DNA from: Terribacillus halophilus
Lineage (GTDB): Bacteria; Bacillota; Bacilli; Bacillales; Amphibacillaceae
DNA: 64,000 nt
Assembly: GCF_900162685.1 (NCBI RefSeq)
Contig: NZ_LT727828.1
Location: 708,824 to 772,823 of the forward strand
Direction of reading: 5' to 3'
The notes beneath the pieces were generated by a model, which saw only the letters and a list, made by a program, of their open reading frames with translations, had not been told where the DNA came from and ran no database searches. Made by a program: the position numbers and the translations under genes. Shown one piece after another: positions 1 through 64,000 of the stretch (positions within the stretch are counted from its first letter, which is position 1; each line of letters begins with the position of its first letter).

Positions 1-1
1 A

Positions 2-631
2 GATGCAAGCGGCTATCCTGGCTGGATACCAGCACATCAGCTCGCTTCACCGCTTCCGAAAACGGAACGGCTGATTGAGGTGCGGGCGAAGCAGACTGAT
101 TTAATCCTGGAAAAGAAGCGTGAAATCGTACCGGTTAGCTTTTTGACCAAATTGCCTTATATAGAAGATACACCATTTGCATATAAAGTTTTGACACCAT
201 ACGGCACCGGGATAATCTCGAAATCAGCGAGCAGCCTTTGGACAACGCGAGCAGCCAGTGGAAAGGAATTGCTCAAATACGGAGAGCAATTTCTAGGTTT
301 GGATTACTTATGGGGCGGTATGAGCAGCTGGGGTTACGATTGCTCAGGGTTCAGCTATAACATGCATCTTGCTGGCGGCTATACCATTCCGCGTGATGCA
401 AGTGCGCAATGTTTACAAGGCAGCTCCATTCAGCTGAATCAAGCAGAGCCTGGCGACTTATTATTTTTTGCTTATGACAAGGGGAAAGGTCGCGTGCACC
501 ATGTTGGCTTTTATTATGGTAATGGACAGATGCTGCATGCACCGAAGACAGGCAGGCGAATTGAAGTTCTGAACATGGCAGGTACGGTGTATGAAACCGA
601 GCTTTGTGCGGTTAGAAGATATTGGAGCTGA
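2..631 (+). CDS. NlpC/P60 peptidoglycan endopeptidase, 5' end outside window
   Basis: The reading frame is open from base 2 to the stop at 631 (209 visible codons), so the start lies upstream; the GTG at 80 is only an internal codon. The first residues (GYPGWIPAHQL) look like the end of a bacterial SH3 domain. The C-terminal 130 residues form an NlpC/P60 cysteine peptidase: the catalytic Cys is in YDCSGF, and the His is in VHHVGFYYGNG, followed by the usual small strand ending in HAPKTG. SH3 plus NlpC/P60 is the layout of YkfC-type gamma-D-glutamyl-diamino-acid hydrolases, which cut muropeptide stems, so a role in wall peptide turnover or recycling is likely. The next gene is spoIID, but a terminator separates them. 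Family call is firm; exact substrate is inferred. Confidence 0.85.
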   Translation, partial: DASGYPGWIPAHQLASPLPKTERLIEVRAKQTDLILEKKREIVPVSFLTKLPYIEDTPFAYKVLTPYGTGIISKSASSLWTTRAASGKELLKYGEQFLGLDYLWGGMSSWGYDCSGFSYNMHLAGGYTIPRDASAQCLQGSSIQLNQAEPGDLLFFAYDKGKGRVHHVGFYYGNGQMLHAPKTGRRIEVLNMAGTVYETELCAVRRYWS

Positions 632-659
632 TAGAGTGCATCGTGCGCTCTATTTTTTT
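631..659 (+). terminator. Rho-independent terminator after NlpC/P60 gene
   Basis: ATAGAGTGC pairs with GCGCTCTAT (one G-U) across a five-base loop and is followed by seven T residues. Confidence 0.8.
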
Positions 660-733
660 AGGCGCAAATGTTCTAGCAATCCCTGTCAGTTACATAGAGT
701 AAAGAGTAGACCAGTCAGATAAGGAGGTCCTCT

Positions 734-1768
734 ATGTCCAAAAAAAGCAGATCAAAACGCCGCCTGAAGTCACACATTCTCATCAGCATGCTCATAGCCT
801 GTTTGTTTGCTGTCATTGTGGCACTCCCTACGTTAATTGTAGTACCATTTATAGACCCTGGCGGCAGTGAGAGGACGGCGACAGCAATGGAACAAGAAAA
901 GCAAGTGAAAGAAACAGCCAATGTGGCAGTTGAGGTGAGCCGGACAGCGAGCAATACCGTTGAAACCGTACCTTTGGAGACATATGTGACGCGCGTTGTG
1001 GCATCTGAAATGCCGGCTGATTTCGAACTAGAAGCACTTAAAGCACAAGCAGTTGCAGCACGAACCTATGTGGTACGCTATATGGAAGATCATCAGGCAG
1101 AAAAACCGGAAGCAATTGAAGTATCTGACACAGTCAGTCATCAAGTATATAAGAATGAAGAAGAGCTCAGGCAGACTTGGGGCAAGGAATACGATAAGAA
1201 AATGGAAAAGCTGTCCAAAGCAGTGGAAGCAACAAGCGGAGAGATACTTACCTATCAAGGAGAACCAATCACCCCGTCTTTTTTCTCGACGAGTAATGGC
1301 TACACCGAAAATGCAGAAGACTATTGGGAAAATGCCCTGCCTTATTTAAAATCAGTCGAAAGCCCATGGGATAAGCAATCTCCTAAATTTGCTGATCAAA
1401 AGATTTTTGAGATAGCAGAAGCAGAAAAACTGCTAGGCGTTAAAATCAATCCAAATGAGCCGCCAGGTAACGTGAAGCTTACAGACAGCCAGCGCGTTGC
1501 GGAAGTGGAAATCGGTGGCAAACAGTTCACTGGCCGAGACATACGGCAAAAGTTAGGACTCAAATCGACAGATTTCACTATATCAATGAAAGATGGTCAT
1601 CTTATTTTTAAGACAAAAGGATACGGCCATGGAGTTGGGATGAGTCAATATGGGGCGAACGGCATGGCGGGCGAGGGTAAGTCTTATCAAGATATTCTGA
1701 CACACTACTATACGGATACGGAGATTAGTAAACTGCCGGCAAATGGTGCGAAATTAGTATCTAAATAA
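734..1768 (+). CDS. spoIID: Stage II sporulation protein D
   Basis: 344 residues, the usual SpoIID length. Residues about 12-37 form one membrane anchor, followed by an extracellular SpoIID/LytB domain (VSRTASNTVETVPLETYVTRVVASEM region, then AVAARTYVVRY, then the hallmark GYGHGVGMSQYGANGMA near the C-terminus). In Bacillus, SpoIID is a lytic transglycosylase made in the mother cell; with SpoIIM and SpoIIP it thins septal peptidoglycan and drives engulfment. The ATG at 734 is preceded by AAGGAGG at proper spacing. It is followed 76 bp later by spoIIQ, another engulfment gene, as in B. subtilis. I saw no sigma-E promoter that I would defend. Confidence 0.95.
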   Translation: MSKKSRSKRRLKSHILISMLIACLFAVIVALPTLIVVPFIDPGGSERTATAMEQEKQVKETANVAVEVSRTASNTVETVPLETYVTRVVASEMPADFELEALKAQAVAARTYVVRYMEDHQAEKPEAIEVSDTVSHQVYKNEEELRQTWGKEYDKKMEKLSKAVEATSGEILTYQGEPITPSFFSTSNGYTENAEDYWENALPYLKSVESPWDKQSPKFADQKIFEIAEAEKLLGVKINPNEPPGNVKLTDSQRVAEVEIGGKQFTGRDIRQKLGLKSTDFTISMKDGHLIFKTKGYGHGVGMSQYGANGMAGEGKSYQDILTHYYTDTEISKLPANGAKLVSK

Positions 1769-1844
1769 GTATTGGAATTTTTTTCTGTATACAAGGTATA
1801 GGAATCTAGCTTTGTGACCACAATGGTTGCAGAGGTGATGATCT

Positions 1845-2765
1845 ATGAAGGAAAAAAATAACGTTTCAAAATCCAAATGGAAACGTCTTTTCCGTAAAAA
1901 ATGGTTTTTCCCAGCATTGTATCTTGGTATTTCCGCTTTGCTTCTAACCGCGGTATTGTGGTATCAAAGCGGCACGAATGACGCCGATCAAGCAGAAGAA
2001 GACAAAGGTATCTTCGACTCTCTATCTTTTGATGGTGATGAGGAAGCAACTCCTGTAGCAGAACAGGATGAAGTTGTGAAGTCGCCTGTAGCAGAAGATG
2101 CAGAAGCAACAGTCGTAACGAAGTTCTATGACAACAAAGCAGACAGCGAATCCCAAGAGAATGCACTCGTACTCTACGACAACAAATACTATCAAAGCAC
2201 CGGAGTGGATTACGCTGCAGCAGATGGCGGTTCTTTTGAAGTCCTCGCAGCATTAAGCGGGACTGTCACAGAAGTGAAAGAAGACGCTCTGCACGGTAAT
2301 GTTGTTCAGCTAGAGCATAAGAATGGTGTTACAACGTATTATGCTAGCTTGGAAGATGTAAAAGTTGAAGTAGGCCAAGAAGTGAAGCAAGGCGATGTAT
2401 TGGCAGCAGCTGGACAAAGCTTGTTTGCTAAAGATAAAGCAACGCACGTACACTTTGAAGTTCGTAACGGTGATACAGCCGTGAACCCAGAAACATTCCT
2501 AAATCAGCCTGTAAGCAAGCTTCAAGAAGCAAAAGCTGAATCAGAAGCAGTACAAGAAGATGCAGCGGATACAGCTGGTCAGACGGAACAACAGCAAGCA
2601 GATGCAGAAGCTCCGGCAGATGAAAACACAGATGCAGAGGCAACACCTTCTGAAGAAGAAGAAGAGCCAAAGCCTGATGCTGGTGAAGAAGAAGCTCCTA
2701 AACAAGATGACGAGAAACAGCCAGAAGAAGATGCAACTTCTTCTCGCTCTTCCGCTCAGACTTGA
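1845..2765 (+). CDS. spoIIQ: Stage II sporulation protein Q (LytM/M23-like)
   Basis: 306 residues: short basic N-terminus, one membrane segment at about 20-40, an extracellular LytM/M23-like domain at about 105-220, and a long acidic Gln/Glu-rich tail (about 235-306). The second metal motif is intact (HVHFEV), but the first one reads STGVD where active M23 enzymes have HxGxD, so the metal-binding His is replaced by Ser. The same loss is known in Bacillus SpoIIQ, which is structural: in the forespore membrane it binds SpoIIIAH across the gap and forms the engulfment ratchet and feeding channel. The ATG at 1845 follows an AGAGGTGATG ribosome site. A strong terminator follows. The acidic tail is longer than I would expect from B. 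subtilis SpoIIQ (283 residues). Confidence 0.93.
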   Translation: MKEKNNVSKSKWKRLFRKKWFFPALYLGISALLLTAVLWYQSGTNDADQAEEDKGIFDSLSFDGDEEATPVAEQDEVVKSPVAEDAEATVVTKFYDNKADSESQENALVLYDNKYYQSTGVDYAAADGGSFEVLAALSGTVTEVKEDALHGNVVQLEHKNGVTTYYASLEDVKVEVGQEVKQGDVLAAAGQSLFAKDKATHVHFEVRNGDTAVNPETFLNQPVSKLQEAKAESEAVQEDAADTAGQTEQQQADAEAPADENTDAEATPSEEEEEPKPDAGEEEAPKQDDEKQPEEDATSSRSSAQT

Positions 2766-2796
2766 TTTGAAGCAAGCATAGACTGTATAGAAAATG

Positions 2797-2847
2797 CCGA
2801 ACTACTAGCTGAATCCTCAAAAGGATTTACAGTAGTTCGGTTTTTTG
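2797..2847 (+). terminator. Rho-independent terminator after spoIIQ
   Basis: CCGAACTACT pairs with AGTAGTTCGG around an inner stem-loop, followed by six T residues. Confidence 0.9.
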
Positions 2848-3215
2848 TTGTTTAGAAAGTGAAGATGTTTCTCTTAGTAAACGATAGATTGTTTTGTTAC
2901 TGTCTAAGAGTCTCCGTGTATTTGCGATTCTATTTAAATTTTACAGTTCTCTAACAGCAAGTTACAACACTAGCGAAGTATTTTTTGTAGTGGTTACGAG
3001 GAAGTGAAACATTTATTCTGTACGGCATTTTTAGGCAAAAAGCCGCCCTACAAAATGAATAGGAAAAGCAGTAATTTGTCGAACGAATCAAACTTGAAAG
3101 AGGTTGTAATTATCTGAAAAGATGGAATAATGTAAAGGTGCCATGCATAAATAGAAAGTCGAAGTCAAGTGACTTTATGGGGGTAATATTGGGAATGTGA
3201 GAGGAGAAAAGTAAG
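2848..3215. other. Intergenic region before the AimR-like gene
   Basis: 368 bases without a supportable gene. I searched for a short secreted peptide gene of the AimP type: the two best short frames (ATG at about 2870, 29 codons; ATG at about 3055, 21 codons) lack ribosome sites and signal peptides. A spaced inverted repeat AAAGTC-N10-GACTTT lies at 3155-3176, about 40 bp before the gene start, and could be an operator. Confidence 0.5.
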
Positions 3216-4283
3216 TTGAATCAATCTAGTGTACGTAAAGAAGCGATTGACTTGGGCAAGTTATCTGCGGCATCTGGCCGGATGACAGACCTGTGGTCGT
3301 TTATCCAGCTAGTAGAACCGAGCCATGAGGTGAAGCAGACTGCTGACTTAGCCGCCAGATTTTGTTTACAATCCGCTTCCGCTGACGTTCAGCTGGCGGG
3401 AATAGACTTCCTAGGGATGAATTTCTATGAGAAAGAACTGCAGCTGCTGATTGACAAAAATAAGCATTCCTTACATGCGCGTAATAAATCGTATGCGCAA
3501 TTATACGAATTGATTATTCAGTACCAAATATACAAACTGCCAGGGGATGAGTATGAAAGACAAACGAGCCGAGTTAATGCTGACTTTCCAGAAGCGAAGG
3601 CACTTATTCTAATAGGCAAGATTTATCAGCACTTCTATTACTCTGACTACCATATTTTCGGTTATTATCTCGATGATCTTCAGGAGACCATCCTGCATAT
3701 TAAAGATTACATGCTGCAGCAAATGATGAAGGTTCGGCTGGAAAAGCTGCTATTTCAATATCATTGGAAGCGAAACGAACTGATTATTGCTCGAAAGCAC
3801 AGCAACAATATTCTGGAACATACATATTTGCCAGGCCAGCGAGCGATGCAGCATTATAAGATGGGACTCACCTTCCTCTTTGATGATAAGATTGCGAGCT
3901 TTTCACATCTGTCTGAAGGAAGTAAGCTAGCCAAACAGTACCAGATCACTTTTCTAGCCCCGCTGCTTGAGAGACAAGTGCTGCCGATTGTAGCTGCTCA
4001 CTTTGATTTGCCGCATAGGTTCGTGACAGACGACCCGTATGCACTCGCTTATATCGAGTTCCAGCTCGGGCAGACCGACAGCGCAAGAAAGCGCTATCCT
4101 GTCTGGAAGCCTGAAAAGCAGACTGCGTTTTATAAATACTTCTATGGCCTCATTTATCAAAAGAAAGATTTTCTTGTTGACTCCTATCATCAATTCATCC
4201 GACGACATAAAGACTTCTATTTTTCTCGCTTGCCGATGTATGCCATTCAAGATATGGATAACCGCAGACCTTCTCCACGCTGA
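3216..4283 (+). CDS. AimR-family peptide receptor-like TPR protein without HTH
   Basis: 355 residues, all-helical and TPR-like, not secreted. It lines up by eye with phage AimR (lysis-lysogeny pheromone receptor, about 380 residues): RFCLQSASADVQLAGIDFLG corresponds to the AimR helix with DYCLN...AARSALEYADAN; KMGLTFLFDD to the TIGNSLLFSN region; and the C-terminal YGLIYQKKDFLVDSYHQF plus FSRLPMYAIQDM to the AimR end YLKGRLEQNKACFYSSIEYF plus IRLPLLELQKM. It begins about 20-30 residues later than AimR, so most of the N-terminal helix-turn-helix is missing; an in-frame TGA at 3198 rules out an upstream extension. The TTG start at 3216 has GAGGAG at good spacing. No aimP-like gene is adjacent. 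Family assignment is from memory of AimR; function (peptide sensing, perhaps as a protein-binding adaptor) is inference. Confidence 0.72.
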   Translation: MNQSSVRKEAIDLGKLSAASGRMTDLWSFIQLVEPSHEVKQTADLAARFCLQSASADVQLAGIDFLGMNFYEKELQLLIDKNKHSLHARNKSYAQLYELIIQYQIYKLPGDEYERQTSRVNADFPEAKALILIGKIYQHFYYSDYHIFGYYLDDLQETILHIKDYMLQQMMKVRLEKLLFQYHWKRNELIIARKHSNNILEHTYLPGQRAMQHYKMGLTFLFDDKIASFSHLSEGSKLAKQYQITFLAPLLERQVLPIVAAHFDLPHRFVTDDPYALAYIEFQLGQTDSARKRYPVWKPEKQTAFYKYFYGLIYQKKDFLVDSYHQFIRRHKDFYFSRLPMYAIQDMDNRRPSPR

Positions 4284-4296
4284 GAAGGTCTTTTTT
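4267..4296 (+). terminator. Terminator overlapping the end of the AimR-like gene
   Basis: GACCTTCTC pairs with GAGAAGGTC, followed by six T residues. The 5' arm lies inside the last codons of the gene. Confidence 0.88.
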
Positions 4297-4494
4297 GTGG
4301 CATAAAAGAAAGAAGCAGCTAATAAGATGTTACAAACCAATGCAAATGATTGAAGGGAACGAGTGTGAAGCGCTCAACGCCGCGGACACGCCATCATCTT
4401 AGACTCCTCATAAAATTGTACATATATGATTCACGTCTGCTTCTCATCTTGTCTCACGAACATCAAGAACCGTCAACTTAAGGAGGCATGAGCT

Positions 4495-4764
4495 GTGCAT
4501 GATTATATTAAAGAGCGCACGGTGCGCATAGGCAAGCACATTGTGGAGACGAAGAAAACGGTACGTGTAATTGCAAAAGAATTTGGTGTATCTAAGAGTA
4601 CGGTGCACAAGGATTTGACAGAAAGGCTGCCTGAAATCAATCCGGATCTTGCAAACGAAGTAAAGGAAATCCTAGATTATCATAAAGCGATTCGCCATTT
4701 ACGCGGCGGAGAAGCTACCAAGTTGAAATATAGTGTCGAAACGAATACCGAATCTCCTGCTTGA
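4495..4764 (+). CDS. spoIIID: Sporulation transcription factor SpoIIID
   Basis: 89 residues, nearly identical to Bacillus SpoIIID over the first 80: helix-turn-helix in VIAKEFGVSKSTVHKDLTER (residues about 24-43) and the basic C-terminal stretch HLRGGEATKLKY. SpoIIID is a mother-cell DNA-binding protein that activates and represses many sigma-E genes and prepares the switch to sigma-K. The GTG start at 4495 (VHDYI, read as MHDYI) matches the known Bacillus start and has TAAGGAGG upstream. mbl follows, as in B. subtilis. Confidence 0.97.
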   Translation: MHDYIKERTVRIGKHIVETKKTVRVIAKEFGVSKSTVHKDLTERLPEINPDLANEVKEILDYHKAIRHLRGGEATKLKYSVETNTESPA

Positions 4765-4946
4765 AACACAACTTTTATCCTGTAAACGAACAACGATTCT
4801 CTTCCTGGCATTGCTACTTTTATCCTTATTTTCTTTCATAATTTGCTACTATTCTCCATGTTTTATGCTAGAATATATACTAAGTAGCATTATGTTCTCG
4901 AACGGATGCGACAAAATTTCTATCTTACAGGGAGGATCTGAGGATA

Positions 4947-5945
4947 TTGGCAAGAGATATAGGAATTGACCTCGGTACGGCAAACGTACTCATACATGTA
5001 AAAGGAAAAGGAATCGTTCTCAATGAACCATCCGTTGTCGCGATGGACAGGAATACAGGGAATGTATTAGAAGTTGGGGAAGAAGCACGACGCATGGTAG
5101 GCAGAACACCTGGCAATATTGAGGCGATTCGTCCGTTGAAAGACGGCGTAATCGCTGATTTTGATGTAACAGAAGCAATGCTTCGCTATTTCATCAACAA
5201 GATCAATGTAAAAGGTTTTCTTTCCAAACCGCGCATGCTGATCTGCTGCCCGACAAACATCACGAAAGTCGAGCAAAAAGCAATCAAGGAAGCAGCGGAG
5301 AAATCAGGCGGTAAGAAAGTTTACTTGGAAGAAGAGCCGAAAATAGCTGCAATCGGCGCTGGAATGGATATCTTTCAGCCGAGCGGTAATATGGTCGTTG
5401 ACATTGGCGGCGGTACAACAGACGTAGCTGTCCTATCAATGGGCGATATTGTCACAGCGCAATCAATCCGAATGGCCGGAGATAAGTTTGATGCAGAAAT
5501 CCTGCAGTATATCAAACGTAAATACAAACTGCTGATTGGGGAACGTACAGCAGAAAATATTAAGATTGAGATTGCAACTGTATTCCAAGGCTCACGCCAA
5601 GAATCAATTGAGATTAGAGGACGTGACATGGTAAGCGGTCTTCCGCGTACTATTACAGTATATTCAGAAGAGATCGAAGAAGCACTTCGTGAATCAGTAG
5701 CATTGATTGTACAAGCGGCACGAATAGTGTTGGAACAGACGCCTCCTGAGCTGTCGGCTGATATTATTGACCGCGGTATTATCTTGACTGGCGGCGGAGC
5801 TATGCTGCACGGTATTGATCAGCTGCTTGCGGAGCAGTTGAAGGTTCCTGTCTTCATTGCTGAAGAACCGATGGACTGCGTAGCAAAAGGCACTGGTATC
5901 ATGCTGGAGAATATTGATAAGTTGGAAAAACGCAAAGTAGTTTAA
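4947..5945 (+). CDS. mbl: MreB-like actin homologue Mbl
   Basis: 332 residues, full length (B. subtilis Mbl has 333). It shows actin-fold nucleotide motifs: phosphate 1 IGIDLGTANV, phosphate 2 MVVDIGGGTTDVAVLS, and adenosine motif IILTGGGAMLHGID. Mbl forms membrane-bound filaments that guide elongation-type peptidoglycan synthesis and cell-width control. Position between spoIIID and flhO marks it as mbl rather than mreB or mreBH. The TTG start at 4947 gives MARDIGIDLG and has a GGGAGG site upstream. A terminator follows the stop. Confidence 0.95.
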   Translation: MARDIGIDLGTANVLIHVKGKGIVLNEPSVVAMDRNTGNVLEVGEEARRMVGRTPGNIEAIRPLKDGVIADFDVTEAMLRYFINKINVKGFLSKPRMLICCPTNITKVEQKAIKEAAEKSGGKKVYLEEEPKIAAIGAGMDIFQPSGNMVVDIGGGTTDVAVLSMGDIVTAQSIRMAGDKFDAEILQYIKRKYKLLIGERTAENIKIEIATVFQGSRQESIEIRGRDMVSGLPRTITVYSEEIEEALRESVALIVQAARIVLEQTPPELSADIIDRGIILTGGGAMLHGIDQLLAEQLKVPVFIAEEPMDCVAKGTGIMLENIDKLEKRKVV

Positions 5946-5948
5946 AAA

Positions 5949-5987
5949 ATGACCTCTTCTGTTTGCAGAAGGGGTTTCATTTTTTTA
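5949..5987 (+). terminator. Terminator after mbl
   Basis: ATGA-CCTCTTCT pairs with AGAAGGGG-TTTCAT (with wobble) and is followed by a T-rich run. Confidence 0.65.
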
Positions 5988-6057
5988 GCATTCTGCCGAT
6001 ATATAGGGGAGAGAAACAGATAACATTGTAATTGATAAACCTAGGAGGATTTACACT

Positions 6058-6876
6058 TTGCTAAAAGGATTATATACAGCAGCATCCGGTATGCTTGCCC
6101 AGCAGCGCCGACAAGAAGTTCTGTCCAACAACTTAGCCAATGTGAATACGAATGGATACAAAGCAGACCAAGGACAGCTGCGTGCTTTTCCTGAGATGCT
6201 TTTGAAATCCATGGAAAGTAAGCCGACCGCTATGGACGGATCACGTTATACAACCACGTCTAAAGAAATTGGCAGCATCAATTCAGGTGTATACGTACAA
6301 GAAACTATTCCGAATTTCATTCAGGGAGATTTGCGAGAGACTGGTATTAGTACAGATGCCGCGCTTGTAGACGGTAATGTCCCAGATGAAAATGGCTCTC
6401 TCTTCTTCGCAGTACAAACAGCTGAAGGACAAGCTTATACACGAAATGGTAATTTCACGATTGATGCAGAAGGTTTTCTGACGAATGACCAAGGCAGCTA
6501 TATTCTGGATACAGAAGGTAATGCAATCCAGACAAACAATCAAACGTATACGCTGACAGCAGATGGTACAATGCAGTTTGTTGACGGCCGTAACATACAG
6601 CTTGGTATATCGTACGTGCAAGATGCGAATCTGCTGGATAAGCAAGGAGAAAATGTATATAGTGCGAGCGAGGAAGCGCAAGTGGCAGATGCTCGAGCGA
6701 CGGACGGGGTTACTTACAATATTGTCCAAGGTGCAGTAGAAGGATCGAACGTAAACTTGCAGCAGACGATGGCCGACATGATGCAGGCTTACCGGACATT
6801 TGAAATGAACCAAAAAGTAATGACAGCATACGATGAGAGTTTAGGAAAAGCAGTAAATGAAGTTGGGAAGCTGTAA
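6058..6876 (+). CDS. flhO: Flagellar basal-body rod protein FlhO (FlgF/FlgG-like)
   Basis: 272 residues. The N-terminus has the rod/hook signature (LYTAASGMLAQQRRQEVLSNNLANVNTNGYK) and the C-terminus the matching coiled coil (EGSNVNLQQTMADMMQAYRTFEMNQK), with a flagellar beta domain between. FlhO is one of two distal-rod proteins in Bacillus, exported by the flagellar type III system and sitting between proximal rod and hook. TTG start at 6058 with TAGGAGG upstream. It is followed 15 bp later by flhP, so the two are co-transcribed. Annotation pipelines may call it FlgF or a flagellar hook-basal body protein. Confidence 0.92.
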   Translation: MLKGLYTAASGMLAQQRRQEVLSNNLANVNTNGYKADQGQLRAFPEMLLKSMESKPTAMDGSRYTTTSKEIGSINSGVYVQETIPNFIQGDLRETGISTDAALVDGNVPDENGSLFFAVQTAEGQAYTRNGNFTIDAEGFLTNDQGSYILDTEGNAIQTNNQTYTLTADGTMQFVDGRNIQLGISYVQDANLLDKQGENVYSASEEAQVADARATDGVTYNIVQGAVEGSNVNLQQTMADMMQAYRTFEMNQKVMTAYDESLGKAVNEVGKL

Positions 6877-6891
6877 AGGAGGGAGAGTAAC

Positions 6892-7689
6892 ATGAGCAGA
6901 ATGATGACACAAGCAGCGGTCACGATGGGGCAGCTGCAGAATCGATTGGACCTTATTTCCAATAATATGGCGAATACGAATACAACTGGCTACAAGACAC
7001 AAAACGCGAATTTCTCTTCCTTGCTTTTTCAGCAGATGAACAATCCGCCCGCTGATGAAGCGAATGAGCAAAATCGGGCCACAAGTGACGGAATTCATAT
7101 AGGAACTGGATCTTATCTAAGCAGTACCAACCCACTCATGACAATGGGTACAATCAAGACAACAGACCGTAACTTGGATGCGGCACTTGTGAATGACAAC
7201 CAATTTTTCACGATTACAGCAGAAGATGGGAAGGAACAATATACACGAGCTGGAAATTTCTATCTGCAGCCGCAAAATGATGGAACAGTTGCCTTAACGA
7301 CTGCTGATGGAGATTTTGTGAACAGTGCCGAAGGTCCTATTGCATTGCAAGCTGATTTTGATAGTATTACAATCAATGACCGCGGAGAGATTGTGGTAGG
7401 TCGTAATGGGGTAAATGCTGTTGAAGCAAATTTAGCAATAACAGCCATTGATAATCCCCGCGTTTTGACACGCACAGGAGACAATAACTTTACATTGGCT
7501 GATCCAGCACTTGCCCAAGCAATAGCACAAGATGAAGTGGAATTGCAGGCAGGAAGCTTGGAAGGATCAAACGTTGATCTCAGTCAACAGATGACAGCGA
7601 TGATAAATACGCAGCGAGCTTATCAGTTTAACGCTCGTTCCATCTCCATGAGTGATCAGATGAGCGGCCTTATCAACCAGATTAGATAA
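6892..7689 (+). CDS. flhP: Flagellar basal-body rod protein FlhP (FlgG-like)
   Basis: 265 residues with the same architecture as the preceding gene: N-terminal LDLISNNMANTNTTGYKTQN and C-terminal EGSNVDLSQQMTAMINTQRAYQF helices of the rod/hook/filament-cap family. Paralogue and partner of FlhO in the distal rod. ATG at 6892 preceded by AAGGAGGG. The two paralogues are not similar enough in DNA to suggest a recent duplication. In B. subtilis both are needed for hook completion. A small EpuA-like gene follows 20 bp downstream and probably shares the transcript. Confidence 0.93.
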   Translation: MSRMMTQAAVTMGQLQNRLDLISNNMANTNTTGYKTQNANFSSLLFQQMNNPPADEANEQNRATSDGIHIGTGSYLSSTNPLMTMGTIKTTDRNLDAALVNDNQFFTITAEDGKEQYTRAGNFYLQPQNDGTVALTTADGDFVNSAEGPIALQADFDSITINDRGEIVVGRNGVNAVEANLAITAIDNPRVLTRTGDNNFTLADPALAQAIAQDEVELQAGSLEGSNVDLSQQMTAMINTQRAYQFNARSISMSDQMSGLINQIR

Positions 7690-7709
7690 TAGTAAGGAGC
7701 CAGTACGTT

Positions 7710-7973
7710 ATGCCGGATAATGCATCCAAACTTCAAACAAAAGAAGAGTACGACAAAAAGAAGCAGGCTGAAGGGGAGAAAGCACCAAAAAAACGGCGCA
7801 GAAGAGTCTTTCCAATTTGGCTTCGGTTACTTGTCGTGCCGGTCGTTCTGGTCATTTTCCTTCTGCTTGGTATGCTCTTCGGATATGGCGTACTAGGCGA
7901 CGGCAATGCCTTTGATGTTCTGAAAAGAGATACATGGACACATATTTATAACTTAGTTAATGAGAAATCATAA
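7710..7973 (+). CDS. EpuA-like small membrane protein
   Basis: 87 residues. A charged, Lys-rich cytoplasmic N-terminus (about 1-36, with KKRRRR) is followed by one strong membrane helix (about 37-62) and a short outside tail. This matches the EpuA family, often mis-annotated as DNA-directed RNA polymerase subunit beta, that sits behind flhP in Bacillus relatives. Function is unknown; nothing visible supports an RNA polymerase role. ATG at 7710 with AAGGAG upstream; the gene closes the flhO-flhP transcript, which ends at the terminator at 8011-8067. Confidence 0.75.
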   Translation: MPDNASKLQTKEEYDKKKQAEGEKAPKKRRRRVFPIWLRLLVVPVVLVIFLLLGMLFGYGVLGDGNAFDVLKRDTWTHIYNLVNEKS

Positions 7974-8010
7974 ATCAATAAATTGAATGATTCGTTTGTC
8001 CTCAAAAAAA

Positions 8011-8067
8011 TCCGAACTCTACTGTAAATTCTTAATTAAGAAGAATTTAGTTGAGTTCGGATTTTTT
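8011..8067. terminator. Large bidirectional terminator hairpin after the flh genes
   Basis: AAAAAAATCCGAACTC before and GAGTTCGGATTTTTT after an inner TAAATTCTT/AAGAATTTA stem. A-run and T-run on opposite sides allow termination from either direction. Confidence 0.85.
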
Positions 8068-8159
8068 AGTTAGACGAAGTTAAGCTATTTTCTTTAAGTT
8101 CTTAATGAATTAGTCTTCTCAGGCTTGTGCAATATCTCGCATCCTAGAGATGTCTATTT

Positions 8160-8318
8160 CTATCGCTTACCCCTGCTCTTCTTAATCGCATAAATAACAA
8201 ACATAATAACCGCAATGACAAGAAGAATATGAATTATTCCTCCAAGAATATTAAAAATGACACCAAGAAGCCAGAAAGCAACGACGATGATGCCAATCCA
8301 TAATAATAAATTAAGCAT
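8160..8318 (-). CDS. lmo0937-family tiny membrane protein
   Basis: 52 residues on the minus strand. It starts at the ATG complementary to 8316-8318 with a perfect AAGGAGG eight bases upstream, and ends at 8160. The product begins MLNLLLWIGIIVVAF, has WLLGVIFNILGGIIHILLV, and ends in the basic tail KKSRGKR. The pattern W-LLG-IFxxxGGxIHxLLVIA is that of the lmo0937/DUF5670 family, usually annexed to general stress regulons. A sigma-B-like promoter stands directly upstream (8352-8378). Function is unknown; two short hydrophobic helices suggest a membrane stress peptide. It lies in an otherwise gene-free gap before fabZ. Confidence 0.82.
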   Translation of the reverse strand: MLNLLLWIGIIVVAFWLLGVIFNILGGIIHILLVIAVIMFVIYAIKKSRGKR

Positions 8319-8351
8319 TTGGCTACCTCCTTACAACTGTTTTACAAAAAC

Positions 8352-8378
8352 ATACCCTGCAAGAGAGACAAGCTAAAC
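8352..8378 (-). promoter_or_regulatory. Sigma-B-like promoter of the lmo0937-family gene
   Basis: Minus strand: -35 GTTTAG, 15-base spacer, -10 GGGTAT, against the Bacillus sigma-B consensus GTTTAA/GGGTAT. The -10 is 34 bases before the start codon. Confidence 0.7.
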
Positions 8379-8442
8379 ATACAGGCTTTGTTTTTGTTAT
8401 AATACCTTAGGAAAGACAACCATTCAGGAGGCTCACCATATT

Positions 8443-8865
8443 ATGTATGATGTACAACAAATCAAAGAAATAATCCCGCATCGCTATCCATTTTTACTCG
8501 TGGATCAAATAACGGAGATTGAAGAAGGCAAACGCGCTGTTGCGAAGAAGAACGTGACCATCAATGAACCATTCTTCCAAGGCCATTTCCCAGATTATCC
8601 TGTAATGCCAGGCGTACTGATTATTGAAGCGCTAGCGCAGACTGGTGCGTTTGCGATGCTGATGAAAGAAGAAAACAAAGGAAAGATTGGTTTCCTTGCA
8701 GGTGTCGATAAATGCCGCTTTAAACGCCAAGTAGTGCCTGGCGATACATTGAAGCTCGAGGTGGAGATCATCCGTCTGAAAGGGCCTATCGGCAAAGGAA
8801 AAGCAACTGCTACAGTGGACGGCGAGCTAGCTTGTGAAGCAGAAATTACATTTGCCATTAAATAA
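8443..8865 (+). CDS. fabZ: 3-hydroxyacyl-ACP dehydratase FabZ
   Basis: 140 residues, normal for FabZ. Hot-dog fold with the active-site signature [20 protein letters not shown]: the His of GHFP and the Glu of IEALAQ are the catalytic pair. It dehydrates 3-hydroxyacyl-ACP in the elongation cycle of type II fatty-acid synthesis in the cytoplasm. ATG at 8443 with AGGAGG upstream. An extended -10 (TGTTATAAT) at 8395-8403 may be its promoter. I saw no clear FapR operator. Location next to the flh genes matches B. subtilis (ywpB). Confidence 0.96.
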
Positions 8866-8896
8866 AAGGACGAAGCGACATGCTTCGTCCTTTTTT
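8865..8896 (+). terminator. Terminator after fabZ
   Basis: AAAGGACGAAGC pairs with GCTTCGTCCTTT and runs into further T residues. Confidence 0.9.
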
Positions 8897-8914
8897 ACTA
8901 TTTTTTACATTCAA

Positions 8915-8942
8915 TTTACGTTTTAAAAACCTCCTTTATAGT
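8915..8942 (+). promoter_or_regulatory. Possible comK promoter with one ComK AT-box
   Basis: TTTACG, 16-base spacer, TATAGT. In the spacer lies AAAA-CCTCC-TTTA (8926-8938), one base from the ComK AT-box AAAA-N5-TTTT. Only one box is seen, whereas functional ComK sites have two, so autoregulation is not established. Confidence 0.4.
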
Positions 8943-8981
8943 AATATAGTCTTGTACAAGCGATTATTGAAGGAGGAAACC

Positions 8982-9467
8982 ATGCACACAGAAAAAAGGG
9001 ACCAGTATACAATCACACGAAATACCGTAGCAATTCTTCGTCTGTATGATCCAATTTATCAATCCCGCGTCTTGGAAGCAGACAGGGAAATTCTAGTCGA
9101 ACAATCACCTCTCTCCATTATCGACCATAGCTGCATGCAGTATGGTTCCTCCTATGAAGGCAGGGTACATGCGATTGGCAGACTGCTGCGGACAGATAAG
9201 AAGGTGCCGATTCCAGTACATCCAGCACATGGCGTTTTTATGCTCCCAACTTCCTCACCTACGAATTCACACTGCGTCTGGCTATCCTTCTATCACATTC
9301 AATCTTATAAAGAAACAAAAAGCCGCACCCAAGTAGGGTTTTATAATGGCACGGCTTTGTTTGTCGAAACGTCTGAGCGTTCTTTTGATCAGCAGTACAA
9401 ACGGACTGGCACTGTTATTGCTTTACTGAATAACGAACATTTTTTTGCTGGACAAAGCTTGTCTTAA
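8982..9467 (+). CDS. comK: Competence transcription factor ComK, short form
   Basis: 161 residues. The conserved core is clear: PLSIIDHSCMQYGSSYEGR aligns with B. subtilis PLQIVDRSCRFFGSSYAGR, followed by the KVPIPVHPAHGVFMLPT and CVWLSFYHI blocks. ComK activates DNA-uptake genes (comC, comE, comF, comG, recA) by binding paired AT-boxes. ATG at 8982 follows GAAGGAGGA; longer upstream frames lack a site. The protein ends about 30 residues earlier than B. subtilis ComK (192), so the tail with the FMLYPK motif recognised by MecA for ClpCP proteolysis is missing. No frameshift or leftover tail is visible downstream. Family call is strong; whether this copy activates competence is unknown. Confidence 0.85.
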   Translation: MHTEKRDQYTITRNTVAILRLYDPIYQSRVLEADREILVEQSPLSIIDHSCMQYGSSYEGRVHAIGRLLRTDKKVPIPVHPAHGVFMLPTSSPTNSHCVWLSFYHIQSYKETKSRTQVGFYNGTALFVETSERSFDQQYKRTGTVIALLNNEHFFAGQSLS

Positions 9468-9557
9468 TGCTATCGCATTGTTTCTTCTTCCTAAGCTGGA
9501 TATGTTATCATGTAAACTATCAATAGTAGCTTAGAAGTGGAGGAGGACAACTGTCTT

Positions 9558-10184
9558 ATGCGCGACACATACACGGAAGTGGGCCTTTTAGAGCAGCTGC
9601 TGCTGCATAAAGGACAGCTTCTGACATTTATCAGCCAAGACGACATCGCGCTTGATGCGTATTTACGCCGGGAAGCTGGAAAAAGCGAACACCACTCGGT
9701 ATTCCGGTACGTATTAAAGCATTACATAGGTTTAGTAAATCCGAATTTGACCGAGGAATTCGAACAGACCTTTTACCAGTTGTTTCAAGAGGCTGCCAGG
9801 AACCCGGACAAGCGGCGTATTATCGATTTAACAGGAGCGCTGTATGAAGTGAAAAACCGCCGTGGCAATCCTTCTATGCAGTTTCCGCAAGTAACACATC
9901 TTTTGCATTTGCTGAATGTACATTACCCAATATTCGATCCGGCGCGAGCTACGTTTTTCGGTATGCCATCAGCAAACCATTTGGCCGGATTTGAGAAGAA
10001 GATGAAGCGGTATATTGAACAATACAGCCAGCTATTCGAGTGGAACCAAGCTATTTTACAGGACAGCCGCTTCGATGAACTGTCTGATTTATTTGATGAA
10101 CATGTCACGCAGTCAGGCTGTGAAACACCGAGCCGTGCTAAGAAATTGGATCTGTATTTGAAGGCATTAGTGACTGCCAATTAA
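9558..10184 (+). CDS. Hypothetical protein, 208 residues
   Basis: I do not recognise this family. The ATG at 9558 is chosen because GGAGGAGG lies just upstream; a GTG at 9537 would make the ribosome site part of the coding region. The product is soluble, largely helical, without signal peptide or membrane segment. Features: an acidic N-terminal half, KRRIIDLTGALYEVKNRRGN in the middle, an HYPIFDPARATFFGMP segment, and a basic C-terminus (PSRAKKLDLYLKAL). HYPIFDP resembles helix-rich proteins of restriction or abortive-infection neighbourhoods only superficially, so I give no function. Own transcript: TTGTTT-N17-TATGTT may be its promoter, and a terminator follows. Confidence 0.7.
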   Translation: MRDTYTEVGLLEQLLLHKGQLLTFISQDDIALDAYLRREAGKSEHHSVFRYVLKHYIGLVNPNLTEEFEQTFYQLFQEAARNPDKRRIIDLTGALYEVKNRRGNPSMQFPQVTHLLHLLNVHYPIFDPARATFFGMPSANHLAGFEKKMKRYIEQYSQLFEWNQAILQDSRFDELSDLFDEHVTQSGCETPSRAKKLDLYLKALVTAN

Positions 10185-10211
10185 GTGCTTACGAGAGTAA
10201 GTGCTTTTTTT
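10184..10211 (+). terminator. Terminator after the 208-residue gene
   Basis: AGTGCTTAC pairs with GTAAGTGCT (two wobble pairs) over a GAGA loop, followed by a T run. Confidence 0.8.
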
Positions 10212-10375
10212 GTGGAAAAAATAAGGTCCAGTGGATAGAGTTTGTAATCATATTGCATCTAGATTGTATTGTCATTACAGTTCTGTTAAAAGCCTTGTGG
10301 GCAGGGGAGCAGGGGGTATATAAAGGAGGAAGGACGGATAGTATTTTGTAGAACAAAGAAAGCAGGTAGATGCAC

Positions 10376-11494
10376 ATGACGAGAAATTACTCCATCGACT
10401 TCTTTAAATGCCTAGCCATTTTCGGCGTGGTTTGTATCCATACACACACGTTTCGTGATACGGCTGTTCCATTTGGAAACGGGGAAACTTGGGCATTCAT
10501 CATAGACACACTCGCACGCTTCTCTGTACCATTTTTCTTTGCTGCATCCGGCTATTTATTTGCTATGAAACTGGAACGCACGGAAGATACATTTGCTTAT
10601 TTCAAGCGCTATACCGGCAAGCTAATTGGACTTTTGGCAGCATGGTTCGCTTTTTATTGGATATATGACTTTATTAAGATTATCACCACTTCAACTGGAA
10701 CGATGAGTGAACAAAAAGCAGCACTCACAGCTTATTTCCAAGATACGTTCCAATGGCGTACATTATTGGACGGCATTTCTTATACGCAATACCAGCTGTG
10801 GTTTATGTTCGCTTTAATCTTTTCCATAATCATCATTTACGCAGCGTACCGTCTGCACCTGCTTAAACTGACATTATTGGCTGGTCTTTTACTCAATCTA
10901 ATTGGATTGATGGGGCAATCATATGGCCCGCTTTTCCATGTTACGATGGAGGAGACAACGCGGAATGGGATTTACTTCGGATTGTTTTATACGGCGCTTG
11001 GAGCTTGTTTCGGCTTATATGAAAAGCAGCTTGTGCAAGCAATGCGCAACGTGCAGGCAAGAACGGTTGGGATGCTTGCAGTATCTGGCTTTGCACTGCA
11101 TCTAATTGAGCGGTTCATTCTTCATTACAAAATGGATTTACCGCAAGGAGAGTACCTCATTAGTACGATACCGTTAACTGTGTTCCTGCTGTTGTTCACC
11201 TTGAAAACACGGAATATCGGAAAGCATCGTTATGTAGGTATTGTCGCCAAAAATGTAGTAGGAATCTATTTGATCCACACATTATGGCGCAGCATCTTTG
11301 ATCAAGCATTGGATCAGTCACCATTTATTCATACATTTGCTTGGGGGCTCCTATATGCACCAATCTTATACGGACTATCGCTTGTTACGTATATATTGCT
11401 GCAGTATGTAAAAGCAAAACTACGCAGTCCGGTTGTACCCCGTCAGGCAAAAACAAACAGAGCACTCAGACCGAGCAACACATTCGCCAAATAG
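10376..11494 (+). CDS. Acyltransferase-3 family membrane protein
   Basis: 372 residues with about ten hydrophobic segments. The N-terminus RNYSIDFFKCLAIFGVVCIHTHTF carries the acyltransferase-3 motif (R/K-x-x-x-IDFFKxLAIxxVVxIH, with catalytic-type His), and FSVPFFFAASGYLF is the second conserved block. These enzymes O-acylate sugars of peptidoglycan, teichoic acids or exopolysaccharides at the membrane. The start at 10376 is preferred over the ATG at 10370 because AGCAGG then sits at normal distance. There is no SGNH domain, unlike OatA. Substrate is unknown; wall-polymer acetylation is plausible given the many polymer genes in the window. Confidence 0.82.
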   Translation: MTRNYSIDFFKCLAIFGVVCIHTHTFRDTAVPFGNGETWAFIIDTLARFSVPFFFAASGYLFAMKLERTEDTFAYFKRYTGKLIGLLAAWFAFYWIYDFIKIITTSTGTMSEQKAALTAYFQDTFQWRTLLDGISYTQYQLWFMFALIFSIIIIYAAYRLHLLKLTLLAGLLLNLIGLMGQSYGPLFHVTMEETTRNGIYFGLFYTALGACFGLYEKQLVQAMRNVQARTVGMLAVSGFALHLIERFILHYKMDLPQGEYLISTIPLTVFLLLFTLKTRNIGKHRYVGIVAKNVVGIYLIHTLWRSIFDQALDQSPFIHTFAWGLLYAPILYGLSLVTYILLQYVKAKLRSPVVPRQAKTNRALRPSNTFAK

Positions 11495-11522
11495 GCTGGT
11501 ATTTCGCCAGTCTATTTTTTTA
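11491..11522 (+). terminator. Terminator after acyltransferase gene
   Basis: ATAGGCTGG pairs with CCAGTCTAT (one G-U), followed by a T run. Confidence 0.85.
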
Positions 11523-11596
11523 TTGTAAAATAATGTGCAAATTTTAAGAAATTAAGTTAATCTTTTACTATATACATAGAAAAAGGATGACCGAAC

Positions 11597-12271
11597 ATGA
11601 CATATCATACAAATCCTTTCCGCCTCCTGACTAGTCCGAAAGAGACATTATTCAAGCTGCGGGAAGCGGAAACTCTGCGGGGACATTGGCTATGGACGAC
11701 TTTGCTCCTGATTGCTTTTTGCATCGTCTATGCGGCACTTGGATGGATCGGAGCGGGGACAGAAACATTAAATCAATTAAGAGGTGACTATGCTGGAGCT
11801 GACTATGAATACGCCAAACTTTGGTTTGTAATTGGACGGCTAGTGTTTGGTTTGGCAGCAGGTCTCCTAGTCTTTTTCGTCGTATCACTTGTATTCTATT
11901 TATTTTATGAAATTCCGTATCAAAAGCTTGTGGTGGTGCAGCTAAGTGTCGGTATCGTCTTCTTATTTGAAGCATTAACCTGGCTGCTTTTATTACCAGC
12001 TGCCGGATTGGAATGGAATCGGTCGCCATTTTCGCTCGGTGTGCTTGCAGACCTGTTTACAGATAAACAATGGCTGATTAGTTTATTTGGTGCTGTGTCT
12101 ATATTCCAGTTGTTCGTTTTATATTTTCAGACTCGATGCCTGCTTGTCTTGTTTCCAGCAAAACGGTGGCATGTATGGATTGTCGTAAGCATGATGTATC
12201 TTTGTTATGTGTTGTTACTTACCTTGCTTGGCGGTATTGGAAATAAACTTGTCGCATTCATCTTTGCATAG
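11597..12271 (+). CDS. Yip1-domain membrane protein (YknW-like)
   Basis: 224 residues. Five membrane segments (about 30-52, 78-105, 113-140, 165-185, 195-220) after a short N-terminus NPFRLLTSPKETLFKLRE, which is typical of bacterial Yip1-domain proteins. In B. subtilis, YknW of this type works with the YknX membrane-fusion protein and the YknYZ ABC transporter against the SDP toxin. Here the next gene (13 bp later) is a YknX-like adaptor, so the pair forms an operon, but no ABC genes follow. Function is therefore inferred only from the pairing: membrane stress or export of a toxic compound. Confidence 0.7.
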   Translation: MTYHTNPFRLLTSPKETLFKLREAETLRGHWLWTTLLLIAFCIVYAALGWIGAGTETLNQLRGDYAGADYEYAKLWFVIGRLVFGLAAGLLVFFVVSLVFYLFYEIPYQKLVVVQLSVGIVFLFEALTWLLLLPAAGLEWNRSPFSLGVLADLFTDKQWLISLFGAVSIFQLFVLYFQTRCLLVLFPAKRWHVWIVVSMMYLCYVLLLTLLGGIGNKLVAFIFA

Positions 12272-12284
12272 GAGGGCTAAAAGG

Positions 12285-13544
12285 ATGATCAAGAAAATTT
12301 TTCTGCCAGCAGCAGTCGTCCTTGTATTACTTAACATCGGTCTTCTGTTCTGGGATGATGAAGGCCGTATTGGACGAACGAATTTTATTCAGGACTGGGA
12401 GCAGGTGATGGCCCAGGATGTGGAACAAACGTTATCCGCTCCTGCTGTGCTTGCTTCCGCAGATAAAATTCCAGTATACCTCCAAGCAGGTTCGGGTTCG
12501 TTATCGGAAATGCTTGTGGATAAAGGGGATGCAGTCGAAGAGGGAGATGAACTCTTTACATATCAGGTTAATAATTATCCAAAAACACATCAAGAACTCT
12601 CCACATCCATTACAACGCTAGAAGAGCAGGCTGCAGCAGTGGAACAGGCAATGAACCAGATAGATGAGACAGATGCAGCTGTAGGAGCGTTACCAGAAGA
12701 TATAACTATTCCGGAATCCTTTGAGAATGTAGATGTGGAAAATGAAGAGAATGCTGGTGCCGAAGCAATAAGTGAAGCATTACAGCAGGCCACAGAAGAA
12801 CAGACAGCTCAAATACAGGAACATTATCGCATCAGTCTGGAAAAAGAGCTTGCTGAGAAACAGGCGACACTTTCAGCAACGGAAGACCAGCTGGCAGAGT
12901 TAGAAGCTACAGGAGAATATGTTACGGTCACAAGTCCGGCTTCTGGCACAATCAACGACATTGCCGAGCCTGGAGAAGCGAAGGTCATGACGATTGATAG
13001 CAGTGACTTGATTATCTCTGGTGAGCTGGAAGAAACAGAACGGAAATTGGTGCAAAGCGGTATGACAGTAAAAGCAGCAGTAGCAGATGATGGTCCTGTT
13101 TTAGAAGGCGAAATTACCGAGTTGGCGGATCAGCCTAAATCCATCAAGGATAAGACAAGCTTATATACCTTCGAGGCATCGTATCAATCGGATGAAGAAC
13201 AAGCTGATAAGTTAGTGGCGGGTTATCATCTCAAGACGGATATTTTGCTTGCTTATGCAAGTCAAGCTCCTGCAGTAAAACCTGATCAAATAAAAAATGG
13301 AAAGGTCTGGACAATGGCTAACGGACAGGCCTTCACGACTCAAGTCAAAGTCGGAGCTAAGAATGACAAGCAAGCAGCTATAACTTCAGGAATTGAACCG
13401 GGTACAATGATACCGGCTCAGCCAGATGATTATTATGAAAACGAGCCGTTTGTGACACCGTGGAAACCGCAGCAGATCAATTGGTCAGACTTCCGGGAGT
13501 CGTTTACAAGTTATGAATTTCTGCTAGGGTTGTTGGATTATTGA
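12285..13544 (+). CDS. HlyD/YknX-like membrane-fusion adaptor
   Basis: 419 residues. N-terminal anchor (IFLPAAVVLVLLNIGLLFW), a first half-lipoyl strand set (VYLQAGSGSLSEMLVDKGDAVEEGDELF), a long coiled coil (about 95-215, including a very acidic stretch), a second half-lipoyl motif (VTVTSPASGTINDIAEPGEA), and a C-terminal beta-barrel. This is the plan of periplasmic-adaptor/membrane-fusion proteins, which link an inner-membrane pump to an outlet or, in Gram-positives, to the wall zone. The ATG at 12285 with GGAGG upstream is preferred; a longer frame from 12207 overlaps the preceding gene without a ribosome site. No transporter gene is adjacent on either side. Confidence 0.78.
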   Translation: MIKKIFLPAAVVLVLLNIGLLFWDDEGRIGRTNFIQDWEQVMAQDVEQTLSAPAVLASADKIPVYLQAGSGSLSEMLVDKGDAVEEGDELFTYQVNNYPKTHQELSTSITTLEEQAAAVEQAMNQIDETDAAVGALPEDITIPESFENVDVENEENAGAEAISEALQQATEEQTAQIQEHYRISLEKELAEKQATLSATEDQLAELEATGEYVTVTSPASGTINDIAEPGEAKVMTIDSSDLIISGELEETERKLVQSGMTVKAAVADDGPVLEGEITELADQPKSIKDKTSLYTFEASYQSDEEQADKLVAGYHLKTDILLAYASQAPAVKPDQIKNGKVWTMANGQAFTTQVKVGAKNDKQAAITSGIEPGTMIPAQPDDYYENEPFVTPWKPQQINWSDFRESFTSYEFLLGLLDY

Positions 13545-13681
13545 TTGTTGGATTAGATGGTTAGATTAGATTATTGGATCATTGATTGTAAATTGTTTTT
13601 AAAGTTATCTCCAATCATACTGCAACAATTGGTGAATAAGCGTACAATTTGTTTACAATCACGTACGTAAGGGGCTCATTC
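13545..13681. other. Spacer with short degenerate repeats
   Basis: Contains imperfect reiterations of GATTNTTGGATTA-like words between 13537 and 13590. No gene or terminator hairpin recognised. Confidence 0.4.
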
Positions 13682-14770
13682 ATGAAAGTTCATTTAATCG
13701 CTAATATGTATCCAAGCAAAGAACATCCCAACTATGGTGTGTTTGTCGAAAATACAGAAAAGATACTTGCCCAAGCAGGTGTGACATTTGACCGTACTGT
13801 CGTCACGAAACAATCTAGCTCCATGGGAAAGCTGCTGGCATACGGAAGTCACTTTTTCCGCATAATCGGCAAAACTATCTTTCGGAAATATGACGTCACC
13901 TATGTGCACTATGCCACGCATAACTCTATTCCTGTGTTAATAGCGAAAAAGCTCAATAAAAATATGGTTATTTATACAAATGTGCATGGCAGTGATGTAG
14001 TACCGGAATTCAAAAAACGAGAGAAATATCAGCCCTATGTAAAGCGGCTATTAGAGGTATCCGACACTGTTATTACGCCAAGCGGGTATTACAAGCAGCT
14101 TGTGCTGCAAAAATACGGGTTGACCAATCGAATTGAGATCTTTCCTTCAGGCGGTATTAATAAGGAAACGTTCTATGAAAAGAATCCGCTGCATGCTTAC
14201 CAAGAATTAGAGTTGGATACTTCCTGCAAATATATCGGATTTGTTGGCCGCATCGATCGAGGAAAAGGCTGGGACGTGTATTTGAAAGCCGCAAAAATTT
14301 TGAAGAAGCAAGGCAGATTGGACAACTACAAACTATTGTTCATCGGAGATGGTTTAGAAAAGGAAGCATTTGAGAAGATGGTAGACAGCTACGGTCTTCG
14401 GGAAGTGCTCGTTCATTTCCCACTGCTGTCCCAGCAAAAGCTGAACAGTGTCTACAATAGTATGGAGATCTTCTGTTTTCCCACCATGCGCGAAGGGGAA
14501 AGCCTTGGTCTCGTTGGGTTGGAAGCGATGGCCTGCGGCACACCTGTAATTGGCAGCCGCATGGCTGGATTGCTTGATTACATGGAAAATGGCAGAAATG
14601 GCTTTTTCTTTGAACCTGGTTCGGCGGAAGAACTGGCTGCCAGTATCATTACCTATATGGATCTTCCGGAAGAAGCCAAACAGGTGATAAAAGCGGGTGC
14701 CCAAAAAACTGCAGCCGCTTATGAGGTGGATGCAATCAAGCCCCGTCTAACAAAGATATTTTCCGTTTAA
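13682..14770 (+). CDS. Glycosyltransferase family 4
   Basis: 362 residues, GT-B fold. N-terminal domain begins MKVHLIANMYPSKEHPNYGVFV; the C-terminal nucleotide-sugar half has KYIGFVGRIDRGKGWDVYLKA and the GT4 signature with the E-x7-E pattern (MREGESLGL then GLEAMACGTPVIGS). It transfers a sugar from a nucleotide donor with retention, most likely onto a surface polymer or lipid-linked acceptor. The ATG at 13682 follows AAGGGG; an upstream TTG at 13649 lacks a site. Stands alone with its own terminator. Acceptor unknown. Confidence 0.88.
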   Translation: MKVHLIANMYPSKEHPNYGVFVENTEKILAQAGVTFDRTVVTKQSSSMGKLLAYGSHFFRIIGKTIFRKYDVTYVHYATHNSIPVLIAKKLNKNMVIYTNVHGSDVVPEFKKREKYQPYVKRLLEVSDTVITPSGYYKQLVLQKYGLTNRIEIFPSGGINKETFYEKNPLHAYQELELDTSCKYIGFVGRIDRGKGWDVYLKAAKILKKQGRLDNYKLLFIGDGLEKEAFEKMVDSYGLREVLVHFPLLSQQKLNSVYNSMEIFCFPTMREGESLGLVGLEAMACGTPVIGSRMAGLLDYMENGRNGFFFEPGSAEELAASIITYMDLPEEAKQVIKAGAQKTAAAYEVDAIKPRLTKIFSV

Positions 14771-14777
14771 TAACAAA

Positions 14778-14808
14778 AAAGTCCAACAATCAGTTGGGCT
14801 TTATTTTG
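14778..14808 (+). terminator. Terminator after GT4 gene
   Basis: AAAGTCCAAC pairs with GTTGGGCTTT (one wobble), followed by ATTTT. Confidence 0.78.
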
Positions 14809-14960
14809 TTAACTAAATGTAAAAACGTATGATAGAATGTTAAGATTTGTCTTTGTGCCTAGTAAAATCCACCTGCTCTTTCTATAGTGAAAAAGAAGCA
14901 GTTACATAATTCGACAGAAACCATTGAACTGCGAATCTAGGAACAGAAAGAGGGTAACAG

Positions 14961-17360
14961 GTGGAAAAGAACAGATCGACGTTGGCGAGTGTCCTTTTTG
15001 CAGGTCTATTTCTTGCTTGCTTAGCAGTGCTTCGGCCGTTAGATGTACAAGCCGAGGAAAGCTTCTATGCTTTTGCAGCGGGTACAGACACCGTGCAATT
15101 GTCGGATGGAAAAGTAGCTAAGGTGATAAACGCAGAGAATAGCTCGCTGCAAATTACTGGAGATGCAGAGGAACTTTATACATCAACTATCCCGGATACA
15201 GATGTAGCTTCCATTAAAGAAACGACCATTAAGAATGACTCTTATTTGATTGTGGAGTATCGAAAGCACGGTACGGCACAAGCGCTGCAGTTCGACATTT
15301 TACATGTCACAGCAGAAAACCTGGAACGCATTTATCAATCTGAATTATTTGAAGGAGCTCGACTGACAGTAGATGAAGCAAAAGCAACAGTTGAAGTCAG
15401 CTATCCAAAGATAGAGCAGAATGTACCGTTGGCAGCCCCAACGGAAGTGTATATCGAAGCATTTACAGTTACACCGCAGCAAGTACAGCAAGAAGGAAAG
15501 CGTACCGAAGCGGCAGATAAAGGTGTAAAAAGGAGTATGTTCCGTGCAAGTTCTGCGGATCATGCGAATCCAAGCTACGCTGAAATTAGCAAAAAGCTGA
15601 CGGATGCCGCCAATGCGTACAATGTGCCGCCGGAGATTGTGAAGTCGATCGCCTTTCGCGAAAGCGGCTGGAAGCAGTACTGGACTGGCAGCACGCCTTC
15701 CTATCAGCAGTCATGCTCGATCGCAGATGGTTCGAATGTCGTGATAGGCTATGATTGTATCGGAATCGGTATTATGCAGGTCTCCGATTATAATCGCGAT
15801 GATAAGGCCGAGATAGAACGTCTGATGTATGACATTGATTACAACATTGAGCGTGGAATGAAGATTCTGAAGGATAAGTGGAACGAAGCCAATGCAAAAG
15901 CTGAATCCAGCTTACCTTATCATTTAATTCCGATAGTAAACGATGGAAACCCTGATAAACTGGAAAACTGGTATTTTGCTATTCTAGCTTATAACGGCAG
16001 ATTAGAGCGCAATGATCCGATTGCTAACCCGCAGACAGCGTATCAGGAGCTTGTTTATAAGGAGATGGAGAATCAGTCGTTGATTTCTACGACACCATTC
16101 CCGACGCACTTACTCACTCCTGGAAGAATCACAGGGAAGCTTGGATCGTACTTCTCGTTCCAAACAGATCACATAACTACTCCAGGCCCCTTGCACGAAA
16201 GCACGCAGAACTTCCAGAAAGGCAGTACAGCTTATGTTACGGCTAATAGTCTGACATTTCGCAGCAGCCCCAACGGCTCTAAAATCGGATCACTGCCTAG
16301 AGGAGAGAAACTAACAATAACAGGAAACTACCAAACAAATGATTCTAATGTGAATCACTACGTTTGGTACCCTGTTCGAACAAGCAGCGGGAAAAACGGT
16401 TATGTTGCCAGCGGCTACTTAACCAAAGCGCCTGTTGTCGTGCACAACTTAGAAGGTGCCCGACGTAATGCGACAAGTGCCAGTATCTCCAATTACGGCT
16501 GGCACTTAGAGTCTCCGAAAGCAGTAGTGCTGGGGCGCAGTGATTTGCCGATTGATGCATTTACCGGAAGCGTCTTGGCAGCACAGCTAGATTCACCACT
16601 TTTACTGACGGATCAAGATGAACTAGAACAAGTGACAATTACGGAAATTGATAGACTAAATCCATCCATAATTTATATTATCGGCGCGGAACCGGCTATT
16701 TCGAGTAACGTGGAGAGCGAGCTGCGTAAACATTTCCCGGAGAGCAGCATAAAACGTATTGCTGGCTCGCACCGGTATGCAACAGCTGTTGAGGTAGCGA
16801 AAGAAGTGACGGAGGTGGCTAGTAAGCCTTCAGAGATTTTCTTGGCTGTCGGAGATGAAAAATCACCAGATGCGCTGACAATTGGACCGCATGCTGGTAA
16901 AGAAGGTATCCCAATCTTGCTGACAAGAACGGGCACACTGCATGAGGAAGTGAAGAAGTATATAACAAACAATGGCATTAGAAAAGTAACAATCATCGGT
17001 AGTGAAACAGTCGTCTCAAAACGTGTAGTAAACCAGATTCAGCTACTTGGTGCTTCTGTCGAACGTGTTTATGGGCCTGACCGCTATGCAACCAATGCGG
17101 CTGTTATTAAGAAGTACTACGAATCTAATCCGGATAAAGTCTTCTTTGCTAATGGTCAGACGACAGTAGATAGCCTGTCCGGTGCGCCACTGGGAGCAAA
17201 GTACGATGCTCCTATCGTTTTAACAAGGCCAAATGCAGTAACGAAACCAACAAGAGAACTCCTAAGCAAGATTGGCAAGCAGCCAGAGATATTTTATCTC
17301 GGATCAGAAGCAGCAATAGCTGAACGTACACGCAGTGAGCTTCAACATATTCTGCAGTAA
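14961..17360 (+). CDS. Secreted lysozyme/SLT-type hydrolase with SH3 and CWB2 repeats
   Basis: 799 residues. Signal peptide (about 1-30, cut near VQAEE), an N-terminal beta-rich region to about 190, a lysozyme-like transglycosylase domain at about 205-365 (VPPEIVKSIAFRESGWKQYW, where the Glu of FRESG is the likely catalytic acid; GIGIMQVS; AILAYNGR), a bacterial SH3 domain at about 415-490 (LTFRSSPNGSKIGSLPRGEKL) and three CWB2 cell-wall-binding repeats at about 500-799 (RIAGSHRYATAVEVA, RVYGPDRYATNAAVI and a degenerate third). CWB2 modules attach proteins non-covalently to anionic wall polymers, probably the teichoic or related polymers made by this window. GTG start at 14961 with GAGGG upstream. 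Role: wall remodelling outside the membrane. Substrate specificity inferred. Confidence 0.88.
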   Translation: MEKNRSTLASVLFAGLFLACLAVLRPLDVQAEESFYAFAAGTDTVQLSDGKVAKVINAENSSLQITGDAEELYTSTIPDTDVASIKETTIKNDSYLIVEYRKHGTAQALQFDILHVTAENLERIYQSELFEGARLTVDEAKATVEVSYPKIEQNVPLAAPTEVYIEAFTVTPQQVQQEGKRTEAADKGVKRSMFRASSADHANPSYAEISKKLTDAANAYNVPPEIVKSIAFRESGWKQYWTGSTPSYQQSCSIADGSNVVIGYDCIGIGIMQVSDYNRDDKAEIERLMYDIDYNIERGMKILKDKWNEANAKAESSLPYHLIPIVNDGNPDKLENWYFAILAYNGRLERNDPIANPQTAYQELVYKEMENQSLISTTPFPTHLLTPGRITGKLGSYFSFQTDHITTPGPLHESTQNFQKGSTAYVTANSLTFRSSPNGSKIGSLPRGEKLTITGNYQTNDSNVNHYVWYPVRTSSGKNGYVASGYLTKAPVVVHNLEGARRNATSASISNYGWHLESPKAVVLGRSDLPIDAFTGSVLAAQLDSPLLLTDQDELEQVTITEIDRLNPSIIYIIGAEPAISSNVESELRKHFPESSIKRIAGSHRYATAVEVAKEVTEVASKPSEIFLAVGDEKSPDALTIGPHAGKEGIPILLTRTGTLHEEVKKYITNNGIRKVTIIGSETVVSKRVVNQIQLLGASVERVYGPDRYATNAAVIKKYYESNPDKVFFANGQTTVDSLSGAPLGAKYDAPIVLTRPNAVTKPTRELLSKIGKQPEIFYLGSEAAIAERTRSELQHILQ

Positions 17361-17363
17361 TTA

Positions 17364-17402
17364 GGAAGGAGCACGAACATAGCGATGTTTGTGCTCCTTC
17401 CT
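17364..17402 (+). terminator. Long hairpin after the CWB2 hydrolase gene
   Basis: AGGAAGGAGCACGAACAT pairs with ATGTTTGTGCTCCTTCCT (one G-U). No T run follows, so it may stabilise the mRNA end or terminate weakly. Confidence 0.6.
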
Positions 17403-17472
17403 CAACCATAAGATTTTCAATAATTAGAAAAATATAGTATAGTAAATCTATCACAGTAAAGGAGGCGTTTTC

Positions 17473-17751
17473 ATGAAAAGCACTGGAATAACGAGACGTG
17501 TTGACCATCTTGGCCGTGTTGTTGTGCCGAAAGAAATTAGAAGAGAGTTCGGCATTGAGGAGAAAGATCCAGTGGAAATTTTCGTTGAAGGTGATAAGAT
17601 CATCTTCCGAAAATATCAGCCTGGTTTTACTTGTGCGATAACCGGAGAGATTACATCAGAGAATAAGCAGTATGCAGATAATTTATACCTTAGTCCGGAA
17701 GGTGCGCGTATTCTTTACGATAAATTAAAAGATGAATTGGAGACCAAATAA
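17473..17751 (+). CDS. AbrB/Abh-family transition-state regulator
   Basis: 92 residues. N-terminal swapped-hairpin DNA-binding domain with TGITRRVDHLGRVVVPKEIR (AbrB: TGIVRKVDELGRVVIPIELR) and C-terminal domain ITGEITSENKQYADNLYLSPEGA as in Abh and AbrB. These tetrameric regulators bind AT-rich flexible sites and repress stationary-phase, biofilm and competence genes during exponential growth. Divergence from both B. subtilis proteins is too large to choose abrB or abh. ATG at 17473 with AAAGGAGG upstream. Single-gene transcript with a terminator. Confidence 0.9.
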   Translation: MKSTGITRRVDHLGRVVVPKEIRREFGIEEKDPVEIFVEGDKIIFRKYQPGFTCAITGEITSENKQYADNLYLSPEGARILYDKLKDELETK

Positions 17752-17797
17752 AAAAGACGAGACTGACAATCTATGTCGCTCGTCTTTCTTTTTTTAT
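17751..17797. terminator. Bidirectional terminator between AbrB-type and SDR genes
   Basis: AAAGACGAG/CTCGTCTTT stem with inner GACA/TGTC; A-run before and T-run after serve the two convergent genes. Confidence 0.85.
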
Positions 17798-18564
17798 ACG
17801 GAAGTTGTTCCTTGACCGCCGTCAATGCGGAAATAAGAACCGGTAATAAAGCTCGCCTTATTAGAAGCGAGAAAGAGCATGACGTCGGTTATCTCTTTCA
17901 CTTTTCCATAACGATTCATAGGTACACTTGCTTCAAAACCGCGGCGAGCGGCTTCCTCGTGCCCGCTGGCGGCTTTTGTTTCAATCGCATCCATCCACTC
18001 TGTATCAGCCGCCGAAGGACATACCGCGTTTATGCGTATTCCATACTCCGCTACCTCTAAAGCGGCAGTTTTGTTCAAGCCGAGCAAAGCATGCTTGGAA
18101 GCTACATACGTACTCATACCAGGACCGCCTAGCAAGCTCCCAGCGCAAGCAGTATTGACGACGGCACCGCCTTTTTGTTGAATCATCGCGCGCAGCACAT
18201 GCTTTAATCCAAGAAAAGCACCAACAACATTTACTTGGAGCACTTCTTGAAGACTTTCAGCTGTTTGTTCCGTTATTGGAAGAAAATCACCACTTACTCC
18301 AGCGTGATTAATAAACACATCAATACGTCCAAAATGATCAATTGTTTCTTGGACGTAACGTTCTGTATCTTGTTCACTCGTCACATCAGCCGGCAGCAGA
18401 AGCTTTTCAGTGTCAATAGAAGCAGCAGCTTCTTCTAAAGCTGTTTGTGATAGATCAACTAAAGCAAGCTTTGCACCTGCATCAGCAAAAGCTAGGGCTG
18501 CAGCTGACCCGATACTACCGGCAGCACCAGTGATCAATACGACCTTATTATGAAATTCCTTCAC
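17794..18564 (-). CDS. Short-chain dehydrogenase/reductase
   Basis: 256 residues, classical SDR. Cofactor loop TGAAGSIGSAAALAFADAG near the N-terminus, LVDLS after strand 2 (Asp suggests NAD preference), NHAGVS in place of NNAG, and the catalytic Y-x3-K in YVASKHALLG; C-terminus RIDGGQGTTSV. Substrate cannot be read. It is transcribed divergently from a TetR-type gene, a common arrangement in which the regulator controls the dehydrogenase. Minus-strand ATG at 18564 with TAGGAGGC upstream. Confidence 0.9.
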   Translation of the reverse strand: MKEFHNKVVLITGAAGSIGSAAALAFADAGAKLALVDLSQTALEEAAASIDTEKLLLPADVTSEQDTERYVQETIDHFGRIDVFINHAGVSGDFLPITEQTAESLQEVLQVNVVGAFLGLKHVLRAMIQQKGGAVVNTACAGSLLGGPGMSTYVASKHALLGLNKTAALEVAEYGIRINAVCPSAADTEWMDAIETKAASGHEEAARRGFEASVPMNRYGKVKEITDVMLFLASNKASFITGSYFRIDGGQGTTSV

Positions 18565-18609
18565 TGTGCTTAGCCTCCTAAATTTCGAACAGAAAAATCA
18601 ATGTATACC

Positions 18610-18660
18610 TTGTTACAGTAATCTTAGCGCATTGACAGGGAAGTAACAATACGCAATAAT
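18610..18660 (+). promoter_or_regulatory. Promoter of the TetR-type gene with flanking inverted repeat
   Basis: TTGACA (18632-18637), 17-base spacer, AATAAT (18655-18660). TTGTTAC at 18610 and GTAACAA at 18643 form a wide inverted repeat around the -35, a possible repressor site in the divergent gap. Confidence 0.65.
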
Positions 18661-18743
18661 CTGGGTAATGTAACCTAATCAACACTTGTATAAAAATAAT
18701 ACAGCAGAATGATAATAAACAAACAAAAAGGACTGTTTTGTTG

Positions 18744-19358
18744 ATGAATGGGAAGACAGATCGTCGTAGCAAGAGGAGCATAAACGCGCTTAAGCGAGCA
18801 TATGTTGACTTGGTTTTAGCTGAAGAAGAGAAACGAATCAGTATTCAGCAAATTGCTGATAAAGCAGATTATAATCGCGGTACTTTTTACAAGCACTTTG
18901 CCGATAAGGAGAGCTTGAAAGAAAGAATTTTGCAGGATTTTTTGGATGGCATTGCAATAGCATTGCTAGAGCCTTATAAAAATAGTGCTTATGTTAATTT
19001 ACAAGAGCAGGCTCCGTCAACGATGCGGATTTTCACACATATCTATGAGGAGAGACGCGTTTTACAGGCACTGCGAATCTTGTATTCAGATATACATGAC
19101 AAGATGCTGAACGTTTTTGTTGCATGCTTATCTGGAGATTTCTATATGAAAACGGAGGAACCGAGTATCCCAGTGGATTATGATTTGATGATTCATTTTC
19201 AAATGGCAGCTACTGTTGGTTTCATCATGAGGTGGGCAGATACAGACTTTAAGTTTTCCACCTTACATGTATCACAGCAATTCACCGAGCTGGTGAGAGT
19301 TCGTCCTTACAGGTTAATTAATACGAATATAGCAGAAGAAAAAGACTCCCATTTATGA
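18744..19358 (+). CDS. TetR/AcrR-family regulator
   Basis: 204 residues from the ATG at 18744 (TTG codons at 18738 and 18741 are alternatives; AAGGA is upstream of all three). N-terminal helix-turn-helix ISIQQIADKADYNRGTFYKHFADKESL is standard TetR; the C-terminal all-helical ligand domain resembles the TetR_C_8-type regulators of Gram-positives. Most likely represses itself and the divergent SDR gene on binding an unknown small molecule. Its promoter carries a wide inverted repeat. Confidence 0.88.
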   Translation: MNGKTDRRSKRSINALKRAYVDLVLAEEEKRISIQQIADKADYNRGTFYKHFADKESLKERILQDFLDGIAIALLEPYKNSAYVNLQEQAPSTMRIFTHIYEERRVLQALRILYSDIHDKMLNVFVACLSGDFYMKTEEPSIPVDYDLMIHFQMAATVGFIMRWADTDFKFSTLHVSQQFTELVRVRPYRLINTNIAEEKDSHL

Positions 19359-19382
19359 TGTATGAAATGGGAGTCTTTTTTT
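19339..19382. terminator. Bidirectional terminator
   Basis: AAAAGACTCCCATTT pairs with AAATGGGAGTCTTTT between the convergent TetR-type and EamA-type genes; A-run and T-run on both sides. Confidence 0.9.
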
Positions 19383-19707
19383 AAAGGACAAGACATGCGG
19401 CGCCAGCAACAAGCAGTCCGACACCGACAGTTTGCCGCAATTTAATATGTTCTTTGAGAAAATAATACGAAAGTAAGAGCGTCCACACATACGTAATCGC
19501 CGTCAGCGGGAAGACGACCGAGTAGGGAAGCAGCGTCAGCACATAGATATTGATTATAGCTGCTGAACCATAGCAGGCAAGCCCGATGAACAAAGCACGG
19601 TAAGTGTTTACCAGCGGGTCGCTGGCTCGTTTGAAGAAGAATCCGCCAAATGCTCCGAGCAGTGTGCAAGAGATTAATAATATCCAGCTAATTGTCTCCG
19701 CCTCCAA
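19381..19707 (-). CDS. Small EamA/SMR-type flippase subunit 2
   Basis: 108 residues with four membrane helices. FFFKRASDPLVNTY and TAITYVWTLLLSYYFLKEHIKLRQ are the half-EamA (DMT/SMR) pattern. The start overlaps the end of the preceding four-helix gene by 20 bases, so the two are translationally coupled and probably form a heterodimer, as ArnE/ArnF do when flipping aminoarabinose-undecaprenyl phosphate. Last gene of a minus-strand operon with a GT2 polyprenyl-sugar synthase and a large membrane glycosyltransferase. Role inferred: flip the polyprenyl-phosphate sugar to the outside. Confidence 0.75.
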   Translation of the reverse strand: MEAETISWILLISCTLLGAFGGFFFKRASDPLVNTYRALFIGLACYGSAAIINIYVLTLLPYSVVFPLTAITYVWTLLLSYYFLKEHIKLRQTVGVGLLVAGAACLVL

Positions 19708-20044
19708 TCAAAATGGCACCGACAATAATTAATGCAGTGCCAAAGACGTGCATTGGTGAAATATGTTCTTCTAAGAAAAACGCCCCCATGAATAATGCAA
19801 ACACATAACCAAGGCTTAGCATCGGGTGCAGCACGCTTAGCTTACCAAATCGAAACGCCGTTATCATTGTTACCGCTCCTGCACCGTAACAAATGCAGCC
19901 AATCAGGAGAGGAAGATTAATCTCTCCATCCGCAATCTTCCATAGTAACTGCCCAACACTTGTGAAAGCTGCAGACAGCAGAATCAACGCAAGGCCAAGC
20001 TTGGGCTTATGCTGCGGATTAATTTCGGGCTGCGTGTACGCCAT
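19688..20044 (-). CDS. Small EamA/SMR-type flippase subunit 1
   Basis: 118 residues from the ATG at 20044 (AAAGGAG upstream), four membrane helices. LLSAAFTSVGQLLWKIADG and SLGYVFALFMGAFFLEEHISPMHVFGTALIIVGAIL are typical SMR/half-EamA sequences, ArnE/ArnF-like. The reading frame overlaps the upstream glycosyltransferase gene by 26 bases and the second flippase gene by 20 bases. Presumed partner of the following gene in a heterodimeric lipid-sugar flippase. Could instead be a drug exporter of the SMR class, but the operon context argues for a glycolipid. Confidence 0.75.
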   Translation of the reverse strand: MAYTQPEINPQHKPKLGLALILLSAAFTSVGQLLWKIADGEINLPLLIGCICYGAGAVTMITAFRFGKLSVLHPMLSLGYVFALFMGAFFLEEHISPMHVFGTALIIVGAILIGGGDN

Positions 20045-21758
20045 AAGCTGGCTCCTTTCCTTTCTTATACAGACAAGCAAAGAGCAGGAAGAAGATACTT
20101 ACCATTGCATTGCTTACAAGGTAACGGTAATCCTGTGCTGGCAAGCCGACAAAGATTGTCGCTGTATTAAAAAGAACTGGTAAGATCGGCAGCCAAGCTA
20201 CTGCTCCTAACTTACGAGAAGCAATCAAGCTGAAAAAGATAATGAGAATACTGAATACAGCAGGGCGCCAGAAAAGTTCTTCTGTATGATAGCGAGATGT
20301 CTCTAGTAAATAGTCTGCAGAATCGTACAATGCTTGGCTGACCGGCTTTGTTTCAAGTCCCATGTCATTAGGGTCCACATCAATTGTGTAAGGATTCGTA
20401 TATCCATCAACTGGTTTATTGATTTGCCATACTAATGAGGTTTGTTTTAAATAAGCCTCTATCACCAAGGCGGGATTTTGCTTCACAATATCGAACCACA
20501 CGGATAGATATTTACCCATATCTTCTACGATAACTTCATCATCAAAATTGTCGTGGAATTTGATTCGATCTGTTAAATACGGATTATAAGCATCCCAGTC
20601 AGTTATCGGCAGAATAGTATCCAAGTAAGTAAGCTGTTTCTCTGACAGATTTCCGTCCTGAGAGACAACAGCAGCTATTTGTTGTGTTGGGATACTCAAG
20701 GATTCATTCGGATTGGCTGATTGAATGTTATATGCTGTAAACACTGGTCCAGTAACAATCACATAAAGAGCAGAGACGAGCACAAGCGGTGTCAGCAGCT
20801 GCTTCCAAATGCGGCGGTAGGCGATAAGCATGCCAATTGCAGTCAGAATGGCAATCGGCAATCCGTTATTTCGGAAAAATGCAATTCCTAATAACACGAC
20901 TGTAAAGGTAGCAATTCCGCTCCATGTGCGCAGATTTTTCCCTTCTTGTAATACAGTCTTCATAACAAAGATTGTCAGGAAAACGATAAAAGTACTATAA
21001 ACAACATCCTTCCAGAGAATGGTGGAGAAGATACCGTTGATTGGCAGTACCGCCCAAAGTATAGCCGCTACCCACGCAATTTTCTTTCCAAGGCCATATT
21101 GGCGGAAGGAATAAAGTCCATATGCATAAACAAAAGACAGAAGCAGCATTTGGAAAACAACAATGACAGCTGGTGAATCCCAAATTTGCGTTAATGCTAG
21201 AATGACCATTGTATAAGCAAATGGATGCCAGTTGTTAAATTCCATGTTCTCCACTTGCCGCCAATGGTTCAAAGAATCCGGACTCATATTCCCTGGGAAG
21301 AAGGCCAGCAAATAAAACATCCAGACAAAGAGCATCGGCAGCATATACCATACGATCGTCCACTTGCTTACTTCAGAACGCTGCCAAACATATCCCCCTC
21401 TCAATAGGAGAAAGGCAATAAAGGAAAAGAAACAGAAAATAGTTGCCAGTGAAAGGAAATCAATAATAACCGTCTCATACCAAGGACGATTAAGAAACAG
21501 CGGCCAGTCAATTAAGCTGATTAATGTGAATACAGACAGCAGCGTAATACCAGCTAATATGTAACGACGTTCCAGAATCGCATGGGTTATCCCCCTGCGA
21601 AACGTCAAGAAAGCAAAAAAGAAACAGATGCTAATCCCAGTAAGAACAGCATACTTCAAAAGTGATGTATCCTGTCTTTCCTGCATAACAGCTAATACAG
21701 AAATAGTGGCTGCAAAACCTGCAGCCACACTTATCAAAAGGTTTCGGAATTGCAGCAT
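20019..21758 (-). CDS. Large multispanning membrane protein, putative GT-C glycosyltransferase
   Basis: 579 residues with about twelve membrane segments and a soluble stretch at about 335-475. The loop after the sixth hydrophobic region has FFPGNMSPDSLNHWRQ, where a conserved acidic residue follows the first outside loop, and later LWKDVVYSTF and FFRNNGLP; these are seen in YkoS-type/DUF6020 proteins, which I place near the GT-C (PMT/ArnT) superfamily. Such enzymes take sugar from polyprenyl phosphate on the outer face and attach it to a surface acceptor. ATG start (TAATG) shares one base with the stop of the GT2 gene. Acceptor may be a teichoic acid, polysaccharide or protein; not determinable here. 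Confidence 0.62.
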   Translation of the reverse strand: MLQFRNLLISVAAGFAATISVLAVMQERQDTSLLKYAVLTGISICFFFAFLTFRRGITHAILERRYILAGITLLSVFTLISLIDWPLFLNRPWYETVIIDFLSLATIFCFFSFIAFLLLRGGYVWQRSEVSKWTIVWYMLPMLFVWMFYLLAFFPGNMSPDSLNHWRQVENMEFNNWHPFAYTMVILALTQIWDSPAVIVVFQMLLLSFVYAYGLYSFRQYGLGKKIAWVAAILWAVLPINGIFSTILWKDVVYSTFIVFLTIFVMKTVLQEGKNLRTWSGIATFTVVLLGIAFFRNNGLPIAILTAIGMLIAYRRIWKQLLTPLVLVSALYVIVTGPVFTAYNIQSANPNESLSIPTQQIAAVVSQDGNLSEKQLTYLDTILPITDWDAYNPYLTDRIKFHDNFDDEVIVEDMGKYLSVWFDIVKQNPALVIEAYLKQTSLVWQINKPVDGYTNPYTIDVDPNDMGLETKPVSQALYDSADYLLETSRYHTEELFWRPAVFSILIIFFSLIASRKLGAVAWLPILPVLFNTATIFVGLPAQDYRYLVSNAMVSIFFLLFACLYKKGKEPAYGVHAARN

Positions 21759-22726
21759 TACATAGAGCCTCCAGTTCTAGTCATACCTTGGACAGGTATT
21801 GGTTTCGTTTCAGCTTGGATTCGATTCAATTCCAATTCGTACTGCTTTCGCTGATTGGAAGCCACAGTATCCAGTATGGCACCGCAGCCGAAGCTCAGCA
21901 CCGATAGTACAACCAACCCGACAGCCAGAATAGCAGAAGGTACACGAGTGATGAATTGCGTATTAAAGTATTCAACGATAACTGGTATTCCAACAACTAA
22001 ACCGAGCACAAGAAACAGCATGGACCATGCTGTGAAGAATAGCATCGGTTTATACTCCTTGAATAGCGTGAAAATCTTATACAAAACTTTGCGCCCATCT
22101 GCTAATGTATTCAGTTTTGAATAACTTCCTTCTGGACGGTCCCGATACAAAATCGGCACTTCGACAATCGAAAGCCGCTTGTCTAACGCATGGATTGTCA
22201 TTTCTGTTTCTATCTCGAAACCAGGACTCATAATCGGCATTGTTTTAACAAACAAGCGGTCAAAAGCGCGGTATCCGGTCATAATGTCGTTAAGTTTCTT
22301 TTTATAAAGAAAGTTGATACAGTTCTTTACCATCGTATTGCCAAGGTTATGGAACTTACGTTTATTTTCTTTCACATACGTACCATTTGACAGTCGGTCA
22401 CCAATGACCATATTTGCTCGTCCTTCTTGAATTGGCGCAATTAGATCATGTACAAATTCAGCGGGATACGTGTTGTCTCCATCCACCATTACATAGCAGT
22501 CAGCATCAATATTGCGGAACATAGTACGAACAACGTGTCCTTTTCCTTGCTGGAATTCTTGGCGGACAATCGCACCATGCTTTCGTGCCACTTCACTTGT
22601 TTTGTCCTTTGAATTATTGTCGAACACGTATATATCTGCATTCGGCAGCTGTTTCCTGAAAGCTTCAATAACGTCACCGATAGTCTGTTCCTCGTTGTAG
22701 CATGGAATCAATACAGCTATTTTCAA
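21758..22726 (-). CDS. GT2 polyprenyl-phosphate sugar synthase
   Basis: 322 residues. N-terminal GT-A domain with KIAVLIPCYNEEQTIGDVI and the metal motif YVMVDGDNTYP (DGD), acceptor region DIMTGYRAFDRLFVK, PILYRDRPEGSYSKL, then two C-terminal membrane helices. This is the dolichyl-phosphate-mannose/glucose synthase class (like CsbB, YkcC, YkoT): transfer from a nucleotide sugar to undecaprenyl phosphate at the inner face. The TTG at 22726 is chosen because GGAG precedes it at normal distance and it gives the usual MKIAVLIPCYNE start; a GTG at 22735 is possible. First gene of the four-gene operon. Confidence 0.85.
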   Translation of the reverse strand: MKIAVLIPCYNEEQTIGDVIEAFRKQLPNADIYVFDNNSKDKTSEVARKHGAIVRQEFQQGKGHVVRTMFRNIDADCYVMVDGDNTYPAEFVHDLIAPIQEGRANMVIGDRLSNGTYVKENKRKFHNLGNTMVKNCINFLYKKKLNDIMTGYRAFDRLFVKTMPIMSPGFEIETEMTIHALDKRLSIVEVPILYRDRPEGSYSKLNTLADGRKVLYKIFTLFKEYKPMLFFTAWSMLFLVLGLVVGIPVIVEYFNTQFITRVPSAILAVGLVVLSVLSFGCGAILDTVASNQRKQYELELNRIQAETKPIPVQGMTRTGGSM

Positions 22727-22903
22727 TACGTACACTCCATTCCTTTTCTAGGATATGTCGAACCAAGTCTAGCAAAGGATTATTATGCAACTGTTAATAA
22801 ATGGTGAAGTAATTGTAAATAGTTTATTTTTGCGAATGTATTGTAAAGAAATCCCCGAGATCAATAGAGTGAAGGGTTCGGGCATTTTGAGCACAACAGC
22901 AAA

Positions 22904-22920
22904 CGTTAAGTTACTGTAAA
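22904..22920 (+). promoter_or_regulatory. WalR/PhoP-like direct repeat before the flippase gene
   Basis: CGTTAA-N5-TGTAAA, one base off TGTWAH-N5-TGTWAH. A further triple of hexamers with 11-base phase (TGTTAA, GGTGAA, TGTAAA) lies at about 22793-22820. Binding is inferred. Confidence 0.4.
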
Positions 22921-23018
22921 TTGCCTTGAAACAGCTTTCGATTCAGTCTTATAATTTAGCAAGCAATACGCATCTCATCAGCTGCACGCTGTATGGGCAT
23001 ATAGAGAGAGGTCCTATC

Positions 23019-24530
23019 ATGAAGTCGAAACTTCGCATCGCCAGTTTGCTGCTGTTATTGGTGACGCTCTTACTGAAGGTATCCGGTTTGATTCGTGATC
23101 AGCTGATTACCTTTTACTTCGGAGCATCCAGTGAAGCAGATGCTTACTATGCGGCATTTGCATTACCAAATATGTTCATTCTGTTCCTGACAACAGGAAT
23201 GAAGAGCGCATTTGTACCTAGTTTCATTAAATATGAAGAGAAGAATAAAGGGTTGTCTCATCTTCAAAATGTATGGAAAGGCACGCTGCTGTTCAGTTTG
23301 CTCCTATCCATTCTGTTCATTGTCATTGCACCTGTTTATATCCAGCTTCTGTTTCCCAACTTGACAGGTGATACAGCACAGATGGCAACAATCATGACAA
23401 TTATATTTCTTTCTTCGTTTTTATTTGTCGGAGTCAATGCTGTGCTTGAGGCGTATTTTGATGCAGAGAACAAATATTACTTATCCGTTCTAGCCCAAGC
23501 GATTGTCTTGTTAGGAACAATCGGGAGTGCTTTACTCTTTGCTGATAAAATCGGAGCTTATGCTTTTGCTTTCGGTAATTTAGCAGGTGTTATTTTGAGC
23601 TTGCTCTTTAAATTACTACTGCTGCTGCCCAAACGCACCCTTCGATTGGAAGGCAAGATTAATTGGGCAGAGAACAAGCGGTTTTTCCGCATTTTCATAC
23701 CTGTAGCACTCACTGCCATGATTGGACAGATTACATTAACCATTGATACATCGTTTGCTAATAGGCTTGGAGACAGCTTTGTTACATATCTGAATATCGC
23801 CAAGAATTTAACGCAATTTCCGCAGAATATTGTGGGGGTTACGATAGGGACGATTGTATTTCCGCTTCTGGCAGCTGCATACACAAAAGGAGATATGCCG
23901 GGGTTCAAGGCGAATATTACACGAGGCTTGCAAATTATGTACTTCACACTGCTGCCAGTACTGACAGGAATGATGCTGCTGATGCCCGAGATTGTTTCTA
24001 TATTATTTGAAAATGGTAAATTCACGGCACTGCATACAGAAGAGACGAGCATTGCAGCTTATTATTATTTCGGAACGATACTTTTCTACAGCTTGGTTAT
24101 CATCGTTAACAATGGCTTTTATACAATGGAAAAAGGGCATTACATGATGCGCCTCGGATTTCTGTCCATCGCTTTGAAGCTCGTCCTTAACTACATATTC
24201 ACAGAAAGTTTCGGTTTTATCGGCATTCCGTTGTCGTCATCGGTAACAGGCTTTATCTATGCGCTGACTTGTTTCCTTTTGTTCCGCAAACTTATGGGGG
24301 GCATTCCACTTAGGGAGATGCTTCTAGATGTTGCGAAAACGACAATCAGTGTACTTATCATGGGGATTGCTGTTTATCTGCTAAAAGACGCAGTTGATCA
24401 GCTGCAGCCGATTTTCACGATCCTGCTTTGTTCAGTTAGTGGAGTCATCGTATTTCTGCTCTGCGTATTCCTGATGAAAATACAATCATTTTACATCCTA
24501 TTGGGAAGAGGCGGCTCCGCTGCTAAGTAA
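23019..24530 (+). CDS. MurJ/MviN-like lipid-linked polymer flippase
   Basis: 503 residues with about fourteen membrane helices, MOP superfamily. The N-terminus LLLKVSGLIRDQLITFYFGASSEADAYYAAFALPN is the MviN/MurJ signature, with basic residues in the first helices. MurJ flips lipid II; in Firmicutes clusters such paralogues more often flip lipid-linked polysaccharide units. The ATG at 23019 has GAGAGAGG upstream; a longer frame from 22926 lacks a site. Followed directly by an O-antigen ligase-like gene and an ALG14/ALG13-like pair, which supports a polysaccharide-export role rather than lipid II. Confidence 0.82.
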   Translation: MKSKLRIASLLLLLVTLLLKVSGLIRDQLITFYFGASSEADAYYAAFALPNMFILFLTTGMKSAFVPSFIKYEEKNKGLSHLQNVWKGTLLFSLLLSILFIVIAPVYIQLLFPNLTGDTAQMATIMTIIFLSSFLFVGVNAVLEAYFDAENKYYLSVLAQAIVLLGTIGSALLFADKIGAYAFAFGNLAGVILSLLFKLLLLLPKRTLRLEGKINWAENKRFFRIFIPVALTAMIGQITLTIDTSFANRLGDSFVTYLNIAKNLTQFPQNIVGVTIGTIVFPLLAAAYTKGDMPGFKANITRGLQIMYFTLLPVLTGMMLLMPEIVSILFENGKFTALHTEETSIAAYYYFGTILFYSLVIIVNNGFYTMEKGHYMMRLGFLSIALKLVLNYIFTESFGFIGIPLSSSVTGFIYALTCFLLFRKLMGGIPLREMLLDVAKTTISVLIMGIAVYLLKDAVDQLQPIFTILLCSVSGVIVFLLCVFLMKIQSFYILLGRGGSAAK

Positions 24531-24563
24531 ATTGGCAAGAGTGGCACGAAGGAGGACATTCAG

Positions 24564-25949
24564 TTGCAAGCGTTGATGCAAAGACTTAAAGCTAATCATC
24601 ATATATTAGAAAAATTATTCATTTTCTTTATACTAGCCCAGCCTTTTCTTGATTTGCTGGCGTATTTCTCCATACCGGTTTCGAATCCGATACGACTTCT
24701 CGTTATTCCAATAGGCATGCTGTACATGCTTAGTTACCCGGATAAACGGTGGAGCAGAAATACATGCATTTACATGGCTGTTCTTGCCGTTTATTTTGCA
24801 GCCAATTTTGCTATCAATATGATATGGAAAGATCCTGTATCGGCTGTGGAAGAGCTGACGTTCATTCTTAAGACTTTCTTCTTCATCACAGCTCTGCTCG
24901 TTTATGTCATGATATTCCGTCATCTTGGTGAGAATCGTGATTGGAAGGTCACGATACCAAAGTATCTGTTCATCAATACAAGCGTTGTCAGCGTCGTTAT
25001 GCTGATTGCCGAGTTAACGGGAACAGGCAAGCGCAGCTACGACTACTTGGCCAAGCAAGGTCATTCTGGCTGGTTCTTTTCAGGGAATGAAATCAGTGCC
25101 ATTTTAGGAATGGGTTTCTGCGGAGCAATCATCTACTACCTGTTCGTTAAAAAAGGGATGCTCGCACAAGTTATCTGCACAGCACTTGTAGCTGTCATGA
25201 TATGGGCAATGCTGACAATCGGTACAAAGGTTGCATTTGGAGCTGCTTTCGTTGTTTTAGGGTTTGCGTTCGTTCTGCTGCTCATACAAGCCATTGTAAA
25301 GCGAAATAACTTCATTCAGGCAGGTGTTGTACTCGTATTATTGGCTATCACCGTATTTGTCACACCAGAAATGCCGATCGGCAATAACCTTGGTTTATCC
25401 GTTGAAATGGCCAATGAAAAAGCACAGAAGCAGGAAGAAGCACTAGCAACAACACCGCTTCCAGAAGAAGTGGAAGAAGGTGAGGTCCCGCCTCCGGGCA
25501 GTGTCAGACAGTGGAGTTCCTGGCAGCTCATGGCCTTAAACGGCCGGGAGGAGTATTTCGGTACAGTTCTATACTACTTTGAGCATGCACCAGTCATCCA
25601 AAAAGTCTTTGGAATGGGTATTGGCGGGAACTACACAGGAGAGAAACCGCGTATTATCGAGATGGATATTCTTGATTGGTTCTTTGGCTTCGGTTATCTA
25701 GGCACAATCATTCTCATACTTCCTTTACTGTTTGTTATCGGCAGTATTCTTGTATTTATTTTCAAGCAGCGTTTCCGGACTTTAAATGCCACGGCATTAT
25801 TTACAGGTGCCGGTGCTTGTATAGGGCTCGGAGCAGCGTTTATAGCTGGTCATATTCTGTCATCTCCGGCATCCGGATTTTATTTGGCACTGCTCCTCGG
25901 GTTCCTATATGGATTACTCAGACAGAAACCGGAGAAGTTCTTTCAATAG
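24564..25949 (+). CDS. O-antigen ligase/polymerase-like membrane protein
   Basis: 461 residues, about eleven membrane helices and one large outside loop (about 275-355) with an acidic, Pro-rich stretch (PLPEEVEEGEVPPPG) ending in WQLMALNGREEYF. R-x-x-Y/F in that loop and the two-part helix layout are those of the Wzy/WaaL family, which polymerise or ligate lipid-linked sugar repeats on the outer face. TTG start at 24564 with AAGGAGGA upstream. Lies 33 bp behind the flippase gene, so flipping and polymerisation are probably coupled. Confidence 0.78.
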   Translation: MQALMQRLKANHHILEKLFIFFILAQPFLDLLAYFSIPVSNPIRLLVIPIGMLYMLSYPDKRWSRNTCIYMAVLAVYFAANFAINMIWKDPVSAVEELTFILKTFFFITALLVYVMIFRHLGENRDWKVTIPKYLFINTSVVSVVMLIAELTGTGKRSYDYLAKQGHSGWFFSGNEISAILGMGFCGAIIYYLFVKKGMLAQVICTALVAVMIWAMLTIGTKVAFGAAFVVLGFAFVLLLIQAIVKRNNFIQAGVVLVLLAITVFVTPEMPIGNNLGLSVEMANEKAQKQEEALATTPLPEEVEEGEVPPPGSVRQWSSWQLMALNGREEYFGTVLYYFEHAPVIQKVFGMGIGGNYTGEKPRIIEMDILDWFFGFGYLGTIILILPLLFVIGSILVFIFKQRFRTLNATALFTGAGACIGLGAAFIAGHILSSPASGFYLALLLGFLYGLLRQKPEKFFQ

Positions 25950-25982
25950 CATCTAACCATAATGGAATGGAGCGAATTGTTG

Positions 25983-26453
25983 ATGAAAAAGAAAAAACTG
26001 CTTCTGATCTCATCCATCGGCGGACATTTAACGCAGCTTTTGCAGCTGGAGCCATTGTTTAAGGAATATGACTATCATATCGTGACGGAGAAATCCGAAA
26101 TTACGGAACAGATGAAAGGGAAGCACCCGATGAGCTTTCTTGTCTACGGGGCACGTAATTATCCTTTTCGCTATATTTTCAAGTTCAGTTATAACATCAT
26201 CAAGTCAATCTTTCTATTCTTGAAACATCGTCCGGATGTCGTTATCTCCACAGGTGCGCATACATCCGTTCCGATGTGCTATATCGCTAAACTTTTTGGG
26301 AAAAGAGTTATCTTTATTGAAAGCTTTGCAAAGTCTACGTCACCCACTATTTCAGGGAAGATGATTTATCCAATTGCTGACTTATTTATCGTGCAATGGG
26401 AAACGATGAAGCAGATTTATCCGAAAGCCGTCTATGGGGGGTCCATCTATTGA
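25983..26453 (+). CDS. ALG14/PssD-like glycosyltransferase membrane subunit
   Basis: 156 residues. KLLLISSIGGHLTQLLQLEPLF is the N-terminal signature of ALG14/PssD/Cps14F; one hydrophobic surface (YIFKFSYNIIKSIFLFLK) anchors it to the membrane, and VVISTGAHTSVPMCYIAKLFG follows. This subunit holds the lipid acceptor and recruits the catalytic ALG13-like partner. ATG at 25983 (TTG at 25980 possible) with GGAG upstream. Stop and next start overlap (TTGA), so the two subunits are translationally coupled. Confidence 0.87.
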   Translation: MKKKKLLLISSIGGHLTQLLQLEPLFKEYDYHIVTEKSEITEQMKGKHPMSFLVYGARNYPFRYIFKFSYNIIKSIFLFLKHRPDVVISTGAHTSVPMCYIAKLFGKRVIFIESFAKSTSPTISGKMIYPIADLFIVQWETMKQIYPKAVYGGSIY

Positions 26454-26929
26454 TACTCGTTGTCTTAGGAACCCATGAACTTCCCTTCACACGTCTCCTG
26501 GAAGAAGTAGAGCGGCTGAAGAAGGAAGGCTTTATAACGGAAGAAGTCATCGTCCAAGCCGGCCATACGAAGTACGAAAGTGATGTGCTGAACATCAAGC
26601 CATTCGTTAACTACGAAGTAATGGATCAGCTAATGGAAGATGCTAGCGTTATAATTACACATGCAGGCACAGGATCTGTTATTTCTGCTTTAAAAAAGGG
26701 GAAGAAGGTAATTGCAGCAGCACGGCTGAAAAAGTATGGCGAACATAATGATGATCACCAGCTTCAGCTTTTATCTATTTTTCTGGAGCAAAAGCATATT
26801 CTGAGCTGGGGAGAAGGCGAAGATCTTAGTAAGGTAATGAAACAGACAGTAAGCTTTGAGCCAGTCCCGTTCAAATCTGGTAAAGAGAAAATGTTCTCCA
26901 TTCTAACCAATTTTATTAAAGAAGCATAA
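26450..26929 (+). CDS. ALG13/PssE-like catalytic glycosyltransferase subunit
   Basis: 159 residues. LILVVLGTHELPFTRLLEEVE at the start and SVIITHAGTGSVISALKKGKKVIAAARL with EHNDDHQLQL near the middle are the donor-binding C-terminal half of GT28 (MurG-like) enzymes, as in PssE/Cps14G. With the previous gene it forms a two-part transferase for the second sugar of a lipid-linked repeat unit. TTG start at 26450 inside the stop of the upstream gene; the G-rich GGGGGG lies before it. The longer frame from 26396 would overlap by 57 bases and is rejected. Confidence 0.87.
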   Translation: MILVVLGTHELPFTRLLEEVERLKKEGFITEEVIVQAGHTKYESDVLNIKPFVNYEVMDQLMEDASVIITHAGTGSVISALKKGKKVIAAARLKKYGEHNDDHQLQLLSIFLEQKHILSWGEGEDLSKVMKQTVSFEPVPFKSGKEKMFSILTNFIKEA

Positions 26930-26933
26930 TGAA

Positions 26934-26950
26934 TGTTAAGAAAATGTAAA
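26934..26950 (+). promoter_or_regulatory. Perfect WalR-type box before tagO
   Basis: TGTTAA-GAAAA-TGTAAA fits TGTWAH-N5-TGTWAH without mismatch. A second element, TTACAT-TGG-ATGTAA (26979-26993), abuts the -35. Confidence 0.6.
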
Positions 26951-26993
26951 TAGCCGTCACACCGCCGTCATACAAACTTTACATTGGATGTAA

Positions 26994-27022
26994 TTGAGTT
27001 TTGCTAGCAGAAACATTATAAT
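26994..27022 (+). promoter_or_regulatory. Sigma-A promoter of tagO
   Basis: TTGAGT, 17-base spacer holding the palindrome TGCTAGCA, then TATAAT. Leader to the ATG is about 100 bases. Confidence 0.8.
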
Positions 27023-27129
27023 AGTACAGAGCATGAATAGAATACTGTCGAAATCTAGTAGCTTATAATACTCGAAAAATAAAAGAATACTCAAATACGT
27101 TTGCAAGCAAGCTATTTAGGAGGATACGA

Positions 27130-28221
27130 ATGGTACACATAACGCCTTTAATCATAGCGTTGGCAGCATGCTTCGTTTTATCGCTAGTGCTGACACCTAT
27201 GGTGAAAAAGCTGGCATTGGCAATCGGAGCAACAGATAAACCAAACGCTAGAAAAGTACACCAGAAAATTATGCCGCGGCTTGGCGGACTGGCCATTTAC
27301 ATCAGTTTCATCCTTGGTTATCTGATTTTCATGCCAAATGATTCGAATACTGCACCTATCTTGATTGGTGCAACAATGATTACACTAATTGGAATGTTGG
27401 ATGATAAATTCATCTTATCAGCAAAAGTAAAGCTTATCGGTCAGATTGCAGCAGCGACGATAACAGTCCTTGGCGGCATTCGGATTGATTTTGTAACACT
27501 GCCATTTGTTGACCGAATTGAATTTGGAGCGTGGGCAATCCCTATTACGATCCTTTGGATTGTCGGTATTACAAACGCAATCAACTTAATCGATGGATTG
27601 GATGGATTGGCAGCAGGCGTTTCCGCCATCGCTTTGTTCACGATTTCTATGATCGCAATCAGCATGGGGAACCCGCTTTCTGCAATGATGGGTGTGCTCC
27701 TATTGGGAAGCACGCTTGGTTTCCTAGTCTTTAACTTCCACCCAGCGAAGATATTCATGGGAGATACAGGAGCATTGTTTCTTGGCTACATGATAGCCGT
27801 ACTATCTGTCAGCGGGCTGTTCAAGAACGTCGCATTGTTCTCTTTGATTGTACCGATTATCATTCTGGGAGTTCCCATCTTGGATACGACTTTCGCAATC
27901 ATTCGACGGATCGTGCAAAGGAAACCATTATCAGCGCCGGATAAGTTTCACCTGCATCACTGTCTGTTGAATCTAGGATTCTCTCATCGTCAAACCGTTA
28001 TCGTCATTTATGCAATTAGCGGTATCTTCAGTATTACAGGTGTGCTGTATACAGAAGCAACGATGTGGGGATCGGCTATCCTAATTATTTCTCTGGCAAT
28101 ACTCATTGAACTAATCGTTGAAATTACAGGACTCATCAGCGAACGCTATCGTCCGTTACTCAACATGGTTGGTTTTCATAAACAAACAGAAGAAGAAAAA
28201 CGTAAACGACAGCATCAATAA
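27130..28221 (+). CDS. tagO: Undecaprenyl-phosphate GlcNAc-1-phosphate transferase
   Basis: 363 residues, about eleven membrane helices, MraY/WecA/TagO family. Motifs: DKPNARKVHQKIMPRLGGLAI, the Mg-binding LIGMLDDKF region, NAINLIDGLDGLAAG, KIFMGDTGALFLGY, and the cytoplasmic HLHHCLLNLGFSHRQT loop typical of GlcNAc-1-P transferases. TagO makes undecaprenyl-PP-GlcNAc, the first lipid intermediate of wall teichoic acid and often of other wall polymers. ATG at 27130 with TAGGAGG upstream. Own promoter and terminator, separate from the tar genes but beside them. Confidence 0.93.
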   Translation: MVHITPLIIALAACFVLSLVLTPMVKKLALAIGATDKPNARKVHQKIMPRLGGLAIYISFILGYLIFMPNDSNTAPILIGATMITLIGMLDDKFILSAKVKLIGQIAAATITVLGGIRIDFVTLPFVDRIEFGAWAIPITILWIVGITNAINLIDGLDGLAAGVSAIALFTISMIAISMGNPLSAMMGVLLLGSTLGFLVFNFHPAKIFMGDTGALFLGYMIAVLSVSGLFKNVALFSLIVPIIILGVPILDTTFAIIRRIVQRKPLSAPDKFHLHHCLLNLGFSHRQTVIVIYAISGIFSITGVLYTEATMWGSAILIISLAILIELIVEITGLISERYRPLLNMVGFHKQTEEEKRKRQHQ

Positions 28222-28226
28222 TAGGA

Positions 28227-28262
28227 AGACCCCTTCTCCAATCGGAGAAGGGGTCTTTTTAT
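28227..28262 (+). terminator. Terminator after tagO
   Basis: AGACCCCTTCTCC pairs with GGAGAAGGGGTCT, followed by TTTT. Confidence 0.92.
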
Positions 28263-28264
28263 GC

Positions 28265-28296
28265 AAAAAAACACGCTGATATAAAATCAGCGTGTT
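28265..28296 (-). terminator. Terminator after tagB (minus strand)
   Basis: Minus strand AACACGCTGAT pairs with ATCAGCGTGTT and is followed by a T run (A run at 28265-28270 on the plus strand). Confidence 0.88.
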
Positions 28297-29494
28297 AGCG
28301 TGTTGTCTGTGCAGACGGCTTTACTGTTGCAGCAACAGCCGTATGGGACGAATACATAGCTTGGACGAGCTGGTCGCTCGCATGGCCATTGGAATACTGG
28401 TTCCATTGTTTAGCGAAAGCTTGCACTTTTTCTAATTGGAAATCATTCTTTTTAATCGCCTTAATTATTGCTTTTGTATCTCTTACCATTGGACCAGGTA
28501 AAGATTCGAGATATTCATCCGGTACTCCACGTTTCCTCTGGTAATCTTCCAAGTCATAGGTAAAGAAGATGATCGGCCGATTTAGCAGAGAATATTCAAA
28601 TGGAATAGAGGAATAATCGGTAATTAAAATGTCGGTCACTAATAAAAGCGGATTGATATTTTTATGGTGTGTTACATCAATAACAAAGTTTGGGTAAACA
28701 TTAGCCAAATCCCAAGATACTGCAGGATGAAGACGCAGGAATAAGACATACTCTTGACCTAGTTCCCGGTATAGGCGTTCAATATCCAGTGCTATCTTCG
28801 GTTTGTCCAATTCGTCATCACGGTAAGTTGGCGCGTACATAATGACCTTGCGCTTCTTTAGCACAGGATACTGTTCTAATAAGCTCGCTTCACAAGCTGC
28901 TATATTGTCCTGATTGAAAAAGAAGTCCGTTCTAGGCATACCAGTACGCAATATGTTCGTATTAGATAGCCCAAAACTTTCTTTAAAAATAGCGGCCATC
29001 TTTTCAGAGCCTACTGTGACATAAGAGAACTTGCTATACACTTTTTTGAATCTTTCCTGCGCTCTGATAGTTCTCATTTCGACAGAAGGATCCATTAATC
29101 CAAATTTTTTAAGTGCACCAGCTGCGTGCCATAATTGTATGCACTCCACATTCTCTTTAAAATCGGTTACGGCTAAAAATCCAAAATAGTTATCTACCAT
29201 TACAATACGAGAAGTTGCTAGATGATAGATGCCTTTTACATATGCTGAGAAATTTACTAAGGAAAAAGGAATAATTTTTGATTGAATACTACTAAAATCT
29301 TCACGACAAGAAGGGGTTTTTAATATAACTACTTCTCCTGCATTCCACTTCTCCAACGATTTTGCCGTATATAAGATATTATCCCCAAAAGAAGAAACCA
29401 GAGTGGTTTTGTTCTTTTGAGGAAATAACTTACATACTATGAAAATTATTTTGAAGAAAAGTAGATAAAGAGAAATGGCAAGCTCTCTAACCAT
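28295..29494 (-). CDS. tagB: CDP-glycerol:poly/primer glycerophosphotransferase TagB/TarB-like
   Basis: 399 residues. GT-B-like glycerophosphotransferase: IQLWHAAGALKKFG (catalytic His region), MYAPTYRDDE, FLRLHPAV, and ILITDYSSIPFEYSLLNRPI, which are the conserved stretches for CDP-glycerol binding. The N-terminal amphipathic helix (LAISLYLLFFKIIFIVCKLF) is the membrane anchor seen in TagB. Its size and coupling to tagD point to the primase that adds the first glycerol phosphate to the ManNAc-GlcNAc linkage unit. The ATG at 29494 overlaps the last codons of tagD by 8 bases, so the two are translated together. Confidence 0.85.
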   Translation of the reverse strand: MVRELAISLYLLFFKIIFIVCKLFPQKNKTTLVSSFGDNILYTAKSLEKWNAGEVVILKTPSCREDFSSIQSKIIPFSLVNFSAYVKGIYHLATSRIVMVDNYFGFLAVTDFKENVECIQLWHAAGALKKFGLMDPSVEMRTIRAQERFKKVYSKFSYVTVGSEKMAAIFKESFGLSNTNILRTGMPRTDFFFNQDNIAACEASLLEQYPVLKKRKVIMYAPTYRDDELDKPKIALDIERLYRELGQEYVLFLRLHPAVSWDLANVYPNFVIDVTHHKNINPLLLVTDILITDYSSIPFEYSLLNRPIIFFTYDLEDYQRKRGVPDEYLESLPGPMVRDTKAIIKAIKKNDFQLEKVQAFAKQWNQYSNGHASDQLVQAMYSSHTAVAATVKPSAQTTR

Positions 29495-29885
29495 TATCCA
29501 CGTCCAACAAATCACCCTTTATTTTAGTAGTAGATATTCCAATCGTTCTAGGAAGATAAATGACATTACAGTAATCCTTTAGATAATCAAATTTTCCTTC
29601 CCAGTCATCTCCCATGACAAAAGTGTCAATTTCATACTTCTTAATATCCTCAATTTTTTGTTCCCAGCTATCTTCAGCAATCACTTTATCAACGTAGCGA
29701 ATAGACTCTAAGATCATTTTTCTATTATCAAAACTATGATAAGATTTCTTGTTTTTTTCTTTATTAAAAGCGTCAGAAGAAATACCGACAATCAAATAGT
29801 CGCCCATTTCTTTCGCGCGATGAAGTAAATTCACGTGGCCCCAATGCAACAAGTCAAACGTTCCATACGTTAACACCTTTTTCAT
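29487..29885 (-). CDS. tagD: Glycerol-3-phosphate cytidylyltransferase
   Basis: 132 residues, full length. Nucleotidyltransferase fold with TYGTFDLLHWGHVNLL (HxGH motif) and the closing RTIGISTTKIKG signature. Makes CDP-glycerol from CTP and glycerol 3-phosphate for the linkage unit. Minus-strand ATG at 29885 with GGAAGGAG upstream. Cotranscribed with tagB from a promoter at 29984-30012; the leader starts with a terminator-like hairpin. Only this donor plus the TarI/J products are needed for a ribitol-phosphate polymer on a glycerol-phosphate primer. Confidence 0.95.
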   Translation of the reverse strand: MKKVLTYGTFDLLHWGHVNLLHRAKEMGDYLIVGISSDAFNKEKNKKSYHSFDNRKMILESIRYVDKVIAEDSWEQKIEDIKKYEIDTFVMGDDWEGKFDYLKDYCNVIYLPRTIGISTTKIKGDLLDVDNG

Positions 29886-29937
29886 TGAGAAGCTCCTTCC
29901 AGATTTATAGAAATATATATGGAATATTATTAAGTTA

Positions 29938-29978
29938 AATAAAAAGGCGTAAATCATATATGAGCGATTTACACCTCC
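29938..29978 (-). promoter_or_regulatory. Terminator-like hairpin at the 5' end of the tagD-tagB mRNA
   Basis: Minus strand GGTGTAAATC pairs with GATTTACGCC (one U-G) and is followed by TTTTTATTT. It begins about where the transcript from the 29984-30012 promoter would start, so it is either an attenuator or a 5' stabiliser. Confidence 0.6.
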
Positions 29979-29983
29979 TTAAC

Positions 29984-30012
29984 ATTATATTAACGTTTGG
30001 CTTAAATATCAA
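29984..30012 (-). promoter_or_regulatory. Sigma-A promoter of tagD-tagB
   Basis: Minus strand TTGATA, 17-base spacer, TATAAT. A TGTAAA...TTTAC inverted pair lies just upstream. Confidence 0.85.
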
Positions 30013-30416
30013 GTAAACTCTTTACTTTACATTAATTTCATGTGAAGATACAACCCTTACAATGGTAAAATTAAAACTTGTTGGATTTTTTTATAGAATA
30101 CGCTTAATTTGTCAGTACAACTTTTTTTTGCTTTTTAATCCAACTTGATAAGAATCTTCAAGTTATGCAGATTAAAAGGTCTTCTTTTCTTACCGTGCTT
30201 CGTTGAGAAGCCTCAAAATACTAATCAGATAAGCAAATTGCAGATTTCTTTTTTCTATAGTAATTAGACAACCTCATCTCACCATCTTAATAAAGTTCTT
30301 TAAGAGGGGGCTGATACTGGAAGAAAAGCTGTTTATATATATGAGAATAAGTGTCTGTTTGTCGACAAATACTACATCTATGTTACAGGTAATGCTAGAA
30401 TGTTACAGTGTTGTCG
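30013..30416. other. Divergent intergenic region between tagD and tarI
   Basis: About 400 AT-rich bases without a supportable gene. It contains the perfect palindrome TTTGTCGACAAA (30358-30369) and two TGTTACAG words 20 bases apart (30381, 30401). A 57-codon frame from 30342 has no ribosome site and no recognisable product. Confidence 0.5.
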
Positions 30417-30445
30417 TTGCCAAACGTTTTGAAATCATATATCAT
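30417..30445 (+). promoter_or_regulatory. Possible promoter of the tarIJ operon
   Basis: TTGCCA, 17-base spacer, TATCAT, about 130 bases before the tarI start. Confidence 0.5.
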
Positions 30446-30579
30446 TTATCTGGATATTTTATTTTACAAAAAATGAACAAAATCCATTTTAATTGTGAAG
30501 CAAACGTAAATGATTAGCTTAGTGGTTGAATCATTATTTAAGTTAAAGTCTTGAGAAAATTTACCGAAGAGGTGACTAT

Positions 30580-31293
30580 ATGATTTACGCTGGAATATTG
30601 GCAGGTGGAAAAGGTACAAGAATGGGAAATGTACCAATGCCCAAGCAGTTTTTGTTATTAAACGAGAAACCGATTATAGTGCATACAGTAGAAAAGTTTA
30701 TTTTAAATAGTCAGTTTGACAAAATTATCATCGCAACGCCCAAAGAGTGGGTTAATCATACGTTAGATATTTTAAAGAAGTACAAACTTAACCTTCCTGT
30801 GGTAGAAGTAATTACCGGCGGCAGTGATCGAAACGAAACGATTATGAGTATTGTGAATTATATTGAAAAAGAGAATGAACTTACGGATGATGATATCCTA
30901 GTAACACATGATGCTGTTCGTCCATTTTTGACACATCGTATCATTCAAGAGAACATCGAAAATGGTCTTGAGAATAGTGCCGTTGATACAGTGATTCCTG
31001 CAATAGATACGATTGTAGAGTCGGAGGATAAGGATTATATTACTTCAATCCCTAGAAGAGATCACATGTATCAGGGACAGACTCCTCAAACATTTAAAAT
31101 AGGTGTATTTAAAGATCTATACAGCAAGTTATCACAAGAAGAGAAAACAATTCTTACCGATGCTTGTAAGATTTTCTCTTTAAAAGGCGAACAAGTAAAA
31201 CTTGTACAAGGTGAGATCTTTAACATAAAAGTAACAACACCTTATGATTTGAATGTTTCGAATGCTATTATTAAAGGGAGCTTGAACCAATGA
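30580..31293 (+). CDS. tarI: D-ribitol-5-phosphate cytidylyltransferase
   Basis: 237 residues, IspD/TarI family. CTP-binding [13 protein letters not shown] at the N-terminus, [13 protein letters not shown], and [10 protein letters not shown]. Pairing with a TarJ dehydrogenase shows it acts on ribitol 5-phosphate rather than in isoprenoid synthesis. Makes CDP-ribitol. ATG at 30580 with AAGAGGTG upstream. The stop overlaps the tarJ start by four bases (ATGA), so the two are coupled, as in S. aureus and B. subtilis W23. Confidence 0.95.
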
Positions 31294-32315
31294 TTAATCA
31301 AGTATACCGTCTTGTCTCTCCAAGACAATTTGAAGTAACCTACCGAGATAAAACCGTAATGGGTAATCAAGTTGTGGTTCGACCTACGCATCTCTCTATC
31401 TGTGCTGCTGATCAAAGATACTATACAGGCACCAGAGGAAAAGAAGCGATGAAAAAGAAACTGCCAATGGCTTTAATTCATGAAGGCGTTGGAGAAGTTG
31501 TTTATGATCCTACCGGAAAACGCAAAGTAGGAACGAAAGTCGTATTGGTACCAAACACTCCGACAGAAAAAAATGAAGTAATTGCAGAAAATTATTTACG
31601 ATCAAGTAAATTTCGCTCCAGTGGATATGATGGATTCATGCAAGACTACGTGTTTCTTGATGATGATCGTATCGTAGAACTTCCTGAAGATATTAATATG
31701 AACGTTGCTGCCTTTACCGAATTGGTTACAATTGCAGTACATGCAATTAGCAGGTTTGAGAAGAAATCACACATACAGAAGGATTCGTTTGGTGTATGGG
31801 GTGATGGAAATCTAGGATTCATTACATGCCTTCTTCTAAAAAAATTGTACCCTGAAAGCACGGTTTCTATTTTTGGCAAGACGGACTACAAGCTGGCAAG
31901 GTTCTCCTTCGTAGATAATGCGTACAAGATTGACGAGATTCCGGATGAAGTTTCCATTGACCATGCAATTGAATGTGCAGGCGGGAAAGGCAGTCAGTAT
32001 GCGCTAGATCAGATTATCGATCATATCAAGCCTGAAGGTACTGTTTGCTTACTGGGAGTTAGTGAATATCCTATTGAAGTGAACACAAGAATGGTACTGG
32101 AAAAAGGATTGACTTTGCTTGGAAGCAGCCGCAGCGGAGCAGCTGATTTCCAAAGAACGGTCGATATATACAGAGATTATCCAGAAATTGTGGAATACCT
32201 TAGTACAATCATAGGGGATGTTCACGAAGTTAAAAAAATTGAAGATGCGACAGATGCTTTTGAGAGCGATTTGTCCAATTCATGGGGTAAGACTGTTATG
32301 AGGTGGCTTATTTAA
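31290..32315 (+). CDS. tarJ: Ribulose-5-phosphate reductase (NADPH, Zn-type)
   Basis: 341 residues, medium-chain dehydrogenase family. [13 protein letters not shown] near the N-terminus (Cys as zinc ligand), [11 protein letters not shown], and a Rossmann half with [17 protein letters not shown]. It reduces ribulose 5-phosphate to ribitol 5-phosphate, the substrate of TarI. Overlaps tarI by four bases, and the next polyol-phosphotransferase gene starts the base after its stop, so tarI-tarJ and the two phosphotransferases form one operon. Confidence 0.94.
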
Positions 32316-33464
32316 ATGGATTCTCTGTCACCATGGAAGAGAATTTTTATCTGGCTGTATAGAAGTTTATTCCGTTTTGCTTATAAACTTTATAGTTTTA
32401 AGAACAAAGGGAAGAGAGAGTACTATTTATTTGCTCTATATAGAACCGATAAACCAGAAGGCAATCTGGGTTATGTATATGATGAACTATTGCGCCAGGT
32501 GCCGAATGCAAAGGTTCGCTTTATAAGAGGGGCAAATAAATGGAATCTCTCCATGCTGAAAGAGATTCCCTATCTTGCTGAAGCTAAATGTGTGATCTTA
32601 GATGATTACTACTTGCCAGTGTACTTGATTAAGGAAGACCAAAACCTTAAGATAGTCCAATTATGGCATGCTGCAGGAGCATTTAAAAAGTTTGGATACA
32701 GCACAATAGGAACCAATTTCGGCCCTAATCCAGCTTATTTAAAGCTTGTACCGATTCATGCCACGTATACACATGTGTATGTTTCTTCTACAAGCGTTGT
32801 ACCTTTTTATGCAGAAGCTTTTAATCTGCCGCAAGAACGTGTTATTCCTATTGGAGTTCCGCGAACAGATCTATTTACTTCCGTTGAGGACGTTGAAGCT
32901 GTTGAAAAGAAACTTTTCAGCAGCTTTCCAATTTGGGACAATGCCGATACGGTTCGTGTGTTAATTGCTCCTACTTACCGAGCAGGAGGAGCGCAGCGAG
33001 AATCAAATTTGAACATGGAGAAGGTAATCAAAGATATTGCTAAAGTAATTAACCCCAACGTTCAAATTATTTACAAAGCACATCCGTATACACCTGTTGA
33101 AGAACTGGATAAGCTTGCAGAATTCAGTAATGTACTAGTCGCTTCGTCTGGTTCCATTAATGAATGGATGCTGATAGCTGATGCATTTATGACAGATTAT
33201 TCTTCTTCCGTTTTCGAATTTGCCTTGTTAAAGAAACCATTCGCTCATTTTATTCCAGATTTGCATGAATACGAAACAAATCGGGGATTATATCAGCAAT
33301 TAGAAGTCATCTCGGATGGTGCTATGTTGGAAACAAGTGAGCAGCTGGTCGAATGGATTAACGCAAGAAGTAAAAATGAGTACTTTGATTCTTCACGGAT
33401 GGTATCACTGAATTTCGATAACACAAGTCGAGTTTCAGAATTAATAGTCCGTGACTTTAAGTAA
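32316..33464 (+). CDS. CDP-polyol phosphotransferase (TarF/TarK-like)
   Basis: 382 residues, same family as TagB: IVQLWHAAGAFKKFGYST, IAPTYRAGG, IYKAHPYTP, ADAFMTDYSSSVFEFALL. N-terminal amphipathic anchor RIFIWLYRSLFRFAYKLYSF. In ribitol-type clusters an enzyme of this length primes with glycerol phosphate (TarF) or ribitol phosphate (TarK) before the polymerase acts. I cannot tell which polyol it uses. ATG at 32316 directly follows the tarJ stop; the ribosome site would be AGGTGG inside tarJ. The next gene, a longer paralogue, follows 18 bp later. Confidence 0.85.
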   Translation: MDSLSPWKRIFIWLYRSLFRFAYKLYSFKNKGKREYYLFALYRTDKPEGNLGYVYDELLRQVPNAKVRFIRGANKWNLSMLKEIPYLAEAKCVILDDYYLPVYLIKEDQNLKIVQLWHAAGAFKKFGYSTIGTNFGPNPAYLKLVPIHATYTHVYVSSTSVVPFYAEAFNLPQERVIPIGVPRTDLFTSVEDVEAVEKKLFSSFPIWDNADTVRVLIAPTYRAGGAQRESNLNMEKVIKDIAKVINPNVQIIYKAHPYTPVEELDKLAEFSNVLVASSGSINEWMLIADAFMTDYSSSVFEFALLKKPFAHFIPDLHEYETNRGLYQQLEVISDGAMLETSEQLVEWINARSKNEYFDSSRMVSLNFDNTSRVSELIVRDFK

Positions 33465-33482
33465 AAGAGAGAGGCGTTACCT

Positions 33483-35396
33483 TTGTTTATTTCCTCTATT
33501 GATAATAAAAATATACCGGTTGATAGGAATGCTATCGTCGAGAGTGATATTACAGATCTAAGTATAAATGGACCTTATCTAGAGATAGAAGGGTATGCAT
33601 CTGTAAAAGATATTAAAACGTATGCAGAAGACCGTACACGAAAATCTTTATTACTTGTTCCGAATCTTGATATTGAGAAGCTCCAAAAAGATAACGAAAA
33701 TCTACAAGACACAGATCCAATGGAAATACTTGAAATGCATACAATCACTATCGCATTAGATAACTGTAAGTATGGGGAGCTTAAGAACGTTGATCCTTTT
33801 ATTACAGAGGATATGGACTTATTGGATGGTTTTAAGGGCGTTATTAACCTATCGGCAATGCATAACGGAAAACCACTTCAGGCAGGGGAGTACGATTGCT
33901 TTATTAAATTGGAGCAGATGGCAGCTGAAGAGGATACAACAAAGTACGAAAAAATTATTCCTTTGTCAAATGTGAAGACATTCTTTAAAAGTGACCTCCT
34001 GACAACAAAATTGGAGTACTTTTCAGCAAAAAAGGTCCAGAAGTATAACCTACTTATTTCTTTTAACACATATACGAAGACATTAAATCTAAAGAATTCC
34101 CTCTTACAATCGTATGACCCAAGAAACATGCCGGATAACGAAGAAACAAAAGAGCATAGACTTGTCAAAGCATTTAAGAGACGATTTTTCAGACTATTTT
34201 ATATGCTGTTTTGCCTGTTTCCAATTAAATCAAAGAAAGTTGTATTTGCTTCTGACAGTAGATCGGAATTAGATGGTAATTTTTATTTTGTTTATGAAGA
34301 ACTACATCGAAGAAATATGGATTTGGATATCTTGTTTTTATTCAATGAACGAATAAATAACAAAAAAACGATTACGGATTTGTTGAAGATGGCTTATCAT
34401 TTCGCTACTTCGAAGATTATTTTACTAGATGATTTTTATCCGTTAATATATCCATTGAAGATTAGACCGAATGCAGAATTAATTCAAATATGGCATGCGG
34501 CAGGGGCGTTCAAAACGTTTGGTTATAGCAGAATAGGACGTCCAGGCGGACCATCTCCGCACTCAAAGAATCATCGCAACTATACAAAGGCTGTAGTCAG
34601 CAGTGAAGGTGTACGAAAGAACTATTCAGAAGGATTTGGCATTTCTTTAGATAAAGTAGTTCCAACAGGTGTTCCGCGTGCAGACATCTTTAGTGATGAG
34701 GAATATAAAGCCTATGTGAGAAATCGACTTTTTGATAAGTATCCTCATTTAAAAGAGAAGAAAGTGATATTGTTTGCCCCTACCTTTAGAGGAAACGGAC
34801 AGGCATCTGCTCACTATCCTTTTGAAACGTTGAATTTAAAGCAGCTTTATGAGCAGCTGCATGAAGAGTATGTATTTTTATTCAAGATTCATCCATTCGT
34901 AAAGAATAACCTCACAATACCATATGAGTACGCTGATTTCTTTTATGACTTTAGTGAGTATCGGGAAATTAACGACTTGTTACTTGTAACGGATATTTTG
35001 ATTACTGATTATTCTTCCGTTTGCTTTGAATTTGCCTTGCTAAATCGTCCTATGTTATTCTTTGGTTTCGACGTAGAGAAATATATACAGGACAGAGATT
35101 TTTATTATAACTTCTTTGAGTTTATCCCTGGGCCTCTCTTAAAAACAACAGATGAGATGATCTATGCAATTAAGAATGAGGAATTCGAAATGCATAAAAT
35201 TAAACCTTTCGTCGATTACTTCTTCGATGATACACTCGGTAAAGCTTCACGAAATGTTGTCGATCAGCTAATACTGCCGGGCCTTGAGAATAAACCCGAA
35301 GTAATTGATAAAGAGAAGGTAATTTTACCTCCTCCAGTTTCACGCATAGAGTTATTTGAGCGATCAATGCAGAAGAATGAAGAAGAAGAAGAGTGA
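33483..35396 (+). CDS. tarL: Ribitol-phosphate polymerase, TarL-like, with N-terminal extension
   Basis: 637 residues. The C-terminal 430 residues are the catalytic domain: LIQIWHAAGAFKTFGYSRIG, VLFAPTFRGNGQ, FLFKIHPFVKN, DILITDYSSVCFEFALLNRP. The first 200 residues form a separate beta-rich domain, found in TarL/TarK-type enzymes but not in TagB. It probably extends the main chain of poly-ribitol phosphate from CDP-ribitol, using the membrane face. Start TTG at 33483 with AGAGAGG upstream; no ATG is near. Poly-ribitol rather than poly-glycerol is inferred from tarIJ in the same operon. TarL and TarK are hard to separate by eye. Confidence 0.82.
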   Translation: MFISSIDNKNIPVDRNAIVESDITDLSINGPYLEIEGYASVKDIKTYAEDRTRKSLLLVPNLDIEKLQKDNENLQDTDPMEILEMHTITIALDNCKYGELKNVDPFITEDMDLLDGFKGVINLSAMHNGKPLQAGEYDCFIKLEQMAAEEDTTKYEKIIPLSNVKTFFKSDLLTTKLEYFSAKKVQKYNLLISFNTYTKTLNLKNSLLQSYDPRNMPDNEETKEHRLVKAFKRRFFRLFYMLFCLFPIKSKKVVFASDSRSELDGNFYFVYEELHRRNMDLDILFLFNERINNKKTITDLLKMAYHFATSKIILLDDFYPLIYPLKIRPNAELIQIWHAAGAFKTFGYSRIGRPGGPSPHSKNHRNYTKAVVSSEGVRKNYSEGFGISLDKVVPTGVPRADIFSDEEYKAYVRNRLFDKYPHLKEKKVILFAPTFRGNGQASAHYPFETLNLKQLYEQLHEEYVFLFKIHPFVKNNLTIPYEYADFFYDFSEYREINDLLLVTDILITDYSSVCFEFALLNRPMLFFGFDVEKYIQDRDFYYNFFEFIPGPLLKTTDEMIYAIKNEEFEMHKIKPFVDYFFDDTLGKASRNVVDQLILPGLENKPEVIDKEKVILPPPVSRIELFERSMQKNEEEEE

Positions 35397-35403
35397 TACT
35401 AGA

Positions 35404-35441
35404 AAAGCCGATCATCGAATATATTCGTTGGTCGGTTTCTT
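35404..35441 (+). terminator. Terminator after tarL
   Basis: AAAGCCGATCA pairs with TGGTCGGTTT (one wobble), with T-rich end. Confidence 0.75.
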
Positions 35442-35650
35442 TGTAATATAATACATAGAAAAAATTTAGAAAATGCGGACGTACCTAAAGCAGAGGCGGT
35501 AATGCAAACACTTAACAAAATGAAACTACTTTTAAGTTTACGCTTTTGTGTGTAAGCTTTATAGTATAAGTTCTTCCCTTATTAGTTAGAGGAAATAGTA
35601 TAATTAATAATTGCGTTCGTTCATTTTACACATAACATGGAGGTCTTAGT

Positions 35651-37549
35651 ATGAATGTAGTATACATTACGAGCAGGTTGGACAAGGATCATGGTGGGCT
35701 AACGGCTTCATTACTTAATAAAGCCAGGATATTGGATGAATTGAAGAACTTAGGATCAACTATACTTACTTTTCATTTGGATCAAAAATTCACAGAAGTT
35801 AAAAAAGAAATTGCAGCACGTTATCATCTATCAAATAATATTCGTATAGAGAATATAAATGATTTTTACAGAAACAGGAACCAACTCCATGACAATACTA
35901 AATTCAGTATTCTGGAAGATGACTTTTTAGAAGTTAACATTTCAAATACCAAATGTGAGCTCTACAAAGATGGTATTAAAGTAATGGAAAAAGTATATAA
36001 AAATGGAAACATAACAGAGTTATTATATTTCAATCCCAATAACGAAATGTATAAAAAAGAAACTCTGGATCCAGATAGTTACCTATATTCCAGAAGCTTT
36101 TATTTGAATGGTTACATATCAAGAGAGGTTTTATATAGGAAAGATCAGTCTGTTTACTTGACCAGAGAGTTCGATGCAGCAAACGGTAAAGATACAATCA
36201 AGAGTATTATATTATTCTTTTCGAATGGAAGTTATCAAAGGTTTACTGATTTTGATGCTTTTAAAAAATATTTTGTTATGGAATTTGTAGAAACTCCGTT
36301 AACCTATTTAGTAGGAGAAGCCAGAGGTTTGGATTCGGTTATACTTAGTATAGACAATGAAAGTGTAAGAAAAGTATTTATGACCCACAGTATACATATT
36401 CGCCCGGGCACAGATATTATCCGAGCGGGTAATAGACCCGTACTAAATAACTTAAATGATATTGATTCCCTTGTACTGCTCACGGAAAAACAAAAAAAAG
36501 ATGTAATTAATAGATTTGGAAATCGAAGCAATTATTATGTTATACCGCATTCTATTGAAGAGAAAGAAATAAAGCAAAAGAAAAGTAATAACGAAGTTGT
36601 ACTTATTTCAAGATTACATGAAGAAAAAAATATAGAAGATGCAATCAAAGCTTTCAGCATAGTTAGTAAGAAGGTGCATGATGCGAAACTTCTTATCTAC
36701 GGTGATGGCCCGCATCGAACTATTTTAGACAAGTTAATTACAGACTTAAAAGTGAAAGATAATGTAATTTTAAAAGGATATTCCAGTAACGTTGATGAGG
36801 TACTGCAAAAAGCAGATTGTTCAATACTTACATCTAACTATGAGGGATTTGGGCTCGTGGTACAGGAAAGTCTTGCAAATGGGACGCCCGTTATAGCTTA
36901 TGATATAAAATATGGTCCATCTGATATGATTCATAATGGAGAGAATGGTTTTCTGGTGGAAGATAAGAATGTGGAAAGATTAGCAGAGAAGATTACACAT
37001 TATTTAAATTTGAGCCACGATGAAAAAGCAATGTTCCAAGAAAAAGCACTGCAATATATTAAGGATTTCACCCATGAAAAGTTTGCTGAGAAGTGGCTGC
37101 AGTTATTCAGAGATAATGAAAAGAAGGTTAGCCCATATGATGTAAGCATTAAATTATTAGATATTAAAGAAAGTAATAAGTATGTATACAAGGTTCTAGT
37201 AGAAATAGCGTGTAAGACGGAACGCGATGTGCATCCGACAATTAAAGGTCTGTTTTATTTACGATCAACTTTGGAAAATAAAGAAAAACGAGAGTACGTT
37301 GCTTTAAATGCAGAACTTACAGACAGCAGAGAAGGAAAGAAGATATATTCTGTGACTTTTGATGCAAAATCTATGCAAAAAAATGAAACATACGATTTTA
37401 GTATTGAAGTTCAAGATGGAACTACTTATCATAATATAAGAGTAGGAAATAAAAGAGATGTAAAAGGGGACTTAAGTAAGATATCAAACCGTAAAGTCAA
37501 ACCTTATTTCACTGAGAAACATGGTAATTTAAGCTTTAAGATAAATTAA
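35651..37549 (+). CDS. TarM/TagE-like teichoic acid glycosyltransferase
   Basis: 632 residues. The start MNVVYITSRLDKDHGGLTASLLNKA is GT4; residues about 75-215 form the inserted beta-rich (DUF1975-type) domain that makes TarM a trimer; the donor half has VVLISRLHEEKNIEDAIKAF, LLIYGDGPHR and SNYEGFGLVVQESLANGTPVI with the E-x7-E pair. Such enzymes add alpha-glucose (TagE) or alpha-GlcNAc (TarM) to the teichoic acid chain. Residues about 495-632 are an extra C-terminal beta-rich domain not in TarM (about 490 residues), whose role is unknown. ATG at 35651 with TGGAGG upstream. The gene is visibly AT-richer than the 0-28 kb part. Confidence 0.82.
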   Translation: MNVVYITSRLDKDHGGLTASLLNKARILDELKNLGSTILTFHLDQKFTEVKKEIAARYHLSNNIRIENINDFYRNRNQLHDNTKFSILEDDFLEVNISNTKCELYKDGIKVMEKVYKNGNITELLYFNPNNEMYKKETLDPDSYLYSRSFYLNGYISREVLYRKDQSVYLTREFDAANGKDTIKSIILFFSNGSYQRFTDFDAFKKYFVMEFVETPLTYLVGEARGLDSVILSIDNESVRKVFMTHSIHIRPGTDIIRAGNRPVLNNLNDIDSLVLLTEKQKKDVINRFGNRSNYYVIPHSIEEKEIKQKKSNNEVVLISRLHEEKNIEDAIKAFSIVSKKVHDAKLLIYGDGPHRTILDKLITDLKVKDNVILKGYSSNVDEVLQKADCSILTSNYEGFGLVVQESLANGTPVIAYDIKYGPSDMIHNGENGFLVEDKNVERLAEKITHYLNLSHDEKAMFQEKALQYIKDFTHEKFAEKWLQLFRDNEKKVSPYDVSIKLLDIKESNKYVYKVLVEIACKTERDVHPTIKGLFYLRSTLENKEKREYVALNAELTDSREGKKIYSVTFDAKSMQKNETYDFSIEVQDGTTYHNIRVGNKRDVKGDLSKISNRKVKPYFTEKHGNLSFKIN

Positions 37550-37592
37550 TGATATAAAAAGACGCTGGTACATTAGTACTTCAGCTACACTG

Positions 37593-37641
37593 AAAATCCA
37601 AACAATACTGCCTTTAATTGCAGCTTGTTTGGATTTTTTAT
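37593..37641 (+). terminator. Terminator after the TarM-like gene
   Basis: AAATCCAAACA pairs with TGTTTGGATTT around a long loop, followed by a T run. Confidence 0.82.
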
Positions 37642-38088
37642 ATTTGATCTAGGTGTAAGATGCTGCTTTGCTTTCGTACGGTTAGCGGAGCCTGGAAAGC
37701 GGAATCTTACCGAGATAACGCAAAAGAATTATTTTGTTAACACGTTCTACAGTGTTCTATGTAAAATAACTATCCTTGTTTTTTAAGCTGTACCATATAT
37801 TTTTTTAGGAAAGAACGCTTAATAGCATACATAAACAACCTTTTTTATGTCTTTGTATATATATTTTCGTCAATAAGTTGGTCGAACAAGTAAATATTTG
37901 ATGATTATTGTTAAAATTTGTTTAAGTTTGTAATATAATTAACATTGGTAAGTTTATATGCGTATAGACTTTATACCTATGAATTTTCCGAAGGTGGTGC
38001 TCTTATAGTCTCAGTTTTATAGATAGACATACATACTAGTCTCTATTCTTTGCACATTGAAAATCAAATAAGCCGTTGGGGGAGAATT
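37642..38088. other. Intergenic region before the glucosaminidase gene
   Basis: About 450 AT-rich bases. TATAAT at 37934-37939 is a likely -10; no good -35 is at 17 bases. No gene or riboswitch fold recognised. Confidence 0.45.
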
Positions 38089-41000
38089 ATGAGAAAAGTC
38101 GCAAGTCTTATTGTACTGCTGCTATTATTAAACTTAGCTGCACCTGTTTATAGTTCAGCTGCAGAAAACACTGAAAAAACATCATCCCAAACATCAGAAG
38201 TCATTGATCAGGATAAGGCTGTCCCTGTAACTAGTCAAGATGATGTAAATTTAGAAGCCGAAGTGGAAACGCAAGATACAAAAGCTGTTGAGGCGGAGAA
38301 AACAGAAGCTGAAAAACCAGTTGAAACAGAGATGGAAAAATCAACTGAAGAGGCATCCACTAAACAAGTTACGCCCGAATCATTATCAGAAGAGAACAAT
38401 AGTGCGACTGAAAATGATGAAGAAGTAAATTCTGCTCCTGAAGAGAAGAAGTCCGAAGATGAAAAAAATGCACAAGAAGCATCAACATCAGAAGACAAAG
38501 ACACACAGGCAACTGAGGAAGTTCCGGAGAAGAAATCGGTTTCTTCATCCAGCATATCAGAAGCTGAGAACGTACTAGAGTGGGGTTCTACAAGCAAGCT
38601 AGGACACCTTGGAAACAACTCGCGTATATACGCAGACTTAGCTAGTCTATCTTCATACAAAGTTGCCAAAGAAGCTGGACTTACAAATGCGGTATATTAT
38701 GCAAAACAACAAGCAAAAAGAAACGGTGAGTTATTTTATCGAATTAGTACGCAGCCGCATAGTGGTGTAGTAGGCTGGGTGAAAGCATCTGAGTTTAATG
38801 AACGCACTCACAAATCTATCAGCAATGATAGAAAGACTTTGTATGTAAAAGGAACTGGTGAAGCTTATACAAAAGCATGGGGCGGTTCTAAAGACAAAGT
38901 TTATACGTTGTCTTCATTAAAAGGAGAAAAGTTTGAGGTTAATTTGACTGAAACTGTTGGTACCAATACATGGTATCGCGGAATGCTCAATGGCAAGAAT
39001 GTATTTATCCATTCTGCTTACCTTACAACTAGTCCCAAGGGTGCTACAGTGAGTGCAACAAGTAAGTTGGGGCATCTTGGTAACAGTTCCCGTATATACA
39101 CGGATTTATCTAATCTGTCTTCATACAAAGTTGCCAAAGATACTGGACTTACAAATGCAGTATATTATGCAAAGCAGCAAGCAGATTTAAATGGTGAGTT
39201 ATTTTACAAAATTAGTACACAGCCAAGCAGTACACATGGTGTAGTGGGCTGGGTAAAAGCGTCTCAGTTTAATGAACGCACTCATAAATCTATCAGTAAT
39301 GATAAAAAGACTTTGTATGTAAAAGGCACTGGCGAAGCTTTTACAAAAGCATGGGGCGGTTCTAAAGACAAAGTTTATACGCTTTCTTCACTAAAAGGAG
39401 AAAAGTTTGAGGTTAATTTGACTGAAACTGTAGGCACCAATACATGGTACCGTGGAATGCTAAACGGTAAGAATGTATTTATCCATTCTTCTTATGTTAA
39501 AGAAATTGTGGCAAAAGAAAGTTCTACGAGTAAGTTAGGACATCTTGGCAACGATTCACGTATATATGCGGATCTATCTAATCTGTCTTCATACAAAGTT
39601 GCTAAAGAAGCTGGACTTACAAATGCAGTGTATTATGCAAAGCTGAAAGCAGATCTAAATGGAGAATTATATTACAAGATTAGCACGCAGCCAAGCAGCA
39701 CACATGGTGTAGTAGGTTGGGTGAAGGCATCAGAATTTAATGAGCGCACGCATAAATCTATCAGCAATGATAGAAAGACTTTATATGTAAAAGGAAGTGG
39801 CGAAGCTTTTACAAAAGCATGGGGCGGTTCTAAAAACAAAGTTTATACGCTGTCTTCATTAAAAGGAGAAAAGTTCGAAGTTAATCTGACTGAAACTGTT
39901 GGTACGAACACATGGTACCGCGGAATGCTTAATGGCAAGAATGTATTTATCCATTCTTCCTATGTAGAATCATATAAAGACATTGGTGTTGAAAGTTCTA
40001 CAAGCCGATTAGGACATTTGAAAAAAGATGCAGTTGTTTATAAGCATTGGTATGATCAGTCAGAAGGAAGAGTTGCCTCTGAGGCAAACCTTACGGATAC
40101 TGTCTACTACGTTAAACGTCAAGTGCAGGCAGCTGACGAAGTGTTTTATTTGATCAGTTTAGAACCGAGTGCGAAAAACGGAGTTGTAGGCTGGGTGCGA
40201 AGCGGTGATTTAAACAGCCGTTCTCATAAAGGAATTGATAAAGAACATAAAACTTTTTATGTAAATGGGAAAGGCACATCCTATACCAAGGCTTGGGGCG
40301 GATCAAAAGATATTGTTAAAACTGATTTATCCGATTATGCGGGCGAAACATTCTCTGTGACACTCACGGAGAGAGTAGGAAGTAATGTTTGGTACCGAGG
40401 TGTGATGAATAACAAAACAATGTGGCTTCACGAGTCTTTTGTTACCGAAAGTTACCAAAGAAGCACGCAATATGATTTGACTCTCCAAGAAGCGATCGAT
40501 ATTCAGAAAGAAGCAGGCGCTCAAACAGATAATGAGTATAGTGCTTATGTATCAATGGAATATATCGATAATAGTAAAGTGACCGCTGACTTACTTAATG
40601 TAAGAGGAGGTCCAAGTAAAGACTATTGGATTCTAGGGACTCTAAGCAAAGATTCCAAAGTAAATATTATTGGTAAATCAGGCAGCTGGTATAAGATCGA
40701 ATTTACCGGCGATCGTCAATGGGTGAATGCCAGCCCTAGCGATATTGCTTACTACTTAAATCCAAATAATTTTCTGGATAATGAGAAACAAAAGTTTCAA
40801 TTTCTGGACTTAACACGCTCAAGTGGGATTGATAAAGAAACACTAAATGCTTACATTGAGAAAAAAGCCCCGAAAGACAGTACGTTGCGTGGACAAGCAG
40901 AAGCTTTCATTGAGGCTAGCAAGCTGTATGGAATTAATGATATTTACCTAGTTTCTCATGCTTTATTAGAAACAGGAAATGGAACATCGTCATTGGCTAA

Positions 41001-41349
41001 AGGGAATACCTACAAAGGTAAGACGGTATACAATATGTATGGTATCGGTGCTTTTGATGAGTGTCCTCTTGAATGTGGTGTGAAGCGAGCATATGAGGAA
41101 GGTTGGTTTACACCTTATGATGCAATAGTAGGGGGAGCACAATACATTGGAAATGACTATATAAAAAATGGTCAAAATACATTGTACAAGATGCGCTGGA
41201 ATCCTAATGCAATGGCTAATTTAGGCAAAGCTAGTCACCAATATGCAACAGATATTGGATGGGCATCCAAACAAGTTTCAACTATGTTTAACCTTTACCA
41301 AGAAATTGGTGTTTACACACTTTACTTAGACATACCACACTATAATTAA
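38089..41349 (+). CDS. GW-repeat autolysin with glucosaminidase domain
   Basis: 1086 residues. Signal peptide at 1-25 (LIVLLLLLNLAAPVYSSAA), an acidic Glu/Ser/Thr-rich linker to about 165, four GW-type units of about 156 residues each (166-785; each contains a VVGWVKAS motif and a KAWGGSK motif, hence two SH3-like GW modules), a bacterial SH3 domain at about 828-890 (LLNVRGGPSKDYWILGTL) and a C-terminal LytD-like glucosaminidase (GH73) at about 900-1086 (SHALLETGNGTSSLA with catalytic Glu, then NMYGIGAFDE). It cleaves glycan strands outside the cell; GW modules bind teichoic acid and localise it. ATG at 38089 with GGGGGAG upstream. Next gene is the matching amidase. Confidence 0.92.
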   Translation: MRKVASLIVLLLLLNLAAPVYSSAAENTEKTSSQTSEVIDQDKAVPVTSQDDVNLEAEVETQDTKAVEAEKTEAEKPVETEMEKSTEEASTKQVTPESLSEENNSATENDEEVNSAPEEKKSEDEKNAQEASTSEDKDTQATEEVPEKKSVSSSSISEAENVLEWGSTSKLGHLGNNSRIYADLASLSSYKVAKEAGLTNAVYYAKQQAKRNGELFYRISTQPHSGVVGWVKASEFNERTHKSISNDRKTLYVKGTGEAYTKAWGGSKDKVYTLSSLKGEKFEVNLTETVGTNTWYRGMLNGKNVFIHSAYLTTSPKGATVSATSKLGHLGNSSRIYTDLSNLSSYKVAKDTGLTNAVYYAKQQADLNGELFYKISTQPSSTHGVVGWVKASQFNERTHKSISNDKKTLYVKGTGEAFTKAWGGSKDKVYTLSSLKGEKFEVNLTETVGTNTWYRGMLNGKNVFIHSSYVKEIVAKESSTSKLGHLGNDSRIYADLSNLSSYKVAKEAGLTNAVYYAKLKADLNGELYYKISTQPSSTHGVVGWVKASEFNERTHKSISNDRKTLYVKGSGEAFTKAWGGSKNKVYTLSSLKGEKFEVNLTETVGTNTWYRGMLNGKNVFIHSSYVESYKDIGVESSTSRLGHLKKDAVVYKHWYDQSEGRVASEANLTDTVYYVKRQVQAADEVFYLISLEPSAKNGVVGWVRSGDLNSRSHKGIDKEHKTFYVNGKGTSYTKAWGGSKDIVKTDLSDYAGETFSVTLTERVGSNVWYRGVMNNKTMWLHESFVTESYQRSTQYDLTLQEAIDIQKEAGAQTDNEYSAYVSMEYIDNSKVTADLLNVRGGPSKDYWILGTLSKDSKVNIIGKSGSWYKIEFTGDRQWVNASPSDIAYYLNPNNFLDNEKQKFQFLDLTRSSGIDKETLNAYIEKKAPKDSTLRGQAEAFIEASKLYGINDIYLVSHALLETGNGTSSLAKGNTYKGKTVYNMYGIGAFDECPLECGVKRAYEEGWFTPYDAIVGGAQYIGNDYIKNGQNTLYKMRWNPNAMANLGKASHQYATDIGWASKQVSTMFNLYQEIGVYTLYLDIPHYN
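38588..40442 (+). repeat. Four tandem GW units in the glucosaminidase gene
   Basis: Units start at about 38588, 39058, 39526 and 39996 (period about 468 bp). The first three are nearly identical at protein and DNA level; the fourth is diverged. Each begins with TSKLGHLG and ends with FIHSxYV. Confidence 0.9.
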
Positions 41350-41356
41350 TAAAAAG

Positions 41357-41390
41357 TACATTGTCCTAAACAGGGCAATGTATTTTTTTT
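41357..41390 (+). terminator. Terminator after the glucosaminidase gene
   Basis: TACATTGTCC pairs with GGGCAATGTA (one wobble), followed by eight T residues. Confidence 0.85.
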
Positions 41391-41450
41391 GCATTTATAA
41401 CTTTAAATTGAAAGCGAAATACCGATAAATAGGTATGGAGGGGTGAGGAA

Positions 41451-41498
41451 ATGAGCGATATGCCCTCTGTAGGCCTAAAGAAGGAAATAGTTTTATAA
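41451..41498 (+). CDS. Possible 15-residue leader peptide
   Basis: Fifteen codons (MSDMPSVGLKKEIVL) and a stop, with an unusually strong GGAGGGGTGAGG directly before the ATG, 37 bases ahead of the amidase start. GAGGG/CCCTC flank the beginning as a hairpin. No known family; may be a translated leader that affects the amidase mRNA, or chance. Confidence 0.35.
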   Translation: MSDMPSVGLKKEIVL

Positions 41499-41534
41499 CT
41501 ATCTTAGACTTAATCTAACATAAGGGGTTTGTTT

Positions 41535-44500
41535 ATGAGAAAAGTATTAAGTATCATCTTGGTTGCCATATTAGTAGTTAGTTCTATTCCAATAGATGTA
41601 AAAGGGCAGTCCATACCAAAAGACACAGAAAAACCTGCAGATATATTAGAGGGTTCACAAGAAACCAACAATCAAAATGTAGGAGAAGAAGAGGGTAACA
41701 TAGTAGAGGCAGAGGTACCTGCCGAAAAGAATACAACAGAAAACAATGACACAAATGATGAAAGTGCTGAAGAGCTAATTTCAGACAATGTCACAAAGCA
41801 ATCAGAGGACACAGAAAGTCTAAATCAAGAAAAAACAAATAATGTTGAAGCTGAAAATGAAAATAAGACAGAAGATACAGCAAGTGAAACAGAAGCTGTA
41901 AAAAAGAGTAAAGAGAGTACAGAGAAGGAAGATACCGAGGTTGAAACAGAAGAACTGAGAGTCTCTGAACCTGAGAGCACAGATACAACAGATAGTGAAG
42001 CAAAGGTTAATGAATTTGGAATAAAAGAAGGAACAATGGTTTACGGAATGGATATTAGTAAATTAACAGAAGAAGAGCTTCAATACATACCAAAAGATTG
42101 GCGGGATGGTATAGAGGAAAAAGAAGCTGAATCTTCTGAGGAGCCAAAATTCTATTCGAAAAGTGCATATCCAGATGTGAATGACTGGATCTTAAAGAAT
42201 ACGCCGTCAACTGCAAATGTAAAGTATGAGTATAAAAATTTCTTTGCACAATTCAACTATAGATATGGTTATGGCAAGGTAGAAGGTGTTGTAGCACATG
42301 AAACAGCAAATCCACACTCTACTATCCGTTCGGAAATAGACTTTATGTCAAGAAATCATAACAATGCTTTTGTACATGCCTTTGTTGATCACGGTAACAT
42401 TATTGAGATTCATCCGACAAATCGTGCAGCATGGGGAGCAGGATTCTTTGCTAATCAACGCTTTGTGCATGTGGAACTAGTAGAAGAAGATAGATTTGTA
42501 GACTTTGCTAAGTCTATTAATAACTACTCTGATTATCTAGCATCGGTCTTATATAAATATAATCTTGGTGTAACAGATGCAGAAAGAAATGGCACTGGTA
42601 CACTCTGGTCTCATAATGCAGTTTCTAAGTTCTTAGGAGGAACAAATCACACGGATCCAATTAGCTACTTCGGAAGATGGGGTTATAGTTGGGATGAGTT
42701 TGTGGAATTAGTAAAACTAAAATATGCGGCTAAATCGATAAAAGAATCATCTACTAGCAAGCTAGGTCACATCCGATCCAGTCAATCCAAAATATATACC
42801 GATCTTGCAACGCTGCAACCTAGTAAGAAAGCGGGCAGCACATACACAAATCAAGTATATTATATTAAGAAAGAAGCAAAGCGTAATGGACAGCTTTACT
42901 ATCTTCTTAGTACGAAGCCAAGCAGTACTTCGGGTACAATCGGATGGATTCGCGCTAGTGACATAGTGGTTTACAACCACAAATCCATCGATAAATCAAA
43001 GAAAGACTATATAATTAATGGAAATGGAAAAGCTTATACAAAAGCTTGGGGCGGTTCTAAGAACTTTGTATATAATCTTTCTTCTTACAAGGGAAGCACA
43101 CTTCACGTGAATTTATCAGAAGCAGTAGGCAGTAATTTATGGCTTCGAGGAACATTGAATGGCAAGCAGGTATGGGTACACTCTAGCTATGTATCAGCAA
43201 AGGGGAAAACATCTTATACAAGTAAGCTAGGGCACTTGAAGAGCAATGCTAAGATATACAAAGACCCTTTAAAGCCTAGTACTGTACGAATTGCCGGAAA
43301 TAAGGATCTTAATCAAGTTTACTATATCAAAAAGCAAATAGACTCGAACGGTGAAAAGTACTATTTAATCAGCTATTCACCGAGCAGCACTAAAGGTACA
43401 TTAGGCTGGGTAAAATCAACAGATATGTCGGTACACGAGCATAAGGGAGTATCCAAAGCACCTAAAACACTCTACGTCAAAGGAACAGGTACCGCTTATA
43501 GTAAAGCTTGGGGCGGATCAAAAAACAAAATCTACACGCTCTCTTCTCTGAAAGGAGAGAAGTTTGAAGTAAACCTTACAGAAAAAGTCGGCAGCAATAC
43601 ATGGTACCGAGGAAAGCTGAATGGTAAGAATGTATTTATACACTCCGCATTCGTTACTACAAGTATGGAAGTTAAGACGAGCCAGTTAGGACATCTGGGG
43701 AATAATGCACGTATTTATACAAACCTGTCTAATCCCTCTTCCTACAAAGTTGCAGAGAAAGATGGCTTTACAAATGCCGTCTACTACGCAAAAAGACAAG
43801 CGAAGCTGAATGGTGAATTGTATTACAAAATAAGCACCAAGCCAAGCAGCACAGCAGGTGTTGTCGGCTGGGTAAAAGCTTCTGACTTTAACCACCGATC
43901 ACATAAATCAATCAGTAACAACAGAAAAACGATGTATGTGAAAGGAACTGGCGAAGCTTTTACAAAAGCATGGGGTGGTTCAAAAAACAAAGTCTATAAT
44001 CTTTCATCTCTAAAAGGAGAAAAGTTTGAAGTGAATCTGACAGAAAAAGTTGGAAACAATACATGGTATCGTGGGATGCTCAATGGTAAGAATGTATTTA
44101 TACATTCTGCATTTGTCAGCGATACTATCGAGAGCACGACAAGCATGCTGGGTCATCTTGGGAACAATACACGTATTTATACAAATCTAAGCAATCTCTC
44201 TTCGTACAAAATTGCGAGGAGAGAGGGCTTTACAAATGCTGTTTACTACGCAAAAAGACAAGCGAAGCTAAATGGAGAAATGTATTATAAAATAAGCACA
44301 AAGCCAAGCAGTATCTCAGGGGTAGTCGGCTGGGTAAAAGCGTCTGAATTTAATCATCGAACACATAAGTCAATTAGTAAAAACAGAAAAACATTGTATG
44401 TAAAAGGAACTGGCGAAGCTTTTACAAAAGCATGGGGCGGTTCAAAAAACAAAGTTTATTCACTGTCTTCTTTAAAGGGAGAAAAGTTTGAAGTTAACCT

Positions 44501-44585
44501 GACAGAAAAAGTCGGAACCAATACATGGTACCGAGGAATACTGCATGGTAAGAATGTATTTATTCACTCATCTTATGTCAGATAA
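41535..44585 (+). CDS. GW-repeat autolysin with N-acetylmuramoyl-L-alanine amidase domain
   Basis: 1016 residues. Signal peptide at 1-25, acidic linker to about 160, an Amidase_2 domain at about 205-395 (zinc ligand His in VVAHETANPH, and later in LWSHNAVSKFLGGTNHTDP; the SKFLGGTxHxDP pattern is that of Atl/Ami amidases), then four GW units (404-1016) like those of the preceding glucosaminidase. It removes stem peptides from glycan. Staphylococcal Atl joins amidase, GW repeats and glucosaminidase in one polypeptide that is later cut; here the two activities are separate neighbouring genes with related repeats. The ATG at 41535 with AAGGGG upstream is chosen; a TTG at 41529 is less likely. Confidence 0.92.
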   Translation: MRKVLSIILVAILVVSSIPIDVKGQSIPKDTEKPADILEGSQETNNQNVGEEEGNIVEAEVPAEKNTTENNDTNDESAEELISDNVTKQSEDTESLNQEKTNNVEAENENKTEDTASETEAVKKSKESTEKEDTEVETEELRVSEPESTDTTDSEAKVNEFGIKEGTMVYGMDISKLTEEELQYIPKDWRDGIEEKEAESSEEPKFYSKSAYPDVNDWILKNTPSTANVKYEYKNFFAQFNYRYGYGKVEGVVAHETANPHSTIRSEIDFMSRNHNNAFVHAFVDHGNIIEIHPTNRAAWGAGFFANQRFVHVELVEEDRFVDFAKSINNYSDYLASVLYKYNLGVTDAERNGTGTLWSHNAVSKFLGGTNHTDPISYFGRWGYSWDEFVELVKLKYAAKSIKESSTSKLGHIRSSQSKIYTDLATLQPSKKAGSTYTNQVYYIKKEAKRNGQLYYLLSTKPSSTSGTIGWIRASDIVVYNHKSIDKSKKDYIINGNGKAYTKAWGGSKNFVYNLSSYKGSTLHVNLSEAVGSNLWLRGTLNGKQVWVHSSYVSAKGKTSYTSKLGHLKSNAKIYKDPLKPSTVRIAGNKDLNQVYYIKKQIDSNGEKYYLISYSPSSTKGTLGWVKSTDMSVHEHKGVSKAPKTLYVKGTGTAYSKAWGGSKNKIYTLSSLKGEKFEVNLTEKVGSNTWYRGKLNGKNVFIHSAFVTTSMEVKTSQLGHLGNNARIYTNLSNPSSYKVAEKDGFTNAVYYAKRQAKLNGELYYKISTKPSSTAGVVGWVKASDFNHRSHKSISNNRKTMYVKGTGEAFTKAWGGSKNKVYNLSSLKGEKFEVNLTEKVGNNTWYRGMLNGKNVFIHSAFVSDTIESTTSMLGHLGNNTRIYTNLSNLSSYKIARREGFTNAVYYAKRQAKLNGEMYYKISTKPSSISGVVGWVKASEFNHRTHKSISKNRKTLYVKGTGEAFTKAWGGSKNKVYSLSSLKGEKFEVNLTEKVGTNTWYRGILHGKNVFIHSSYVR
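42748..44582 (+). repeat. Four tandem GW units in the amidase gene
   Basis: Units start at about 42748, 43213, 43675 and 44143 (462-468 bp). Units 3 and 4 are closest to each other and to units 1-3 of the upstream gene; unit 1 is most diverged. Confidence 0.88.
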
Positions 44586-44721
44586 TGATGGACATAGTAC
44601 AGCTATTTTACTTTGTAAATAAGTTCTTATTTATATATGGATCACAAATCGTAAAGTAACCGAAATAAGCAGCTGGGATATCACGAAGTAAGAAGGTACT
44701 TACTAAAGTAAACACCAGCAA

Positions 44722-44770
44722 AAAAGAAGAACACATTCGAGCAGCTAATCGTGCTCGTTGTGTTCTTTTC
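44722..44770 (+). terminator. Terminator after the amidase gene
   Basis: GAACACA-TTCGAGCA pairs with TGCTCGTTGTGTTC, flanked by A-run and TTTT. Confidence 0.82.
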
Positions 44771-44793
44771 ATTTGGATCTTAAGGAATAGAAA

Positions 44794-44842
44794 TGTAAAG
44801 TTATTGTGTATAATTGTAAAGTTTTTGTTTTCGTGGCATAAT
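44794..44842 (+). promoter_or_regulatory. tagA promoter with WalR/PhoP-like box
   Basis: TTGTAA (44814), 17-base spacer, CATAAT (44837). TGTAAA-GTTAT-TGTGTA at 44794-44810 lies four bases before the -35; the second half is imperfect. On the other strand TTTACA resembles a PhoP half-site. Confidence 0.6.
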
Positions 44843-44902
44843 GGGAAAGTCTATTCTAGAGACTAAAAAAAGTCTGTTATAGTCTTGAAAGGTTGTTAGG
44901 AC

Positions 44903-45646
44903 TTGGAGAATGAAAAAGTTGAAATAATGCAAATTCCTTTTGATAAACTAACCCAGAAGGAATTGTTACAGAAGCATTTGTATAAGCGTATAGAGAAGGA
45001 ACAAAGGACATTTATTGTAACAGCAAATCCTGAAATTGTGATGCAGACACGCATTGATCATATATATAAAGAGAGCGTACAAAGCGCAGATTACATTATC
45101 CCTGACGGTGCTGGTATCGTAGTTGCATCGAAAATACTAGGGAATCCAATCGAAGAACGTGTGACAGGCTTTGACTTGATGTTCAGACTGCTTAGTTATG
45201 CAGACAAGCATAACTTGAGCTGTTACTTTTTAGGAGCTACTGAAGAGGTAAATGAGAGTGCTGTTAACCATGTGATTTCTCAATATCCAGGAATCGTTAT
45301 TGCTGGAAGGCACAACGGCTACTTTACAAATGATGATGAAGTTGCCAAGCATGTAGCTGCAACTAAACCTGATTTCGTTTTTGCTGCACTCGGATTTCCG
45401 AAGCAGGAAAAGTGGATTGCTGCGCATCAGCATATATTTGAAAAAGGCGTTTTTATGGGAGTTGGCGGTGTTTTCGATATATTAGCTGGACAGGTTAGCC
45501 GTGCACCGCGTATTTGGATCAAGTTGAATTTGGAGTGGGCGTATCGCTTAATAAAACAGCCATTCCGCTGGAAAAGAATATTGAAAGCATTTGAATTTAT
45601 GTTCCGGATTGTTCTCGGCCGAAACAAAAATAAGGCAGGAAGCTGA
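44903..45646 (+). CDS. tagA: ManNAc transferase of the teichoic acid linkage unit
   Basis: 247 residues, WecG/TagA/CpsF family. IVTANPEIVMQTR, YIIPDGAGIVVASKILG, CYFLGATEEV, FAALGFPKQEKWIA and GVGGVFDILAGQVSRAPRIW are the family blocks; Asp in PDGAG is catalytic-type. It adds ManNAc to undecaprenyl-PP-GlcNAc made by TagO. TTG at 44903 with an AGG upstream is a weak start, but no better one exists. Located between the amidase and the tagGH exporter; own promoter. Confidence 0.93.
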   Translation: MENEKVEIMQIPFDKLTQKELLQKHLYKRIEKEQRTFIVTANPEIVMQTRIDHIYKESVQSADYIIPDGAGIVVASKILGNPIEERVTGFDLMFRLLSYADKHNLSCYFLGATEEVNESAVNHVISQYPGIVIAGRHNGYFTNDDEVAKHVAATKPDFVFAALGFPKQEKWIAAHQHIFEKGVFMGVGGVFDILAGQVSRAPRIWIKLNLEWAYRLIKQPFRWKRILKAFEFMFRIVLGRNKNKAGS

Positions 45647-45659
45647 AGCTTCCTGCCTT
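45632..45659. terminator. Bidirectional terminator between tagA and tagH
   Basis: AAGGCAGGAAGCT pairs perfectly with AGCTTCCTGCCTT; the arms overlap the end of both convergent genes. Confidence 0.88.
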
Positions 45660-46440
45660 ATTTGCTTTCTAAGACGCTTTGTCGATATGCGTCTTTTTCT
45701 GCTTTTGTTTTCTTCTTGTAATCATTCAAGAAGGCTTCGTATTTAGGAATTACTTCCTCAATTGTACCGTATTCACGTACGCGTCCAAACTCGAGCCAAA
45801 GTATCTTATCGCAGAATTGTTTCATCTGGCCGATAGAGTGACTTACAAAAATCATTGTCTTACCTCTATCTTTGAATTCCTGCATCTTAGCCAAGCTCTT
45901 TTCAGCAAAAGCTTTATCTCCTACAGAGAGAGCTTCGTCAATAATTAGTATTTCCGGATCTATATTGACCGAAATTGAAAAACCGAGACGAGACTTCATC
46001 CCACTGGAGTAATTTTTAACAGGCTGGTCGATAAATTTCTCGAGCTCTGCAAATTCGATTATTTCCGGTTCTAATTTGCGTATTTCTTTTTGATTTAAAC
46101 CGAGCATCAGGCATTTTAATTCAATGTTCTGCCTACCGGTCAAATCGCCCTTTAATCCAGCTGCTACAGCAATTAAAGCTGCTTCACCGTTCAGTGTAAC
46201 AGTTCCAGTTGTTTCTGGAACAATGCCTGAAATGATATTGGATAAGGTAGACTTACCAGAACCATTTATTCCGATAAACCCTACTACATCTCCTTTTTCA
46301 GCTGTAAAGTTAACATTGCGCAGTGCATAGAAATCTTCACCATAACTTTTAGGCAAGATAATATCCTTAATGCGGTCTGAACTCTTGCTATATAATTTAT
46401 ACTTTTTGCTCACGTTCTCCACAATAATTGATTTTTCCAT
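45658..46440 (-). CDS. tagH: Teichoic acid export ABC ATPase
   Basis: 260 residues. Walker A GINGSGKST, signature NYSSGMKSRLGFSISVN, Walker B EILIIDEALSVGD, and switch VSHSIGQMKQFCD. TagH/RfbE class of polysaccharide exporters; the length equals S. aureus TarH, without the long C-terminal extension of B. subtilis TagH (527 residues). With TagG it moves undecaprenyl-linked WTA across the membrane. Follows tagG by 15 bases on the minus strand. Confidence 0.94.
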   Translation of the reverse strand: MEKSIIVENVSKKYKLYSKSSDRIKDIILPKSYGEDFYALRNVNFTAEKGDVVGFIGINGSGKSTLSNIISGIVPETTGTVTLNGEAALIAVAAGLKGDLTGRQNIELKCLMLGLNQKEIRKLEPEIIEFAELEKFIDQPVKNYSSGMKSRLGFSISVNIDPEILIIDEALSVGDKAFAEKSLAKMQEFKDRGKTMIFVSHSIGQMKQFCDKILWLEFGRVREYGTIEEVIPKYEAFLNDYKKKTKAEKDAYRQSVLESK

Positions 46441-46455
46441 AATAAACCCTTTCGT

Positions 46456-47289
46456 TTAAAGAAAGTCTATAAAGTGTCTTCTGAATCTGACATGTAATAT
46501 TGAACCTATTGTAAACAGGATGATCGTTACTACCCAGAAATAGATGGAGTATTGCCAGGAGTTGATCAAATACCAACCATGCTGTCCAAGCAAACCTGCT
46601 CGGTAGCCTTCCACTAAGTAATAAAGCGGATTTAGCTTCATTAATGTATCCAGAAAACCGGGAAGATTTTGGGATGTCCACAATATTGGTGTTAAATATA
46701 ATACCATACGTAGTACTGCTTGTAACAATAACTGTATATCACGTATTAGTGTAGTCAAAGTCGTCATTAGTAAAGCAAATGCATACGTAAATGCAAATGC
46801 CGCGAATACAAAATAAGGTAACTGGAGGATATAGATGCTAAGTGTATAACCAGTTATTTGCGCGATAATCAGTGCTATCACGATTAAAATTATATGCGGA
46901 TAGAACTTAGAAAAAATCGTGATATTAGGGATGACGCTCATTGGGAAGTTCATTTTAGACAACAAGCGCAGCCTTGTATAGATTGATTTGGCCCCCTGGG
47001 TAGCAGCAGGTTGGAAGAACATCCAAAGAATGAGCCCGGTGATTAACCACGGTAAGAATTGAATGGGTTCTCCGCCTGATGGGTTATCTATTACTTTCTT
47101 GTCGCCTCCGTTGATTAGGTAGCCGAACACGAGCCAGTAAATTGCAATCTGAATGAGAGGGCTCAAGATCTCCCAAGCCAAACCAAGATAGTTAGCACTA
47201 TTGTTATTCCTTAATTCATAAAGTGAAATGCGTCGAATGAGATTAAAATGCTTGAATTGTTCTTTTAGAACAGTAAATGCTGATTTCAT
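46456..47289 (-). CDS. tagG: Teichoic acid export ABC permease
   Basis: 277 residues, six membrane helices, ABC-2 type. YLGLAWEILSPLIQIAIYWLVFGYLI and MNPLYYLVEGYRAGLLG are the family blocks. Partner of TagH. Minus-strand ATG at 47289 with AGGAAGG upstream. The promoter at 47337-47365 and a perfect WalR-type box just before it suggest control by WalRK or PhoPR. Confidence 0.94.
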   Translation of the reverse strand: MKSAFTVLKEQFKHFNLIRRISLYELRNNNSANYLGLAWEILSPLIQIAIYWLVFGYLINGGDKKVIDNPSGGEPIQFLPWLITGLILWMFFQPAATQGAKSIYTRLRLLSKMNFPMSVIPNITIFSKFYPHIILIVIALIIAQITGYTLSIYILQLPYFVFAAFAFTYAFALLMTTLTTLIRDIQLLLQAVLRMVLYLTPILWTSQNLPGFLDTLMKLNPLYYLVEGYRAGLLGQHGWYLINSWQYSIYFWVVTIILFTIGSILHVRFRRHFIDFL

Positions 47290-47336
47290 AAAAGCGTCCT
47301 TCCTGCTAGGATGTTCTTTTTGTTCAGACCTCTTAA

Positions 47337-47388
47337 ATTATACTAGCAACAATGCTAGAAAACAATTTTATTTTACATTGCCTTTACA
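47337..47388 (-). promoter_or_regulatory. tagGH promoter with perfect WalR-type box
   Basis: Minus strand TTGTTT (47360-47365), 17-base spacer, TATAAT (47337-47342). The spacer holds CTAGCA-TTGT-TGCTAG. TGTAAA-GGCAA-TGTAAA at 47372-47388 lies six bases before the -35. Confidence 0.8.
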
Positions 47389-47410
47389 TTTGAAAGCAAT
47401 GGACAAAAGG

Positions 47411-47442
47411 AACTGCCACCCGAAATGAGGTGGCAGTTTTAT
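47411..47442. terminator. Terminator after the LCP gene
   Basis: AACTGCCACC pairs with GGTGGCAGTT. T-rich on both sides; on the minus strand it ends the LCP gene. Confidence 0.8.
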
Positions 47443-47446
47443 TAGT

Positions 47447-48739
47447 TTATGGGGTTGTCGTGCTTCCTGACGTGCCATATGTTTGACTCGTGTCGTCATA
47501 TGAACTGGAAGAGCCGCTAGTACCGGTATCGTAGCTGGATGTACCAGCAGAACCGTTGCTCCCAGTAGAGTCGGTAGTACCTGTACTGTCATAAGCTGAG
47601 TCAGTTTCAGTGCTGCTTTCCGTGTATCCTGCAGACCCAGTGTTTCCAGTAGAATCAGTAGTACCAGTGCTGCCTGTCTCACCAGTCGGCCCCGTACTGT
47701 CATAAACACCGCTACTGCCAGTTTCGACGCTATCAGTGTCTACTTCCAATGATAAACCAAGGTGCTCACGCAGCTCTTTCTGTGTATCAGCTAGGGATGC
47801 CGGATCGACTTGGTAATACCAAATACCATCGGACAGCTTGCCGCCGGTACCGTCAAGATTCAGCGTATTAATTGTCAATTTGTTGCTTGTACCATACGAT
47901 ACAAAGCTCTTAATTTGATCAAATGTCAGGCTCGTAGTTAGGTTGTCCCCAACGTCTTGAATTAAATCATCATATTTAAAGATAGAACTTGCAGAAGAGG
48001 CTTTGCTGATCATTGCTTTAATGATCTCCTGCTGACGTTTCCCGCGTTCGATATCATTATCGTAGTGGCGGGTGCGTGCAAGTGCCAGTGCTTCTTCTCC
48101 ATTGAGTTCTTGTAAGCCTTCCTCTAAGTGGATGGCATCTTTCTGGTCTTTTGAGTTTTGTTCGTACAGTTCATAAGGTACTTCTACTTCAATTCCGCCA
48201 AGCGTATCAATGATGTCCATAAAGGCGTTGAAGTTGATTTCCGCGTAATAATCGACCGGAACATTAAGGAAGTTTTCAACTGTTTCAACGCTGGCTTGTG
48301 CGCCGCCGTAAGCATGTGCATGCGTGATTTTCGTCTTTCTGTCCACTTCTGGGACGTACACGTACGAGTCACGCGGAATGCTTAACAAGTCCACACTATG
48401 CTCATCTTTATTGAAAGTAGCCAGAATCATGGCGTCCGAACGGGAATTTGATTGATCTCTTGTATCGCTATCGTCTACTCCCATAAATAAAATCGAAACA
48501 TTGTCTTCAACGGGGTCGACTGCTGCTTCGCGTAACTCGGATTTTTCCCGAGCATCTGCGACATGTGATTTTTCAATGGCGTTGGCAGCAGAAGTGTACA
48601 AGTGCGCCGCATAGGCTGCACCGCCAGCTCCCAGAATTAAAATCGGGAGGAGTATGAGCATTAGAATTCGCTTTTTTTTGAGTTTCTTCTTTACTTTTCG
48701 CCTAGGAGGCTGAGATTGATAGGGTGACCTTCTTGACAT
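47447..48739 (-). CDS. LytR-CpsA-Psr (LCP) wall polymer ligase
   Basis: 430 residues. Lys-rich cytoplasmic start, one membrane helix (LMLILLPILILGAGGAAYAA), and the LCP domain at about 85-310 (SILFMGVDDSDTRDQSNSRSDAMILATFNKD, SIPRDSYVYVP, ARTRHYDNDIERGKRQQEII), with the Arg/Asp cluster that binds polyprenyl pyrophosphate. LCP enzymes (TagT/U/V) transfer WTA from lipid to peptidoglycan MurNAc on the outside. The last 90 residues are a Gly/Ser/Thr low-complexity tail (GPTGETGSTG-type) that is unusual. Located next to tagGH. ATG at 48739 with AAAGGAGC upstream. Confidence 0.9.
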   Translation of the reverse strand: MSRRSPYQSQPPRRKVKKKLKKKRILMLILLPILILGAGGAAYAAHLYTSAANAIEKSHVADAREKSELREAAVDPVEDNVSILFMGVDDSDTRDQSNSRSDAMILATFNKDEHSVDLLSIPRDSYVYVPEVDRKTKITHAHAYGGAQASVETVENFLNVPVDYYAEINFNAFMDIIDTLGGIEVEVPYELYEQNSKDQKDAIHLEEGLQELNGEEALALARTRHYDNDIERGKRQQEIIKAMISKASSASSIFKYDDLIQDVGDNLTTSLTFDQIKSFVSYGTSNKLTINTLNLDGTGGKLSDGIWYYQVDPASLADTQKELREHLGLSLEVDTDSVETGSSGVYDSTGPTGETGSTGTTDSTGNTGSAGYTESSTETDSAYDSTGTTDSTGSNGSAGTSSYDTGTSGSSSSYDDTSQTYGTSGSTTTP

Positions 48740-48986
48740 AATTAAGCTCCTTTATGTGAATGTATCTGTATATTTATTCGTTGTCTGTTATTAGAAAATG
48801 GTGCCTAAAGTCATATACGCTACCCCTTATTGTACTATGAAAGCCGATCGACGTAAAATTACTATTAGATTACAAGCAGAGCCTGCTCCTGTACGGGGTC
48901 TGCAGTGATTTCAGTCATTTTTCTAAACTTTTTCCACACTTTTTTATCGGGAGCACCGATTATAGGGGTGAAAGGAGGCGAGAGAC

Positions 48987-49214
48987 ATGGCAGTTACATC
49001 ATCCCATATCAAAACGCGACTCAGCATCGTGCTAAACGATGGAGTAGATGCGGAAACAGGCAAAGACAAATACAAAACGAAATCATTTAACAACGTACGT
49101 CTGGATGCAACACCGGAAGAGCTGTACGCATTCACTAGTGCATTAGTGCCACTTCAACAGCGTGAATTGTATACAGTAGAGAAAAACGATCAATCCACTT
49201 TGCGTAACACATAA
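48987..49214 (+). CDS. DUF1659 small protein
   Basis: 75 residues; the pattern LSIVLNDGVDAETGKDKYKTKSFNNV with a following ATPEELYAFTSALVPLQQRELYTV segment is DUF1659. ATG at 48987 with AAAGGAGGCG upstream. It is the first gene of the DUF1659-DUF2922-YvrJ set found together in many Bacillaceae. Function unknown; no membrane or signal segment. Confidence 0.85.
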   Translation: MAVTSSHIKTRLSIVLNDGVDAETGKDKYKTKSFNNVRLDATPEELYAFTSALVPLQQRELYTVEKNDQSTLRNT

Positions 49215-49241
49215 TTCGACAAATGAAGGAGGCAGGAAAAT

Positions 49242-49451
49242 ATGAAGAAACTAGACTTGCAATTTTTGAATGAAACTGGCAAAACGGTAACGATTAGTTT
49301 AGAGCAGCCGGTAGAACCTGCTGATGAAGCACTTATTAATGAGGCAATGGATACCATTATAGCTCAAAATGTCATCGCCTCAAGCGGCGGGGAATTGGTC
49401 TCAAAAAAAAGCGCCCGCATCGTTGATCGCACTGTCCAGGAGATATTCTGA
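49242..49451 (+). CDS. DUF2922 small protein
   Basis: 69 residues; LDLQFLNETGKTVTISLEQPVEPADEALI followed by VIASSGGELVSKKSARIVDRT matches DUF2922. ATG at 49242 with AAGGAGG upstream, 27 bases after the DUF1659 gene. Function unknown. A strong hairpin with T run follows before the YvrJ gene. Confidence 0.87.
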   Translation: MKKLDLQFLNETGKTVTISLEQPVEPADEALINEAMDTIIAQNVIASSGGELVSKKSARIVDRTVQEIF

Positions 49452-49455
49452 TACC

Positions 49456-49488
49456 AAGGGGTGCAGCTTTCGAAGCTGCACCCCTTTT
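49456..49488 (+). terminator. Terminator or attenuator inside the DUF1659-DUF2922-YvrJ set
   Basis: AAGGGGTGCAGCTT pairs perfectly with AAGCTGCACCCCTT, loop TCG, then TT. The YvrJ gene lies just beyond, so it probably gets less transcript. Confidence 0.85.
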
Positions 49489-49513
49489 CCAATAAGGAGA
49501 GGAGGCGGTTCTG

Positions 49514-49648
49514 ATGGAACCATGGCTTGCAATCATAAAAGAATTTGGGTTTCCGGCGGCAGTCACCTTTTACCTGATGCACCGGATCGAAAACAAATTA
49601 AACACACTGATTGCTTCCATTCACAGTTTGCCGGAGAAATTGAAATGA
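49514..49648 (+). CDS. YvrJ-family small protein
   Basis: 44 residues, start at the ATG at 49514 with GGAGAGGAGG upstream. Product: MEPWLAIIKEFGFPAAVTFY then LMHRIENKLNTLIASIHSLP and EKLK. This is the YvrJ family: one hydrophobic helix and a short amphipathic tail. Function unknown; a membrane peptide linked to the two DUF genes before it. Ends with a small terminator hairpin. Confidence 0.85.
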   Translation: MEPWLAIIKEFGFPAAVTFYLMHRIENKLNTLIASIHSLPEKLK

Positions 49649-49673
49649 AGGTGCCTTTGGGCATCTTTTTTTC
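49648..49673 (+). terminator. Small terminator after the YvrJ gene
   Basis: AGGTGCC pairs with GGGCATCT (wobble), followed by seven T residues. Confidence 0.7.
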
Positions 49674-49862
49674 TTGTCTTGGTTTTTAAGGTTTACACTT
49701 TTAACTTTTATAGAAACACTTATTTTGAATAATATCAAAAACAATTCAAATAAATAATGCTTTTTTCCTAGTAATTTGGTATTATATCAGTTGGTTAGTT
49801 AGGGGATTTATTCCAAGTTAACTAATACATTCAAAAAAAGAAACGAGAGGAAGAATCATATC

Positions 49863-50552
49863 GTGATTGCTGTAGGAGCATTATTTATGATTGTCGGTTT
49901 TATTTCACTTTTATTGTTTATTGTTTTGGGAATCATTTCTATTTTTAAGAAGAATGGAAAAGGAAAATTACATCTTGGAATCACTGGCGGCGCATTTGCT
50001 CTACTAATAATAGGTATTATTATTGTTGGAGTTTCCTCTCCGTCGGTTGAAAATGCGAATGCTAGCACAGAAGAATCTTCTGATGATCAAGCAGAGAAAA
50101 CTCCTGAAGAATCGAAAGCAGAAGAGGAGAAGGCAGCTAAGGAAGAAGCAGAAGCAAAAGCGCAAGCTGAAAAAGAAGCCAAAGAAGCTGAAGAAGCGAA
50201 AGCTAAAGCAGAACAAGAAGCTAAAGAAAAGAAAGAAAACGCGCAACCAATAGAATATGCACAACTGGAAAAGAATCCTGACAGATACACAGGAGAATAT
50301 GTTAAGTACCAGGGGCAAGTTGTCCAAATTCAAGAAGGAGACAACATTACGAATATCCGTTTGGCAGTTACGCAAGATTCTTATGGATACAATTCAGATG
50401 ATATCGTGTACGTAGAGTATGAAGGGTACACCGACTTTGTTGACGAGGATATCGTAACTGTTTATGGTGAAGTGTATGGTAGCTACAGCTATACGTCCCA
50501 AGCGGGCTGGGAAATTACATTGCCAGCTGTTATAGCGGATACGGTTGAATGA
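49863..50552 (+). CDS. Membrane protein with charged coiled coil and C-terminal beta domain
   Basis: 229 residues. Two membrane helices (about 4-27 and 40-56), a highly charged Lys/Glu/Ala coiled coil (about 75-127), and a C-terminal domain (about 130-229) with YAQLEKNPDRYTGEYVKYQGQV and a VYVEYEGYTDFVDEDIVTVYGEVYGS pattern. This beta domain is common in Firmicutes surface and lipoproteins, sometimes labelled toxin regulator; it has an OB-like feel. GTG at 49863 with GAGAGGAA upstream. Function unknown; I suppose an outward-facing sensor or scaffold. Confidence 0.65.
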   Translation: MIAVGALFMIVGFISLLLFIVLGIISIFKKNGKGKLHLGITGGAFALLIIGIIIVGVSSPSVENANASTEESSDDQAEKTPEESKAEEEKAAKEEAEAKAQAEKEAKEAEEAKAKAEQEAKEKKENAQPIEYAQLEKNPDRYTGEYVKYQGQVVQIQEGDNITNIRLAVTQDSYGYNSDDIVYVEYEGYTDFVDEDIVTVYGEVYGSYSYTSQAGWEITLPAVIADTVE

Positions 50553-50568
50553 TATTATGTAATCGATT

Positions 50569-50612
50569 AAGGCAGATGAAATCTACAAATTGTAGATTTC
50601 ATCTGCCTTTTT
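50569..50612. terminator. Perfect bidirectional terminator
   Basis: A 20-base inverted repeat (AAGGCAGATGAAATCTACAA and its complement, one central base) with T run, between the convergent 49863 gene and the kinase gene. Confidence 0.92.
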
Positions 50613-50645
50613 AGTGGTTAGGTTATCTGGCAAAAGCACTAAGAT

Positions 50646-53600
50646 TTATTGATTGTTGTCTTCTTCGTTTCTTTCAGTTAACGGAAGGCGAATTTGAATC
50701 GTGGTGCCTGCACCTTCCTCACTGCATACAAGTAATCCGGAACCATTAATTTTTTGCAGGCGTGTATGTGTATTAAGCAAGCCAATACTATCTTTCTGTT
50801 CACTGGATACAGATAAATTCTGCAGTTTAGCAACAGGTATGCCAATGCCGTCGTCTTTAATGAAAATAACTGCTGTTGACTCCTCTTTAAGAATCTCAAT
50901 AAAAATGGTGCCGCCGTCCTCTTTTGATTGCAGTCCATGAAGTACGGCATTTTCCACTAATGGCTGAAGGGTGAGTGGAGGAATGCGGAATTGCACATGC
51001 CGATCGATATGCCACTTCACTTGAAGGCGTCTGCCAAACCGTTCTTGCTGGATGTACAGATAGGAGCGGACCAAATCCAGTTCTTCTTCAATCGGAATAC
51101 AGCTGGATATATTCTTTCCATTAAAGCTGGACTGCAAATAATTGCCGAATTCCTGAAGCAACCGCATCATGCGATCTGTATCAATTGTGCTTAATGACGC
51201 GATTGTATTTAACGTATTAAATAGGAAGTGTGGATGAATCTGGGCTTGCAGCCACGCCGCTTCCATGCGCAAGCGTTCCTCTATCGATTCTTTGAGTTCT
51301 AGCATGGAGTTGACTCGAGTTTTCAGTTCTACAATGTCGATTGGTTTCATGACATATTCATTAGCGCCTGCCCGAAAACCTGCATACACATCCGTAACTT
51401 GAGAACGGGCTGTAAGTAGTAAAATAGGTAATTCGCTCAGGCTGTATGTTTGTCGGACTATTTCTGTTAATTGGAAACCAGATATTTTCGGCATCATCAC
51501 ATCAATGATGAGCAGGTCATACCTTTCTTTTGTTAAGCACTTTAGGAATGCAGTGGCTGTGGAAACCGTATGGATGTGGTATCCATTTGATTCAAATGTT
51601 TGTTTCAAAACCATCAAGTTAACCGCATCATCATCTATTGCTAAAATGCGACGGTCAGAAGTCGTTGCTAGATCTGGTTCTATTTTTTCTGCAACAGCAG
51701 AGGCAACTTCTGTATAGGTTGCTGTCTTGGGGGGAGAGCTGACTTGCTGATCAGCAGCTAATGGCAAGGATAATGTAAAGGCAGAACCTTTAGCTAACTC
51801 GGAATCGACAGTTAACGTTCCGCCATGCATTTCCGCCAGCTGTTTACTAATACCGAGACCAAGGCCGATGCCTTCACTCTCAGAAATTGTATTATCTCCC
51901 TTTTCATAAGGAAGAAAAATCCGTGCTTGCGTATGCTCATCTATCCCAATCCCCGTATCAATCACTTTTACATAAAGTTGTGTCTCATCCGCTGAGACAA
52001 CCAAGTGAATGCTGCCTTCATGTGTGAATTTCAAGGCATTGTGGAGCATATTGGTCACAATTTGTGTAACGCGGTGTTCGTCAGCATACACACAAGGAAG
52101 TGAATCTGGCATGTCTACATGAATGTCCACGTGTTTTTCCTCAGCCATGAAACGAAGCATGTCTACAGTTCCAATAAGAAGAGGCTCGATTTGCATAGCT
52201 GCAGGCTCCAGTCGCAGTCGATTTTGCTTCATCTGGGTCACATCAATTAGATCATTCAGAAGATAAGACATCTTCCGGCTAATCGTTTGAATCAGCTGCA
52301 GCTTATATTTGCTTTGATTGTTCAGCTTACTTTCCTGTTCAATTACACTTTGAGCCATGTTCATCATCCCATGAAGTGGTGTATGCAACTCATGTGACGT
52401 GTTAGCCAGGAACTGGTCTTTCCGCTTTTGTTCCAATTCCAGTTGTTCAATATACCGTTCGTTTTCTGTTTCTGTCTGAAAAAAACGGATGAACCAAAAG
52501 CTGCAGAAACAAACGAAGGCGACGGTAATATCGAATGGATAAAAGCCGCTTTTAATTGCTGCTTGCAACGCTTTATCAATGAAGGGAAGATTTCCGATCA
52601 AAACAGTCCAAGCAACATGTGAGACAGCTGCCGCTCCGGCTAGAAACAGCGGCAGTGCTCTCTCCCCAGTAGTAATAACGGTCCGGAATAGGATCCAGCA
52701 TACGATGGAGAAAGCAATCATTAAAGAAATGCCGATACCAAGCACGTAACGCACAAAATCAATTGGCGCTAAAAGGAGATAGATTAGGTAAGCGGCAAAC
52801 AACAAAGAAAGAAAGCGAAATGGCCACTTGTTTGCCGCGTTCGTGAACGTGACTACGGCAAATAGCAAAAAGAAGAAGCTCAACCCAACATAACTAAAAT
52901 AGACGATTCGCACGTGCCAGTCGTAAGACAGATTAATTACATACCCTAAGGCATTGTAATCCGAAGTAACAACAGCTATGCTGGTCAGCAGGACAGCGAT
53001 AGAGAAATAGAACGTGCCTATTTTCTTTGGCCTCATCACATAAAGGACAAAGGCATAAACAGCATGGATAAACAGAATAGCTCCAACAAAAAATTGAACG
53101 CCTGCGGCTAAAAACGTTTCTTGTTGGATTTGCTTGCTGGAGCCAAATTTTGTCTCAATCATTGCTTTCGCATGGTCATTTCCATGAAATGCATGGAACC
53201 GCACATGCAGCCGTATATATCCGTCCTTATCTGTTTTTAAATTAGTTATAGCAATAGGTGTTCCTGGGCCTTGATGGAAATCGGGTGTTCGGTAGACGAG
53301 CTTGTCATTAGCAAACACGGTAACATCTGCATAGAGCGCACGCAAAGAGAGCGCGTATTGCGCTGTACTGTCTCCTGTATGTATGTCTAATTCATAAGCG
53401 CCGATTGCATCGGCTTCCATGTATGCTGGCAGCTGGGCAGATGTGCCGGAATCTGCAGCATCTGTCATCTTCCAATCGCCACTCAATTCAATCGAATGAC
53501 TGCTGGAGAAATCAATTTCTTGTGCATCCAATTGTCCGTCGGCTGCCGTCGGCTGTATAGCCGGTGTCTGAAAGTGATACCAGACGAATCTGCCCAAAGT

Positions 53601-53654
53601 CAGCAGTATGGCAAATGCTAAAATAAGGAGCAGCTTTGTTCTACCTCTCATCAT
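50646..53654 (-). CDS. Hybrid histidine kinase with two kinase modules (7TMR-DISM type)
   Basis: 1002 residues from the minus-strand ATG at 53654 (AGGAGG upstream). Order: N-terminal helix, extracellular beta domain (about 30-180; galactose-binding-like, DISM-extracellular), seven-helix membrane region (about 185-395), HisKA with LANTSHELHTPLHGMMNMAQ (about 420), HATPase (DTGIGI, GIGLGLGISKQLAEMHGG), receiver domain at about 670-785 (ILAIDDDAVNLMVL; Asp in LLIIDVMMP; MKPID), then a LytS-like second kinase module: IHPHFLFNTLNTIASL (about 808) and HATPase to about 985. It probably phosphorylates the SARP-like regulator encoded just upstream, and may take input from the receiver. Signal unknown. 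The adjacent adhesin gene is the natural target. Confidence 0.88.
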   Translation of the reverse strand: MMRGRTKLLLILAFAILLTLGRFVWYHFQTPAIQPTAADGQLDAQEIDFSSSHSIELSGDWKMTDAADSGTSAQLPAYMEADAIGAYELDIHTGDSTAQYALSLRALYADVTVFANDKLVYRTPDFHQGPGTPIAITNLKTDKDGYIRLHVRFHAFHGNDHAKAMIETKFGSSKQIQQETFLAAGVQFFVGAILFIHAVYAFVLYVMRPKKIGTFYFSIAVLLTSIAVVTSDYNALGYVINLSYDWHVRIVYFSYVGLSFFFLLFAVVTFTNAANKWPFRFLSLLFAAYLIYLLLAPIDFVRYVLGIGISLMIAFSIVCWILFRTVITTGERALPLFLAGAAAVSHVAWTVLIGNLPFIDKALQAAIKSGFYPFDITVAFVCFCSFWFIRFFQTETENERYIEQLELEQKRKDQFLANTSHELHTPLHGMMNMAQSVIEQESKLNNQSKYKLQLIQTISRKMSYLLNDLIDVTQMKQNRLRLEPAAMQIEPLLIGTVDMLRFMAEEKHVDIHVDMPDSLPCVYADEHRVTQIVTNMLHNALKFTHEGSIHLVVSADETQLYVKVIDTGIGIDEHTQARIFLPYEKGDNTISESEGIGLGLGISKQLAEMHGGTLTVDSELAKGSAFTLSLPLAADQQVSSPPKTATYTEVASAVAEKIEPDLATTSDRRILAIDDDAVNLMVLKQTFESNGYHIHTVSTATAFLKCLTKERYDLLIIDVMMPKISGFQLTEIVRQTYSLSELPILLLTARSQVTDVYAGFRAGANEYVMKPIDIVELKTRVNSMLELKESIEERLRMEAAWLQAQIHPHFLFNTLNTIASLSTIDTDRMMRLLQEFGNYLQSSFNGKNISSCIPIEEELDLVRSYLYIQQERFGRRLQVKWHIDRHVQFRIPPLTLQPLVENAVLHGLQSKEDGGTIFIEILKEESTAVIFIKDDGIGIPVAKLQNLSVSSEQKDSIGLLNTHTRLQKINGSGLLVCSEEGAGTTIQIRLPLTERNEEDNNQ

Positions 53655-53671
53655 GTTCCTCCTGTACGCTT

Positions 53672-54787
53672 CTACATATGCTGCAATCTCCATGACTCAT
53701 ACCATTCTGTTACTTCTGAATCGGGATTGACGCCGTATTCTTCCGCCAGCATAATTTCTAAACGTTCATATTGATTCACTACTTCACCAGACTCCCCTAA
53801 TGCATCACAAAGATGCAAAATACGGTGATAACTATGTGTAATATACGGGAATTTTGCTTGCATAGTGAAGTATAGAGAGAGCGCCTCTTCCATCATCTGC
53901 AGTTCTTCAAGACATTTTCCTACCTGAGCAGCGGTCTTATACCAAAGCTCCTGCACATATCTTTGTTTCGTCTCCGCCCATCCATAGCCTTCTGTAGCAA
54001 AATAATCTCCGTTGTATTGTCGCAGAAGTGCTTGATAGCTAGGCAATGTATCTTGCTGTAATGGCAGCAATTGATGTAATTGCTTCTGCCATTCTTCCAC
54101 GTCAATCTTGGTATCTCCTACATGAAGTTGGTAGCACTGATCCTTACTGCTTAATGATATAGAAGGCAGTGAAGCGGCTAATGTTTTCCGGATAACATAG
54201 ATGGTGGAATACAGCTGTGTAGTTGATTTGGCTAGTTCCGTCTCTCCCCAAAATTCTTCGATAAGAACATCCTTACGCACAGGCTTTCCTGCATGATGAA
54301 GCAAATAACAGAACACTTCTTTTGCCTTCGACGTCCGCCATTGGACAGGTATCGATACGTTATTCTGAATGAACTGTAAAGTAGGCATGCACATAATTTG
54401 AATAGGTGCCTTTGATGCACTTTCGGTAATTTCATCCTGTTGCAGACGTTGAATTGTCTTGATCAATCTATCTCTTTGTATCGGTTTCATAATATAATCC
54501 AGCGCATTTACCTCAAACGCTTGGACTGCGTATTCATGAAACCCCGTTACAAAGACAATCGGGAGATCCGGTTTCACTTCTTGTATCGTTGATGCCAGCT
54601 CAACACCATTGACCGCACCAATCTTTATATCTAAAAAAAGCAGCTCTGGCTGCTGTTCTATAATTTTTTCCGTTAGTCCCCGCGCAGAGTCATAAGCTCC
54701 CACGATTATAAAGTCCCCAATGCTATGTAACTGTGATTCTAAAAATTGCAGTGCCAGCGGCTCATCATCAACTAACATAACTTTCAT
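53672..54787 (-). CDS. SARP-like response regulator (REC + winged helix + BTAD)
   Basis: 371 residues from the minus-strand ATG at 54787 with GGGAGG upstream. Receiver domain at 1-115 (VMLVDDEPLALQFLES; phosphoacceptor Asp in LLFLDIKIGAVNG; FVTGFHEYAVQAFE; IMKPIQ), then an OmpR-like winged helix at about 125-215 (RTSKAKEVFCYLLHHAGKPVRKDVLIEEFW) and a bacterial transcriptional activation (BTAD, TPR-like) domain at about 220-365. This SARP-type architecture is widespread in Firmicutes next to hybrid kinases. The kinase gene follows after 17 bases, so both make one operon. Divergently transcribed from the giant adhesin gene, which it likely activates. Confidence 0.88.
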   Translation of the reverse strand: MKVMLVDDEPLALQFLESQLHSIGDFIIVGAYDSARGLTEKIIEQQPELLFLDIKIGAVNGVELASTIQEVKPDLPIVFVTGFHEYAVQAFEVNALDYIMKPIQRDRLIKTIQRLQQDEITESASKAPIQIMCMPTLQFIQNNVSIPVQWRTSKAKEVFCYLLHHAGKPVRKDVLIEEFWGETELAKSTTQLYSTIYVIRKTLAASLPSISLSSKDQCYQLHVGDTKIDVEEWQKQLHQLLPLQQDTLPSYQALLRQYNGDYFATEGYGWAETKQRYVQELWYKTAAQVGKCLEELQMMEEALSLYFTMQAKFPYITHSYHRILHLCDALGESGEVVNQYERLEIMLAEEYGVNPDSEVTEWYESWRLQHM

Positions 54788-54821
54788 AATCAAGCCTCCC
54801 GCATGTAGTTTTCCTATCTGT

Positions 54822-54830
54822 ATTATAACA
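54822..54830 (-). promoter_or_regulatory. Extended -10 promoter of the two-component operon
   Basis: Minus strand TGTTATAAT (TATAAT complement at 54822-54827) about 35 bases before the start; no good -35. Confidence 0.55.
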
Positions 54831-54938
54831 ATTTTTACAATATGTACGTCCTAATTTTGGAAGATTTTTTGCCATTCGACAATCTTTGCAGGTCTATTTC
54901 CGTGCATTTCTGGATAAAATGTACAGTTTTTTGTTCAG

Positions 54939-54977
54939 AAAGCTTTGCTAATGTGAGGAAAGCTTTGGAGTTCAGTA
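54939..54977 (+). promoter_or_regulatory. Tandem AAAGCTTTG repeats before the adhesin gene
   Basis: AAAGCTTTG at 54939-54947 and 54961-54969, 22 bases (two helical turns) apart, each an AAAGCTTT palindrome; GTTCAG occurs beside both (54933, 54972). Position 50-80 bases before the start fits an activator site. No -10/-35 pair is clear. Confidence 0.5.
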
Positions 54978-55016
54978 TTTCAAAGACTAGAAAAGCGCAA
55001 AGGAGAAAGATGCAGT

Positions 55017-58000
55017 GAAGAGAAAAATTCCTGTAATGATGCTGATTATGATTCTGCTTATGCAAACGGTGTTATCCGGTTCGCTCGGGACAGCACAGGT
55101 TTTTGCAGAAGGAACAGATGCAGAGCCATTTCAAGCAGAAATCGAGTTGACTGACCAAGAAGATAATCCAATCAGTCAAGAACACCGTGCAGAAAGAGAC
55201 GCGAAACTGAAACTGAAAGTGAATTGGAACAAAACCCAGCACACATCAGATGAAGATACATACCAGATCATACTGCCAGAACAGTTGGATTTTGAGGCAG
55301 TAGAATCTGCCGTTCTAGTAAATGAAGAGAATAAAGAGGTAGGAAAGTATAGCCTAAAAGATGGCTTTTTATCTTTCCAATTTACGAACGAAGAGCAAGA
55401 ACCTGCTAAAGGGACGATAGAAGTTCCATTTAGCAGCAATCAAGCGGTACAAGAAAGCAAAGAAGAACAAGTGGAACTAACTTTCGCTGTCGGAAGCAAC
55501 GTGCAGCTTGTGCCGTTCTATTTAACGGTACCAGCTGAGACAGAGCAAACGCCAGCGGAACCAGCAGCAGACGAAGAACAAACAGAAGAAGCACCTGCAG
55601 ACGATGCATCGGCAGAAAAGCCTGCTGAACAAGAGCAAGCAAGTGAAGAGAAAGCACCAGACGAACCGATAGATGGAGAGCTTGCAGCAGAGGATAAAGC
55701 AGCTGAAGAGCAGCCAGCTGACCAAGAACAGGAAGTAAAAGATCCTGCAAAAGACAAAGCAGGAGAAGAGAAAACTGACGAGATAACGGAAGCAGAAAAG
55801 GAAGATACAGAAGAAAAGAAAACAGAAGAGGAAGCAGCACCAGAAGTAGCAGAACGCCAAACTGGTGAAATCGAAGAAAACATCATCACAAGTATTGTTA
55901 TGAAAGACGAAAAAGGGGATATCATTGATGCCGATGAAAACCCTGAGAACCAGCCAACATTAGGAGAAGCAGTCACGATTGATATGGAGTGGGCATTGCA
56001 AAATGGGCATCCGTATGGGGAAGGATCTACCTTTACCTTCAACCTGCCGGATTATTTCAAGCTTTACAATGATGTGAAAGGTGAGCTTGCATTTGGCAAT
56101 GATAGTGTCGGATCTTACGTCATGAAAATGGATGGCACGGTCGTGATGACGTTCAATGACAACATCAGCAAGCTGTCCAACGTAAAAGGGACATTGCATT
56201 TGTGGACAGAATTCAAGGAAGAGATTGTGGGAAGTGTTGAGCAGGAAATTGTTTTCACCATTAAAGAAGAAGCGATAGACATTATTCCGATAAGATTCAC
56301 ACCAAAAACAGAAATTGCAATCGATAAAGCCGGCAAAACCGACCGTGGCTATAATGCTAAAGAAATTACATGGACGGTAGATTTCAACAAAAAGCTGGCG
56401 ACGATTGAAGATGCTGTGCTGCATGATCCGCTTCAAGAAAACCTGCAGCTGCAGCCGGGTTCCATTAACGTATATAAACTCGATGTTCAGTTGGATGGAA
56501 CGGTCAAGCAAGGAGAACTTGTGGATCCTTCTAATTACCAGGTGCAGGAAGAACCGTTTAGCATTAGTTTTGGCCAGCTGAAGGATGCGTATCGGGTTGA
56601 GTTTACAACAGATATTACTGACGCTGACGGCAGAAATTATTCAAACACTGCTACATTAACGGGTTCTAATCTTGAGAAGGACTTATCTGCTAAAGCCTCT
56701 GTTAATGTAAGGCGTGGAGAACCGTTGAAGAAGACCAACGCTCATTATGATGAGAAAAAGCAAATCATCACTTGGGAAATAGAATACAACTATAATGAAA
56801 AAGCAATTAAGCAGCAGGATGCAGTACTAACAGATTTGTTTGATGACAGTCATGTGCTGCTTGACAATATTATTGTGGAAAGAATTACGATTGGAGAGAA
56901 CGGAGAAGAAGTATCAGCAGCAGAAGTTAAGAACTATCATATAGACGAATTGACAGCCAAAGATGGAAAACGCGGCTTCCAGTTGCAATTTGATGAGAAC
57001 ATTCAAAATGCCTATAAAATCACATATCAAACAAAAGCAGAAGGACGCGTATTAGAGGATGGCCGAATTAATAATACGGTGACAACTGGAGAGTATGAGA
57101 AGGGTGCTGGCGGAGATATCAAACAGCAAGTGCTTTCCAAGTTCAGTTCTAATGTCAATTACCAAAAGAAAACGAGCGATTGGACCATTGACTTCAATAA
57201 AGATTCCCATGAAATGAAGAATGTCGTTATTACGGATACGTACCCAAATAAGGGTCTTACGATGAAAGAGGATACATTCAAGATTATTAATATCGATGGC
57301 AATAAAGAGGTATCCAGAGACGAGTATGAACTAACCGTTACACCAGACGGATTTACAGTAGAATTCAAAAATCAAATCAACACACCGCATAAAATTACGT
57401 ATTCTACTGATTTTAATTATGACAGCTTAACGGAACATAAAGTATTTAAAAACAATGTACAGCTGGACTGGACGGATGAATGGGAGAAAGAGCAAACCAA
57501 AGAAGCTTCAGCAGAGTTCTATCCAGATGAATATACAAAGAACAACGGTTTTAAGAATGGTTCCTATAATGCTGTAACGAAAGAAATTACTTGGAACGTC
57601 GGAGTTAACTATGATCTAAAAGATTTGAAGAATATCACGGTAACTGACTATATCCAAGGTCAGCAACAGTTAGTAGAAGATTCAATTAAGGTATATGACA
57701 CACAGCTTATGGGTTGGTGGAATGGTGTAAATAAAGGTGAGCTTTTAGCAGAAGGAAAAGACTATACAGTTGAAAAGGTAACCAATGCTAAAGGTGAACC
57801 AGGCTTTAAAGTGAAAATATTGAAAGATAACAGCAAGCCTTACTGGATTGAATACAAAACCAGCCTTGCTGGAGAATTGATTGTCAATCGATACAATAAT
57901 ACCGCAACGCTGGATAGTGATGATCTGGAATCTATTAATCTAGATGCGCATGTATCTGTCAACAATGGAGGCAGCTATAACGTAAAGAATGGATCTCAAA

Positions 58001-61000
58001 ATGGGAATGCAATTAATTGGAGAATCGATATTAATAAAGGGCAATCCCATGTTACGGAAGCTAAGGTGACGGATGAACTAAGAGCGGATCAAATCCTTTT
58101 AGAAGATAGCTTCAAGCTTTACGCAACAAATGTTGATGGAAGAGGCAATCTTTCAAAAGGGGAAGAAGTTCCAAAGGGTGACTACAAGCTAGATATCCAG
58201 ACAGCTGATGATGGAAGCCAAACGTTCGTACTATCTTTCTTGGAAGATATCGATCGTGCTTACATCTTGGAGTATCAATCCTATATCAATGCAGCCAATG
58301 GGCAGGAGGTTAGCAATAAAGCAGTATTCTCAGGAAAGAATATTACGACAGAAACTGTAGAATCAAGTAAAACAATCATTGTTAAACGAAGCGGGGGCAG
58401 TGGTTCTGGATCCGGCGAATACGGCAGTTTGGAAGTTTCCAAAGTGGATGCAGCTACAGGTGATCCGCTAGCGGGTGCAACCTTCACGTTGTACGATAGC
58501 GCAGGTGAGATTGCTATCCGCAGTGTGACTACAGGCGAAGATGGGAAAGCCGTTTTCAAAAACCTTCTATACGATAACTATCTGTTAAAAGAAGTTAAAG
58601 CGCCAGAAGGTTATGTAGTAGGTATCCAGGATACGAAGAAAGTAACGGTAGAAGGCGAATCAAAAGTTACGATTGAAAATAAAGAAATTACGCGATATGC
58701 ACAAATAACGAAAAAAGATGCAGAAACAGGCAAACCTATCGCAGGTGCTGTATTTGAACTTCAGCAGCAAATCGATGGAGAATGGAAACAAAGCCAAAAA
58801 GATCTAACAACAAATGAAGATGGGATTATTTCTGTCAAAGATTTGGATGCTGGTAACTACCGCTGGGTCGAAACAGAGGCACCAGAATTGTACGAATTGA
58901 ATGCAGATCCTGTGTATTTCAATATCCAGGACAATCAAACGTGGGTGACTGAAGTTACCAAGGATAACGCAATTAAAAGAGGTAGTGTAAAACTGCAAAA
59001 GATGGACCAAGCGGGCGATCCGCTGCAAGGTGCTGTTTTCGCAGTAAAAGATGCTGATGGAAATCCAGTAAGAGAAGGCATCACAAGCGACGAGAATGGT
59101 TTGGTAGAAGTGAAAGACCTTCGTCCAGGCACCTATACAATCGTCGAAACAAAAGCACCAGAATTTTACCAGCTAGATCAAACAGAGCATAAGTTTACAA
59201 TTGATCCAAATAAGGAAGCGCAAGTCGATTTAGGTACCATTGAAAATAAATTAATAACGGGCAGCATTAAACTAACCAAAGTGGATGCTGATCAGAAAGA
59301 GAGCCTACTGGAAGGCGCAGTCTTTGAACTGCGAACAGCAGACGGAGAGACACTACGAGAAGGCCTGACAACCAATGCTGCAGGTGTATTGCTAGTTGAC
59401 CAGCTAGCACCGGGCAACTACCAACTCGTTGAAACAGCGGCACCAAACGGTTACCAAGTAGATGCTGCACCAATACAGTTTACGATTGAAAAAAGCAATG
59501 AAGAAAAAATTCAAGTAGAACGTGAAATCAGCAATAAGCTAACACCAGGAGAAGTAATCCTGACAAAAGTCGATGACAAGGACGGCACAGTCTTGGCTGA
59601 AGCAGAATTTGCGCTTTATCATGAGAATGGTGACCTAGTTAAAGAAGGTCTTAAAACAGATGCAGACGGCAAACTGACTGTTGCTGATTTGCATCCAGGT
59701 AAGTATTATTTCCAAGAAACAAAAGCACCAGCAAATTATGAGCTGAATGAAGAAAAACTTCCATTCACGATCGAACGCGGACAACTCGCTGCTGAAGAAG
59801 TAACAGCAACGAACACATTGACGCCAGGAGCAGTGTCGTTGGTTAAGACGGACGAAAATGATGACAGCGTGAAGCTGGCTGGAGCAGAGTTTAAGCTGCT
59901 GGATGCGAAAGGTGACGTAGTAAAAGAGAAACTGATTACAAATGAAGCAGGGCAAATTGTAGTGGAAGATTTGGCACCAGGAACGTATACCTTCGTAGAA
60001 ACAAAAGCATCTGAACATTATCAGCTTGACGACACGCCAATAGAAGTAACAGTGGAAAAAGGACAGAAGGCAGCAGCTGTCGTGACAGCGACAAATGTGC
60101 TCATCCCAGGAAGTGTTGTTTTAGAGAAAGTGGACAGCGCTGATCACAACATCAAACTGGAAGGAGCAGTCTTCCAGCTTGTAAACAGCAAAGGCGATGT
60201 TATCGAGAAAGAATTGAAAACTGGCAATGACGGACGCATTGTAGTAGAAAATCTGAAGCCAGGCAACTATCAATTTATTGAAGTAACAGCTCCAAAAGAT
60301 TACGAATTAGACAAAGAACCAATTAACTTTACGGTAGACAAGAGTCAGAAAGAAGCACTTGTCATCCAGCAGACAAACACGTTAACGCCAGGTTCAGCGG
60401 AACTGAAGAAAGTGAACAAACACAATTCAGAAGAAGCTTTAGCGGGTGCAGTGTACGTGCTGAAGGATGCAGCAGGCACTATCGTAAGAGACAATCTGAT
60501 TACAGATGAAGATGGCAAAATAGCTGTAAAAGATTTGGCACCAGGTACGTATCAATTTGAAGAAGTAAAAGCGCCAAAACACTTTGTTTTGGATAGCACA
60601 CCAATTACAGTCGAAGTGGCGCGCAGTCAAGAAAAGACAGTTGCTGTAACAGCGACGAATGAGTTAAAACGAGGCGCAGCAGAAATTAAGAAGGTTGGAG
60701 AAGATGATACAGCAAAAGGCTTGGAAGGAGCAGAATACGAGCTTCGTACAACTGACGGGGTAACCGTTGAGTCTGGCAAGACAGATGAAACAGGAACACT
60801 TCGTTTTAATAATCTGCTTCCAGGTGAGTATGTGATCGTGGAAACGAAAGCACCTTTTGGCTATGACGTGGATAGCACACCGATTCCAGTTACAGTAGAA
60901 CGCAGCCAAAAAGAAACAGTAACAAAACAGCAAGTCGACAAACTCTCAACAGGATCTATTGTATTGAAGAAAGTCGACAGTGAAGAAAACACAATTGGCT

Positions 61001-64000
61001 TAACAGGAGCAGAATTTACGCTGCAAGATGACAACGAAAAAGTTCTTCAAACCGGTCTAACAACAAACGAAGCTGGTGAACTGGCGATCACACACTTGAA
61101 GCCGGGCGATTATCAGTTAGTGGAAACAAAAGCACCAGCAGATTATGTGCTGAATGACACACCAATCATCTTTACAATTGAGAAAGGACAGCAAGTGATT
61201 TCGACAGTGGAAGTGGAAAATACACTTACACCAGGTGCTGTATCCTTGATTAAAGTAGATAAAGACAATGAAGGTGTGCCGCTTCAAGGAGCGGAATACA
61301 AATTAGTCGATGCAGCAGGTACAACGATACAAGAAAAGCTGGTTACCGATTTGGATGGCCGCATTATCGTTTCGAACCTGGCACCAGGAAAGTATCAATT
61401 TATCGAAACAAAAGCACCAGAAAACTATGTGCTAGATGAAACACCAATTGACGTGGAAGTAACGCGCAGTCAAGAGGAAGCAGCTATTGTGCGTGCCGAG
61501 AATGAGCTGATTCCGGGAAGCGTCGCCTTAGAGAAGAAAGACAGTGTGGATGAATCCATCACACTAGCAGGCGCTGCATTCAAACTTGTAGACAGCAAAG
61601 GTAATACGATTGAAGAAAAACTATCAACAGACGAGAACGGCAGAATTGTTGTAGAAGATTTGAAACCAGGTGCTTATCAGTTTATTGAAACAAAAGCACC
61701 CGCGGATTATGCGCTCAACGAAAAGCCAATCGACTTTGAAATTAGCAAGAATCAGCAAGAGAAACTTGTTGTGTCTGCAGCAAACAAACTAATTCCAGGC
61801 AGTGTGGAATTAACGAAAATCAATACACACGATCGTGCAGAGAAACTGGCAGGAGCTGTTTTCGAACTGCAAGATCAAGATGGCAAGGTAATGCAAGCAG
61901 ACTTGAAGACAGACGAATCAGGCAGCATGACCGTCGATAATTTGGCACCAGGAAACTACCAATTTGTTGAGACCGCAGCACCGACAGACTTTGTAACAGA
62001 TCAAACACCAATCCGTTTTGTAATTGAAAGAAGTCAGCAGGAAAAAGTGACACTTACAGCGGAAAATGATCTGAAAAAAGGATCGTTGGAAATTGTGAAG
62101 CTCGACAGCGTCGATGAGAAGCTAGGTCTGGAAGGAGCTTCATTCGACCTACTGACAGCTGAAGGAGATAAGGTTGCGTCTGGTACAACAGATAAAGAAG
62201 GAAAGCTTGTTTTCAAAGATCTCGTTCCAGGCAGCTATTTCATTAAAGAAACGAAAGCTCCATTTGGATACGATCTAGATCCGGCAGCTAAACCGGTAAC
62301 AATTGAGCGCAGCCAGCAAGAAACAGCAGTCGTCCAGCTTCAAAACGAACTCTCCACGGGAGCAGTTCAGCTGAAGAAAGTCGACAGCGCAGATAACAAT
62401 ATAATGCTTTCCAATGCAGTGTTCCGTTTACAGGACAGCAACGGTGACACATTGCAGGAAGGGTTAACAACGAACGGTGATGGTTTACTGACAATTACCG
62501 ATTTGAAACCAGGTAACTACCAGTTGATTGAAACAAGCGCACCAGAGAATTATGTGCTGGATAACACACCAATTGCTATCACGATTGAAAAAGGACAGCA
62601 AACAGCCCTTCCTGTCACTGCAGAAAATACACTGCAGCCAGGTATCGTATCACTAATTAAGGTAGACAAAGACAATCCAGAAACTCATCTGGAGAACGCA
62701 CAATTTAAATTGTTAGATGAAAAAGGAAACACAGTAAAAGAGCAGCTGCACACAGATGGAGAAGGGCGTATTATCGTGGAAGATTTAGCGCCAGGTTCCT
62801 ACACATTTGTGGAAACAAAAGCACCAGCAGGGTATGAGTTGGATGACACAGCTATCAGCGTCACGGTAGAAAAAGGTCAAAAAGAAGCAGCAGTTGTGAC
62901 GGCTGTCAATGAACTAACAACAGGAAGTGTCGCGCTTGAGAAAATCGATGCAGACAACAATGAAGTGAAGTTGGAAGGCGCGGTCTTCAAACTTGTGAAC
63001 GCAGAAGGTGACGCAGTAAAAGAACAGCTCGTTACTGATGAGAACGGGCAAATCACAGTGGAAGATCTAAAGCCGGGTAACTATCAGTTTATCGAAACAA
63101 AAGCACCAGCAGGTTACGACTTGGATGCATCACCAATCAACGTAACAGTTGATAAAGGGCAGCAAGAAACAGCAGTTGTTACAGCAGAGAACCTACTAAC
63201 ACCAGGAAGCGTTAAGCTTGAAAAAGTCGATGCCGACAACAACACAGAGAAATTAGCTGGCGCAGTCTTCCAACTAGTGAACGATAAAGGTGACGCAGTA
63301 AAAGAACAGCTCGTCACTGATGAGAACGGTGAAATCACAGTTGAAGGTTTGAAGCCAGGAAACTACCAGTTTATCGAAACAAAAGCACCGGCAGGTTACG
63401 ATTTAGATGAAACACCAATTAATGTAACAGTTGCGAAAGGCCAGCAAGAAACGGCAATTGTTACAGCAGAGAACCAACTAACACCAGGGAGCGTCGCACT
63501 TGAGAAAGTCGATGCAGATGACAACACAGTAAAATTAGCTGGCGCAGTCTTTAAACTTGTGAACGATAAAGGTGACGCAGTAAAAGAAAAGCTCGTTACT
63601 GATAAGAACGGACAGATCACAGTTGATGGATTGAAGCCAGGAAACTACCAATTTATCGAAACAAAAGCACCAGCAGGTTATGACTTAGATGAAACACCGA
63701 TTAACGTAACCGTTGCGAAGGGTCAGCAGGAAACAGCGGTTGTGACAGCAAAGAACAAACTCACACCAGGAACAGCTGTGTTAGAGAAAGTCGATGCAGA
63801 TGATGCTTCTATTCTTTTGGAAGGTGCAGTGTTCAAACTGGTCAATGAAAAAGGTGACATGGTTAGAGAAAACCTTACAACGGACGAAACAGGCCGCGTT
63901 ACGGTTGATGACTTGAAGCCAGGAAACTATCAATTCATTGAAACAAAAGCACCAGCAGGCTATCAGCTTAATGAGGCACCAATTGATGTGACTGTGGAGA
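55017..64000 (+). CDS. Giant collagen-adhesin-like surface protein, 3' end outside window
   Basis: GTG at 55017 with AAAGGAG nine bases upstream; frame open to the window end (2,994 codons and more). Signal peptide about 1-33 (LIMILLMQTVLSGSLGTAQVFA), an N-terminal beta domain, an acidic low-complexity stretch (about 175-285), then five tandem collagen-binding-domain-like modules of about 137 residues (about 435-1125; each with a motif such as EITWTVDFNKK, IITWEIEYNYN, WTIDFNKDS, EITWNVGVN, INWRIDINK), a GSGSGSGEYG linker, and from residue 1136 at least twenty Cna-B modules. Each Cna-B has an LxKxD Lys and an ETKAP Glu, the pair that forms internal isopeptide bonds and stiffens the stalk. LPxTG must lie downstream. 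Likely a sortase-anchored adhesin. Ligand unknown. The product is visible only with the frame unclosed, so automatic ORF calls may miss it. Confidence 0.9.
58423..64000 (+). repeat. Array of at least 20 Cna-B/SpaA modules
   Basis: Module starts at about 58423, 58690, 58982, 59257, 59545, 59824, 60106, 60388, 60670, 60949, 61231, 61513, 61795, 62077, 62356, 62638, 62920, 63202, 63484, 63766. Usual period 282 bp (94 residues). Cut by the window end. Confidence 0.92.
59824..62637 (+). repeat. Two copies of a five-module, 1407-bp superrepeat
   Basis: Copy A 59824-61230, copy B 61231-62637, third copy beginning at 62638. Modules 5 apart are each other's best matches (6/11/16, 7/12/17, 8/13, 9/14, 10/15), with starts exactly 1407 bases apart in 6/11, 11/16, 7/12, 12/17, 9/14 and 10/15. 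Confidence 0.85.

Follow-up and report, generated by a model that had tools for sequence, protein, structure and literature searches.

How did a bacterial surface protein acquire a stalk of 27 similar domains, and did this growth take place recently? The question is raised by a Terribacillus adhesin gene at the end of the stretch of DNA analyzed here (the window, 64,000 nucleotides). A sequence-only reading had proposed that the stalk grew first by duplication of a five-module block and later by copying of single modules. Our comparison with related genomes indicates that this pattern is mostly right, whereas the timing and the direction of the later change probably are not. We consider it quite probable that block growth was ancient and single-unit growth old, that stalks contracted elsewhere, and that the genome of the window (G000) kept the long form of an MSCRAMM-like adhesin on an isopeptide-locked rod.

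A wall-anchored protein on a Cna-B stalk

The adhesin gene crosses the window end inside module 20, and we fetched its 3′ end from the same contig, where it lies at what would be position 66402 (L009:839-12226). The stalk had been taken to comprise the 20 modules within the window; the gene runs on, however, with seven further modules downstream. It has GTG as the listed start codon and encodes 3,795 amino acids. Read in translation, the C terminus features LPQTG followed by a hydrophobic segment and a positively charged tail; the profile search reported no anchor model for the whole adhesin. A sortase gene adjoins, and its listed ORF overlaps the adhesin 3′ end by 38 bp. Its product matches Pfam Sortase; in the profile search it cleared the generic sortase model but no class-specific one. 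Among the named genomes, the closest homolog is that of T. aidingensis with 79% identity; the other four loci show 31–39%. We infer that the product is a wall-anchored fibrillar adhesin with an MSCRAMM-like head on a Cna-B stalk. Adhesion would be its presumptive function, with the head projected from the cell on a covalently stiffened stalk. Coordinates are collected in Table 1.

Table 1. Parts of the adhesin gene within the window
Feature	Position	Strand	Basis
Adhesin gene, 5′ part	55015..64000	+	ORF list, fetched 3′ end, C-terminus read
Head: Big_8 (one stretch) and Collagen_bind, PF05737 (five stretches), followed by GGSGSGS linker	55966..58416	+	profile search, model, Foldseek
Module 1: the only one whose best match in four further genera is its namesake	58417..58689	+	module comparison
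Modules 2–5: divergent, outside the five-module period; one-to-one in nine genomes	58690..59817	+	module comparison
Modules 6–10: first five-module superunit, classes A B C D E	59818..61224	+	identity matrix, tree
Modules 11–15: second five-module superunit, A B C D E	61225..62631	+	identity matrix, tree
Module 16: class A, opens third superunit	62632..62913	+	tree
Modules 17–19 and most of 20: start of the variable slot, which extends to module 26 beyond the window	62914..64000	+	module comparison

The surroundings hold further features. Divergently upstream, at 50646-54793 on the minus strand, lie genes for a histidine kinase that includes a receiver domain and for a response regulator whose BTAD match is barely above its cutoff. 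Directly downstream of the sortase (L009:13243-15357), a second putative wall-anchored protein with a choice_anch_I domain is encoded, its LPXTG anchor match being slightly below the cutoff. Neighboring cell-wall hydrolase-like genes, for a glucosaminidase with SH3/GW domains (38050-41349) and an amidase with GW domains (41529-44585), contain two more tandem repeats, at 38585-39965 and 43503-44569 (468 and 462 bp). No Rfam family reached the gathering score anywhere in the window.

The head was modeled over 852 amino acids with a pLDDT of 89 and a pTM of 0.55. Its Foldseek neighbors include PrgB Ig domains, SdrD, CNA and ACE. Among the matches listed, the query-normalized TM of the whole model stayed below 0.2, which probably reflects uncertain placement of the domains along the string. 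By sequence, no PDB chain matched the head at E 0.001. The structure alignment of the head covered 13 of the 14 genomes with a fetched gene, that is, all but G006. The G006 gene copy has an in-frame stop in its N-terminal part; the gene may be disrupted or the sequence faulty here.

In the stalk, the profile search found 27 SpaA/Cna-B (PF17802) stretches over the whole gene, beginning at about 58417, and thereby confirmed the tandem Cna-B stalk that had been read from about 58423. We split it into 27 modules of 91–96 amino acids, mostly 94. A module model (pLDDT 92) had the CnaB2 domain of Lactobacillus plantarum as its top PDB match (TM 0.93), and 18 of the 20 window modules (3–20) entered the structure alignment. 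According to PMC12617251, the typical bond in Cna-B domains links Lys to Asn or Asp, with a Glu involved. Across nine genomes, all 168 modules have the isopeptide Lys and Glu. The third residue is Asn in 159 of them and Asp in 9, and these nine are module 9 of each genome (window 60664-60942), which thus appears to be a conserved Lys-Asp type. An isopeptide lock is hence predicted for each stalk module, Lys-Asn in all but one and Lys-Asp in that one, formed with a catalytic Glu. The Glu lies in LKPGNYQFIETKAPAGY, whose codons occupy columns 162–212 of the 303 codon columns, with the Glu codon at column 189. The NCBIfam SpaH/EbpB pilin model matched modules 17–20 (62914-63999) in four stretches with 140.6 bits (cutoff 95), a score that Cna-B domains would give.

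Block growth and the age of the copies

An adhesin gene is present in 9 of the 10 Terribacillus genomes examined, our own included; in G008, neither the head nor the stalk start found a match at E 0.001. With one genome sampled per species, stalk length is seen to vary between species: G000 has 27 modules, G003 has 19, G001, G006 and G007 have 18, and G002, G004, G005 and G009 have 17. For modules 1–16, all 1152 directed comparisons among the nine genomes returned the module at the same position as the closest in DNA. Since these modules correspond one-to-one, the block duplication within them must predate the split of the species.

The block itself is visible as a period of five between modules 6 and 16. 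Protein identity at offset 5 averages 55.9%, compared with 40–47% at offsets 1–4 and 6–9 (protein z 4.5, p 0.0002; DNA z 4.4, 0 of 5000 order shuffles). This range was picked post hoc from the identity matrix, and the signal weakens to z 2.2 (p 0.02) once all 20 modules of the window are included. In the nine-genome average over modules 6–16, the period holds separately in the front 60 columns (0/5000) and in the back 41 (p 0.001). A module tree had been suggested as a check on whether modules five apart group, and our tree of 65 modules (4–16 only, from five of the nine genomes) recovered all five classes, with ultrafast bootstrap/SH-aLRT support of 87/97 for A (6, 11, 16), 97/95 for B (7, 12), 68/92 for C (8, 13), 100/99 for D (9, 14) and 88/85 for E (10, 15). 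Module 4 is closest to class E. In an earlier tree, also with five of nine genomes, module 1 was drawn into module 14 on a long branch, and the analysis was re-run with modules 4–16; the 8/13 pair had a support of 93/94 there. Raw identity places module 8 closest to 11 and so masks this pair, which the tree with orthologs recovers. Modules 9 and 14 have a one-codon gap in common. The two superunits and the beginning of a third, previously placed at 59824-62637, fit our coordinates of 59818-62631 with module 16 opening the third.

Two supposed marks of the block are less sharp than the sequence-only reading had it. Between 6 and 16, the likeness of modules five apart exceeds chance, but such a partner is the best match in no more than 7 (DNA) or 8 (protein) of these 11 modules, in 6 or 7 of the 20 in the window and in 5 or 6 of all 27. 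The spacing of 1407 bp does occur in most five-apart pairs (9 of 15), yet it is not diagnostic, as it merely sums four modules of 94 amino acids and one of 93 and runs on past the break in module order (13/18, 14/19). The protein identity of adjacent modules is 34–54% within 6–16 and 68–88% from 17 to 26. Modules 17–20 had been described as near copies, which is true for 17–19 (82–87% in DNA) and not for module 20, only 67–69% identical to them.

Outside the genus, we compared four of the six head-matching genomes (G011, G037, G018 and G014, leaving out G031 and G013) and found no sign of a five-module period; only module 1 finds its namesake there. The G011 stalk has a two-module period (7/9 91%, 8/10 79%), and the G037 stalk consists in part of single-module copies (11–14, 92–96%) with an exact repeat of 131 bp. 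Related adhesins in other genera thus grew by other units.

Nonsynonymous and synonymous distances order these events. Five-apart paralogs in 6–16 have a dN of 0.31–0.42 and the later copies in 17–26 of 0.06–0.29, which, together with the common possession of modules 1–16 by nine genomes, places block duplication before single-unit copying. Synonymous distances were calculated according to NG86, where values above 1 are saturated. Over modules 1–16, the median between G000 and its relatives is 0.35 for G003, 0.17 for G002 and 1.6–2.0 for the remaining six genomes, each of which had 3–6 of the 16 modules without a computable distance. Within G000, distances amount to 0.56–0.76 among modules 17–19 and to a median of 1.5 among modules 20–26 (one of 21 pairs undefined). 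All exceed the distance of 0.35 to the G003 orthologs, and modules 20–26 differ from one another nearly as much as G000 does from the six remote genomes; single-unit copying therefore was not recent. Saturation calls for caution, but even the near copies 17–19 look older than the split from G003. The proposed order of block duplication and single-unit copying thus stands; the copying is not recent, and the later change apparently was contraction.

These distances bear directly on a history in which block duplication was followed by recent single-unit expansion in the G000 lineage alone, with short stalks as the ancestral state elsewhere. It would account for G000 being the only one of nine genomes with ten modules in the variable region and for the likeness of modules 17–19. 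The median of 1.5 among modules 20–26, far above 0.35, is at odds with it, as is a G003 module that joins module-18-like and module-26-like sequence (see below). On both grounds we set recent expansion aside as improbable.

Tandem repeats are also a classic source of assembly errors, and repeats could have been collapsed in the shorter genomes or falsely expanded in G000. The stalk modules, however, are mostly 45–75% identical in DNA and at best 87%, and exact repeats within the gene reach 32 bp in G000 and no more than 27 bp in the remaining eight genomes. The gene hence is not of the near-identical repeat type, and the collapse that had been named for checking is unlikely. Moreover, the contigs that carry the gene measure 3.40 Mb in G003 and 3.58 Mb in G004, and the G003 junction module is a hybrid in frame and of normal length. 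An artefact is therefore very improbable, and we dismissed it.

Hybrid modules in the variable slot

All variation in length, from 17 to 27 modules, is confined to a slot near the wall, between module 16 and the last module. In G000 the slot comprises modules 17–26 and is followed by the conserved last module 27, which corresponds to module 19 of G003 (90% in DNA). The slot holds ten modules in G000, two in G003, of which the second is a hybrid, and one each in G001, G007 and G006; in G002, G004, G005 and G009 it is empty except for a hybrid-looking last module.

The clearest hybrid is module 18 of G003. In 60-column windows, its front is 85–93% like module 18 of G000 and its back third 88–95% like module 26. 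Informative sites favor module 18 by 54:8 in the front and module 26 by 25:6 in the back, a contrast reached in 0 of 5000 label shuffles. We tried all 21 parent pairs (17–19 with 20–26), and the 18/26 split scored highest with 79 of 93 sites. The other 20 pairs also gave p values of 0 to 0.07, since modules 17–19 resemble each other, as do 20–26, so that 18/26 is singled out by score and window identities and not by its p value. The module fits the scar of an eight-module deletion, provided that the ancestor had as many modules as G000. Conversely, G000 modules 20–25 have best G003 matches of only 68–72% in DNA, compared with 88–94% for the orthologs 1–16; an insertion into a G003-like array is disfavored, because it would require the import of these modules, poorly matched in G003.

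The last modules of other species point in the same direction with less certainty. Module 17 of G002 resembles a fusion of 17 with 27 (G003 parents, p 0.001; G000 parents, p 0.067 and thus weak). Module 17 looks like a 17/18 fusion in G004 (p ≤0.0004), G005 (0/5000) and G009 (p 0.0038–0.0052; all by label shuffles), and three non-hybrid controls showed no switch (p 0.127, 1 and 1). Fisher values are too small, as the best split was chosen after the fact, and uneven rates along the module could imitate part of the front–back contrast. The back part of the G005 hybrid is 88–90% like those of G004 and G009 (88–98% among the three), and the G005 and G004 back parts are only 74–79% like the last module of G001 and G007. 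G004 and G009 are sisters. The G005 hybrid may thus be a separate event or an import; for all three, a single event may have moved between species, or a lost module may be involved. In total, one loss is well supported and a further two or three are likely, the hybrids beyond G003 being suggestive.

From these data we propose the following course. Block 6–10 would have been duplicated in tandem to give 11–15, and a third copy begun with module 16, before the species separated. Growth would then have shifted to single modules at the wall-proximal end (17–26), mostly before G000, G002 and G003 split. In other species, unequal recombination among slot modules would have deleted whole modules, while the G000 array stayed long. 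Each deletion would leave a fusion of an earlier module's front with a later module's back, and the stalk would shorten with its lock kept, as the fused modules carry Lys, Glu and Asn. Unequal crossing-over is the process that we infer here, as is any effect that stalk length might have.

Exchange between species at this locus deserves separate consideration. In the head (window 56001-58401), G000 is 91–97% identical to G003 and 73–86% to G002, which is equally distant from G003 and from G000. In the stalk (58401-62801), G000 is nearer to G002 in 10 of 11 windows (90–99%, vs 88–95% to G003). The nearest relative therefore switches at about 58400, at the border of head and stalk, suggesting from sequence comparison that the head was swapped as a cassette, probably in G002. 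The flank trees conflict as well, placing either G002 or G003 nearer to G000; the upstream-flank tree was calculated without G006. Given such visible exchange, G000 could have acquired its long 17–26 array by recombination with a longer-stalked relative, short stalks being old, and import from a relative outside our sample would produce much of what is observed. This would need an unseen donor, though, and the 18/26 hybrid of G003 would still imply ancestors with module-18-like and module-26-like sequence. The last module of G000, moreover, tracks that of G003. We regard such an import as unlikely and prefer contraction of an old array in the other species.

The glutamate segment and known systems

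The hybrid junctions map in or beside the LKPGNYQFIETKAPAGY codons. On the 303 codon columns, they fall at 151–185 in module 18 of G003, just ahead of the Glu codon, and in the respective modules 17 at 182–203 in G004 and G009, at 186–213 in G005, and in G002 at 188–200 with G003 parents and 137–140 or 194–200 with G000 parents. The same codons are the most DNA-conserved part of the slot modules: identity among 17–26 is 80–86% in 30-column windows starting at columns 165–195 and 58–75% in others. This peak also limits how well junctions can be placed, as fewer sites differ there, and their clustering at the Glu segment is suggestive.

The slot modules as a group might have a comparable origin. 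Their best description is a class B front and a class A back (59.3, next best 55.2), with the switch at protein column 62. The corresponding column test gave p 0.001 for one of 20 ordered class pairs, chosen after the data were seen; it included 15 slot modules, with hybrid module 18 of G003 among them, and left out the last modules of all genomes, including modules 17 of G002, G004, G005 and G009. Leave-one-out controls were unclear in two of five cases (back of module 12, −0.6; front of module 6, 0.1), and AU tests of a hybrid origin of 17–26 had no power (p 0.30–0.66; four of nine genomes, modules 4 up).

We may thus speculate that the Glu segment is a recombination seam of Cna-B stalks, where functional constraint keeps the DNA alike and crossovers fall, and that the founder of 17–26 was itself a hybrid (front B 7/12, back A 6/11/16); this is a tentative proposal, which we hold to be possible but not the likelier case. 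As Lys precedes the seam and Asn follows it, every crossover product would be a complete, self-locking hybrid domain. A hybrid founder, if true, would mean a crossover out of step by one module, at the position of the later junctions. Were the seam general, Cna-B stalks could evolve in length without near-identical repeats, which could be tested in many gram-positive adhesins.

Among the matches listed, the literature contained nothing on this Terribacillus protein. Its kind is already known. Cna-like MSCRAMMs and adhesins with SpaA/Cna-B stalks have the same Collagen_bind/Big_8 head, Cna-B stalk and LPXTG anchor; the Terribacillus stalk differs from them by its 27 modules and its partial five-module super-period. 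Periscope Proteins likewise expose a surface rod of tandem domains in variable number, and PMC8201768 and PMC9704523 link their variation to high DNA identity of the repeats and to change from strain to strain. In contrast, the Terribacillus gene lacks long tandem repeats of such identity, with mostly 45–75% and exact repeats of at most 32 bp, and it varies between species. Stalks of near-identical repeats erase their own history, whereas the diverged modules preserve it here, so that one gene records block growth, single-unit growth, contraction and at least one readable deletion scar. This scar, and the possible seam in a catalytic segment, are what makes the case worthwhile. Domain-repeat proteins that grew by multi-domain tandem duplication, such as nebulin by sevens (PMC1553488), also combine a multi-domain period and mixed unit sizes with neighbors less alike than modules one period apart; the present case is bacterial and in addition has a hybrid module marking a deletion. 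In Bartonella BadA, according to PMC8859334, stalk length is similarly thought to shift via recombination of similar domain arrays, but BadA is a trimeric autotransporter, and the recombination proposed there is with a downstream badA-like region.
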